Below are positions 1-42,750 of a DNA stretch of 42,750 nucleotides, piece by piece. The stretch comes from Isosphaeraceae bacterium (GTDB lineage Bacteria > Planctomycetota > Planctomycetia > Isosphaerales > Isosphaeraceae). The position numbers and the translations under genes were made by a program. The notes under the pieces are model-generated. The model saw only the letters and a program-made list of their open reading frames with translations, was not told the origin of the DNA and ran no database searches. Every line of letters begins with the position of its first letter. Within the stretch, counting starts at the first letter, position 1. The stretch spans positions 1-42,750 of the forward strand of contig JANXSX010000005.1 of assembly GCA_025356475.1 (NCBI GenBank), read 5' to 3'.

Positions 1-135
1 TTACGCAGTTGGTTGACAGGCGGCGACAGGTGCATGGGGCATTGGGATGATCAGGCGAAGCAGGTAGTCACCACTGACCTCTCCACCCGCCCAATTGGCT
101 CACACTTCGGCAGTAGGTGCAAGCCAACTGCGTAA
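1..135. repeat. Short inverted repeat upstream of the acyltransferase gene
   Basis: Bases 1-14 and the reverse complement of 122-135 match at 13 of 14 positions (core TTACGCAGTTGG), enclosing about 107 bp. The left arm touches the window edge, so it may be longer. No coding sequence is evident between the arms. It could be the end of a small element or chance, and the function is unknown. Confidence 0.4.
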
Positions 136-147
136 CTCCTATACTCA

Positions 148-1284
148 ATGCAGTTGGAGCACGTAGCGTCGGGCCCAAGTTGCGTCTACCCGAGGCCCGA
201 TTGGGTAGAAAAGGGTCGCATACCATGCTTGGACGGTCTGCGGGCGATCTCGATTCTGCTCGTTTTGGGTTTTCATGCAAGCGGAACTGAAGGTTTCCCA
301 TCGTCGGAGTGGCTTCGGAGCTTGCTCCGACATGGCGGTGTGGGGGTGGATGTCTTCTTCGTGATTTCGGGCTTTCTGATCACTCTTCTGCTCTTCCGCG
401 AGCAGGATCGCACAGGCCGAATTTCACTCTGCAAGTTCTATATTCGGAGGTCGTTGCGAATTCTGCCTGCAATGTTTGCCTATTTAGCCTTCGTCGCGTT
501 GCTTCAGGCGATGGGGATCGCATCTCTGAGTACCATAGATTGGGTAGTGGCCCTGACATACACGGCGAACTTCCACGGCACCTTTTCTCATGGCGCCCAG
601 CCGATTGAACATCTGTGGAGTCTCTCGGTCGAGGAGCACTTCTATCTGATATGGCCTCCAATCCTTGTGTTACTCGGGACAAAGCGGGCTCGACCGATGT
701 TAGTCGCGGTCGTCTTGGCAAGCCCTGCGATCCGCATGGCCCTGTGGTATTTCACCCAGCATCGAGTCGACCTGTCCCGCGTCACCCCATCGCGGTTGGA
801 CACGATTGCGATGGGCTGCTTGCTCGCCGTAGTGTGCCGCGAGCCTCGTGCACAGTCCCTCCTGAGGCGGTTGGGAGACCATTCAGGCTTAGTGGTCGTG
901 GGGAGCCTTGGTTGTGTTATTATCTCCGAAAGCGTCCTTAGTCGGTCGGGTAACTACCAGATCCTATTCGCCCAGACTGTTATGGCCCTGGCGCTGGCAA
1001 CGATCATCGCAGCCTGCGTTTACGGCGAACGAACCCTCCTCGGTTGGTTACTCGAGAACCGAATTCTCGCTATGATTGGTATCATTTCGTATAGTCTCTA
1101 CCTCTGGCAGCAGCCCTTCCTCTGGTCCTCAGGGGATTGGGTCGGTTCCCGTTGGCCGCTGAATATTTGCCTGGCAGTCCTCACTGCCTCCCTGTCGTAC
1201 TGGGTTGTCGAGCGGCCATTTCTAACCCTGAAGAGTCGCTTCGTCTCCCGCCAGGATGTAGCCGCCATAACGCCTGAGGGCTGA
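148..1284 (+). CDS. Acyltransferase 3 family (OafA/YrhL-like) membrane protein
   Basis: This 378-aa integral membrane protein of the acyltransferase-3 family probably transfers acetyl or another acyl group to a surface sugar, such as O-antigen or exopolysaccharide. Near the N-terminus it has the family signature: GLRAISILLVLGFHA, with the presumed catalytic His, followed by GVDVFFVISGFLI. The rest is a series of hydrophobic segments, roughly ten, ending with a membrane segment and WVVERPF, a usual C-terminal pattern. The length fits the core domain alone, with no SGNH extension. The ATG at 148 is used because it precedes the first conserved motif, but there is no strong ribosome binding site. 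No other polysaccharide gene is adjacent, so the substrate cannot be inferred. Confidence 0.88.
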   Translation: MQLEHVASGPSCVYPRPDWVEKGRIPCLDGLRAISILLVLGFHASGTEGFPSSEWLRSLLRHGGVGVDVFFVISGFLITLLLFREQDRTGRISLCKFYIRRSLRILPAMFAYLAFVALLQAMGIASLSTIDWVVALTYTANFHGTFSHGAQPIEHLWSLSVEEHFYLIWPPILVLLGTKRARPMLVAVVLASPAIRMALWYFTQHRVDLSRVTPSRLDTIAMGCLLAVVCREPRAQSLLRRLGDHSGLVVVGSLGCVIISESVLSRSGNYQILFAQTVMALALATIIAACVYGERTLLGWLLENRILAMIGIISYSLYLWQQPFLWSSGDWVGSRWPLNICLAVLTASLSYWVVERPFLTLKSRFVSRQDVAAITPEG

Positions 1285-1366
1285 CGGGCACTCTTGTGCT
1301 TGGCCGGACTGTGATCGAGGATTATTCTAGAGGGGAGAGGTGTTTCATTTTTCGCCCAATATTTGA

Positions 1367-1563
1367 GACTCCTCGCTGATCCCCACCACGCTTTCGACGT
1401 AAGTCCCAATGGTAGAGATGGTTAGTCGCGGTTTTTGGCGTTCTCGACCGGGTTCCGGCGAACTCCAGGAGCTCGATCCCGTATCACTCTAATCTGGGCC
1501 TGAATTCCTCGGGAGATCGTCGAAAATATCCATTCGTACACTGGTGGGGATCAGCGAGGAGTC
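1367..1563. repeat. MITE-like element with perfect 22-bp terminal inverted repeats
   Basis: Bases 1367-1388 are exactly the reverse complement of 1542-1563, with no mismatch in 22 bases. They enclose about 150 bp of non-coding sequence. The left arm begins GACTCCTCGCTGATCC. The size and perfect ends resemble a miniature inverted-repeat element, but no transposase or certain target-site duplication is seen here. A folded RNA structure is the alternative. Confidence 0.6.
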
Positions 1564-1617
1564 ACCGATTTCTCGCCCATTCACGAATTACTCTGCCTTA
1601 CGGATCACGCACCAAAA

Positions 1618-1795
1618 CTCGTTCCCACGTTCCTCCGTGGGAATGCCGCCCGGGACGCTCCTGCGTCCCCGGTTGAGTCCTGGAAGCACTCATCCGCCAG
1701 GCCGGGGTTGCACTACGATCTCACTCGCGGTCCGGGATCGAGAACGACGCAGGAGCGTCGCAGACTGCATTCCCACGGAGGACCGTGGGAACGAG
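1618..1795. repeat. Palindromic dispersed-type repeat, 50-bp arms
   Basis: Bases 1618-1667 and the reverse complement of 1746-1795 align over 50 bp with only a few mismatches. Each arm also contains its own hairpin, with CGTTCCCACG pairing with CGTGGGAA about eight bases later. That is the form of the dispersed 'CGTTCCCACG...CGTGGGAA' palindromes I know from planctomycete and other environmental genomes. Two copies in opposite orientation flank a spacer of about 78 bp. It is probably a repeat of the REP/MITE sort. Confidence 0.65.
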
Positions 1796-2049
1796 TCTCG
1801 TGAGCAGATCGGCTCAAAAAGAGGGAGGTTATTTCGTCAGCGTTCCGCAGGATGAAATCCATCGGGCTTTGCAACTTGTATCGAACGCGTGACCTCGGCA
1901 TCCGAGCAGCCATCGTCCAATCCTGTGGTCATGCTCGCTTGATCCGAGTAAGATAAGATTTCAATGGCAAGCGTCCGGGGTCGGCGTTTGTCGTGTGAGC
2001 AAGAGTAAGGTTTGGTCCGCGAAGTTCACGGACGCAAGGGAGCGGCCCG

Positions 2050-3453
2050 ATGTCCATGGCGCCGGAAGCAAATGCCCGACTGCAGCGGGCGATGACCTAT
2101 TTCAACTATGGTAATGATGCCGCCCAGAAGAATAACTTCGACTACGCGGTCCAGATGTACCAGGATGCCTGCAAGCTCGATCCCGAGGAAATTAAATACC
2201 GGAACGCCCTCCGAGGGGTGGCCAGACGGAAATTCGAGAACAATCCCTCGAAGGTCGGCTGGATGGTCGGCACCAAGACCGGCCCGATCAAGCTGCGAGC
2301 GCGGACCGCACGTGCCCAGAGCAAATGGGCTCAGGTGATTGAGGTCTGCGAGGAAGCCTTCGTCGTCAATCCTTGGGATGTCGAAGCCGCCCGCCTCGCT
2401 GCGGAAGCTGCCGAACATCTCGAACTGCTCAAACTCGCCCAGTGGTTCCTGGAAACTGTCCAGAACGTCGCTGATGACGCCGAGTTCTTCCGGACCCTCG
2501 CCGCGATCCATGAGAAGAATAAGGACTGGCAAAAAGCGATCGTCGCGTTCGAAAGGGTCAAGAAAATCGACCCGACCGACGAGTACGCCTTACGGAAAAT
2601 CAACTCGCTGGCCGCCGACGCAACCATCCATAAGTCTGGCGGTTATGGCGAGGCGAGCCGCAGGAACCCCACTCCGGGCAACTCCGGACCCGAGGTCGAA
2701 GCCAAGCCCGACGCGGAGGAACTGCGCCGGCAGCAACTTTCGCCCGAAGATCGGCTTCGTTTGGCAATCAAGGAGGATCCGACCCGGGTCGGCCCCTACC
2801 TGGAACTTGCCGAGACCCAGAAGTATAAGGGCCAGCTTGACGAGGCTGAGCAGACTCTGGCTCAAGGGTTGAAAGCCATCCCCGGCGAGACCTTGTTGCA
2901 ATCGATCCACGCCGAGGTCCAATTGCTCCGGCTGAGGCGGGCGGTGGAAGGTTGGACCAAACGGGTCGCCAAAGATCCGAATGATAGCGCCGCTAGGACC
3001 AAGCTCGACCAGTTGACAGTTATCCTTAACGACTATGAGGTCAAGGACTTACGTCGACGAATGGGCCAGAGACCCGACGACCTGGGGCTGCACCTGGAAC
3101 TCGGCAAACTGTTCGCACGTCAGGGGAAACACGACGAGGCGATCGGCGAGTTTCAAAAGGCTCGAACGAGCCTCCCGCACAAGGTCGAAGCCCTTTTCAA
3201 CGCGGGTCGATCGTTCGAAGCCAATGGTGCCCTCAAGCTGGCAGAACGAAATTACGAGGAGGCGCTCCGGGCAGTCGATGCCGAAGACATGGTGATGTTC
3301 AACGCGTTGCACTATCAAATGGGCCGGATCTCCGAGTCGCAAGGCAACATCCAGAAGGCAGAAGACCACTACAATGAGGTGGCTGCCAACGACTATGGGT
3401 ATCTGGACGTGGCCCAGCGACTTCGTGGCTTGAATTCGCCGCCGAGTTCGTGA
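2050..3453 (+). CDS. TPR-repeat protein
   Basis: This 467-aa protein is built of tetratricopeptide repeats, a protein-protein interaction scaffold. Helical repeat pairs appear at about residues 12-45 (NYGNDAAQKNNFDYAVQMYQDACKLDP), 85-185, 235-275 and 330-440 (LGKLFARQGKHDEAIGEFQKA). A charged linker near 200-230 is poor in repeats. There is no signal peptide or membrane segment, so it is probably cytoplasmic. An AAGGGAG motif seven bases before the ATG at 2050 supports this start; an in-frame ATG lies two codons later. It precedes rpsT by under 100 bp on the same strand. I cannot name a partner. Confidence 0.85.
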   Translation: MSMAPEANARLQRAMTYFNYGNDAAQKNNFDYAVQMYQDACKLDPEEIKYRNALRGVARRKFENNPSKVGWMVGTKTGPIKLRARTARAQSKWAQVIEVCEEAFVVNPWDVEAARLAAEAAEHLELLKLAQWFLETVQNVADDAEFFRTLAAIHEKNKDWQKAIVAFERVKKIDPTDEYALRKINSLAADATIHKSGGYGEASRRNPTPGNSGPEVEAKPDAEELRRQQLSPEDRLRLAIKEDPTRVGPYLELAETQKYKGQLDEAEQTLAQGLKAIPGETLLQSIHAEVQLLRLRRAVEGWTKRVAKDPNDSAARTKLDQLTVILNDYEVKDLRRRMGQRPDDLGLHLELGKLFARQGKHDEAIGEFQKARTSLPHKVEALFNAGRSFEANGALKLAERNYEEALRAVDAEDMVMFNALHYQMGRISESQGNIQKAEDHYNEVAANDYGYLDVAQRLRGLNSPPSS

Positions 3454-3530
3454 TACAGTGCAGTTTTCCCCGGAATCTCTCCCGGTGGAACCAGGTTCAG
3501 TGGATTGGATCGAAAACGCAGGGAAATCTC

Positions 3531-3815
3531 ATGCCGACGAGCGCCTCCGCAATTAAGCGACTGAAGCAGAGCAAAAAGCGCCGGCTGCGGAACCGGATTG
3601 CCAAGAAGATCATTCGAACCTTGACCAAGCGGTCGATGGTTGCACTGAACGAAAAGAACTTCGAAAAGGCCGAGGCCGACTTCCGGGGCGCGATCTGCAA
3701 GATCGACAAAGCGGGTGCCCGTCGTGTCCTCCACCCCAACACCGCCTCCCGTCGCAAGAGCAAGCTGACCCGCGAGTACACCGCAGCCGTCGGGCGAGCA
3801 CGGGCCTCCGCCTAA
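3531..3815 (+). CDS. rpsT: 30S ribosomal protein S20
   Basis: This 94-aa basic protein of the S20 family binds 16S rRNA in the body of the small subunit. The family pattern is clear: an N-terminal Lys/Arg-rich helix (SAIKRLKQSKKRRLRN), then KKIIRTLTKR, and the C-terminal block GARRVLHPNTASRRKSKL, which matches the conserved 'G.lhkn.AarrkSrL' region. The length is normal. The frame is open upstream to 3450, but the ATG at 3531 has an AGGGA seven bases before it and gives a normal N-terminus. It stands alone, as rpsT often does. Confidence 0.95.
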   Translation: MPTSASAIKRLKQSKKRRLRNRIAKKIIRTLTKRSMVALNEKNFEKAEADFRGAICKIDKAGARRVLHPNTASRRKSKLTREYTAAVGRARASA

Positions 3816-4133
3816 ATTCGCTTCTGATGTCCATCGCCCGGCGTGAGATGGGGATTGGCTTGCGACTTACCCAGTCGTCGGCAGCTCCCCAATTCACGTC
3901 GTTTTTCGTTCGAAGCGGTCCCCCCCTCGAACTGGCAACATCTGAGGAGATTGGTCCTCGCCGATTGTGCTGCTCTTGAGAGGGGCTCCAGGAACAATGG
4001 ACAAGAACGAATTCTCTGGGGGAGCAGGGCTAGGATTGACCCGTCCGGTCGTTTAGTATGGTCGAGAGTGGGACTCCGTCCACACCTCTCCGCTGACTCA
4101 ATCGACCGACTTCCCCGAGAATCAGGCTCCGGC
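3816..4133 (+). other. 318-bp gap between rpsT and hisF
   Basis: The hisF frame is open through much of this gap, but its translation is low-complexity and Arg/Ser-rich and unlike any HisF extension. I read it as non-coding leader sequence. I see no convincing terminator or promoter. A TTGACC at 4036 and a TAGTAT at 4054 are only 12 bases apart, too close for a standard promoter. Confidence 0.5.
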
Positions 4134-4934
4134 ATGCTTGCCAAGCGGATCATCCCGTGTCTTGATGTTGACGCTGGTCGCGTGGTCAAAGGGACCAATT
4201 TCCTCCGGTTGCGCGATGCGGGCGACCCCGTCGAGGTCGCCTCACGCTATGAACTGGAAGGGGCCGACGAACTCGTCTTCCTCGACATCACCGCGAGTGT
4301 CGAACAGCGAGGGATCATCCTCGACGTCGTGCGGCGGACGGCGGAAGTCTGCTTCATGCCGGTCACGGTCGGGGGTGGGATCACAACGCTCGAACACATC
4401 CGGGCTCTGCTTTCGGCAGGTGCCGACAAGGTCTCGATCAACACCGCCGCTGTGCTTGACCCTGGGTTCGTCCGAGCGGCAGCCCGCAGGTTCGGCTCGC
4501 AGTGCATCGTCGTAAATATTGACCCTAAAAGGGTTTATGACTATTCAGGCGGCGAGAAGTGGGAGGTTCACACCCACGGCGGTCGGAAACCGACCGGTCT
4601 CGAGGCTGTGGCCTGGGCGCGTGAGGTCGAGCGCCTGGGTGCAGGTGAGATTGTGCTGACCAGCATGGATGCTGACGGGACCAAAGCCGGTTATGATTTG
4701 CCCATGACTCGCGCGGTGGCCGACGCGGTTGAGATTCCGGTCGTGGCCTCGGGAGGAGCAGGAGGGCCGGAGCACTTGCGGGCCGCCCTGATGGAGGGCG
4801 GGGCAAGCGCCGCGCTCGCCGCCAGCATCTTTCACTTCCGTGAGTTCTCGATCGCTGAAACCAAGGCTTTTCTGGCGCGAAAAGGGGTCCCCGTCCGGCT
4901 CCCGACCCAAGAGGGTTGGGTGGCGGCATCGTAG
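4134..4934 (+). CDS. hisF: Imidazole glycerol phosphate synthase, cyclase subunit HisF
   Basis: HisF closes the imidazole ring. With ammonia from HisH it converts PRFAR to imidazole glycerol phosphate and AICAR, in histidine biosynthesis. The 266-aa product begins [19 protein letters not shown]. Both catalytic aspartates are at the standard positions, Asp11 (CLDVDAG) and Asp130 (VVNIDPKR). Phosphate-binding glycines are seen in TVGGGI and ASGGAGG. It is about ten residues longer than usual, mainly at the C-terminus. The start is the ATG at 4134, which gives the canonical N-terminus. No other his gene is nearby, so the pathway genes appear scattered. Confidence 0.96.
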
Positions 4935-5037
4935 GCTCCTCCCCAAAACAACACCAGAGTGGGCCAGCCCCACTCTCGCTCTATCCTCCTTTTTCTGCTC
5001 TGAATGCAGCGCGACCCCTCCAGCGGAGTGACTGCCC

Positions 5038-6195
5038 ATGTCGACCGTGATCGAGCCCGTTATCGAAGTGATGCCGAACGAGCCCGAGGCCAATAAGCTC
5101 TTCCGGATGGTGATGAAGTTCAAGGGATCTGACCTTCACCTGAAGGTCGGCCTGGCACCGGCAATGCGGTTGGCGGGGGTGCTTCGCCAGATGCAGTTGC
5201 CCTCCCTGTCAATCGCCGACATGGAACGCCTGATGTTTCCGCTCCTGAGCGGGCGGCAACGGACGATTCTCGAAGAGACGGGTGGCGTCGACTTCGCACA
5301 TATCGTATTCGAGCCCAACGGCGAAGAAACCCGGTTCCGTGTCAATCTGTTCCGCCAGCGAGGTCGGCTCAGCCTGGTGGCTCGGCGGGTCAGTACGTCG
5401 ATCCCCAACTTTGAAGGCCTGGGCCTGCCGCCAATCTTGTCCGAGATCACCAAGGCCGACCAAGGGATCATTATCCTCGCCGGTGTCACAGGCTCAGGAA
5501 AATCGACGACGATTGCCTCGATGCTTCAATATGTGAATACAACAGAACGTTGCCATATTGTCACAATCGAAGACCCGATCGAGTTCACTTTCAAGGACGA
5601 CAAGTCGATCATCAACCAGCGAGAGGTCGGCATCGACGTCATCGACTGGGACACCGCCTTGAAGCATGCGGTGCGGCAAGACCCCGATATCATTCTGGTC
5701 GGTGAAATGCGTGACCGCGACACGTTTAGCGCTGCCCTTCACGCGGCAGAAACCGGTCACCTTGTGTTCGGAACCATTCACGCGTCGAGTGCTCCTTCGA
5801 CGATCAGTCGTATTCTCGACTTGTTCCCGCAGGACATGCACCCGGCGATGCGGCAGAACTTGGCGTTCAACCTCAAGTGCGTGATCGCCCAAAAACTGCT
5901 GCCAACGACCAAGGAATGGGCTGCGAATACCGGCCAGACCCGGGTTCCTACCTGCGAAATCATGCGAATGAACCCCACGGTTCGGAAGCTGATCTTGACC
6001 GAGGAAGACATCAAACTCGGCGACGCGATCCGGATCGGTAAGGAAGAGGGGATGATGGATTTCACCGAGAGCTTGCGGCTGCTCTGCGTTGCGGAGAAGA
6101 TCGAACGTTCGACCGCATTTGAGGTCGCCCCCAGCCCTGAGTCGTTGAAGATGGCGCTCAAAGGTATTACGATCGCTCAGCCTGGTATCTTGTGA
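5038..6195 (+). CDS. pilT: Type IV pilus retraction ATPase PilT
   Basis: This 385-aa hexameric ATPase of the T2SS/T4P superfamily is the PilT type, which powers pilus retraction. The N-terminal domain (about 15-125) has the family SDLHLKVG start. The ATPase core has Walker A GVTGSGKST at 149-157, the Asp box (TIEDPIEF), Walker B (DPDIILVGEMRD) and the His box (TGHLVFGTIHA). The C-terminal part has a PilT-like RKLILTEED segment in place of AIRNLIRE. There is no membrane segment. A GGAG lies about ten bases before the ATG. It is followed closely by a second ATPase gene and a CvpA-like gene, probably one transcription unit. PilU-type function is not excluded. Confidence 0.9.
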   Translation: MSTVIEPVIEVMPNEPEANKLFRMVMKFKGSDLHLKVGLAPAMRLAGVLRQMQLPSLSIADMERLMFPLLSGRQRTILEETGGVDFAHIVFEPNGEETRFRVNLFRQRGRLSLVARRVSTSIPNFEGLGLPPILSEITKADQGIIILAGVTGSGKSTTIASMLQYVNTTERCHIVTIEDPIEFTFKDDKSIINQREVGIDVIDWDTALKHAVRQDPDIILVGEMRDRDTFSAALHAAETGHLVFGTIHASSAPSTISRILDLFPQDMHPAMRQNLAFNLKCVIAQKLLPTTKEWAANTGQTRVPTCEIMRMNPTVRKLILTEEDIKLGDAIRIGKEEGMMDFTESLRLLCVAEKIERSTAFEVAPSPESLKMALKGITIAQPGIL

Positions 6196-6302
6196 GTCTC
6201 GAACACGATGGTCCTGGACGACCGGCGACGGGCCAAACATACTTGGTCGTCGCGGCTTGGTCGTCCGGTCTTCTTTCCTCCCAGCGTTGGAGCACGGCTT
6301 CG

Positions 6303-8048
6303 ATGATCCGTCCGCGCCTCGCCCTGGTGGCGACGTTCGCCCTGGCTTGCTTCGGTCTCACCGCCGGAGCCGACGCCGCCACGCTGCTTGACAGCCTCCT
6401 CGCACAAGCGGCTGTGATGCCACGAGGGCCTGGTCTTTACTTGAACTTGTTCAAGTTCTTACCCGTTCTAGGCACCTACCTGCTCTGGAGCTGGACCACC
6501 CACTGGGTGGACGACGACACCCGTGAGTTGAACAACATCCGCTTCGAGGTCTGGAACTCGGTCGTCTTCCTCTCGGGCATCCTCGGCTTGACGCTGGTCC
6601 TTTGCCTACCGATCTTCCCGCTCGGTATGGGATTGCTGTCACTCGCCTACCTCGTCCCCCTGCTGAGCTACGTCTATGTACGTAACCAGATGGTCCCGGA
6701 CGACTCAAAGGTTCTGACCCCCTACCATATGGGCGAAGTCCTCAACGACCTCATGAACAAGGTGGGGATGAAGGGGATCTTCAACCGGAATAGCGGCTCG
6801 ACCGACCGTTCCGGCCCGCCGATCACCTTCATCGGCAAGAGCCAGGGTTCCATCAAAGCCGACCCGAACCGTCTCGCTCAGGCCGAAGAGTCGCGTTCCT
6901 ACATGTCGGCCAAAGAGCTGGTCTACGATGCCGTCCTCCGTCGTGCATCCGATATCCATCTTGAGCCAACCTCCGAACAAATGTCGATTCGTTACCGAAT
7001 TGACGGCATCTTGCATGCAGCCGAGCCGTTCGATCGTCCCACCGGCGATGCTGTGCTCAACGTGTTCAAAGTGCTGGCCGCGATGGACATCTCCGAGAAA
7101 CGTAAGCCGCAGGACGGCTCGTTTGGTGCCAAGCTCGAAGGCCGTGACCTCGACTTTCGTGTGGCCACGTCCGGCTCGAAGTCGGGCGAAAAGATGGTCA
7201 TGCGTATTCTCGATAGCGGCACGTCCGTCGCCCGTCTCGACGAAGTCGGGATGAGGCCGAAGATGATCGCCGAGGTCCGGGCACTCGTCACCCAGCCGCA
7301 CGGGATGTTCCTGCTCGCCGGTCCGACCGGGTCGGGCAAAACGACGACCCTCTACGCCGCTCTCCGCGAGATCGACCGCTTCCAGCGCAATATCATCACG
7401 GTCGAAGACCCGATCGAGTATCAGCTCGACAACATCACGCAGATGGAGATCAACACCAAGAGCGGCCAGACCTTCTCCGGCAGCTTGCGGTCGATCCTTC
7501 GTCAAGACCCCGACGTGATCATGATCGGCGAAATTCGAGACCAGGAAACGGCGACGATTTCCTGCCAAGCGGCAAACACCGGCCACATGGTCTTCTCGAC
7601 CGTCCACGCCAACGACTCCGTGACAGCCTTGTTCCGGCTCCTTGACCTGGGGGTTGAGCCGTTCTTGCTCGCCTCGGCGATCACAGCGATCCTCAGCCAG
7701 CGGCTGATCCGCGTGCTTGACGAGACCTGCAAAGAGCCCTACAAGCCCAAGCCCGAGTTCCTCAAGAAGGCGAATCTCCCTGCGGACAAGGTCGATGTCT
7801 TCTATCGGGTGCCGACCGATCCCGCGTTGCTTCCCCCGGGAAGTACGGGCTACCTAGGTCGAACCGGTATCTTCGAGCTGTTGGTCGTGACGGAGGCGAT
7901 GCGCGACATGATTCGCGACAATCCTTCGCTGAATGCGATCAAGGCCGAAGCCCGCAAGAACGGCATGGTCTACCTCCAGGAAGATGGCCTCCGACAGGTG
8001 ATCCAGGGCAAGACCTCAATCGACGAACTGCTCCGCGTGGTGAAGTAG
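6303..8048 (+). CDS. GspE/PilB-family ATPase with N-terminal membrane region
   Basis: This 581-aa assembly ATPase is related to PilB/GspE, which drive pilus extension or type II secretion. From about residue 200 the core is standard: SAKELVYDAVLRRASDIHLEP, Walker A GPTGSGKTT at 340-348, ITVEDPIEY, Walker B DPDVIMIGEIRD and TGHMVFSTVHAND. Two things are odd. Residues 1-130 hold a signal-like hydrophobic N-terminus and about three further membrane segments (about 49-66, 87-106, 107-126), in place of the soluble N-domain. The C-terminal zinc tetracysteine site is absent, with only Cys476 left. The frame is open back to a GTG at 6192, but the ATG at 6303 has a GGAG ten bases upstream and yields a clean signal-like start. 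It follows pilT. Confidence 0.85.
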   Translation: MIRPRLALVATFALACFGLTAGADAATLLDSLLAQAAVMPRGPGLYLNLFKFLPVLGTYLLWSWTTHWVDDDTRELNNIRFEVWNSVVFLSGILGLTLVLCLPIFPLGMGLLSLAYLVPLLSYVYVRNQMVPDDSKVLTPYHMGEVLNDLMNKVGMKGIFNRNSGSTDRSGPPITFIGKSQGSIKADPNRLAQAEESRSYMSAKELVYDAVLRRASDIHLEPTSEQMSIRYRIDGILHAAEPFDRPTGDAVLNVFKVLAAMDISEKRKPQDGSFGAKLEGRDLDFRVATSGSKSGEKMVMRILDSGTSVARLDEVGMRPKMIAEVRALVTQPHGMFLLAGPTGSGKTTTLYAALREIDRFQRNIITVEDPIEYQLDNITQMEINTKSGQTFSGSLRSILRQDPDVIMIGEIRDQETATISCQAANTGHMVFSTVHANDSVTALFRLLDLGVEPFLLASAITAILSQRLIRVLDETCKEPYKPKPEFLKKANLPADKVDVFYRVPTDPALLPPGSTGYLGRTGIFELLVVTEAMRDMIRDNPSLNAIKAEARKNGMVYLQEDGLRQVIQGKTSIDELLRVVK

Positions 8049-8107
8049 AGCCACCCGACGTTGTGACGCACAGAGATTCATCAACCTAACTGAGAGCTTA
8101 ACTTCCT

Positions 8108-8878
8108 ATGGGATCCACAGGAACCGATGTCGGGATCGTCGTCCTGATACTGGGAATTACTTATGCCTTGATGAGCGAAGGGCTCTGGGGCGCGGCATTG
8201 ATGTTCTTCAACGTGATCTTCGCGGGCATGATCGCGTTCAACTTCTACGAGCCGCTGGCGCTCCAAGTGGCGTCAAATGTCTCATTCGCAGCGGTTTATG
8301 CCGACAGTGTCTGCATGATGCTCATCTTTGCGATCTCGTTGGGGCTCTTGCGGGTCGCGACCGACTCGCTAGCACCGACGATGGTCCGGTTCCCCAAGCC
8401 GCTCTACGAGCTAGGCCGGATCTTCTTCGCCGCTGGTACCGCGTGCATCACAGTGGGAATCTTGCTCCTGGCCCTTGAGGCCTCGCCAATCTCGAAGAAG
8501 GTCCTGGGTTACATCGACTATAAGGCCGAGCCGCCGTTCAAGATGGGGCTCGACCGCCGCTTCCTAGCCTTCTTCCACTACTCGACCGGCTACCCGTTTG
8601 CCCGCTACGGCTCGGGCTATTCGGACACGGAATTCCCCAACACGTACGTGTTCGACCGCGAAGCCAAATGGCTTCTCGAACACCAGCAGGCAAGGCCCTA
8701 CGGTGAGGGGGATATCCTCGGTGGTGACGCAGCCGCGACACCGAAAGATGGAGACGCCGCCCCAGCCCCGGAGGGCTCTGCCGAATCCGCACCGGGAGGA
8801 AATGCAGGTCGCCCCGGCCCCGGCATCCCAGGCGGAACCGCAGGAGCTGCGATCGGCCTGGCTCCGACCAATCCCTGA
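8108..8878 (+). CDS. CvpA-like membrane protein
   Basis: This 256-aa membrane protein has about four hydrophobic segments in residues 1-130 (GIVVLILGITYALM, ALMFFNVIFAGMIAF, SVCMMLIFAISLGLL, FFAAGTACITVGILLLAL). That layout resembles CvpA, the colicin V production family. A soluble region follows (about 135-200). The C-terminal tail of about 50 residues is rich in Gly, Ala and Pro and probably disordered. The assignment rests on topology and overall resemblance, not on a strict motif. It lies 59 bp after the membrane-anchored ATPase gene on the same strand. The shared unit with pilT suggests a role at the membrane in pilus or secretion function, but this is inference. Confidence 0.6.
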   Translation: MGSTGTDVGIVVLILGITYALMSEGLWGAALMFFNVIFAGMIAFNFYEPLALQVASNVSFAAVYADSVCMMLIFAISLGLLRVATDSLAPTMVRFPKPLYELGRIFFAAGTACITVGILLLALEASPISKKVLGYIDYKAEPPFKMGLDRRFLAFFHYSTGYPFARYGSGYSDTEFPNTYVFDREAKWLLEHQQARPYGEGDILGGDAAATPKDGDAAPAPEGSAESAPGGNAGRPGPGIPGGTAGAAIGLAPTNP

Positions 8879-9341
8879 GTTCAAGAGCGAACGTATATCC
8901 GAATGGGTGGGTGGAGCATTCCACTCACCTATTTTCATTTCGAAGATCCGCGTTGACGCATTCGTCGCCTCTGGTACAACCACGGTGAACTGCCAGGATT
9001 TTGATGTCGACCTCTTCAAGAATGAACACCAATGCGGAAGAGTCCCTGGTGGCCTTCTAATGTCGCACAGCGATTCGATTCCAAGCGTTTGGGGTTGAAC
9101 TCGTAAGCCTCAATGAGACTTGGATTTGGGGGAGATGAGACGATTGTGCCGAAATGTTCTATCCGGTGATTCGTCCTATTTCGAATGGCGTCGTGGATGA
9201 GACGCGACTTGACGAAATTCGGCTGAGAAAGCTGTTGAGTTTTGATTCGTTGGCGATTCGAAGAGATTGCAATTCGCTGCCGTGCGACATTGGAAGGCCA
9301 CCAGGGCGTTTTCGGGCGGGTACGAGATCTTTAACCACTGG
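8879..9341. other. 463-bp gap between convergent genes
   Basis: This lies between the 3' ends of the CvpA-like gene and the esterase gene. Short open frames cross it on both strands, but none has a recognisable product or ribosome binding site. I see no clear terminator hairpin or repeat. Confidence 0.5.
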
Positions 9342-11594
9342 CTACGCTGCTTTTGGATCGCCTGTCGGAGGAGGCGCGTGATCTTCAGCAGATCGCGATC
9401 CCATGATCTCGGTGAGGATCGGCTCGATCGCTTTTGCCCAAACGTCGTAGCCTTTCTCTTCCAGATGCAGCCCATCCAACGACATCCCTTCAAGCAGCTT
9501 GCCTTCGGTATCCGCTAATTTGTCGTTAATGTTCAGGAAACGAATCTTCTTTCCATCGGCCAACTTGGAAAGCTGCGTGTTGATCCGCTCGATTGTAGTT
9601 TTGAGAGATATGTTTTGGGTGCGAGGAAAAACACCTGTCAGCACAATGACCGCCTCGGGTGCTTGCTTCTGGAAAACACCAATGATTGCCTTGATGCCTG
9701 TGACAACTTCATCGATCTTGGCTTCGGCGGCAGGCCCGGTCGAGGGCAGATTGTTTGTCCCAGCTTGCAGCACGATCACCTTGGGCGAGACACCAGCAAA
9801 TTCACCGTTTTGCAGCCTCCAGAGAATGTTCTGAGTCGTATCGCCGCCCCAACCAAAGTTGGCAGCATTCCGACCGAAAAAGTGCTCTTTCCAATGAGCA
9901 AGAAATTGGGGGTAGTCCGTTGCGCCCCATCGTCTCGTGATCGAATCGCCTTCGAAATAGACATCGATTCGACCTTGCCTCGCTTTGGCCAAAAGCTGCT
10001 CGTGGGCTGCGACTGAGTTCGAATCTGTTCGCTGAATCGCGTTATGCTGCAACGTTGAGGAGGATCCGTCAGTCGCCCGATTTCCAGCCGCTTTTGCGAA
10101 CTGTTTGTCAGCCCACTTGATGAAGTGCTCGACGTTCGGTTCATCGGTGTGGCCGCCGTCGTGTTGTCGCCAGGCGAGTTCGCCATCCAGCAGCTCGACG
10201 TTGACCGCAGGCATCTTTTCGGTCTTGTAATCGTCACTCCGTCCAAGATCACGAGCACCGAGCAGACGGAACACAGGTTGAGCTGCGATCGCGGCCATGA
10301 AACTGCCCTGATGATCAAGCCAGTTCGCATCGCCGCGTTCAGGGATCCCGTGGCTAATGAATGTCAGGCGAGGAGCGCAAAGGGCCAGCGTCATATGCGA
10401 ATCAACTGGCAGATCCTGAGCAGTCCGTCGACCGAAAGTAGACTCATCTGCGGCGTACTTGATGTAGTTCCCGGCCATCCAGTGATACTCCCCGGACGAC
10501 GCTAGATTCTCCAGGCTCTCGCCAAAATTCCGCCGATGCAGCCTTGTTCCCCCCGCACCGCTTGAAGCAATCAGTCCCATTGCAAATCGTTGATCGAACG
10601 CCAGGGTGACGAGCGCGGCCTTGCCATATCGTGAGACACCTGCGATTCCGACTCGTTTCGCATCGACAGCCGATTCGGTTTCGAGGTAATCCAATGCTCG
10701 CGACGCGCCCCATGCCCAGGCGCGCAGCGCTCCCCAATCGTCGGGCATGCGAGGCTGACCACGATTCGTTAGGCCAATAATGCCGCGTGTCAGACCGGCA
10801 CCAGTCGGCTTCGCATCGGCGTTGGCGTTTGTATCGAAGGGATTGCGCTGAAAGCCGCCTGAATCGTTTTGGACCGTTGTCGGATTCACGATGACACTAC
10901 CCCATCCGGCTGCGATCAGCTTGTCTTCTTTCGACGGCGGCCGCAGCCCAGCTTGAGCGCCTCGTGCCCCTCGTCCACCAGCCGCGAATGGCGACGGCTC
11001 GAATGGTGTCCATCCGAAGCTCATCAGTATGGGCACTGGCCCGACTGCATCCTTTGCCAGAGTCAACGACATGGAGATGTTGACTTTGATCTCAGGACAA
11101 GCCGAATTATCGACGAGACCAATGATGTGCCTCTGAATCGCGGGCTTACCACCCGCTTCGATCTCGCGTGTCTCGCGGACCTCCCACTTAACGAGGGGGA
11201 CGTTAGCAGGAACGCGACCGTAGACCTCGCTCTCGAGTAACTCGACAATTTCGGAGCGGCGCGTTTTCCGCCACTGCTCGGGCGACGTGATTGGTTCGCC
11301 GCTCGCTAACTTCAGGATGTCTGGCAAGTTCGGATATGGGTTCGCGTTGGCTTCCTCATAACTGGCGGGATTAGGTCCATTTGCGTTACCGCTGCGCCCC
11401 GGTCGCAGCTTCGTGATGCCGAGCTGCTGAAGCATGTTTTGATGGTCTTGCTGAGTTGTGAAAATCACCGGCTCTTGAGACACCTTCGCTGCCGTTGCTT
11501 CCACCGCCGCATCCTGGGCGACGAGAGCCTGTGACCACACGGGCAGCCCGCTGACTAGCAGGGCTAGCAATGACCTGAGCAAGAGTCGGGACAT
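9342..11594 (-). CDS. Exported two-domain esterase: CE15-like plus SGNH/GDSL hydrolase
   Basis: This 750-aa secreted protein has two esterase domains. After a signal peptide (LLLRSLLALLVSGLPVWSQALVAQ) comes a glucuronoyl-esterase-like (CE15) domain at about 75-505. It has the nucleophile motif GVSRYGKAA (Ser321) and a candidate catalytic His in GGHTDEPN (about 482). The family cleaves esters between lignin alcohols and glucuronic acid on xylan. The C-terminal SGNH domain (about 530-735) has all blocks: FEGDSI (Ser551), NFGWGGDT, QAGTNN and DGLHL. Together they suggest removal of ester groups from plant or algal polysaccharide. The frame is open to 11651, but the ATG at 11594 starts directly before the signal peptide. 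The gene stands alone. Confidence 0.87.
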   Translation of the reverse strand: MSRLLLRSLLALLVSGLPVWSQALVAQDAAVEATAAKVSQEPVIFTTQQDHQNMLQQLGITKLRPGRSGNANGPNPASYEEANANPYPNLPDILKLASGEPITSPEQWRKTRRSEIVELLESEVYGRVPANVPLVKWEVRETREIEAGGKPAIQRHIIGLVDNSACPEIKVNISMSLTLAKDAVGPVPILMSFGWTPFEPSPFAAGGRGARGAQAGLRPPSKEDKLIAAGWGSVIVNPTTVQNDSGGFQRNPFDTNANADAKPTGAGLTRGIIGLTNRGQPRMPDDWGALRAWAWGASRALDYLETESAVDAKRVGIAGVSRYGKAALVTLAFDQRFAMGLIASSGAGGTRLHRRNFGESLENLASSGEYHWMAGNYIKYAADESTFGRRTAQDLPVDSHMTLALCAPRLTFISHGIPERGDANWLDHQGSFMAAIAAQPVFRLLGARDLGRSDDYKTEKMPAVNVELLDGELAWRQHDGGHTDEPNVEHFIKWADKQFAKAAGNRATDGSSSTLQHNAIQRTDSNSVAAHEQLLAKARQGRIDVYFEGDSITRRWGATDYPQFLAHWKEHFFGRNAANFGWGGDTTQNILWRLQNGEFAGVSPKVIVLQAGTNNLPSTGPAAEAKIDEVVTGIKAIIGVFQKQAPEAVIVLTGVFPRTQNISLKTTIERINTQLSKLADGKKIRFLNINDKLADTEGKLLEGMSLDGLHLEEKGYDVWAKAIEPILTEIMGSRSAEDHAPPPTGDPKAA

Positions 11595-11976
11595 TGTTAA
11601 AACTCGTGAACAAGTGGGTTTGGATTCGAGCCCGCACGCTGTAACCCGCACGTTCTCACGATCCGCCAGGCCCTAGACGATCCTTATCCTATTCTCCAAA
11701 TCCATCACAAACAAGGCGGTCGGGCGCTAAGAGTCATTCAACTCGATTAAGACGCCCAGGGTGCCGTGGGAAGGTGCTTATCTGCGCTGCCCTCGCGATC
11801 GTCCGCTCCACGAGCGCGTCCGGGCATCCCCGACCAGATCTCTCGATACGCTTGCTATCTTCAACCCCTGAACGCGTCCACGTGATCAAGCAAAAATAGA
11901 AAACAGGTGCATATTATGCAATTGTAACTAATTACATATAAGCGCGTTAATATTATTTTAATATCTATACTGTTCT
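11595..11976. other. 382-bp gap, AT-rich at its right end
   Basis: No gene is seen. Bases 11652-11880 are of ordinary composition. Bases 11885-11975 are strikingly AT-rich (runs such as TTAATATTATTTTAATA) and lie directly past the fdhE stop codon. The left end upstream of the esterase start presumably holds that gene's promoter, but I see no consensus. Confidence 0.5.
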
Positions 11977-12810
11977 TCAAGACTCAGGGAGATGATCCAA
12001 GTGGAGGGTGGCGAGCTCCGCCACGAGCAGGCCTGGAGGTGTGAGGGCCTCTAAGGTCGATACGACCTTGAGCCGATATCCACATGCCTCACAAATGGCA
12101 AGCTTGTAACGGTCGCCTTCGCCTTCTGCGTAGCGGGTCGAGAGCTTGCGATGGTCGGTCACGTCGCAGGCAGGGCATCGGAGCCGCTCAAACGGCCACT
12201 CGGCGGCGCAGGTGCCGCACCTGAGGTATCGTTTGGCTTCCAGACCTCGGGTCTCGGCAAGAATTGGCGGGCCTCCGCAGTGGGGGCAATCGCCTCGGTT
12301 CCAGGCGAATTCGCCACGAGCCTTGATGAGAACCGCTGACCAGGCGGCCAGTTGTGGCAAGAGCCCAAGGCGCAGGATCGACGACGCGGAATCCCCATCG
12401 AGTTGAATCCCAGCAAAAACGTCGATCACCTCATCGAGTTCGCCCAAGACAGCACGTTTTGCCCAATGGATCAGGCCGGGAGGGTGGTCAATCAGAGCCT
12501 TCGCAACCGCCGGGGCGGCCGGGTTCGTTGGCCTGAGCGCCTGGGCGATCGCCTTGATCCGAGTCGTCAGATCATTCAGATCTAGCGTGATTTTCACTTG
12601 GACAAATGCAGGCTCATGAATTGTGATCGATTCCACATCTTCGATGTGAACCGGCCCGAAGGGCTTACCTAACGAAGCGATCAGGACCGGACCCAAGGCT
12701 CGGGCGGCTGTCTCTAGCTCGGGGCGCTGCCGTCCGAGTCGGTCGAGATCGGCGAGCGCTCCGGAGAGGGCAGGGGAGGGTTCAGCTCGCTTGGACCAGA
12801 AGTTAGCCAT
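11977..12810 (-). CDS. fdhE: Formate dehydrogenase accessory protein FdhE
   Basis: This 277-aa protein of the FdhE family is needed for maturation of respiratory formate dehydrogenase; FdhE proteins bind iron through rubredoxin-like Cys pairs. Four CxxC pairs fill the C-terminal half: CPHC, CGTC, CPAC and CEAC, in the family order with WPFERLRCPACD between. The ATG at 12810 overlaps the stop of the upstream gene by eight bases and is preferred over an upstream start that would extend into it. It is the last gene of a minus-strand operon with ferredoxin and NrfD-type subunits, which supports the assignment. No formate dehydrogenase catalytic subunit is in the window. Confidence 0.9.
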   Translation of the reverse strand: MANFWSKRAEPSPALSGALADLDRLGRQRPELETAARALGPVLIASLGKPFGPVHIEDVESITIHEPAFVQVKITLDLNDLTTRIKAIAQALRPTNPAAPAVAKALIDHPPGLIHWAKRAVLGELDEVIDVFAGIQLDGDSASSILRLGLLPQLAAWSAVLIKARGEFAWNRGDCPHCGGPPILAETRGLEAKRYLRCGTCAAEWPFERLRCPACDVTDHRKLSTRYAEGEGDRYKLAICEACGYRLKVVSTLEALTPPGLLVAELATLHLDHLPES

Positions 12811-13171
12811 CCGCCTGGGCTCTCCTGCGTTTGGGACGTTTCCCCGGCTCGATCGCGCCTGCCTCAATCGCCTCGGCAATCAGCCAGGGCCAATACCCAG
12901 GAGCTGCCTGGGCATCGAGCCACTCCTGGAGCAATGATGATGCAATGGCACGCGTGGGGCCAGTCGGCTCGCCAAGCTCCTCAATGATCGTCGCAAGTGC
13001 GCCTGCGAGATCCGACGTCCCAGGGTCGAGCGTAACGAGCCGGTCGAGGACGATCAGACGCAAGCTGCCCCCGGCGCGATCCGCCTGCTGATCCCGGGCA
13101 CGCTGACGGGGAGGGTCGCCACCCAGGGCCAGTAGCAGGATTGCCCACTCCGCAGGCTGGATCGTCGTCAT
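12803..13171 (-). CDS. Hypothetical protein in the formate-dehydrogenase-like operon
   Basis: This 122-aa protein I do not recognise. It is soluble, Leu/Ala-rich and mainly helical by appearance, and its C-terminus is very basic (KRPKRRRAQ). There is no signal peptide, Cys pair or cofactor motif. Its ATG overlaps the stop of the preceding small gene (ATGA), and its stop overlaps the fdhE start by eight bases. It is therefore almost surely translated as part of this operon, and a maturation or assembly role is a reasonable guess only. Confidence 0.7.
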   Translation of the reverse strand: MTTIQPAEWAILLLALGGDPPRQRARDQQADRAGGSLRLIVLDRLVTLDPGTSDLAGALATIIEELGEPTGPTRAIASSLLQEWLDAQAAPGYWPWLIAEAIEAGAIEPGKRPKRRRAQADG

Positions 13172-13356
13172 TGCTTATTCACCGGGATGGCCTTGGTGCC
13201 ATCGATCTTGCTGGGAGGGTGAACTGATCCCTGTCGGTAGTTACCCCCATCTGCACCTGGACCTCCCCCGCGAGGGCGGCCATCCTCGGGACTCGTGCAT
13301 CCAGATACGAAGATAATGATAAATGTCAAGTAGATACAATTTCGCAATACGTGCAT
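13168..13356 (-). CDS. Small putative lipoprotein
   Basis: A 62-aa product starting at the ATG at 13356 has a short basic N-terminus, a hydrophobic stretch (IYLTFIIIFV) and a lipobox VSGC with Cys20. A Gly/Pro/Arg-rich, probably disordered mature part follows. This is a typical lipoprotein signal. The frame is also open to an ATG at 13551 that overlaps the stop of the NrfD-type gene (ATGA), giving a 127-aa version. The extra 65 residues come from AT-rich sequence and show no domain, so I prefer the shorter form. Its own stop overlaps the next start (ATGA). The function is unknown. Confidence 0.6.
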   Translation of the reverse strand: MHVLRNCIYLTFIIIFVSGCTSPEDGRPRGGGPGADGGNYRQGSVHPPSKIDGTKAIPVNKQ

Positions 13357-13547
13357 GCAATGTAATTTTGCAAGACGTTTGCATTGAGTATAACGTATTG
13401 AGAATTCCACATGTCGATTATAATAAACGTCAATAATGCATTTATTTATAGAAGTATGTGCCCAAGTGAGCCGGGGATTTGTGAGGCAATCGAACTTGGG
13501 ACCCCCATTCGTGGGAGTGTGAGAAGGGAGGTTGATGAGTTTCATGC
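13357..13547. other. AT-rich segment inside the operon
   Basis: About 190 bp between the NrfD-type gene and the lipoprotein start, AT-rich mainly at 13310-13460, unlike its GC-rich neighbours. It could carry an internal promoter, be the 5' part of a longer lipoprotein gene, or be inserted DNA. No repeat or motif decides this. Confidence 0.4.
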
Positions 13548-14474
13548 TCATGAATCCCTCAGAGAATGCGCATAAACCAGCGAGCCAGGAATCGAGATGA
13601 TCGCGTAGCGGAGTATTAATCCACCGGTGAGGACCAGAATTGCCGCCACTTCACCCATCCCTCGCCTCCGGTGACGCGACATCAAGGCCAGCGGAAGCAG
13701 AAGTCCACCGGGAACCACCACCCAGGGGATCAACCAACCCGGCAGGTCCGAAAAGAGAATTCGCCGGTTGTCTGAGCCTAACGACCATACATAGATACAC
13801 AGAATTATCAGTTCGAGCGATATCGCCCAGCGGTCTGCCCGTTCCACGTGGCGAAGCACACTCCGGGAGACCTCGCGAAAGAACCACCTGTTGGCCAAGG
13901 CGATCGCGGAGAGGCCTGTCGATGCCGAGGAAGCCAGGAATAAGGAAGCGAGCCACGGTGTCTCAACCCAGCCCGGCTGGTTCGTGGCGGCCAACAAAAC
14001 ACCCGTATAAGAGCCCAGGAAGAAAGCTGAGCCCAGCCCTACGAGCGAAATCAGCTTGCCGAGCCGCCCTTCACGGGTCTTATAGATCCATGTCAGTCGG
14101 GGATGATAACACCAGTCGTCTTCAACAAGGACCGCCAGGAATGATAATCCGCTGAAGAATGCGAACAGCGAAAGGCCCCAAGAGCCGACTGACATCGGCG
14201 ACCACCACTTGAATATTGGCATAAGTGTTTGTGACGACATCAGCATGTGCCAGAACCGCTCGGGACGATTCAAGTCGATGATCAAGATCACTCCACAGAG
14301 GCAAACCAGAGGGAATGCAAGATAGTCCGCAGCCCGAACTCCATCTTGATCGCGTCGTTTACCGAAGAGACGGGCCATCGCCGCAGTCGCATAGGCTCCG
14401 GCCGCGATCCCCCCCAGGAAGAAATAGGCGATGATCCACACACCCCAGTGGGGGTCGGCGACATGGAGGTTCAT
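13548..14474 (-). CDS. NrfD/PsrC-family membrane subunit
   Basis: This 308-aa polytopic membrane protein of the NrfD family exchanges electrons between a ferredoxin-type subunit and the quinone pool. Its features are the N-terminal WGVWIIAYFFLGGIAAGAY, the conserved IDLNRPERFWHML, and SWGLSLFAFFSG, with about eight hydrophobic segments in all. It is a little shorter than many NrfD proteins. It lies three bases after the ferredoxin-subunit gene, so the two probably form the electron-transfer module of a periplasm-facing dehydrogenase. With fdhE downstream, formate is the most likely donor, though polysulfide or other reductases use the same module. Confidence 0.87.
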   Translation of the reverse strand: MNLHVADPHWGVWIIAYFFLGGIAAGAYATAAMARLFGKRRDQDGVRAADYLAFPLVCLCGVILIIDLNRPERFWHMLMSSQTLMPIFKWWSPMSVGSWGLSLFAFFSGLSFLAVLVEDDWCYHPRLTWIYKTREGRLGKLISLVGLGSAFFLGSYTGVLLAATNQPGWVETPWLASLFLASSASTGLSAIALANRWFFREVSRSVLRHVERADRWAISLELIILCIYVWSLGSDNRRILFSDLPGWLIPWVVVPGGLLLPLALMSRHRRRGMGEVAAILVLTGGLILRYAIISIPGSLVYAHSLRDS

Positions 14475-14477
14475 CTC

Positions 14478-15347
14478 TCAGCCCTCGAGCCGTCGCTTGC
14501 GACCAGAGCGACGCGAGTACCGCCACTCACTCCGTGGCTTGATCGTTCGTAGCTCCTTCGTCTTCACTTCGCTCTTGCGACGGGTGAAGGCCAAGAACAT
14601 CCCCAAAGCCATCACCACAGAGGTCCCCATCGCCCGGATCGACGACGGCCAGACTAGCCGACTGGGCAATTTGGCCTCCACGGACTCGGGCAGACCATAT
14701 GCAGCGGGCTTATCCACCAGAAGATAAAACGCGTTTAAGCCACCGAGGATCTTGTCGTCCGCTCCATACAAGTACGCATCGGCAGATCCCTGCCCGTGGA
14801 GCTGTTCCACCCGAAGTGCTGCGCGTTGTTTAAGGATCTCAATCGGGCCAAACTGGATCGAAGCCGTGGGACACGCTTGGGCACATGCTGGTGGCAAATT
14901 ATTTTGAAGTCGGTCGTAGCAGAATGTGCATTTCTGAGCGATATGCTTCTCTGCGCTGACGTGGATCACTCCGAATGGGCATGCGGAGATACAATCACGG
15001 CAGCCATTGCATGCGGGTTCTTGGATGTAGACGCTATCGAACTCGGTCCGCACGATCGCGCCTGTCGGACAGACTTCGAGGCAGGGGGCGTTCACGCAGT
15101 GTTTGCAGACGTCGGACATCATCAGCCAACGGGCGCTCGTGCGGTCCTCGCTGAACTGCTCAATGAACTTGACGTGACGCCAATCGACATCCGAGAGAGC
15201 CTGGGTGTTGTCGTAGCTGTTGCCTGAGAGTTCGACTAACCCATCGTTCCGCGCAGGGAGCGCGTTCCACTGATGGCAAGCGACTTCGCACGCCTTGCAA
15301 CCAATGCAGACTGTCGTATCCGTATAAAAGCCATAGGCTTGGGCCAT
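14478..15347 (-). CDS. 4Fe-4S ferredoxin-type electron transfer subunit (FdhB/FdoH-like)
   Basis: This 289-aa iron-sulfur subunit should carry four 4Fe-4S clusters. The Cys groups are CIGCKACEVAC near the N-terminus, CKHCVNAPCLEVCP, CNGCRDCISACP and CTFCYDRL...CAQACP. That is the FdnH/FdoH and DmsB pattern. A single hydrophobic segment near residue 235-255 (IRAMGTSVVMALGMFLAF) anchors the C-terminus, as in formate dehydrogenase beta subunits, and a very basic tail follows. It is the first gene of the minus-strand set. Upstream is a divergent gene, so there is no catalytic molybdopterin subunit beside it, which is unusual. Confidence 0.9.
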   Translation of the reverse strand: MAQAYGFYTDTTVCIGCKACEVACHQWNALPARNDGLVELSGNSYDNTQALSDVDWRHVKFIEQFSEDRTSARWLMMSDVCKHCVNAPCLEVCPTGAIVRTEFDSVYIQEPACNGCRDCISACPFGVIHVSAEKHIAQKCTFCYDRLQNNLPPACAQACPTASIQFGPIEILKQRAALRVEQLHGQGSADAYLYGADDKILGGLNAFYLLVDKPAAYGLPESVEAKLPSRLVWPSSIRAMGTSVVMALGMFLAFTRRKSEVKTKELRTIKPRSEWRYSRRSGRKRRLEG

Positions 15348-15510
15348 GCGATCTTCCCCCCGGTGACAGACCTGGGCTCACCGTCAGATTTAACCATAAG
15401 TAGCGACACGGGTCGACATCCCCCACTTCAGGGGATACACTTCCAGCGTCCGACTTGTTGATTGTTTGTCAAACATTGCACCGGCGATGTTATCCGCTCC
15501 GAGGATTTCG

Positions 15511-16878
15511 ATGCACAAGGCGCACCAATCCTGCGATGGATTCCACCACCAGCAAGCCAACCGACGCGACCTTCTGCGGGCGGGGAGCCTGGCGACCCTG
15601 GGGCTTGGATTGCCCGAACTCTTTGCAGGAAGGTCGCTTGCGGCGAATGGACTGAGCCCGTCAGGGTTTGGCCGGGCGAAGTCGTGCATTTTGATCTTCC
15701 AGTGGGGTGGACCGAGCCAACTGGACACCTGGGACCCCAAGCCCGACGCCCCCGCCGAAATTCGAGGGCCGTTCGCTTCGATTGCCACCCGTACGCCAGG
15801 CGTCCGGATCAGCGAGCATTTCCCTCTGCTCGCGAGTCGAACCGATAAGCTGGCGATCGTCCGTTCGATGTCGCACGACGACCCTGCCCACCTTTCGAGC
15901 GCACACCGGGTCCTCACCGGTCATCTTGCCCCGACCCCCTATTCGGACGCCGCCGGCCCCTCGCCGCGCGACTGGCCCCACCTCGGCTCGATCGTGGCCC
16001 GGCTCAGGCCGCAGTCTGGGGCATTGCCCCCAAGTGTGACCATGCCCTGGACCGTCGCCCACCCGGCTGCGCCCGGTGGAAGGGCTCCCGGTCAGAACGG
16101 CGGCTGGCTCGGCAAGGCGTACGAGCCGTTTCCCGTCACGGGAGACCCGAACGCCCACGGATTCCAGGTTCCCGGCTTAGGTTTGCCCGATGGGGTCGAC
16201 ACCCAGCGGATGCTCGGCCGTCGGCACTTACTCGGCGAGCTTCCTGCGGATTCTTGGTCCGGGTTCCAGACCAAGGCCATTGCCGCTCTCGAGTCTGCCG
16301 AGGCTCGGGGTGCGTTCGACCTCGATAAGGAAGACCCTCGCACACGAGATCGGTATGGCAGGCACATTCACGGACAGTGCCTCCTGCTGGCGCGTAGGTT
16401 GGTTGAAGTTGGAGTTCAACTCGTCACCGTCAACTGGCACGACGACCATCAGAACTTCTGGGACACGCACGGCGATAACTTCAACCAGCTCAAGAATCGG
16501 CTGATGCCCCCTGCAGATCAGGGATTCGCTGCGTTACTTGATGATCTCGACCAGCGAGGTCTTCTCGACGAAACCTTAATCGTATGGTGCGGCGAGTTCG
16601 GTCGAACCCCTCGAACTACGAACGGTGGAACGGGTCGCGAGCATTGGCCGCGTTGCTACTCAGCAGCACTTGCCGGCGGTGGGGTGACCGGCGGAACGAT
16701 TTACGGAGGTTCCGACAAGATCGCAGCCTATCCAAGTCGCGACCCCGTCTCGCCCGACGACATGGGGGCGACGATCCTGCATGCGTTAGGGATCGACCCC
16801 GCTCAAGAAGTTCGCGACGCCCTCAACCGGCCGATGCGGATCAATTCGGGGCAACCACTGTTGCCGCTATTTGGGTGA
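15511..16878 (+). CDS. DUF1501 Tat-exported protein
   Basis: This 455-aa protein of the DUF1501 family is related to the alkaline phosphatase/sulfatase fold and is very abundant in planctomycetes, where it usually pairs with a DUF1549/1553 cytochrome-like partner. A twin-arginine signal is clear (NRRDLLRAG, then a hydrophobic run to GRSLA). Conserved pieces are FQWGGPSQLDTWDPKP, IRGPFASI, HLSSAHRVLTG, VNWHDDHQNFWDTH, WCGEFGRTPRTTNGGTGREHW and PDDMGATILHALGIDP. The start at 15511 has a GAGG six bases upstream, and an in-frame TTG at 15466 is less likely. The usual partner is not adjacent. The substrate is unknown. Confidence 0.9.
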   Translation: MHKAHQSCDGFHHQQANRRDLLRAGSLATLGLGLPELFAGRSLAANGLSPSGFGRAKSCILIFQWGGPSQLDTWDPKPDAPAEIRGPFASIATRTPGVRISEHFPLLASRTDKLAIVRSMSHDDPAHLSSAHRVLTGHLAPTPYSDAAGPSPRDWPHLGSIVARLRPQSGALPPSVTMPWTVAHPAAPGGRAPGQNGGWLGKAYEPFPVTGDPNAHGFQVPGLGLPDGVDTQRMLGRRHLLGELPADSWSGFQTKAIAALESAEARGAFDLDKEDPRTRDRYGRHIHGQCLLLARRLVEVGVQLVTVNWHDDHQNFWDTHGDNFNQLKNRLMPPADQGFAALLDDLDQRGLLDETLIVWCGEFGRTPRTTNGGTGREHWPRCYSAALAGGGVTGGTIYGGSDKIAAYPSRDPVSPDDMGATILHALGIDPAQEVRDALNRPMRINSGQPLLPLFG

Positions 16879-16890
16879 CGAAGTCTGGAC

Positions 16891-18135
16891 TCAGTTCGCC
16901 TCTCGCTCCATGAGCTTGGGCACTGGGTAAAGGTGATCCCCTAGCGGCTTTCGACCCATATCATTGTCGAATTTGCCGCCGTTATCGACACCATCCTCGC
17001 CGATCGTGTAAACAATCAAGGTGCCGTCGACTTCCGTGAGCTTGACCGGCTTCCCGGAGTAGGGGTCCATCGGAGTCGGCGGGAAGCCGGCATCGAGCAT
17101 GATGGCGTCGAGGTCGGTGGGTTTTTCTTGATGTGTCAGTTGCCAGCGGCGGATCGCCACCTTCGCTTCGGCAGCGGCGAGTAGCGACGTGCCGCGCGTG
17201 GCCACTTTGATCTGCTCCACGTAGCTCGGCATCATCAGTCGCAAGACCATGGGTGAGTCGTAGAGGCCGCCCTTGAGCTTTGCCTTGGTCAAGGCCTCAT
17301 GTTCGCTGACGATCTTGGGGTAGGGTTCGCGGAGACTCGCCAGAAGGCGGCCGACGATCTCGTCATGGACCTTGCGACTCTCGGAGTGGTCGGGCTTGGC
17401 AGCTTCGAGCTTGGTCTTGATCTTCCGGATGTAGGCCGGATCGTTGATATTCGCATAACCCGTCTTCAACTTGGCGATCGCCATGACGGGATTACTCAGG
17501 GCGTCGGAAGACTCCTTGGCACTGATCAAGGAGAGGAGGAGCTTGAATTGCCCCTCGTCATCGAGCTTGGTATCGACGGACCGACCACTCTTATCCACTT
17601 TGGCCACGTTGCGGGCTGCAAACGCGTGGGGCAATTGAAAGTCGATTGTGATGCCCGGCTGAAACACGCACTCGGGGCGTTGCTGGGCCTGAATGATCAT
17701 TGCGACTGCGGGAGCGTACTCGGCGAGCATCTCGTCAATCTCTTCCGAAGGCACACGGGCGGGATCTTTGTACCAGTTCGATGTATGCCGCTTCTTCCGT
17801 TCTTTAATCTCAGACGACCGCTCCGGAGTCGCCGAAGGAACTGCCACGGCCAGCTCTTCACCAAACTCATATAATGCTTCGAGATAAAGCGGAGCTGTGT
17901 TCCGCTGAGCAGGTGGGGCTTTGAAGAAAGCCTTCACGTCGAATGGTGTTTCAGTAAGCCATCCTGGAGCCGTTTCCACCGCGCCCGGTAACCGGGGGAG
18001 CTGGCATCCTGAGCCCTCGATCCGACTCCCTCCAAGAAACACAGAGCGATCAGACCAAATCGAAGTCGATACATCCTTGGAGGCCCCATAGTCGAGAGCG
18101 GCTGCGCCTACCCATTCTTGGGAAACGAGCACCAT
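16891..18135 (-). CDS. Hypothetical protein, likely exported, with a suspected 5' frameshift
   Basis: This 414-aa protein resembles a planctomycete family of unknown function. Landmarks are PGAVETAPGWL, DVKAFFKAPPAQRNTAPLYLEALYEFG, a helical middle, and the C-terminus MDPYSGKPVKLTEVDGTLIVYTIGEDGVDNGG. That last block is like the end of planctomycete pilin-like or secreted proteins. The first ~45 residues look wrong for an exported protein. In another frame, ATG at 18074 (or 18089) encodes a good signal peptide (YRLRFGLIALCFLEGVGS) leading to the same point. A one- or two-base shift near 17990-18020 would join them. The gene may be damaged at its 5' end. Confidence 0.6.
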   Translation of the reverse strand: MVLVSQEWVGAAALDYGASKDVSTSIWSDRSVFLGGSRIEGSGCQLPRLPGAVETAPGWLTETPFDVKAFFKAPPAQRNTAPLYLEALYEFGEELAVAVPSATPERSSEIKERKKRHTSNWYKDPARVPSEEIDEMLAEYAPAVAMIIQAQQRPECVFQPGITIDFQLPHAFAARNVAKVDKSGRSVDTKLDDEGQFKLLLSLISAKESSDALSNPVMAIAKLKTGYANINDPAYIRKIKTKLEAAKPDHSESRKVHDEIVGRLLASLREPYPKIVSEHEALTKAKLKGGLYDSPMVLRLMMPSYVEQIKVATRGTSLLAAAEAKVAIRRWQLTHQEKPTDLDAIMLDAGFPPTPMDPYSGKPVKLTEVDGTLIVYTIGEDGVDNGGKFDNDMGRKPLGDHLYPVPKLMEREAN

Positions 18136-18731
18136 CCTAATCGTGAGTGAGTGAGTTGTATTACCACGACTTCGGCTTGAACCGCAGGAGGATTGCGAAG
18201 TCCGATCCTTCCCCCTTCGGGCAGAGGTCTCTACACGTCCTTTGTAAGTGCCCCACCAGTTGATACAGATTGGGGGTTTAGCACGACTTCTTGTGCCCGT
18301 TGCGGTCGGATCAAGCTTTCGATTGTCCTGTCGGGGGGATCCCGATTCTTGCCCCCAAAAGGGCAGGACAAATCGGCCCAGGCCATCGCCCTGGTGAGAA
18401 GGTCAACGGCTCTCCAAAGCCCAGACGGTCGCTGCGCCACCATTCACCAGGACGATGGCCTGGGCTGATTTGTGGCCGCACTTTCTGGACGACAAGACCC
18501 CTGAGGACAAAGGGTTACGTCAGACTTGCCACCTCTTTTTCCCAAAGATCCAAGACATGAAGGCCAGGCACATTGCTCTGGGATGGAGTGACCAATACCC
18601 AGTGGGTGAATGAAGGGATGAGGACTTTGCAACACTCCTGGATCGACCCATGTCTCTCGCTTACGCAGGGGCTTCTTCGTGGTATACTTGTTGGTTCCGG
18701 AACGCATTAAGTTTAGGTGAGAGGCGGGATC
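18136..18731. other. 596-bp gap with one inverted repeat
   Basis: No gene is visible. Its middle holds the inverted repeat listed at 18368-18474. The final 30 bases carry a GAGG near 18719 serving the methyltransferase gene. The remainder shows no recognised feature. Confidence 0.6.
18368..18474. repeat. Inverted repeat with 30-bp arms
   Basis: Bases 18368-18397 pair with 18445-18474 at 28 of 30 positions, with a 47-bp spacer. The core is GCCCAGGCCATCG. It is non-coding and could form a long hairpin in RNA or be a small mobile repeat. It is not followed by a T-run, so a simple terminator is less likely. Confidence 0.6.
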
Positions 18732-20330
18732 ATGGTCGAGAATCAACTCTATTACGGCGACAACCTCGACGTCCTGCGGAAGAGTGTTGCAGCCGAGAGC
18801 GTAGATCTGATCTATCTCGATCCACCGTTCAATTCAAAGCGTGACTATAACTTACTATTTAAGACGCCAAAGGGCCACCAGAGCGAAGCTTCAATTACGG
18901 CCTTCGAAGATTCGTGGCATTGGGGTCAACAGGCTGAGAACGAGTTTCACGAGGTACTTCACCAGCCGAATACCAATCTTGCCGAGATCATGAGAGCGTT
19001 TCGCACGTTTCTCGGCGAAAACGATATGATGGCTTATCTCACGATGATGGCGAATCGCCTCCTTGAGATGCACCGCGTCCTCAAGCCCACCGGCTCGATC
19101 TACCTCCACTGCGACCCTACGGCATCGCACTACTTGAAGATCGTTCTCGACGGAGTATTTGGAAAAGAGAATTTCAGGAACGAGATCATCTGGAAGCGTA
19201 CGAGCGGCCATAGCGACGCACGTGGCTATGGTTCCAGCCATGACTCAATATTCTTTTATGCAAAGACTGATCGTTTTTTGTGGAATGAAATTTACCAGCC
19301 ATACGACCCAGCTTATGTAGAACAGTATTACCGATACACCGACGAAAGTGGGCGACGGTTCATGTCCGGCGATCTTGGCGCCGCAGGCCTCACTGGAGGC
19401 GGGTACACGTATCAATGGAAGGGCGTGACAAGGCTATGGCGGTGCCCCGTCGAGACGATGGAACGACTCGACCGAGAAGGACGTGTCTTCTACACGCGAA
19501 ATGGCATTCCTCGACAAAAACGATACCTTGACGAAGCTAAGGGAATGCCGACTCAAGACTTATGGACGGATTTGGAATCGTTACGATCCTGGCATGAGGA
19601 ACGGCTCGGCTACCCGACCCAGAAGCCCCTTGCCTTACTTGAACGAATGATATCGGCCAGCTCCAACGAAGGAGACGTTATCCTAGATCCGTTCTGCGGG
19701 TGTGGAACTGCTGTCCACGCCGCAGAGAAACTCAAACGCAAATGGATTGGTATCGACATCACTCATCTGGCAATCTCACTGATCGAAAAGCGGCTCAAGG
19801 ATGCTTTTGGCGTCAGGTGCAAGTTTGAAGTGCATGGCACGCCGAAGGACCTGGACGCGGCTACAGATCTTGCCGCTCGCGATAAATATCAATTCCAGTG
19901 GTGGGCAGTTTCGCTCGTCGACGCGCAACCATTTCAAGGGAAGAAAAAGGGCGCGGACGGCGGGGTTGACGGCGTGAAGTACTTTTATGATATCAACAGC
20001 AAGGAGGCCCTGAAGATTGTGATCAGCGTGAAGGGTGGCAGTCTCAAGGCAGACGACATCCGCGCGCTCAATCACGTCCGTGAGCGGGAGAAGGCCGAGA
20101 TCGCTCTGTTCATTTCACTCAACGAGCCCAGCTCCGGGATGCGTGCGGACGCAGCAGCCGCCGGATTTTACACGAGTGCCAACGGGAAGAAATATCCTCG
20201 CATCCAGCCCCTCTCGATCAACGGTCTCCTCTCCCGGTCTCAGCGAGCCGAACATCCCGATTATGCACCGAGCGTAAACTTTAAGAAGACGAAGCCCGAG
20301 AACCCCGATCGGCAAGGGCGGTTGTTATAG
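18732..20330 (+). CDS. DNA methyltransferase fused to a PD-(D/E)xK nuclease-like domain
   Basis: This 532-aa protein begins with an N6-adenine/N4-cytosine methyltransferase of the beta order. Motif IV comes first as LDPPFNS (29-35), and the SAM-binding motif I comes late as LDPFCGCGTA (318-327), as in type III Mod proteins. Residues about 370-500 form a second domain with GADGGVDG (407-414) and ISVKGG (431-436). This is the D...xVK spacing of an Mrr-like PD-(D/E)xK nuclease core (Asp413, Lys434). The chain may thus modify and cut DNA, or the second domain may only bind DNA. A GAGG lies nine bases before the ATG. No restriction partner or specificity gene is nearby. Confidence 0.85.
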   Translation: MVENQLYYGDNLDVLRKSVAAESVDLIYLDPPFNSKRDYNLLFKTPKGHQSEASITAFEDSWHWGQQAENEFHEVLHQPNTNLAEIMRAFRTFLGENDMMAYLTMMANRLLEMHRVLKPTGSIYLHCDPTASHYLKIVLDGVFGKENFRNEIIWKRTSGHSDARGYGSSHDSIFFYAKTDRFLWNEIYQPYDPAYVEQYYRYTDESGRRFMSGDLGAAGLTGGGYTYQWKGVTRLWRCPVETMERLDREGRVFYTRNGIPRQKRYLDEAKGMPTQDLWTDLESLRSWHEERLGYPTQKPLALLERMISASSNEGDVILDPFCGCGTAVHAAEKLKRKWIGIDITHLAISLIEKRLKDAFGVRCKFEVHGTPKDLDAATDLAARDKYQFQWWAVSLVDAQPFQGKKKGADGGVDGVKYFYDINSKEALKIVISVKGGSLKADDIRALNHVREREKAEIALFISLNEPSSGMRADAAAAGFYTSANGKKYPRIQPLSINGLLSRSQRAEHPDYAPSVNFKKTKPENPDRQGRLL

Positions 20331-20453
20331 AGGCGGTAACCATGCTTTTTCTGTTTCTCGGAAATAGAAAGAGCTGGAGTTACCAAGAAGGTTAAACGTC
20401 CCAGCAACATCAATATCCAGATGTGTAGATTTCTTGCAATTGGGACGTTCTGA

Positions 20454-22526
20454 TTACGATTGATCGTGCATAACCTGTTTGATTCCATCGACACCCACAA
20501 CAGGTGCCTGGCATGCGAACTTCTCGCAGATGTAGGTTGTGGTCTGTCCCGCAATCGCCGTTCGCCCTTCCAGGAGTGGCATCAACTCGGTCGAGGTCCC
20601 GGAGGGTGCGACGACCTTATGGGGCAAGAACTTGGTGTAGATCGCTTCGAGCACCTCGGCCACTCCACGAGGTTCCGAGCCGGCGATCACAGCGTACTCC
20701 CGGACTGGGCCGAGCAGAAAGTCGAGGGCAATGACACTCTGGCCGGCGGCAGTTGGGGCCTTCTCCATGATCGCCTTGACGGCTTGCAAGGTCTCCTGGC
20801 CAATAGCGAAGAGATCCTCGCGACCGGTCAGTGCCCCTAGCCGCAAGAGCGCTGTCGCGGCCATCGCATTACCCGAGGGCGTTGCATTGTCGAACGTATC
20901 TTTCTGTCGAACCACCAACGCTTCGTGGCTCTTGCCCGTGTAAAAGAAGCCACCATCGGTGGCGAGAAACTCGGAAATCATCACGTCGGAGAGGCTCAAC
21001 GCACCCTCCAACCAGCGGGGCTCGCCGGTCACTTCATAGAGCCGGGTCAGCCCATCGATCAGGTTGGCATAGTCATCGAGATATGCGTTGAATTTCGCTT
21101 GACCATCCTTGTAGGAGTGCAACAGCTTGCCGTCGGCAGTCCGCAAGGTGTCGAGCACGAACCCGGCAGCCTTACGCGCAGCATCAAGGTACCGATCGTC
21201 GCCGAGGATGCGTGCTCCTTCCGCCAGCGGGGCGATCATCAGGCCGTTCCACGAGGTCAAGACTTTCGTGTCCTTACCGGGAGGAATGCGACCCTCACGC
21301 ACTTCGAGCAGTTTGGCCCGATCTTCAGCCAAGCTATGGCGAAGTTCAGACTCGTCGCAACCGAGCATCTTGGCGGCCTGGGAGAGCGGCTTGATCAGAT
21401 TCAAAATGTTCGACTCTTCCCAGTTGCCATGCTTCGAGACATCATAGCAATAAGTGAACGCTTTTGCATGTTCTTCGCCAAGGATCGACTCGACCTCCGC
21501 GAGTGACCAGACATAGTATTTACCTTCAACCCCTTCGCTATCGGCGTCCTCGGTCGCGTAGAAGCCCCCCTCGGGCGCGGTCATGCGGAGAAGGATGTAA
21601 TCCATCGTCTCACGAGCCACTCGTGCGAATTCCGGCTCACCAGTCAATTGATATGCTTCAAGATACGTCGTGGAAAGTAGGGCGTTGTCGTATAACATCT
21701 TCTCGAAGTGGGGGGCCAGCCAACGATCGTCGGTCGAATAGCGGGCGAACCCGCCGGCAAGATGGTCGTAGATCCCCCCTCGTGACATCTTGTCGAGCGT
21801 ATGCTTGACCATATGAAGCGCGTGTTCGTCACCGGTACGAGCATGTTGACGAATCAGGACTCGCAGATCCATGGGATGGGGGAACTTGGGGGCCGAGCCG
21901 AACCCCCCGTGCAGCGGTTCGAAGGCCCGGGCCAAAGCTCTCGCGGCGGTATCGAGCAACCCGACCTCAAGCTCGCCCGCCGAGGTTGGCATCGAAGCCA
22001 TCGCCTGGAGCTGCTCGACCATCTGCCCTGCCGAGGCAAGGATCTCGTCCCGGCGCTCGACCCAGGCTCGGTGGACACTCAGGAGGACGCGCGGGAAGCC
22101 CGGCATTCCTCGACGATCCTCAGGGGGATAATAGGTCCCGCCGAAGAATGGTTTCAGGTCCGGGGTCAAGAAAACCGACATAGGCCAGCCCCCTTGACCT
22201 GTCATCGCCTGAACTGCCGACATGTAGATTTGATCGATATCCGGACGTTCTTCACGGTCGACCTTGATGTTGATGAAATGGTCATTCATCACGGCGGCGA
22301 TGGCCGGCACTTCGAAGCTCTCACGCTCCATCACGTGACACCAGTGACAGGCGGAGTAACCTACCGAGAGGAAGATGGGCTTGTTCTCAGCCTTCGACCG
22401 AGCGAGAGCCTCAGGGCCCCACGGGTACCAATCGACCGGATTGGCCGCATGCTGGAGCAGATACGGGCTGGTCTCGGCGGCCAGTCGGTTGGTCTTATGG
22501 TCAGCCGGGTGCGCGTGGTCAGTCAT
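20454..22526 (-). CDS. YyaL/DUF255 thioredoxin-domain protein
   Basis: This 690-aa protein belongs to the YyaL/spermatogenesis-associated-20 family. A thioredoxin-like domain comes first ([21 protein letters not shown], then CHWCHVM with Cys60 and Cys63), followed by [15 protein letters not shown] and GGTYYPP. The remainder is an (alpha/alpha)6 barrel like N-acylglucosamine epimerases ([30 protein letters not shown]). The length is typical. The biochemical function is not established. A GTG at 22598 overlaps the lpxB stop (GTGA) in frame, but the ATG at 22526 begins nearer the conserved part. It probably shares a transcript with lpxB. Confidence 0.92.
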
Positions 22527-22594
22527 CGAGGTTGCGATCCAGCAGGAGGTCGGGCGTGGGAGCCCCTGAGTATCGCATGACCAGGCCGTTTCTG

Positions 22595-23782
22595 TCACGC
22601 CTGCTGCGGGGTGTGAATCTGCCCGAGGTGATGAGAGGGGATCGAGCCTTGGCCCAGAAATTCGAGGATCCGCGCGGCAGCTCGGTCCGAGGCTCCGGGG
22701 ACCGCGACCTTGGTCCGTAACGCGTTCAGCTCCGCGACCTTATGCGCTTTGGCCACTGGATCGCCCAGCCATGTGGCCGCCCAACCTGCCAACTCCTTGG
22801 AGACATCACCCGGGGCCAGGTACTCAGGGAAAACCTCGCGATCGGCGAGCAAGTTTACCAGGCTGATGTACTTGCTCTTGATGAACTTCTTGGCGATCCA
22901 GAGGTCAACCTTGTTGATCCGGTAGAGGACGACGGTCGGCAGATTCTCGGCCAGAAGCTCCAGACCGACCGAACCTGAGACCGCCCACGCGGCATCCGCG
23001 CGACGGATCAACTCAGGAGTCTTGGCGATGAAGATCTCAAGGTTGTCGATGGCCCCGGACTTGTCGAGCATCTCCTGGACCATCTCGGCATGCCGGGGTC
23101 GCAGGCAGGCGACGACGTACCGGACGTCAGGGAACGTCTGGCTGAGCGTACGGGCAGCGTCCAGTATCGTCGGGACGTTTCGCAGAACTTCCTGGGTCCG
23201 TGAGCCGGGCAAAATCGCCACGACCGGGCCCGGTTTGGCTTGCTGATCGGCCAGGAACGGAGCGTCCAAGATCCGCTCGGCGAGTTCGTCGAAGTAAGGA
23301 TGGCCAATGTAGGTTGCCGATTCATAGCCCCGAGCGTGGTACCACTCGGGCTCGAACGGAAGGCTACACAGGACAAGATTAACCCACTTCTGAACCTTCT
23401 TGATCCGCCAGCCAGCCCAGGCCCAGATCTGGGGAGGGACATAATAAATCACCGGCACTCCATGACGTTTGGCCCGTTTGGCCAGTGCCCAGTGGAAGCC
23501 TGGATAATCGATCAAGATTACGGCGTCGGGCTTGTCATCGCGGAAGATCCGTTCGGCCTCGTCGGCCAGCCGGAAGAATGTGGGCAAGTTCCACAAGACG
23601 CGCAAGATCCACATTACGGCGAGGTCAACGAGCGGATAGACGAGAGTGACCCCGGCCTTCTCAGAATGTTCGCCCCCAAAGCCAACGAAGGTCGCGTCGG
23701 GCCGAAGCTTCTTGATTGAGTGGACAAGGTTCGCCGCGTGCAGGTCGCCGCTAGGCTCACCGGCTGAGATGAAGAGGCGCAT
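22595..23782 (-). CDS. lpxB: Lipid-A-disaccharide synthase
   Basis: LpxB joins UDP-diacylglucosamine and lipid X to form the lipid A disaccharide at the inner membrane, in lipopolysaccharide synthesis. The 395-aa product opens with the family hallmark [16 protein letters not shown]. It continues with [49 protein letters not shown] and SGSVGLELL. The length is normal and the start is the ATG two residues before the conserved strand. This indicates an outer membrane with lipid A. The other lpx genes are not in the window, so lpxB is separate from the usual fabZ-lpxA cluster. Confidence 0.96.
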
Positions 23783-24000
23783 GATGTTGGCTCGCGCATC
23801 CTTGCCTGGGTTGATCCGGGACCGACCCCGTGCCCGAGACTACCCGATCACCCCGAAATCGAGAAGCCGACTCCACATCGCCACTCCCCCCCAACCAAAC
23901 GGCGGCCCCCCACGCTGCGGCGAACTCGACCCAGATCCAGCCACAACCTCAGACTGGTTGGATGCTTGAGGTTGAGACGCCGAGCTCGATTCCATCAACC

Positions 24001-25371
24001 TCACACTCCCTCCTCCGGTTCCTCGCCTCCTTCATCGGGGATCTCTAACTCTTTGATCCGTCGGTAGAGCCTTGGTCGAGAGATCCCCAACAGGTCGGCG
24101 GCCTTGGACTTATTCTGACGTCCTTTTTTGAGGGCATGTTCAATCAAATGACGTTCTAGTTCGTTCAGGAGTTGGTCAAGCGGTTGGGCAGGGGGCTCGG
24201 GAGGGGGGAGGTAGGCGGCGGCTTGGTGGCCTCGAATGCCGAGCGGTAGGTCGTCGACCTCAATGAACACTGAGTCGCCAGTGGAATGGGCGTGATCGAT
24301 CACTCGGGCGAACTCGCGGAGGTTGCCGGGCCAATCATAGGCCATAAAGACATCAAGTGCCTGAGGACGGAATCCTGCCCGGTGTCGACTCACCCGCAAA
24401 TTGGCCTTTTCAAGCAGGTGCGCGGCCAGGAGCGGTAGCTCGTCAAGGCGCTGGCGAAGCGGTGTCAGACGCAAGATCAGGGGTGATAAGGCGTGAAAGA
24501 GGTCGTCCCGGAATGTGCCGGCTCGACGGGCTTCGTCGAGATCGCCTGCGGTGGTTGCAATCAGTCGCGGTCCGTCTCGATGCTCGAGAGCGGTCGCAAG
24601 CTTGGCTTGAAGGTCGCGTGGTAATCGCAAGACGTCGCCCAGGATTACCGTCGACTCAGGACGGAAATTCAACCCACGCGAGGTCCCCTGGTCGGAACCG
24701 AACAGCTCGCGGTCGAGGACTTCGATCGGAAGTGCCTCAACGTCGAACGGCAGAAAAGGGGCTCCTCGTCCAATCCCTTGGCGGTGGATTGCGCGGGCAA
24801 CGGTGTGCTTACCGGTCCCCGACTCGCCCACAATCAGGATCGGCATGCGAGAGCCCGACGCCAGGTGGACCTGTTCGAGGAGGCGGTCGTGCGCTGGGCC
24901 GCGACCGATCAGGCTATCGAAACCGTGACGAGAGTAGGCCAGGTCTCGGGCATCCAGGAGGGCGATCCGAGTGCGCTGCCAATCACTTTCTGGGGCCTGG
25001 GCAGGCGCGTCCATCGGTCGAACCAGGCCGAGAATGCCGAGGCGTTCCCCCTTGGGATCATGCCAGGGCCAGAATTCGACCTTGCGCCAGATCCGTTCGC
25101 CACCGGTGGTGTGGAAGAGACTCGCCCCTCCGCACGGTTGGCCGAGCAGAGCCTCGGGAGGTGGCTGCAAGCTCGCTGCTAGACTGGTACGATCGGCACC
25201 CGGATTCGAGCAAGGCGTTCCCAGGACCGTTTCGCTGGAGCAGCCGGTGAAAGCTTCGAACGCGGAATTTACGAACGCAAGCTTGCAACCGGCATCAAGC
25301 ACGAAGCCGGGCTCGCGTGCTTGACGGACCATTGCATCGATTTTGAAGTGGGCCGCGCGTGAGGACGCCAT
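24001..25371 (-). CDS. Sigma-54-type activator with degenerate ATPase motifs
   Basis: This 456-aa protein has the layout of a bacterial enhancer-binding protein: a PAS-like sensor (about 15-120), an AAA+ domain (about 152-375) and a Fis-type helix-turn-helix (NKSKAADLLGISRPRLYRRIKEL). Walker A is intact (GESGTGKH, 182-189). The GAFTGA loop that touches sigma-54 is not present: after RELFGSDQG the sequence is TSRGLNF. Walker B, normally LDEI, reads ILGDV. The sensor and arginine-finger region (TFRDDLFHAL) is near normal. It may therefore act as a DNA-binding regulator without sigma-54 remodelling. It lies about 220 bp upstream of lpxB on the same strand. Confidence 0.88.
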   Translation of the reverse strand: MASSRAAHFKIDAMVRQAREPGFVLDAGCKLAFVNSAFEAFTGCSSETVLGTPCSNPGADRTSLAASLQPPPEALLGQPCGGASLFHTTGGERIWRKVEFWPWHDPKGERLGILGLVRPMDAPAQAPESDWQRTRIALLDARDLAYSRHGFDSLIGRGPAHDRLLEQVHLASGSRMPILIVGESGTGKHTVARAIHRQGIGRGAPFLPFDVEALPIEVLDRELFGSDQGTSRGLNFRPESTVILGDVLRLPRDLQAKLATALEHRDGPRLIATTAGDLDEARRAGTFRDDLFHALSPLILRLTPLRQRLDELPLLAAHLLEKANLRVSRHRAGFRPQALDVFMAYDWPGNLREFARVIDHAHSTGDSVFIEVDDLPLGIRGHQAAAYLPPPEPPAQPLDQLLNELERHLIEHALKKGRQNKSKAADLLGISRPRLYRRIKELEIPDEGGEEPEEGV

Positions 25372-25497
25372 GGCTGCAATCGATTACCTTGGGGTGCGAC
25401 CTAGGGACAACAGCAGATCGTGACGTGACATGAAGGGTGAGGCAAGAACATCGCCGCGCCCGCGCTCAAAGGCAAGTGAAATCAGGAAAGCCCCCTA

Positions 25498-26505
25498 ATG
25501 ATTGAGGTGAGTTCCGTGTGGACAGTGGCACTTGACGGCGGCACAACGAACACCAGGGCTCGACTCCTGAAGGGGGACCAGGTCGTCGCGACCGCTCGAC
25601 GCTCCGTCGGGGTCCGCGACACGGTTCTCTCTGGTGGCGGGGTCAGTCCGCTCGCGCTGGCCGTTCGCGAAGTCATCGCGGAGGTCCTCGCACGCGGGGA
25701 TTGCCCACAGCCCGACCGGATCATCGCGGCTGGGATGCTCGGTGCCCCCGACGTCGGCCTCACCGGGGTCCCCCATGTGATCGCTCCCGCCGGTATCGAC
25801 GAGCTGGCCCGGGGTGCGATCTCAAAAGTGATGCCCGAGATCAGCCCGATCCCCATTCTATTCATCCCAGGTGTACGGACACCCCCGGGAGATGGGCCGG
25901 ATGGGTGGGCTGAGGTCGATGTGATGCGTGGGGAGGAATGCGAAACCCTGGGTGTCTGGCTGACGTTGAAGCCCCAGGGGCGATTGGCATTCGTCTGGCC
26001 AGGCTCGCATACAAAGTACGTCGAAGTCGACGAGACCGGTCGGATTACATCGAGCGCAACGACCTTGGCGGGCGAGCTGACCATGGCAGTGGCTCGCCAC
26101 ACCCTGATCGCTGGAAGTCTACCCGAAGAATGGCCTGCGGAGCTCGACCCCCAGGCCGTCGCGATGGCACAGCGGCTGGTGCTTGAGAAGCACGTCACCC
26201 TGATGAGAATGGCTTTTCTGGTCCGCGTGGCCGCTCTGACGCAGGTGCTCAGTCCTGCACAACGGGTTGCATTTTGGATTGCGGCCGTCGCGGTCGAGGA
26301 TGCAATGCACCTGGGTCTACACACGGTAACCGAGACGATCGACATCCGGGTCGGTGGTCGAGGGTCAATCAGGTCAATCTACTGCGACGTAATTCGACAG
26401 GTGTCGAATCACGAAGTCGAGGCGATCAATGATGAGCTCAACGAGCGAGCGAGCGCGCTCGGGGCGCTCGCAGTCGCTGAGCGTTGGGAGCAGCTCAACC
26501 GCTGA
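25498..26505 (+). CDS. 2-dehydro-3-deoxygalactonokinase (DgoK-like)
   Basis: This 335-aa kinase of the DgoK family phosphorylates 2-dehydro-3-deoxy-galactonate (KDGal) in galactonate breakdown. The N-terminal phosphate loop is VALDGGTTNTRARLL, where many members have DWGTTN. Other blocks are AAGMLGAPDVGL, VDVMRGEECETLG, VWPGSHTKYVEVD and LAGELTMA, in family order. The length is slightly above average. The ATG at 25498 has an AGGAAAG about nine bases before it. No dgoA aldolase or dgoD dehydratase is beside it, so the pathway is inferred from family only. Sugar-acid specificity may differ. Confidence 0.87.
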   Translation: MIEVSSVWTVALDGGTTNTRARLLKGDQVVATARRSVGVRDTVLSGGGVSPLALAVREVIAEVLARGDCPQPDRIIAAGMLGAPDVGLTGVPHVIAPAGIDELARGAISKVMPEISPIPILFIPGVRTPPGDGPDGWAEVDVMRGEECETLGVWLTLKPQGRLAFVWPGSHTKYVEVDETGRITSSATTLAGELTMAVARHTLIAGSLPEEWPAELDPQAVAMAQRLVLEKHVTLMRMAFLVRVAALTQVLSPAQRVAFWIAAVAVEDAMHLGLHTVTETIDIRVGGRGSIRSIYCDVIRQVSNHEVEAINDELNERASALGALAVAERWEQLNR

Positions 26506-27295
26506 AGCGGCTCCACGACCAGACAACCTGTCCAATAATCGGGTTTGGGCTGATGTCATCCACTTCGATCGCGATCAGCGAGAACTCGCGGCTCACCAGA
26601 TTCGGTCGGAGGATCATGTGCCGGCCACTGATTTCCAGCCAGCGAATCATGGGAACTCCGTCGATGCTGCCAGCTACGAGCTTGCCTTGCAGAAGCTTGG
26701 AGTCGGTCACCGCCCGATCGATCGCGACTACCGATCCTGAGGGGAGGATGGGTGACATCGACTCGTCATTCAGCCGAACTGCAATCGTCTCCTTCGGGTG
26801 GGGGAGCCAGTGGCGATAGGCCAAGACCTTGCCTTCAGACGAAGCGGGATCGAGGTGGGGCTTACCAAGATCGGCTAACGGATAAAGGCCTACACTCACA
26901 AAGTCGCCCTTGGGATCACCGGCTAAATCGTCGGGCGAGCTGATCGCAAGGTCGCCCGGATCGCGTTCCAGCTTCTCTAGCCCTCGGCGAATGAGCTGGA
27001 CGGGAGTCAGATTCGCGAGAACCTCATCCTCCAGCCCCGTATTGAACTTAGGCCCCTCCCCGCTCAGCAGCCAAACGGGGTTTGCCCCTGTCTCATCAAT
27101 GAAACCGAGCAACACCTCAGCCGGCACTGTGACTCCGGTCTCGTAGTTGTACCAGGTCCGTGCCGGGAGGTTCAACTTGCGGGCCAATTCAGGACCGCCA
27201 TGTTCACCGAACAATTCCTGGCGGATTTCTCGCAGTCTTCGCGAGATCGACGCCTTGACATTCACACGAACCTTGGGTGTTTTCTTGCGAGCCAC
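26495..27295 (-). CDS. XRE helix-turn-helix regulator with S24/LexA-like C-terminal domain
   Basis: This 266-aa regulator has an N-terminal helix-turn-helix (about 30-75: GGPELARKLNLPARTWYNYETG) and a C-terminal S24-like domain (about 165-255). The nucleophile motif is present as DESMSPILPSG (Ser179). The position where family members carry the general-base Lys (typically VKRL) reads MIRWL, with Arg218. Self-cleavage as in LexA or CI may be lost, and the domain may serve for dimerisation. It is not LexA itself. The final bases overlap the 3' end of the dgoK-like gene on the other strand. A TCCCG-N4-CGGGA palindrome ten bases upstream is a candidate operator. Confidence 0.85.
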   Translation of the reverse strand: MARKKTPKVRVNVKASISRRLREIRQELFGEHGGPELARKLNLPARTWYNYETGVTVPAEVLLGFIDETGANPVWLLSGEGPKFNTGLEDEVLANLTPVQLIRRGLEKLERDPGDLAISSPDDLAGDPKGDFVSVGLYPLADLGKPHLDPASSEGKVLAYRHWLPHPKETIAVRLNDESMSPILPSGSVVAIDRAVTDSKLLQGKLVAGSIDGVPMIRWLEISGRHMILRPNLVSREFSLIAIEVDDISPNPIIGQVVWSWSRFSG

Positions 27296-27304
27296 GGCGC
27301 TCTA

Positions 27305-27318
27305 TCCCGCGAACGGGA
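27305..27318. promoter_or_regulatory. Candidate operator of the S24-like regulator
   Basis: A 14-bp palindrome TCCCG-N4-CGGGA lies ten bases upstream of the regulator's start codon. The position suits autorepression. No second copy was found by eye, so this is a weak inference. Confidence 0.3.
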
Positions 27319-27649
27319 ACCCCTATTTAGAAAGGAATTCGAATCGCTCAACGGATCTCCAGGTCAAATTTCGTCAACCTGGGGACCACAGTTCACACAC
27401 GATCCAGGCTCAATTCCACACATGATCTCTTTGATGAATCGGTTGCGAGCAACCGCAAGATCATCAATGAATGTGTCGAAATGAGATTCGGATCTGACAT
27501 GTGTTGCCTGCATCAGAGGCGAGGACCCTCGCACCCGTGCAGTGGCTTTACTATTAATAAGCCCGTATTTAGGATTATCCGCAAGCAGCCAAAAAAAGTC
27601 AAAGATCGTTGTTCTAAGACACCATACGAAACGTTAAAAAACCATCGTC
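27319..27649. other. Gap of about 330 bp upstream of the S24-like regulator
   Basis: This lies between the regulator start and the end of the SUF cluster. Short open frames exist, but none has a recognisable product. The section 27540-27650 is AT-rich. The terminator of the SUF cluster and the promoter of the regulator should be here, but neither is identifiable with confidence. Confidence 0.45.
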
Positions 27650-27961
27650 TCAGAAAATTCCGAGTTCGTCCCGAGCAGCGTCGGTCATCCGGTCCTGCGA
27701 CCAGGGAGGGCTCATCACGAGCTTGACGTTGGCTTTGGAGACATCGTCGAGCTTTTCGAGCGCCATCACGGCATCGCGGATGATTTGCGGGCCGGCAGGG
27801 CACGCGGGAGAGGTCAATGTCATTTCGACATCGACTTCAGGAGCGGGCTCAGCCGGTCGAACCTGGACGGTGTAAATCAGACCCAGGTCCACAATGTTGA
27901 CGTTCAACTCGGGATCTTTCACGGTTCGCAACGCGGCCAGGATTGTCTCTTCATTGGGCAT
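27650..27961 (-). CDS. MIP18/DUF59-family iron-sulfur assembly protein (SufT-like)
   Basis: This 103-aa protein of the MIP18 (DUF59) family includes SufT and PaaD-type factors that help mature iron-sulfur proteins. The family signature is DPELNVNIVDLGLIY, with the reactive Cys54 in TSPACPAG, then the C-terminal SPPWSQDRMTDAARDELGI. The length is typical for the single-domain form. The frame extends upstream through the Rieske gene in another frame, but the ATG at 27961 starts the conserved domain. It is the last gene of the SUF cluster, 37 bp after the Rieske gene, which supports a SufT-like role. Confidence 0.9.
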   Translation of the reverse strand: MPNEETILAALRTVKDPELNVNIVDLGLIYTVQVRPAEPAPEVDVEMTLTSPACPAGPQIIRDAVMALEKLDDVSKANVKLVMSPPWSQDRMTDAARDELGIF

Positions 27962-27998
27962 CGGGGCGGCCTCCGGAGTCGGTGAACGGGCGTGAAAG

Positions 27999-28313
27999 TT
28001 AATCGTCGAGTGCAACCAGGACATCATCGCCTTGGATTTCGACCACATGGCAGGCGATCGGTTCGAATGCGGGGAAGCTGAGGGCTTTCCCGGTTCGGAC
28101 GTCGAACTTGGCCCCATGTCGAGGACACATAATGGCACACCCCTGGAGCTCACCTTCCGCCAGTGGGCCACCATCGTGGGTACAGACGTCGTCGATCGCG
28201 TAAAATGAGCCTTCGACGTTGAATACGGCGATCGCTCGACCGTCGACAACGGCAAGGAGCTTGCCCCCCAGCGGCAATTCGGTACGGGTGGCAACCTTCT
28301 GGAACTTGGTCAT
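27999..28313 (-). CDS. Rieske-type [2Fe-2S] ferredoxin
   Basis: This 104-aa soluble Rieske protein is of the oxygenase-ferredoxin type. The two cluster-binding boxes are CTH (Cys44, His46) and CPRH (Cys63, His66), followed by GAKFDVRTGKALSFPA. There is no disulfide-forming Cys pair of the bc1 type and no signal peptide, so it is cytoplasmic. Its ATG overlaps the sufE stop (ATGA). Such small Rieske proteins recur in SUF operons of several phyla, where they may deliver electrons for cluster assembly. That role is inferred. Confidence 0.92.
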   Translation of the reverse strand: MTKFQKVATRTELPLGGKLLAVVDGRAIAVFNVEGSFYAIDDVCTHDGGPLAEGELQGCAIMCPRHGAKFDVRTGKALSFPAFEPIACHVVEIQGDDVLVALDD

Positions 28314-28795
28314 TGCGTCCTCGACGAGTGCTCGGCGGCAGCGGTGGGCGGGGCGAGATCGTTGGCGATCATCGCGCGGGCGACTTCAGCCTTGATCCGA
28401 CGGAGGATCCCATGCAGACCACGAACCCGGAGCATCCCAAGAATCTCGGGAAGACCGATCCGCTCGACCAGGTCGTCGCCCACGGCGAGTACCTGTTGCG
28501 CAGTCGCACCGGTCAGCCCCTCGACCAAAATGGCAACAAACCCCCGGACGGTGGGGGCCTCGATCGGGGCGTCGGCATGAAATTCAACAATTTGATCCGG
28601 GCTCACCCGGACGAATAGATAGACAGGAGATTGGCACTCCTCGACCCGATGAGCGGCGTCCTTGAACGCGGCGAGTTCCTCGGGCAGAGGGGGCAAACTC
28701 TTGGCGAAGTCAATGAGCAGTTCGATCCGCTCTTGGCGGTCGGCGCTCCCAAGCTCCTTGGTGATGGCTTCGAGCGCCGGTGGCATGGTCGACAT
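28310..28795 (-). CDS. sufE: SufE, sulfur acceptor/transfer protein
   Basis: SufE accepts persulfide sulfur, normally from the cysteine desulfurase SufS, and passes it to SufB. The 161-aa product has the family's conserved Cys54 in the loop VEECQSPVYLF, and the following GFVAILVEGLTG and RVRGLHGILRRIKAEV match the C-terminal helices. The length is a little above the usual 140 because of an Ala/Thr-rich tail. The ATG at 28795 overlaps the rhodanese stop (TGATG), so translation is probably coupled. No SufS is present in the cluster. The preceding rhodanese may feed sulfur instead, which is inference. Confidence 0.93.
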   Translation of the reverse strand: MSTMPPALEAITKELGSADRQERIELLIDFAKSLPPLPEELAAFKDAAHRVEECQSPVYLFVRVSPDQIVEFHADAPIEAPTVRGFVAILVEGLTGATAQQVLAVGDDLVERIGLPEILGMLRVRGLHGILRRIKAEVARAMIANDLAPPTAAAEHSSRTQ

Positions 28796-29649
28796 CACGC
28801 TCCTTTGGCGATTGGCACGCGAACGAGGTTGCCCCACTCGCACCAGGAGCCGTCATAGTTCTTCACGTTGGTAAAGCCCATCAAATACTTCAGGACAAAC
28901 CAGGTCAGGCTCGAGCGCTCGCCAATCCGGCAGTAGGCGACCACAGTGTCGTTCGGCTTCAAGCCGATCTCGTCCTGGTAGAGCGCCTTCAGCTCTTCAA
29001 TCGACTTGAACGTGCCGTCGTCATTGACAGAACGGCCCCAGGGGACGTTCTTGGCACCTGGAATGTGGCCGCCACGGAGCGAACCCTCTTGAGGATATTC
29101 CTCCATGTGCAACTTCTCACCTGTGAACTCTTTGGGACTACGAACGTCGAGCAGCGGCAGACCGGCCTTCGAGTGGGCGAGCACTGCGTCGCGGAACACT
29201 CGAATCTCGCTCTCATCGGATCCGGCGACCTTGTAGTCGGTCGGCGCGTAACTAGGAACCTCAGTCGAGATCGGCAGCTTATGGTCGTACCAGAATTTCC
29301 GACCCCCATTGAGGATTCGGCAATCCTTATGACCGAACAGCTTGAACGCCCACAAAGCGTAGCACGCCCACCAATTCGACTTGTCACCGTAGAAAACAAC
29401 CGTGGTGTCGGCGGAGATCCCCGCCCGTGAGCAGATTTGCGCGAACTTCTCCGCAGTAATGTAGTCGCGAGTCAACTGATCCTGCAGATCACCTTGCCAG
29501 TCGATCTTGACCGAGCCCGGAACGTGCCCCATATCGTAGAGTAAGACATCTTCATCGCTCTCGACGATGCGGACCTTGGGGTCATTCAAGTGGGCCTGGA
29601 CCCATTCGGCGGAGACAAGAACTTCGGGGTGAACATACGATTCAGCCAT
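28795..29649 (-). CDS. Two-domain sulfurtransferase (rhodanese)
   Basis: This 284-aa tandem rhodanese transfers sulfane sulfur, classically from thiosulfate or mercaptopyruvate. The N-terminal domain (about 12-130) is the inactive one ([14 protein letters not shown]). The C-terminal domain has the active-site loop CRIGERS with Cys240. CRxGxRS-type loops are usual for thiosulfate sulfurtransferases, whereas CG[S/T]G loops mark mercaptopyruvate forms. The ATG at 29649 has a GGAG about eleven bases upstream. It sits between sufD and sufE, at the place where a cysteine desulfurase would be expected. I infer a role in sulfur supply to iron-sulfur assembly. Confidence 0.92.
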
Positions 29650-29756
29650 GATCGGGCGGACTCCAGTCGTGGGGCGGTGAACAGCGTGAGGCATGTCGTG
29701 GGTTGGTTATGAACAGTGTATGGCCGACCCGGATATCGGTCTGGATCGAGACTGGA

Positions 29757-31106
29757 TCAACGACGACCGAGCTTATCGGCAACGGCGAGTCGCAGGGTTT
29801 CCCGCACTGGTTCCAAGGTGATCCGGTCGTAGACGTTGGCGAAGAAGCCCTCAACGATCAGGCGGATCGCGGTGGCGCGATCGACGCCGCGAGCCTGAGC
29901 ATAGAAGATCATCTCCTCATCGACTCGTCCCGCAGTGGCACCATGGGTACAGCGCACGTCGTTGGCCTCGATTTCCAGGCCGGGGATCGAGTCGGCACGC
30001 GCCTGATTGGAAAGGACGAGGTTGTCGTCTTTCTGGTAGGCATTGGTGCGTTGGGCGTCTTTTTCGACCTTGATCATCCCCTTCCAGACGATTCGGGAAC
30101 GATCTTTCAAACCCCCTTTATACAGCAAATCGCTCGTCGTGTGAGGCGCGATGTGATCCTGACGGGTGAAATACGCGAGATGTTGCTTGCCAGTCGTGAA
30201 CAGGACACCGTTGACCTGGGCGTTCGCCTTCTCTCCCATCAGCGCGACATCCTGGTTGACCTTGGCGAGTCGGGAGCCCAATCCGCCGACCGTCCATTGG
30301 ATTTCTGCATTTTGACTGACGTAGGCTCGTTCGCGGCTGAAGTGCCAGGTCTGCTCGTCCCAGTTCTGGATATTGACAAATTGGAGCTTAGCTCCTGCCC
30401 CGACAAAAAGTTCGATCCCACCCGCATGAAATGCAGGCGAGTCGTCCCGGCCTCGGCTGGTCGACTCACGAACGAGAGTGGCTTCGGCTCCTTCGTCGAG
30501 GATCACCAACGTGTGATCGAGGTCGACGTGGCCCTGGCCAGCCAGACAAATCAGACTGTACAGCGGAGCTTCAACCTTGACACCCTTGGGGACGTAAAGG
30601 AGCGTTCCGCCGGTCCAGAATGCGGCGTGGAGTGCCGAGAGTGCATCAGCCTCAACCGTGGCGGGGTCGGTGAGTAAATGCTTCTTGATCAACTCTGGAT
30701 GCAGCTTGATCGCCGAAGCGAGGTCGAGCAGAACTGCGCCACCGAGCTTCGATGCGTCTGCCTTCTGACTCAAACTTGCGTTGATATGAGCGATTCCGGT
30801 CGCGTAGTGTGCAGCCAGCGCATCGATCGTGGGAGCGGCGGCGACTCGGTCGGCAGGAGAGGGCTCGGACAAGATCGGCGGGCCGAACGTGTCGAGCTTG
30901 AGACCGCGAATATCGGTTCGCCGCCATTCCTCGTCGCGAGCGGTAGGCCAGGGGGTGGCCTGAAACTTGGCGAACGCCTGGCGGCGGCGTTCGATCAACC
31001 AGGCCGGCTCGTCACGCGTGGCGAGAAATGCCTCAAAGGCAGTTTCCGAGAAGCCGCCGACAGAGGCTGAATTGGGGGGGGCGTTGATTGTGGTTGCACT
31101 ACTCAT
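29757..31106 (-). CDS. sufD: SufD, iron-sulfur scaffold component
   Basis: SufD partners SufB and SufC in the SufBC2D scaffold that builds iron-sulfur clusters, and it is also tied to iron acquisition. The 449-aa product has a helical N-terminus (EPAWLIERRRQAFAKF, then WRRTDIRGL) and the beta-helix core. Key blocks are GGTLLYVPKGVKVEAPL, FVNIQNWDEQTWHF, DLLYKGGLKDRSRIVWKGMIKV and the C-terminal CTHGATAGRVDEEMIFYAQARG with the conserved His. The frame opens upstream to 31292, but the ATG at 31106 begins the typical N-terminus. It is separated from sufB by two unrelated genes, a departure from the usual contiguous order. Confidence 0.95.
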   Translation of the reverse strand: MSSATTINAPPNSASVGGFSETAFEAFLATRDEPAWLIERRRQAFAKFQATPWPTARDEEWRRTDIRGLKLDTFGPPILSEPSPADRVAAAPTIDALAAHYATGIAHINASLSQKADASKLGGAVLLDLASAIKLHPELIKKHLLTDPATVEADALSALHAAFWTGGTLLYVPKGVKVEAPLYSLICLAGQGHVDLDHTLVILDEGAEATLVRESTSRGRDDSPAFHAGGIELFVGAGAKLQFVNIQNWDEQTWHFSRERAYVSQNAEIQWTVGGLGSRLAKVNQDVALMGEKANAQVNGVLFTTGKQHLAYFTRQDHIAPHTTSDLLYKGGLKDRSRIVWKGMIKVEKDAQRTNAYQKDDNLVLSNQARADSIPGLEIEANDVRCTHGATAGRVDEEMIFYAQARGVDRATAIRLIVEGFFANVYDRITLEPVRETLRLAVADKLGRR

Positions 31107-31176
31107 CGCGAAATCGTTCTCGAATATCGTGAAGGGCTTGAAGTCTCGATCACGGTGGCCGGGAGAGCCATTTCTC

Positions 31177-31629
31177 TCAGTCCTGCGATCCGTGGAAGAC
31201 GGCGTGAATGGTAACGGTGTCGACGGCAATGCGCTTGCAAATTGAGTAATAAGGAAATCCGTGGGTGAGGACTCGACGAGAAACGAAATCAATCATCGCG
31301 AGCCTTTGGGGATCCTCACAAATGGTCTCAATCCCTTGATCAAGAACATTGTTGACGACCTGCTCACGAGGCCCGAGATCGACCGGCATGAACTTCGTGT
31401 AAAGAGGCGGAAATGCAGCCATCGCCAGCCCGAGCGCCAGCAAGCTCGACGGAAACCACGAAGGTCGATAATGCTTACATGCGAAAACCACCACCAAGGG
31501 TGGGAAGGCGAGAACCGCGAGCCCCCACCAAAACTTCACTCGGAATGCGACAACCACAAGAGCAAAGAAGGCGATGAGAGCCGTTGCAACGCCAACCAGA
31601 AAAATAAAAGGGAAAAACTGTTCCAGCAT
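31177..31629 (-). CDS. Hypothetical membrane protein within the SUF cluster
   Basis: This 150-aa protein I do not recognise. It has two or three hydrophobic segments in the first 75 residues (FPFIFLVGVATALIAFFALVV, WWGLAVLAFPPLVVVFA, LLALGLAMAAFPPL). A soluble C-terminal part of about 75 residues contains two Cys. The ATG at 31629 gives a natural membrane N-terminus. It lies 70 bp upstream of the sufD start, and its codon usage is not clearly distinct. No link with iron-sulfur assembly is visible. It may be an insertion between sufB and sufD. Confidence 0.6.
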   Translation of the reverse strand: MLEQFFPFIFLVGVATALIAFFALVVVAFRVKFWWGLAVLAFPPLVVVFACKHYRPSWFPSSLLALGLAMAAFPPLYTKFMPVDLGPREQVVNNVLDQGIETICEDPQRLAMIDFVSRRVLTHGFPYYSICKRIAVDTVTIHAVFHGSQD

Positions 31630-31761
31630 CTCTTGATCAAATCGCCTTAAGTTCTTCTCGGCTCACACCAATGGAGAAGGTCACACGTGCAGAAAAGACC
31701 GAGAAGGGAGAAAGGAGGGAGTTTTCAAATATAACGAATCCAACGGAATTGAGTCCTTCTA

Positions 31762-32004
31762 TCAATGATACTCGGAGCCGGCTTGAGCTAACGCGGATCC
31801 TTTGACTTCGATATCTGTTACCAACAGCAGATCAACAATATTGAACGACTCATCGGGTTGATAGAGCAGGGCGGTTCGTCCCCCAGGTCCGAGTGCGATG
31901 AATTCACGGTGATGGACTGTCAGATCTCGACCTTCAGCCAAGTGAATGATGAAAGGTCGAAAAGGTTGTGAACTGTAGAGATCTCGAAATCGTTCGATAG
32001 TCAT
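31762..32004 (-). CDS. Small conserved hypothetical protein of planctomycete type
   Basis: This 80-aa protein has the pattern FRDLYSSQPFRPFIIHLAEGRDLTVHHREFIALGPGGRTALLYQ, then NIVDLLLVTDIE. I associate this small single-domain family with many planctomycete genomes, often in several copies, with unknown function. A GGGGAG motif lies about seven bases before the ATG. There is no signal or membrane segment. It lies between sufB and sufD with the preceding membrane protein gene and is probably a passenger. Confidence 0.75.
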   Translation of the reverse strand: MTIERFRDLYSSQPFRPFIIHLAEGRDLTVHHREFIALGPGGRTALLYQPDESFNIVDLLLVTDIEVKGSALAQAGSEYH

Positions 32005-32173
32005 GACTCTCTCCCCTTCGCGTGATAGAGCCGATCAGGAAATGTCCGGTATTCGGCTTTGTCCAAAGCGGCTTGCGACCTCTAAATACTTCGGATCGAA
32101 CTCTCCCACCCAGTGGCCAAGAATCGTGGTTCTTGAGCTTGAGACCCTTCTCGATATGTGATGTGAGTTTATC

Positions 32174-32203
32174 GCCACACTGTCTTCTATGAGACAGTGT
32201 GGC
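32174..32203 (-). terminator. Hairpin downstream of sufB
   Basis: There is a perfect 12-bp stem, GCCACACTGTCT with its exact complement, and a six-base loop, 42 bp past the sufB stop. No T-run follows on the transcribed strand, so it could be a partial terminator or an mRNA-protecting stem. It would set sufRCB apart from the genes downstream. Confidence 0.55.
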
Positions 32204-32244
32204 CTCAGATCCGTCTTCTCTCTGAAAAGACGTCCAATTTTATC

Positions 32245-33660
32245 TCAGCCCACCGACCCTTCCATCTGAAGCTGGATCAGCTTATTCATCTCAACGGCGT
32301 ACTCCATGGGCAACTCCTTCACGAGTGGCTCGATGAACCCGCTGACGATCAGGGTGGAGGCTTCGGCGTCGGAGAGCCCTCGGCTCATCAGGTAGAAGAG
32401 CTGTTCCTCGCCGATCTTCGAGACGCTCGCTTCGTGTCCGATCTTGACGTCGTCCTCGTCGATTTCGATATAAGGATAGGTATCGGATCGACTCTTGTCG
32501 TCGAGGATCAGGGCATCGCAGACCACGCTCGACTTTGAGCCGTGGGCACCAGCGGCGACCTTGAGCAGGCCTCGATAGCTCGCCCGGCCACCGTTCTTGC
32601 TGATGCTCTTGCTGATCACCCGGCTGCTCGTGTGAGGAGCGCCATGGACGATCTTGGCACCTGCGTCTTGGTGCTGGCCCTTGCCTGCGAACGCGATCGA
32701 CAGAACCTCGCCCCGGGCTCCTTCGCCCATCAGATAAACGGCGGGGTACTTCATGGTCAGGCGGCTTCCCAGGTTGCCGTCGACCCATTCCATCAGGGCA
32801 TCTTCATAAGCTACAGCCCGCTTGGTCACGAGGTTGTAAATATTGTTGGCCCAATTCTGAATGGTCGTGTAGCGGCACCGACCCCCCTTCTTGACGACGA
32901 TCTCGACCACGGCGGAGTGAAGACTCTCGGTCGAGTACATCGGGGCGGTGCAGCCCTCGACATAGTGAACTTGGGCCCCTTCCTCGACGATGATCAACGT
33001 TCGCTCAAATTGGCCCATGTTCTCGGCATTGATCCGGAAGTAGGCCTGGAGCGGGATGTCGATCTTGACGCCGGCGGGAATGTACACAAACGAACCCCCC
33101 GACCAGACGGCGGAATTGAGGGCGGCGAACTTATTGTCGTGGATCGGGATCACTTTGGCGAAATATTCGCGAAGCAGGTCGCTGTGCTCACGAAGAGCGG
33201 TGTCGGTATCGGTGAAGATGACCCCCTTCTTTTGGAGGTCCTCACGCAGCGAGTGGTAGACCACTTCCGACTCGTACTGAGCACCGACCCCGGCCAGGAA
33301 CTTGCGTTCGGCTTCGGGGATTCCCAGCTTGTCGAAGGTGTTCTTGATCTCGGTTGGCACGTCGTCCCAGGTCTTACCCTGGCGATCGGCGGCCTTCATG
33401 TAGTAGTGGATATCGTTGAAGTTGAGTTCGTTCAGCTCGCCCCCCCACTGCGGGAGCGGTTTCTGCCAGAAGACCTCGAGGGCTTTGAGCCGAAGCTCAC
33501 GCATCCAGTTCGGCTCGTTCTTCATCTCTGAGATCTGTTCGACGATCTCGCGATTCAACCCTTTGCCACTCTTGAACGAGTAGTTGGTCTCCGAGTCACG
33601 GAATCCATACTTGTACTCGTCCTTGATACCTTCGACCTGGAGGTTCAAGTCGGTTGCCAT
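32245..33660 (-). CDS. sufB: SufB, iron-sulfur scaffold protein
   Basis: SufB is the main scaffold subunit of SufBC2D, where clusters are assembled with sulfur from SufE and energy from SufC. The 471-aa product is normal in length. Typical blocks are [94 protein letters not shown] and [23 protein letters not shown]. The last contains the Cys thought to bind the nascent cluster. The next block, [34 protein letters not shown], is also standard. The ATG at 33660 is chosen over an upstream frame start that gives a non-homologous extension. It follows sufC after 128 bp. Confidence 0.97.
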
Positions 33661-33788
33661 GGGAAAGACTCTTTCATCCGAGAGGAGGGCGGTCCATTCA
33701 TAAAAGTGATCAAGGATCACTCTGTTTTGATTGCGAGCAAGTGTGTGTGAGGATGGAGCGGTAAGGTATCCATCCTCAGGCGGCCTGA

Positions 33789-34592
33789 TTAGACGCTGAG
33801 TGCGTCTTCGGCCTTGGCGTCGTTGGGATACTTGGCCCGAACCCAGTCGTAACCTTCGCGTTCGAGCGTATCGACGAGTTCAGGGCCACCGTCTTCGACG
33901 ATTTTACCTCCGTAGAGGATATGCACGAACTGGGGCTTGATATAAGTGAGGATGCGTTGGTAGTGAGTGATCACGAGGACACCGGTGCCAACCTTGGCGG
34001 CGACCTTATTCACTCCTTCGCTCACGACGCGGACGGCATCGATATCGAGCCCGCTATCGGTCTCATCGAGAATGGCGAATGCGGGACGAAGCATGGCGAG
34101 CTGCAAGACCTCGGCCCGCTTCTTCTCTCCACCGGAGAAGCCTTCATTGAGGTAACGACGGGCGAAATCTGGGTCCATGCCCAGCTCATCCATCTCGGCG
34201 CGAAGTTCCTTGCGGAAGTCTCGCATCGGGACCAGGTCTTCGCCTTCCTTACGACCGGGATTGCGGACGTTGGTGACGGCGTGCCGCAAAAAGTTAGCGA
34301 CCGTCACTCCGGGGATGGAGGTCGGGTATTGGAACGCGAGGAAGAGACCAGCCTTGGCCCGTTCGTCCGCTTCGAGTTCGAGAATATCTTGACCGTCGAG
34401 GAGAACTTCGCCGGACGTAACTTCGTAGTTGGGGTGACCCGCGATTGCGTAGGAAAGCGTGCTCTTGCCCGACCCGTTCGGTCCCATGAGTGCATGGACC
34501 TCGCCCGACCTCATGGTCAGGTTGACCCCCTTGAGGATCTCCTTGCCGTCGATCGCAACATGCAAATCCTTGATCTCAAGCAGCTTCGTCAT
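33789..34592 (-). CDS. sufC: SufC, ATPase of the iron-sulfur scaffold
   Basis: SufC is the ABC-type ATPase that drives shape changes in SufBC2D during cluster assembly. The 267-aa product has Walker [10 protein letters not shown] at 37-45, a Q-loop [10 protein letters not shown] near 88, signature FSGGEKKR at 152-159 and Walker [12 protein letters not shown] at 173-183, with the SufC-typical [11 protein letters not shown]. The length is normal. A GAGG lies five bases before the ATG at 34592, and the longer upstream frame is unlikely. It follows sufR by 56 bp on the same strand and precedes sufB. Confidence 0.97.
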
Positions 34593-34648
34593 TGATCCTC
34601 GCCCTGTAGGGGTCATCTCCAACAGCTAATGATCCGTCCCAATACGTC

Positions 34649-35293
34649 TTAGATTGATGTTCCAGCGGCTGAGGTTGTCGCCTCGAAGTCGCAGGAATGA
34701 TGGCCATCGAGCCGGCACTGGCTCAGCCGAAGGCTTTGTCCGAGCACCTTCTCGAACATCTTCTTTTCCATGGCACAGACAGCCCGATCGACTTCGGCAA
34801 GTTCGTGATATGGGCAGGTATGTTGCTTGAGGATGGGGAGTAGGCCCCCTTCGCCCCCCGAGGTCACCTCGGTCTCGATCCCCCGGTCGTGCAGGATTGT
34901 GCCGAGTTCGGCCATGCGTCCCTGCCAGGCTTCGGATGTCAATTGGCCTCGGTAGAGTTCGGCCATTCGTTCGGTAATCCGCCCGAACAGCATCCGCCGC
35001 AGCTTCCGATCCTCGACGGACCGCATCAACTCGTCCCAGAGCACGACGGCAAGATCCGCGTAATTCTGGCCAAGCTGCTTGCGAGCAAGCGTGCTGGCCT
35101 CGTACAGGTGCCGGGGCCGACCACGCCCCATGCTCTCGGTCCGCCGATCGACCAGCCCTGACTCGACTAGCCGACCAAGGCGATTGCGCACAGCGGTGGC
35201 TGTCACATTCAGACGCTCAGCCAGTTCGACGATTGTTAACGGGCCGTGGCGACGAATCAGGTCCAGGAGCGGGCGATCCGACGATTCCGTCAT
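34649..35293 (-). CDS. sufR: SufR-type iron-sulfur regulator
   Basis: This 214-aa transcription factor has an N-terminal winged helix (about 8-60: GPLTIVELAERLNVTATAVRNRLGRLVESGLV). Its C-terminal domain has four Cys (160, 173, 193, 201) in HTCPYHEL, AVCAMEKK, LSQCRLDG and HHSCDFE. SufR proteins bind an iron-sulfur cluster there and repress the suf genes when the cluster is present. The position directly upstream of sufC on the same strand is as in other SUF operons. A 12-bp perfect palindrome about 55 bases upstream is a candidate binding site. Confidence 0.88.
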   Translation of the reverse strand: MTESSDRPLLDLIRRHGPLTIVELAERLNVTATAVRNRLGRLVESGLVDRRTESMGRGRPRHLYEASTLARKQLGQNYADLAVVLWDELMRSVEDRKLRRMLFGRITERMAELYRGQLTSEAWQGRMAELGTILHDRGIETEVTSGGEGGLLPILKQHTCPYHELAEVDRAVCAMEKKMFEKVLGQSLRLSQCRLDGHHSCDFEATTSAAGTSI

Positions 35294-35349
35294 GGGTTCA
35301 CACTCCTCATGTTAATTGATTATAGAAACCCCGCTCCCCAGCGTCTATC

Positions 35350-35361
35350 ATCAAGCTTGAT
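35350..35361. promoter_or_regulatory. Candidate SufR operator
   Basis: ATCAAGCTTGAT is a perfect 12-bp palindrome in the space between the divergent sufR and ABC-transporter genes. Its location suits control of sufR and possibly the transporter. It does not match the cyanobacterial CAAC-N6-GTTG site, so this is tentative. Confidence 0.3.
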
Positions 35362-35482
35362 TTTTCTCCAAAATGGGTGTGTTAAATCCCAACGGCTAAT
35401 ACCGAAGGGGTGTCGGCGAACTCTCCTCCAACCCAGGGCCGATCATGGCCTGGGACCTTACCCAGCGGAGTACCTTCTTTCC

Positions 35483-36403
35483 ATGGACGCGATTGCGATC
35501 CGGGGCGTAACCAAAGCCTTCGGCACCACCGTAGCGGTCAACAACCTCAGTTTGGTCGTTCCACGTGGCTCGCTCTACGGCTTTATTGGCCCCAACGGCT
35601 CGGGCAAAACGACAACGCTGCGAATGATCATGAACATTCTCTTGCCCGATAGCGGCGAGGTGGAAGTTCTCGGCCGCAAAGGGACGACAGCCGCCCACGA
35701 TGATGTTAGCTACCTCCCCGAGGAACGGGGGCTCTACAAGAAGATGACCGTTCGACGGCTGGTCCGCTACTACGCGATGCTCAAGGGAATGCGCCAGCCC
35801 GATCTCGATAGTGCGATTGACCACTGGCTGGACCGGATGGGTTTGAAGGATTGCATTGATAAGAGGATCGAAGCCCTTTCAAAAGGCATGGCCCAGAAGA
35901 TCCAATTCGTATCTGCGGTCGTCTCCAAGCCCGAATTGTTGATTCTCGACGAACCCTTCTCCGGCCTTGATCCTGTCAATGCCGAAGTCCTCAAGGACGC
36001 GATCCTCGACCTCCGCAAGGCGGGAACGACAATCGTGTTCTCAACTCATGATATGAGTGTCGCGGAGAAGCTCTGCGACCGCATTTTCATGATCTTCAAG
36101 GGAAATAAGGTCCTTGATGGTAGCCTTGACGAAATTCAGACCGACTTCGGCGCTGATACGATCCGAGTCCGCACCGAGGATGGCGCGGAAGCTCTCAAGA
36201 ACTTGCCCGGAATCGAGTCGATCAACGACCTCGGGAATATGCAAGAATTGCGGCTCACCGAGATGACCAACCCGCAAGATTTGCTCCACGCATTGGTCGA
36301 GCGGACCAGTGTTTACCACTTTGAGATCACCCGGCCAAGTCTCCACGACATCTTCGTGCGGATCGCCACCCCTGAGATGCAAGGAGTTGCCATCCATGAA
36401 TAA
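35483..36403 (+). CDS. ABC transporter ATP-binding protein (NatA-like)
   Basis: This 306-aa ATPase subunit belongs to an ABC-2 type exporter. Walker A is GPNGSGKTTT (36-45), followed by LPEERGLYKKMTVRRLVRYYA, the signature region LSKGMAQKIQF, Walker B LLILDEPFSGLD, and a switch His in VFSTHDMSVAEKL. The C-terminal ~80 residues resemble the DUF4162 domain of NatA-like proteins. The upstream in-frame extension to 35246 has no homology and would overlap the sufR control region, so the ATG at 35483 is preferred. Its stop overlaps the start of the permease gene by eight bases, so the two work together. NatA proteins export sodium; the substrate here is not known. Confidence 0.92.
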   Translation: MDAIAIRGVTKAFGTTVAVNNLSLVVPRGSLYGFIGPNGSGKTTTLRMIMNILLPDSGEVEVLGRKGTTAAHDDVSYLPEERGLYKKMTVRRLVRYYAMLKGMRQPDLDSAIDHWLDRMGLKDCIDKRIEALSKGMAQKIQFVSAVVSKPELLILDEPFSGLDPVNAEVLKDAILDLRKAGTTIVFSTHDMSVAEKLCDRIFMIFKGNKVLDGSLDEIQTDFGADTIRVRTEDGAEALKNLPGIESINDLGNMQELRLTEMTNPQDLLHALVERTSVYHFEITRPSLHDIFVRIATPEMQGVAIHE

Positions 36404-37685
36404 AATCTGGGTTGTGGCCACCACTGAGTTCGGATCCGCAGTTCGGACCAAAGCATTTCTGATCGGCATCCTGATGTTCCCGATCATCATGGGAGTCTCA
36501 ATCGGCGTTCAGGTCTTCGCGGCAAGCCAAGTCAATACGAAGCCCAAGTCGTTTGCGATTATCGATGAGACCGGCGAGCTATCGACCGGGATTATCGCTG
36601 CGGGCGAGGCCCGCAACAAAATGGTGACTGGTGATCCCAAGACCAAGCTCGCCCTCTACCAGCCCGAGTCGATCACGCTTGCAGGAAAGTCGCTGGAGGA
36701 GATCAGACTCGAACTTTCCGACCGAGTTCGCAAAGAGGATTTGTTCGCCTTCATCGAATTGCCCAAGGGGGTTCTCGATGGTTCGCAGTCGATGCAATAC
36801 CACTCGAACAACCCCAGTGCAAACGACTTGCCCGACTGGCTCAATGGCACGGTTGGCGAGCTAGTGCGGGCTCGTCGCCTCAAAGAGTCGGGCATTGATC
36901 CCGTCGTGGTCGCGAAGCTGAACGTGCCGGTTCGGTCTGAGAACCTTGGCCTGCAAAGTAAGTCAGAAGATGGCACCGTAAAGCAGGCTGAGAAGGTCGA
37001 TCCGATCCGCACATTCGTCGTACCGGGTGCGCTTTGCTTCTTGATCTTCATGGTGTTGATGTCGAGCGCCCCGCAACTGATGAACAGCGTTCTCGAGGAG
37101 AAGATGAGCCGGATCAGTGAAGTTCTGCTCGGCTCGATCACACCGTTCCAGCTCATGCTCGGCAAGCTTCTGGGGAGCGCTGCAGTCTCGTTGGTGATGG
37201 CTTCACTCTATGTGGGTGGGGCTTATGGCACAGCGACCTATTATGGTTATGCGGACGTGCTAACACCTGGCATGTTTGCCGCCTTCCTGCTGTTCTTGAT
37301 CCTGGGCGTGCTCATGTTCGGATCGCTCTATGTGGCCGTGGGTTCGGCATGCAGTGAGCTCAAAGATGCCCAGAGCTTGATGTCGCCTGTCTTGTTGCTG
37401 TCCATGTTCCCGATGTTCGTCTGGTCGGCGGTCCTGCGGGATCCGGGGGGCACGTTCTCGCGGACGATCTCGCTGTTCCCGCCGGCAACCCCGTATCTCA
37501 TGCTAATGCGAATGGCCCTTAAGCCTGCCCCCGCACCATGGGAAATCGGCCTTTCAATCGTACTGACAACCCTCACGGCACTCGGGTGTGTCTGGGCTGC
37601 CGGCAAGATCTTCCGCACGGGCCTCTTGATGCAAGGTAAGGCCCCAAGCTTCGCCGAACTCGCCCGCTGGGTGGTGGCGAAGTAG
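36396..37685 (+). CDS. ABC-2 type permease (NatB-like)
   Basis: This 429-aa membrane subunit partners the upstream ATPase. One membrane segment lies at the N-terminus (about 22-42: FLIGILMFPIIMGVSIGVQV). A large extracytoplasmic domain follows (about 43-200), then about five segments in the C-terminal half, beginning ALCFLIFMVLMS. The cytoplasmic loop SVLEEKMSRISEVLLGSITPFQLMLGKLLG is the NatB/ABC-2 hallmark. An AAGGAG nine bases before the ATG and the overlap with the ATPase gene fix the start. It is probably an exporter of an ion or small hydrophobic molecule. Confidence 0.9.
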   Translation: MNKIWVVATTEFGSAVRTKAFLIGILMFPIIMGVSIGVQVFAASQVNTKPKSFAIIDETGELSTGIIAAGEARNKMVTGDPKTKLALYQPESITLAGKSLEEIRLELSDRVRKEDLFAFIELPKGVLDGSQSMQYHSNNPSANDLPDWLNGTVGELVRARRLKESGIDPVVVAKLNVPVRSENLGLQSKSEDGTVKQAEKVDPIRTFVVPGALCFLIFMVLMSSAPQLMNSVLEEKMSRISEVLLGSITPFQLMLGKLLGSAAVSLVMASLYVGGAYGTATYYGYADVLTPGMFAAFLLFLILGVLMFGSLYVAVGSACSELKDAQSLMSPVLLLSMFPMFVWSAVLRDPGGTFSRTISLFPPATPYLMLMRMALKPAPAPWEIGLSIVLTTLTALGCVWAAGKIFRTGLLMQGKAPSFAELARWVVAK

Positions 37686-37690
37686 GTCCA

Positions 37691-37755
37691 GACCGATCGT
37701 GAAACGGTCTCAAACCCCTCGTGCTGTCCGTGACTTAGCGGATCGCCGAGGGGTT
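37691..37755 (+). terminator. Stem-loop region after the ABC permease gene
   Basis: Two stems are visible: AGACCG with CGGTCT (37691-37711), six bases past the stop, and AACCCCTCG with CGAGGGGTT (37714-37755). The second overlaps the end of a decayed minus-strand gene. There is no long T-run. It is a plausible bidirectional terminator between converging units. Confidence 0.4.
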
Positions 37756-37992
37756 CGGCTTTGACGCGACTTGTGTCACGTAACGACGCCGGACGACGCC
37801 GTTGGGGTACGAGACTGAGTCGATCAATTGAAGGGGTTGGGGGGATCGGGCTTCAGCGAAGAGTGGTAGACCCTGACCCAACATGCTCGGCATGGTCGAC
37901 ATCTGGTAAGAGGTCAGCCAGTGGACCTCGCCATCGCGTGTTGCGATGTATCCATCGACGCTGGCGGCGACATCATAGATCAGGTCTGGCAT
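37735..37992 (-). pseudogene. RibD/dihydrofolate-reductase-like gene with internal deletion
   Basis: The 85-aa frame joins the start of a RibD-C/DHFR-like reductase (LIYDVAASVDGYIATRDGEVHWL) to the end of the same family (LGQGLPLFAEARSPQPLQLIDSVSYPNGVVRRRY). Family members are about 180 residues, and the middle ~100, with most of the NADPH-binding fold, is missing. The join is at about residues 26-36 (roughly 37885-37915). The frame itself stays open, so the loss was an in-frame deletion or the frame recovered. An active enzyme is very unlikely. Confidence 0.7.
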
Positions 37993-38056
37993 CGATCGAC
38001 CTTAAACGGACCGAGCACTGATCAGACGTCGATCATCGTCCGATGCTTCGAAAGGC

Positions 38057-38200
38057 TCAAAGGCCTTTGCCACCGAGATGCAAATTCTTCTTCTTCTTGT
38101 TTCGTCCCTTGCGCTTGGGGCGACGGCCCTTGGCGATGGGAGAGCTATCGGCCTTGCTGCGCCAGACGGACGACTTACGGTGTTTGGTCTTAGTCTTCAT
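38057..38200 (-). CDS. Very basic 47-residue small protein (tentative)
   Basis: The ATG at 38200 opens a 47-aa frame with about 40 percent Lys/Arg (KTKTKHRKSS, GRRPKRKGRNKKKK), a charge pattern suited to nucleic acid binding, like small ribosome-associated proteins. I recognise no family. There is no good ribosome binding site, and a longer frame runs upstream to 38332. It may be a real small gene or chance. Confidence 0.35.
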   Translation of the reverse strand: MKTKTKHRKSSVWRSKADSSPIAKGRRPKRKGRNKKKKNLHLGGKGL

Positions 38201-38574
38201 GGTCGAGGCTCGTCTCAGAACGGGATCACGTCCGAGGCCAGCGGCCCCGCGAAGATGACTACCATAGCGACCGAACCCGAAAACATCAACCGCAACCTCA
38301 GGCCAAGTTCGCGGCCATCGGAAAGAGAACAAGGGTCAACCGAGCAGAGTAATAGGAAGACCGCCGATCACACTCGGTTCTCGAAAATCAAGGCGATCTC
38401 CAAAGGATAGCGACCCTGGTATCACTCCTAGTCAGACATCTTTCACGCAAGCTACTCAGATTGCTTAATCGCACTAATCGGCATCGTCGCTTTAATTCTC
38501 CAAACCGACACGTTATTCTGCGATACGATCTAGACCCTTCGGGTGAATGACACCTTGTTGAGGAACTTCTTGCG
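38201..38574. other. 374-bp gap before the two-TGA gene
   Basis: No gene with a recognisable product is seen. A plus-strand frame across 38078-38410 mirrors the basic ORF and looks like chance. The last bases carry an AGGAA about nine bases before the ATG at 38575. Confidence 0.45.
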
Positions 38575-39336
38575 ATGCGTGGTCACTGTCGATTCGGTTG
38601 GGCGGGCATGGGGCTTTTCATGTTCCTGGTGGCGACCCCTGCGGTTGAGGCTGGGCATGGATGAAATCACGTGTCGCCGATGGCACTCTGTCGGGAATGC
38701 ACGGTTGCAACCTGTGAGCCATCCTATGTGCTTCAAACTCAGACGACCTACCAGACCGTGACCGACTGGATCTGCGAGATGGTCCCGACAACCGTGATGC
38801 AGACCCAGTACAAAACCGAGTACAAGTCGGAACAATATACGGTGAATCGCCCGGTGACCGAGATCGTACAGGTCCCGCGAACCGTGACCGTGATGACTCC
38901 CGTAACCACGACAACCCAACAACAACGCGTGACCACGGTCATGAAGCCGGTCACCAAGACCACTTACCAGCAGCGAACCTCAACCGTGATGAAGCCCGTA
39001 ACCACCACCAAGATGGTCTGAACCCAGAAGACCGAGATGGCCTCCGAGTGTCGGACCAAGTTTGTGACCGAGACGGCGACGCGCCAGGTCCCAGTCTGCA
39101 CACCGGTCCAGGTTCCGGTGACCATCATGAAGTGCGAGCAGAAGCAAGTCACTGACACGATCACTCGCCAGGTTCCGGTTTGTGTGCCGGTCCAGGAAGC
39201 GGTCACCGTCATGACCTCGCAGAAGCGTCCGGTCACTCGTCAGGTTTCGTTCACCCAGACCGTGATGGTGCCGACGGTTTCCGCCCCCGCGACGACCACC
39301 TCTCCTTCCGCCCAGAGCCCCTCTCCGCAGAAGTAA
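38575..39336 (+). pseudogene. Exported Thr/Val/Gln-rich repeat protein, frame interrupted by two TGA codons
   Basis: One continuous frame of 254 codons runs from ATG 38575 to TAA 39336 but contains TGA at 38662-38664 and 39019-39021. Codons 1-26 encode a clear signal peptide (GMGLFMFLVATPAVEA), preceded by an AGGAA motif. The rest is a low-complexity array of short motifs such as TVMKPVT, RQVPVC and PVQVPVT with several Cys, a style known in planctomycete exported 'YTV'-type proteins. Both TGAs could be former TGG (Trp) codons. TGA is a normal stop in neighbouring genes, so decay by two nonsense changes is the simplest reading. Sequence error or readthrough are alternatives. Confidence 0.7.
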
Positions 39337-39340
39337 GCGA

Positions 39341-40081
39341 TCAAAACCGGGTGACCCAGGTCGGGTCACCGAACCGCTCTGCCGTCAGACGCTCCACCAG
39401 GTCGAATGGGATTGGGGTGTCGATGGCGGAGGAATCGGTTGGTAACCATTCGAGGCGGATCGCAGCTTTAAGCGCATCGCGATCGAGATCCAATCGTGTC
39501 ACGAAATCGTCGTGGAGTCGCAACTCGCGATACTCGGGGCGTCGGGCCGGCTCGGCCAGGTAGCGGGGGATCAAACCTAGGTCGAACGTGTTGAGAATCG
39601 ACACATGGACCAAAAAGTGGTGCCGCAACCTCCTCTGGGCACTGCCGGCCACTTTTCGACCTCCGATCGTGAGGTCACCGGAGCCCCTTACCACGACCGG
39701 CGAGCCGAGTGAGCGAATCGCCTCGGCCAACCGCCCCAGAACATAGGCCTGGGCTGTGACCACAGCATCCAGCCCCGGCGCGGCATCGCCAGCCAGAATC
39801 ACCGTCACATTTAAGGCTCCAGGTCCGATGACGACGGTCCCGCCGCCACTGGAACGACGGGCTAATACCATCCCGTCGGCATCGACGGTGGCTCGGTGAA
39901 CATCCTCGCCCACCTTCCCTGATGCGCCCAGCACGACTCCGTAGTGGTCAGGTTCCCAGAACCTCAAGGCAGTCGGGCCTCGACCCTCTTCGACCTCGAT
40001 CAGCAGGGCTTCATCGAGAGCCAGGTCCTCTGCGATCGTCGGCATCGTGTGATCAAGCAAGCTCGCAGTGGTGGGGTTCAC
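39341..40081 (-). CDS. Lipoate-protein ligase A-like protein
   Basis: This 246-aa protein of the biotin/lipoate ligase fold attaches lipoyl or octanoyl groups to carrier proteins. Conserved parts are the N-terminal SLLDHTMPTIAEDLALDEALL, the RRSSGGGTVVIGPGALN loop (75-81 RRSSGGG) and the ligand-contact Lys143 in IGGRKVAGSAQRR. The small C-terminal accessory domain of E. coli LplA is missing, as in LipM-type proteins. I use the GTG at 40081, since family conservation begins at LLD. The ATG at 40045 would cut this off, and the frame start at 40225 would abut the divergent gene. Its stop lies a few bases from the preceding plus-strand gene. Confidence 0.82.
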   Translation of the reverse strand: MNPTTASLLDHTMPTIAEDLALDEALLIEVEEGRGPTALRFWEPDHYGVVLGASGKVGEDVHRATVDADGMVLARRSSGGGTVVIGPGALNVTVILAGDAAPGLDAVVTAQAYVLGRLAEAIRSLGSPVVVRGSGDLTIGGRKVAGSAQRRLRHHFLVHVSILNTFDLGLIPRYLAEPARRPEYRELRLHDDFVTRLDLDRDALKAAIRLEWLPTDSSAIDTPIPFDLVERLTAERFGDPTWVTRF

Positions 40082-40230
40082 AGAATTGCGTCTCGGTTCA
40101 GGCGTCGTGGAATCGCGGTTCACAAATGGTGGTTCGACGAGCAAGGCGAGATAGGGTTTGACTAAGCGGGATAAGTGGTTACATTGGCGATCATACCCTT
40201 CGATTCCTCCAACCTGAGGAGCCAACGGTC

Positions 40231-41103
40231 ATGAGCACTCATCTCCCCGAATTTGCAGAGACCTCGACCCCGACTAAACTGGAACTCCCTGGGTGGGGGA
40301 CTCTCGCGAAATCGCTCACTGTTCTGGTCATTCTCTCCGTTGGCTGTTGGATCTTAATCGGTGAGCGTACCTGGCAGGATATCAGCGGGTTACAGGCCGC
40401 CGAGCGAGAGGCGGAAGACTCGGCTCCGATTGGCTACATCGGGCTTTATTTCCGCAAGCATTACGCGGCCAGGCCGTCGAAGTTTATCTTCGAGGAATCG
40501 GGCAAGAAACTCCTCTTCGCTTCGCTCGCGGAGGAACCTGACGAGCCTCCGTCATTCTACGACGTGAGCGAAGCCGGCTTCGACACATCAAAGCTCTCCG
40601 GAGGGGCTGGGCGTGACTCGGTCGCCGGGGTCGATTATCCGATTCTGGAGACTCGGCGAGGTAGGGTTGGCCGCAACTTCGGGCCAAGGCACGACATGTA
40701 CACAACTGTTCTGAGCGAGGGTCCACGCGCCTACCCCTGTCGAATCCTCGAAAAGGTCCATGTCGTTAATGACAGAAACGGGATCGATCCCTTTGTTCTG
40801 GTGTTTCAGCACGCCAGCGGACTGACACTCTGCTATGACAGTCGGGTCGATGGCGAAGCTGTCACCTTTGGTACCACGGGTTACGGTATCGAAGGGGCCG
40901 TCATGCTCTACGACCGGGCGACGCAGTCGCTCTGGCTCCCCAAAGCAACGGGGCTCACCTGCGTGAATGGACAACATCTGGGGAAAGTATTGCCCCGATC
41001 CCATAGCTTGGAGAAGACCACCTGGGGGAACTGGACGAGCCGCTTCCCTGAGAGTGAGGTCCTGGTCGGGAACGATCGATCGCTGCCCATCCCTGCCAAG
41101 TGA
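40231..41103 (+). CDS. DUF3179 membrane-anchored protein
   Basis: This 290-aa protein of the DUF3179 family, of unknown function, is common in planctomycetes and haloarchaea. A single membrane segment near residues 27-44 (SLTVLVILSVGCWILIG) anchors a soluble domain outside the cytoplasm. The family pattern is visible as EGPRAYPCRILEKVHVVND, VFQHASGLTLCYDSRVDG, FGTTGYGIEGAVMLYDRATQSLWLP and KTTWGNWTSRFPESEVL. A GAGGAG nine bases before the ATG makes the start secure. The next gene follows on the same strand after about 120 bp. Confidence 0.88.
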   Translation: MSTHLPEFAETSTPTKLELPGWGTLAKSLTVLVILSVGCWILIGERTWQDISGLQAAEREAEDSAPIGYIGLYFRKHYAARPSKFIFEESGKKLLFASLAEEPDEPPSFYDVSEAGFDTSKLSGGAGRDSVAGVDYPILETRRGRVGRNFGPRHDMYTTVLSEGPRAYPCRILEKVHVVNDRNGIDPFVLVFQHASGLTLCYDSRVDGEAVTFGTTGYGIEGAVMLYDRATQSLWLPKATGLTCVNGQHLGKVLPRSHSLEKTTWGNWTSRFPESEVLVGNDRSLPIPAK

Positions 41104-41222
41104 GCGGGGGCCGAGTCAGGGCAAACTGAGACGGGAACGGCTGTGGGCACTCCCTCCGAGCGGCTCGGACCGGTAGAATTCGGCTCGACCTTGACCGAAT
41201 TGACTCAATTGGAGCCGCCCTC

Positions 41223-41822
41223 GTGTCAACCAGCATTCCCGAACTCTTCCTCACCGATTATTTGGTCGCCCGCAAGAAGGTCTTCAAGCTGTTCGGGGCT
41301 GCCTTTCATGTCTACTCGACCGATGAGCGATTGCTCGGTTATTCCAAGCAAAAAGCCTTCAAACTCAAGGAAGATATCCGGGTCTTTTCCGATGAGTCGA
41401 TGGCGGTCGAACTCCTGAACATCCAGGCGCGTTCGGTGATCGATTTCAGCGCCTCCTACGACGTCTACGATTCGCAGTCGAACGAACATATTGGCACCCT
41501 GCGTCGCAAAGGGTGGTCCTCCCTGTTCCGCGACCAGTGGGAGATCCTCGACCCTTCCGGTATCGTCCGAGGCAAGGTCATGGAGGATAGTAGCTGGAAA
41601 GCCTTCTTCCGCCGGCTGAGCGAGCTGACTTCGTTCCTGCTCCCTCAGGTCTTTCATATCGAAGTCGATGGCATCGTGGTGGGGATCATGAAGCAGAACA
41701 TGGCCCTGTTCGCCCAGAAGTACCAGATCGACCTGAGCCACGATACCCAAGGCCTCTTACCCCGACCCCTGGCGGTCGCGACCGTCATCCTACTCCTGGC
41801 AATTGAAGGCCGCCAAGGTTAG
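41223..41822 (+). CDS. LURP-one/scramblase-related protein
   Basis: This 199-aa protein resembles the LURP-one-related / phospholipid scramblase (tubby-like) fold. It contains repeated beta-hairpin segments: FLTDYLVARKKVFKLFGAAFHVYS, LLGYSKQKAFKLKEDIRVFSDES, YDVYDSQSNEHIGTLRRKGW and QWEILDPSGIVRGKVMED. It ends with a short hydrophobic stretch (LAVATVILLLAI), which could hold it at the membrane, as the C-terminal helix does in scramblases. The GTG at 41223 with a GGAG eight bases before it is the best start. The bacterial function is not established. Confidence 0.78.
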   Translation: MSTSIPELFLTDYLVARKKVFKLFGAAFHVYSTDERLLGYSKQKAFKLKEDIRVFSDESMAVELLNIQARSVIDFSASYDVYDSQSNEHIGTLRRKGWSSLFRDQWEILDPSGIVRGKVMEDSSWKAFFRRLSELTSFLLPQVFHIEVDGIVVGIMKQNMALFAQKYQIDLSHDTQGLLPRPLAVATVILLLAIEGRQG

Positions 41823-42088
41823 CGAGCCACTTTTTTAAGGGTGGCGGCCAAAGCCCATGCGATCACGTGCATTCCAAGGTCTGGTTTCGCGTCTCGCATG
41901 GGCCAAGACCCTCCAGGGGGAGGCAAGGCCAAATCCATCGGCGGCCCGATCCAAGAGGCCCACTCCATTCGTTGGATACTTCGAATGAGCACAACGACAC
42001 ACTCTAATACCGAAAATGAAGTGAGCATCCTCGCACGCGTTTTCAGGTACCAACGCGGCAAGCTCCCGACTCACAGGGTAGCAGCCGC

Positions 42089-42750
42089 TCAAAATCGTTG
42101 ATCATTCATACTCCGCGTGTTCTTAGCCGCGCGTCGCGCTTTCTCCGCTTGCAGGGAATCTCCCACGCTCTCGAACCCGTGTGCCGAGCATCCGAACGCC
42201 TCCACGGATTCGTCGTGCCCCCCTTGTTCCCTCAACGCCAACCCCAAATTGAATTGCGTCATCGCCCAAGCCGACGGGAAGTCCGACTCGGTCCAAACAC
42301 GCAATGCTGACTCGTAACACGAGATCGAACGGCGAAGGTTCTCGGCACGGTCACCCGTCGGAAGATCGCTGTAAGCGATGCCCAGGTTGTTCTGCGTCGT
42401 CGCCCAATCCGACGGGAAGTCCGACTCGGTCCGAACACGCAATGCTGACTCGTAACACGAGATCGCACGGCGAAGGTTCTCGGCACGGTCACCCGTCGGA
42501 AGATCGCTGTAAGCGACGCCCAGGTTGTTCTGCGTCCCCGCCCAAGCCGACGGGAAGGCCGACTCGGTTCCAACACGCAATGCTGACTCGTAACACGCGA
42601 TCGAACGGCGAAGGTTCAATGTTCGATTTCCAAGTGTGGCCCAGTTAAGTTCGGTGCCGAGAGAGATCAATACTGCAACTTCATCGGTTGTTTGGGGCGT
42701 TGTTTGTTCGATCGCGGTCTGGGTCCACCAATCGAGGAGGGTGAAGTGTT
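42089..42750 (-). CDS. TPR-repeat protein, C-terminal part, continuing beyond the window
   Basis: The frame is open through the right edge of the window, so only the last ~219 residues are visible. It consists of 46-residue repeats of the form NLRRAISCYESALRVRTESDFPSDWATTQNNLG...SDLPTGDRAE. This is a kinesin-light-chain-like TPR variant often seen in large CHAT-domain or signalling proteins of planctomycetes and cyanobacteria. The last repeat diverges and the C-terminal ~50 residues leave the pattern (SVGDSLQAEKARRAAKN). The domain upstream of the repeats lies outside the window, so the function cannot be said. Confidence 0.85.
   Translation of the reverse strand, partial: HFTLLDWWTQTAIEQTTPQTTDEVAVLISLGTELNWATLGNRTLNLRRSIACYESALRVGTESAFPSAWAGTQNNLGVAYSDLPTGDRAENLRRAISCYESALRVRTESDFPSDWATTQNNLGIAYSDLPTGDRAENLRRSISCYESALRVWTESDFPSAWAMTQFNLGLALREQGGHDESVEAFGCSAHGFESVGDSLQAEKARRAAKNTRSMNDQRF
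42253..42617. repeat. Near-identical 138-bp tandem repeats within the TPR gene
   Basis: Units start at 42301, 42439 and 42577 (same base pattern, GCAATGCTGACTCGTAACAC), each 138 bp or 46 codons. Two units are complete, with partial units on each side. The two full copies differ at only a few bases, so expansion is recent or maintained by gene conversion. The repeat is coding, on the minus strand. Confidence 0.85.

Follow-up and report, generated by a model that had tools for sequence, protein, structure and literature searches.

Does a single reading frame broken twice by the same stop codon belong to a recoded gene, to a gene that is occasionally read through or to one that was recently inactivated? 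Positions 38575–39336 of a 42,750-nt stretch of an Isosphaeraceae bacterium genome (the whole stretch that was analysed, referred to here as the window) raise this question. The initial annotation had described one frame that ends in TAA and is interrupted only by two TGA codons, at 38662 and at 39019, leaving readthrough, recoding and recent inactivation as explanations. Our translation agrees with that layout: from its ATG start, the frame runs for 254 codons to the TAA at 39334–39336 and reads M...GHG-stop-NHV...KMV-stop-TQKTEM...SPSPQK-stop (Table 1).

Table 1. Features of the interrupted frame, in window coordinates.
Feature	Coordinates	Strand	Evidence or remark
Interrupted YTV-repeat (PF07639) cell-wall-type gene, signal peptide and repeats	38575..39336	+	Two TGA, then TAA
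Segment 1: signal peptide with the start of the mature protein, 29 codons	38575..38661	+	Translation
First in-frame TGA, residue 30	38662..38664	+	Hypervariable linker directly after signal peptide
Segment 2: N-terminus with Cys, a single VPTT unit, YTV-type repeats	38665..39018	+	Pfam match, codon usage
Second in-frame TGA, residue 149	39019..39021	+	First half of 6-base block TGAACC
Segment 3: conserved VPV(C)VPxQVPVTVMT repeats of the C-terminus, plus the tail SPSAQSPSPQK	39022..39333	+	Profile, alignment, codon usage

The frame is truly coding and not a product of chance. Segment 2 matches the Pfam YTV family with 24.2 bits against a cut-off of 21 (E = 3.4e-5), and GC3 is 0.75 in segment 2 and 0.81 in segment 3, compared with 0.46–0.56 in the shifted frames. 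Codon preference reaches 0.141 in segment 2 and 0.188 in segment 3, on a scale on which random synonymous codons score −0.13 and neighbouring genes 0.04–0.23. Inspected by eye, the N-terminus shows a hydrophobic stretch followed by VEA-GHG, with signal-peptide cleavage predicted after the AEA/VEA region; the first TGA parts the signal peptide from the repeats.

To our knowledge, the YTV family is known from planctomycete cell walls only. YTV proteins are cysteine-rich and were identified by proteomics in planctomycete cell-wall preparations (PMC8567305), YTV domain proteins belong to the cell wall of Planctomycetales (PMC8567305, PMC10632474), and one YTV protein of Planctopirus limnophila has been reported among its essential genes (PMC10632474). 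The host genome, a 5.92-Mb draft in 232 contigs with an estimated contamination of 1.62%, contains three YTV genes, namely C63 (475 aa), C131 (764 aa) and the gene at 38575–39336; a genome search counted two YTV matches over the cut-off. The subfamily of the interrupted gene, defined by a profile (A2) built on its C-terminal repeat, is present in 31 of the 45 genomes of the same taxonomic family and in 20 of the 26 good-quality ones. At the threshold used it is missing from the other six good-quality genomes, so its loss is tolerated, and within a 248-genome class sample it is confined to the same taxonomic family. Many relatives thus have the subfamily, although it is missing time and again, and the gene at 38575–39336 is the sole copy of it found in the host genome. 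It is also the only interrupted member among the matches listed from the 45 family genomes and the 248-genome class sample; none of the other listed matches carried an in-frame stop. A protein-pattern search of genome contigs for close relatives of the protein gave no match, and the same search with the neighbouring transporter returned distant Pirellula contigs only.

Comparison with the closest homologues, L036 and L052, points to an origin for the second TGA. The block TGAACC stands where these homologues have 78 and 77 residues, respectively. On its 5′ side, ATG GTC matches the end of their YTV unit, and on its 3′ side the DNA is nearly identical to that of L036, L052 and L053 (CAG AAG ACC GAG ATG); the window reads GTC-TGAACC-CAGAAGACCGAGATGG, compared with GTC-CCCGAG-CAGAAGACCGAGATGG in L036 and L052. 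Given that six bases replace 77–78 codons, a deletion or rearrangement junction is the probable source of the second TGA. The earlier statement that no insertion or deletion is needed is correct for the frame, but not when the gene is set against its homologues, whose central stretch is missing at this point. We also considered a rotation of CCT GAA in which CC was shifted downstream; this is conceivable, but the CCC GAG of the relatives would require two transitions in addition. Another genus has very short members of the subfamily that are intact (L111–L113, about 190–215 aa after the start Met) and also lack the central stretch, so a gene without this centre need not on that account be dead or decaying, and the central deletion could be older than both stops.

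The initial annotation had suggested that the two positions might be Trp in homologues. At the second TGA, homologues carry Ala, Pro, Asn, Ser, Gln and others in the orthologue register and Glu, Gln, Thr, Val and others in the repeat register, and never Cys, Trp or Arg in either; a conserved Trp at this site is thereby not supported. The first TGA sits in a hypervariable linker of changing length, which separates the signal peptide from the first pair of conserved Cys residues. By hand alignment only, a Cys of L036 can be placed opposite this TGA (AGHKKCGH against AGHG-TGA-NH), and automatic alignment does not fix it there. Several YTV subfamilies share a CHxC motif right behind the signal peptide, and L111–L113 carry it as ACHxCG at the mature N-terminus; the CREC of the window gene may itself be the counterpart of this common motif.

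Among the three explanations left by the initial annotation, inactivation fits best, and we regard 38575–39336 as most likely a recently inactivated YTV gene. The first TGA would then most likely go back to one nonsense mutation in the linker behind the signal peptide, and the second to a deletion or rearrangement inside the gene, by which a YTV unit and a C-terminal unit came to adjoin at the 6-base junction. Ribosomes starting at the ATG at 38575 would terminate at 38662, with the signal peptide and some three further residues made, and no wall protein would be made from the gene. From these lesions we infer a loss of function and the order of events, and their recency from the state of the remaining frame: codon preference is intact and 5 of 22 conserved C-terminal columns are violated, compared with 0–6 in relatives, so any loss of function would be recent. 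The two other YTV genes remaining in the genome also count in favour of inactivation. Against it count the lack of any frameshift, a codon preference as good as in live genes, the intact short members L111–L113 and the fact that both stops are TGA.

This last point had been put forward initially as unusual for random decay. The likeliest nonsense stop in the YTV gene is TAG (about 0.6), and because of this two independent point nonsense mutations would both give TGA with a probability of only about 0.03. The coincidence is indeed mildly unusual, but it is not compelling, and a junction origin of the second TGA would weaken the argument from two identical stops further. Nor does the coincidence reflect a change of code: TGA terminates 10 of 18 neighbouring genes and the genome has a gene for RF2 (prfB), so the global code is unchanged and the exclusion of TGA reassignment in the initial annotation stands.

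An intact gene in which one or both TGAs stem from an assembly consensus error or a strain mixture is an unlikely alternative to recent inactivation. The draft state and estimated contamination of the genome would allow for it, as would the intact codon usage and conserved C-terminus; however, it takes two errors that arose independently in the same gene and caused no frameshift, whereas selA, selB, prfB and the ABC transporter of the same genome are uninterrupted, and TGAACC differs from the homologous sequence at several bases and not at one miscalled base. Somewhat less probable still is low-level UGA readthrough by a near-cognate tRNA, or the production of separate re-initiated pieces. The codon usage downstream of the stops is intact and ORFs start inside the gene at GTG 38671 and ATG 39037, but the second and third pieces would be made without a signal peptide, and two serial stops multiply the loss incurred by readthrough. 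The leaky context for this codon is UGA-C, whereas both stops here are followed by A.

A complete selenocysteine system in the lineage means that in-frame TGAs there merit a check for recoding before a pseudogene is called. The initial annotation had proposed a search for selA, selB and selC, and all three are present: tRNA-Sec with anticodon UCA on C53, and selA and selB adjoining each other on C90. In addition, the formate dehydrogenase alpha subunit gene on C146 (L093, G000:C146:7631-8374) contains a TGA in frame at NQARI-U-HSSTV; downstream of this codon lies a canonical SECIS element, GUGCCC-GGUCU-GGGCAC, with the GGUCU loop at +22. With this machinery and a genuine Sec-UGA, the genome is a selenocysteine decoder. 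An earlier study had reported selenocysteine machinery in Isosphaera pallida and in Gemmata (PMC4807772), and the complete system with its canonical formate dehydrogenase SECIS is a useful side result for the lineage.

The YTV gene fails the corresponding check. Hairpins were scored by published bacterial SECIS constraints (PMC13188914), with the formate dehydrogenase of the same genome as the yardstick. Its hairpin reaches −10.1 kcal/mol, a level attained by about 2% of ordinary window codons, whereas the best upper hairpins at the YTV TGAs reach −4.3 kcal/mol (first) and −4.1 kcal/mol (second), levels attained by roughly 15–28% of ordinary window codons. A longer stem at the first TGA (−14.1, z −0.6) has the loop CACU, which lacks the required G. 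The 40-nt fold lies at the 7th percentile after the first TGA and at the 63rd after the second, over wider stretches the folding does not surpass that of shuffled sequence (z −0.01 to −0.72) and no Rfam family was found after the TGAs. The RNA structure for which the initial annotation had suggested looking is not supported by these results, and SECIS-like structure at both sites stays at background level. Selenocysteine decoding of both TGAs by SelA, SelB and tRNA-Sec through weak, non-canonical SECIS elements, which would give a wall protein with two such residues, is very improbable: the decoder, the Cys content of the protein, the hand-aligned Cys of L036 and the small hairpin with G first in the loop and allowed spacing at both TGAs speak for it, but the weakness of those hairpins, the absence of Cys from the second position and the lack of any TGA in homologues among the matches listed speak against it.

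The surroundings of the YTV gene offer several further observations. On the minus strand, an 85-aa ORF (37735–37992) matches the start of RibD_C, a dihydrofolate-reductase-like domain, over its first 30 residues (22.0 bits, just under the cut-off) and continues with GQGLPLFAEARSPQPLQLIDSVSYPNGVV, resembling the end of such proteins; it looks like an internally deleted remnant beside the broken YTV gene. A 47-aa Lys/Arg-rich ORF on the same strand (38057–38200, MKTKTKHRKSSVWRSK...) is kept beside the same ABC-2 permease in another genome (L068, 74% over 23 aa). In the window, this permease forms a pair with a DrrA-type ABC ATPase (35246–37685), and the orthologous pair lies about 10 kb from a YTV gene of the same subfamily in several relatives (g14 genomes). 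Between the YTV gene and a convergent lipoate-ligase-like gene, a strong inverted repeat (39347–39370, GGTGACCCGACCTGGGTCACC) is terminator-like on the minus strand.

Compared with known systems, the gene at 38575–39336 shares with the YTV proteins of Planctomycetales a signal peptide, tandem Thr/Val/Pro-rich repeats, Cys residues and a planctomycete host; it differs from them in its two in-frame TGAs and its missing central stretch, and its 253 residues compare with 186–913 in relatives. With the selenocysteine-containing formate dehydrogenase of the same genome it shares an in-frame TGA and a host equipped with selA, selB and tRNA-Sec, but, unlike bacterial selenoprotein genes, it has no adequate SECIS, no Cys or Sec column at the second TGA and no TGA-bearing homologue. 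It resembles pseudogenes formed by a nonsense change and an internal deletion in having premature stops, one of them at a deletion-like junction, and in being the only genome copy of a gene lost in several relatives. Unlike typical pseudogenes, it carries just two lesions and its codon usage is intact; if it is a pseudogene, it would be a very young one, and would add a further case to the losses of this YTV wall-protein subfamily, which is absent from several relatives as well.
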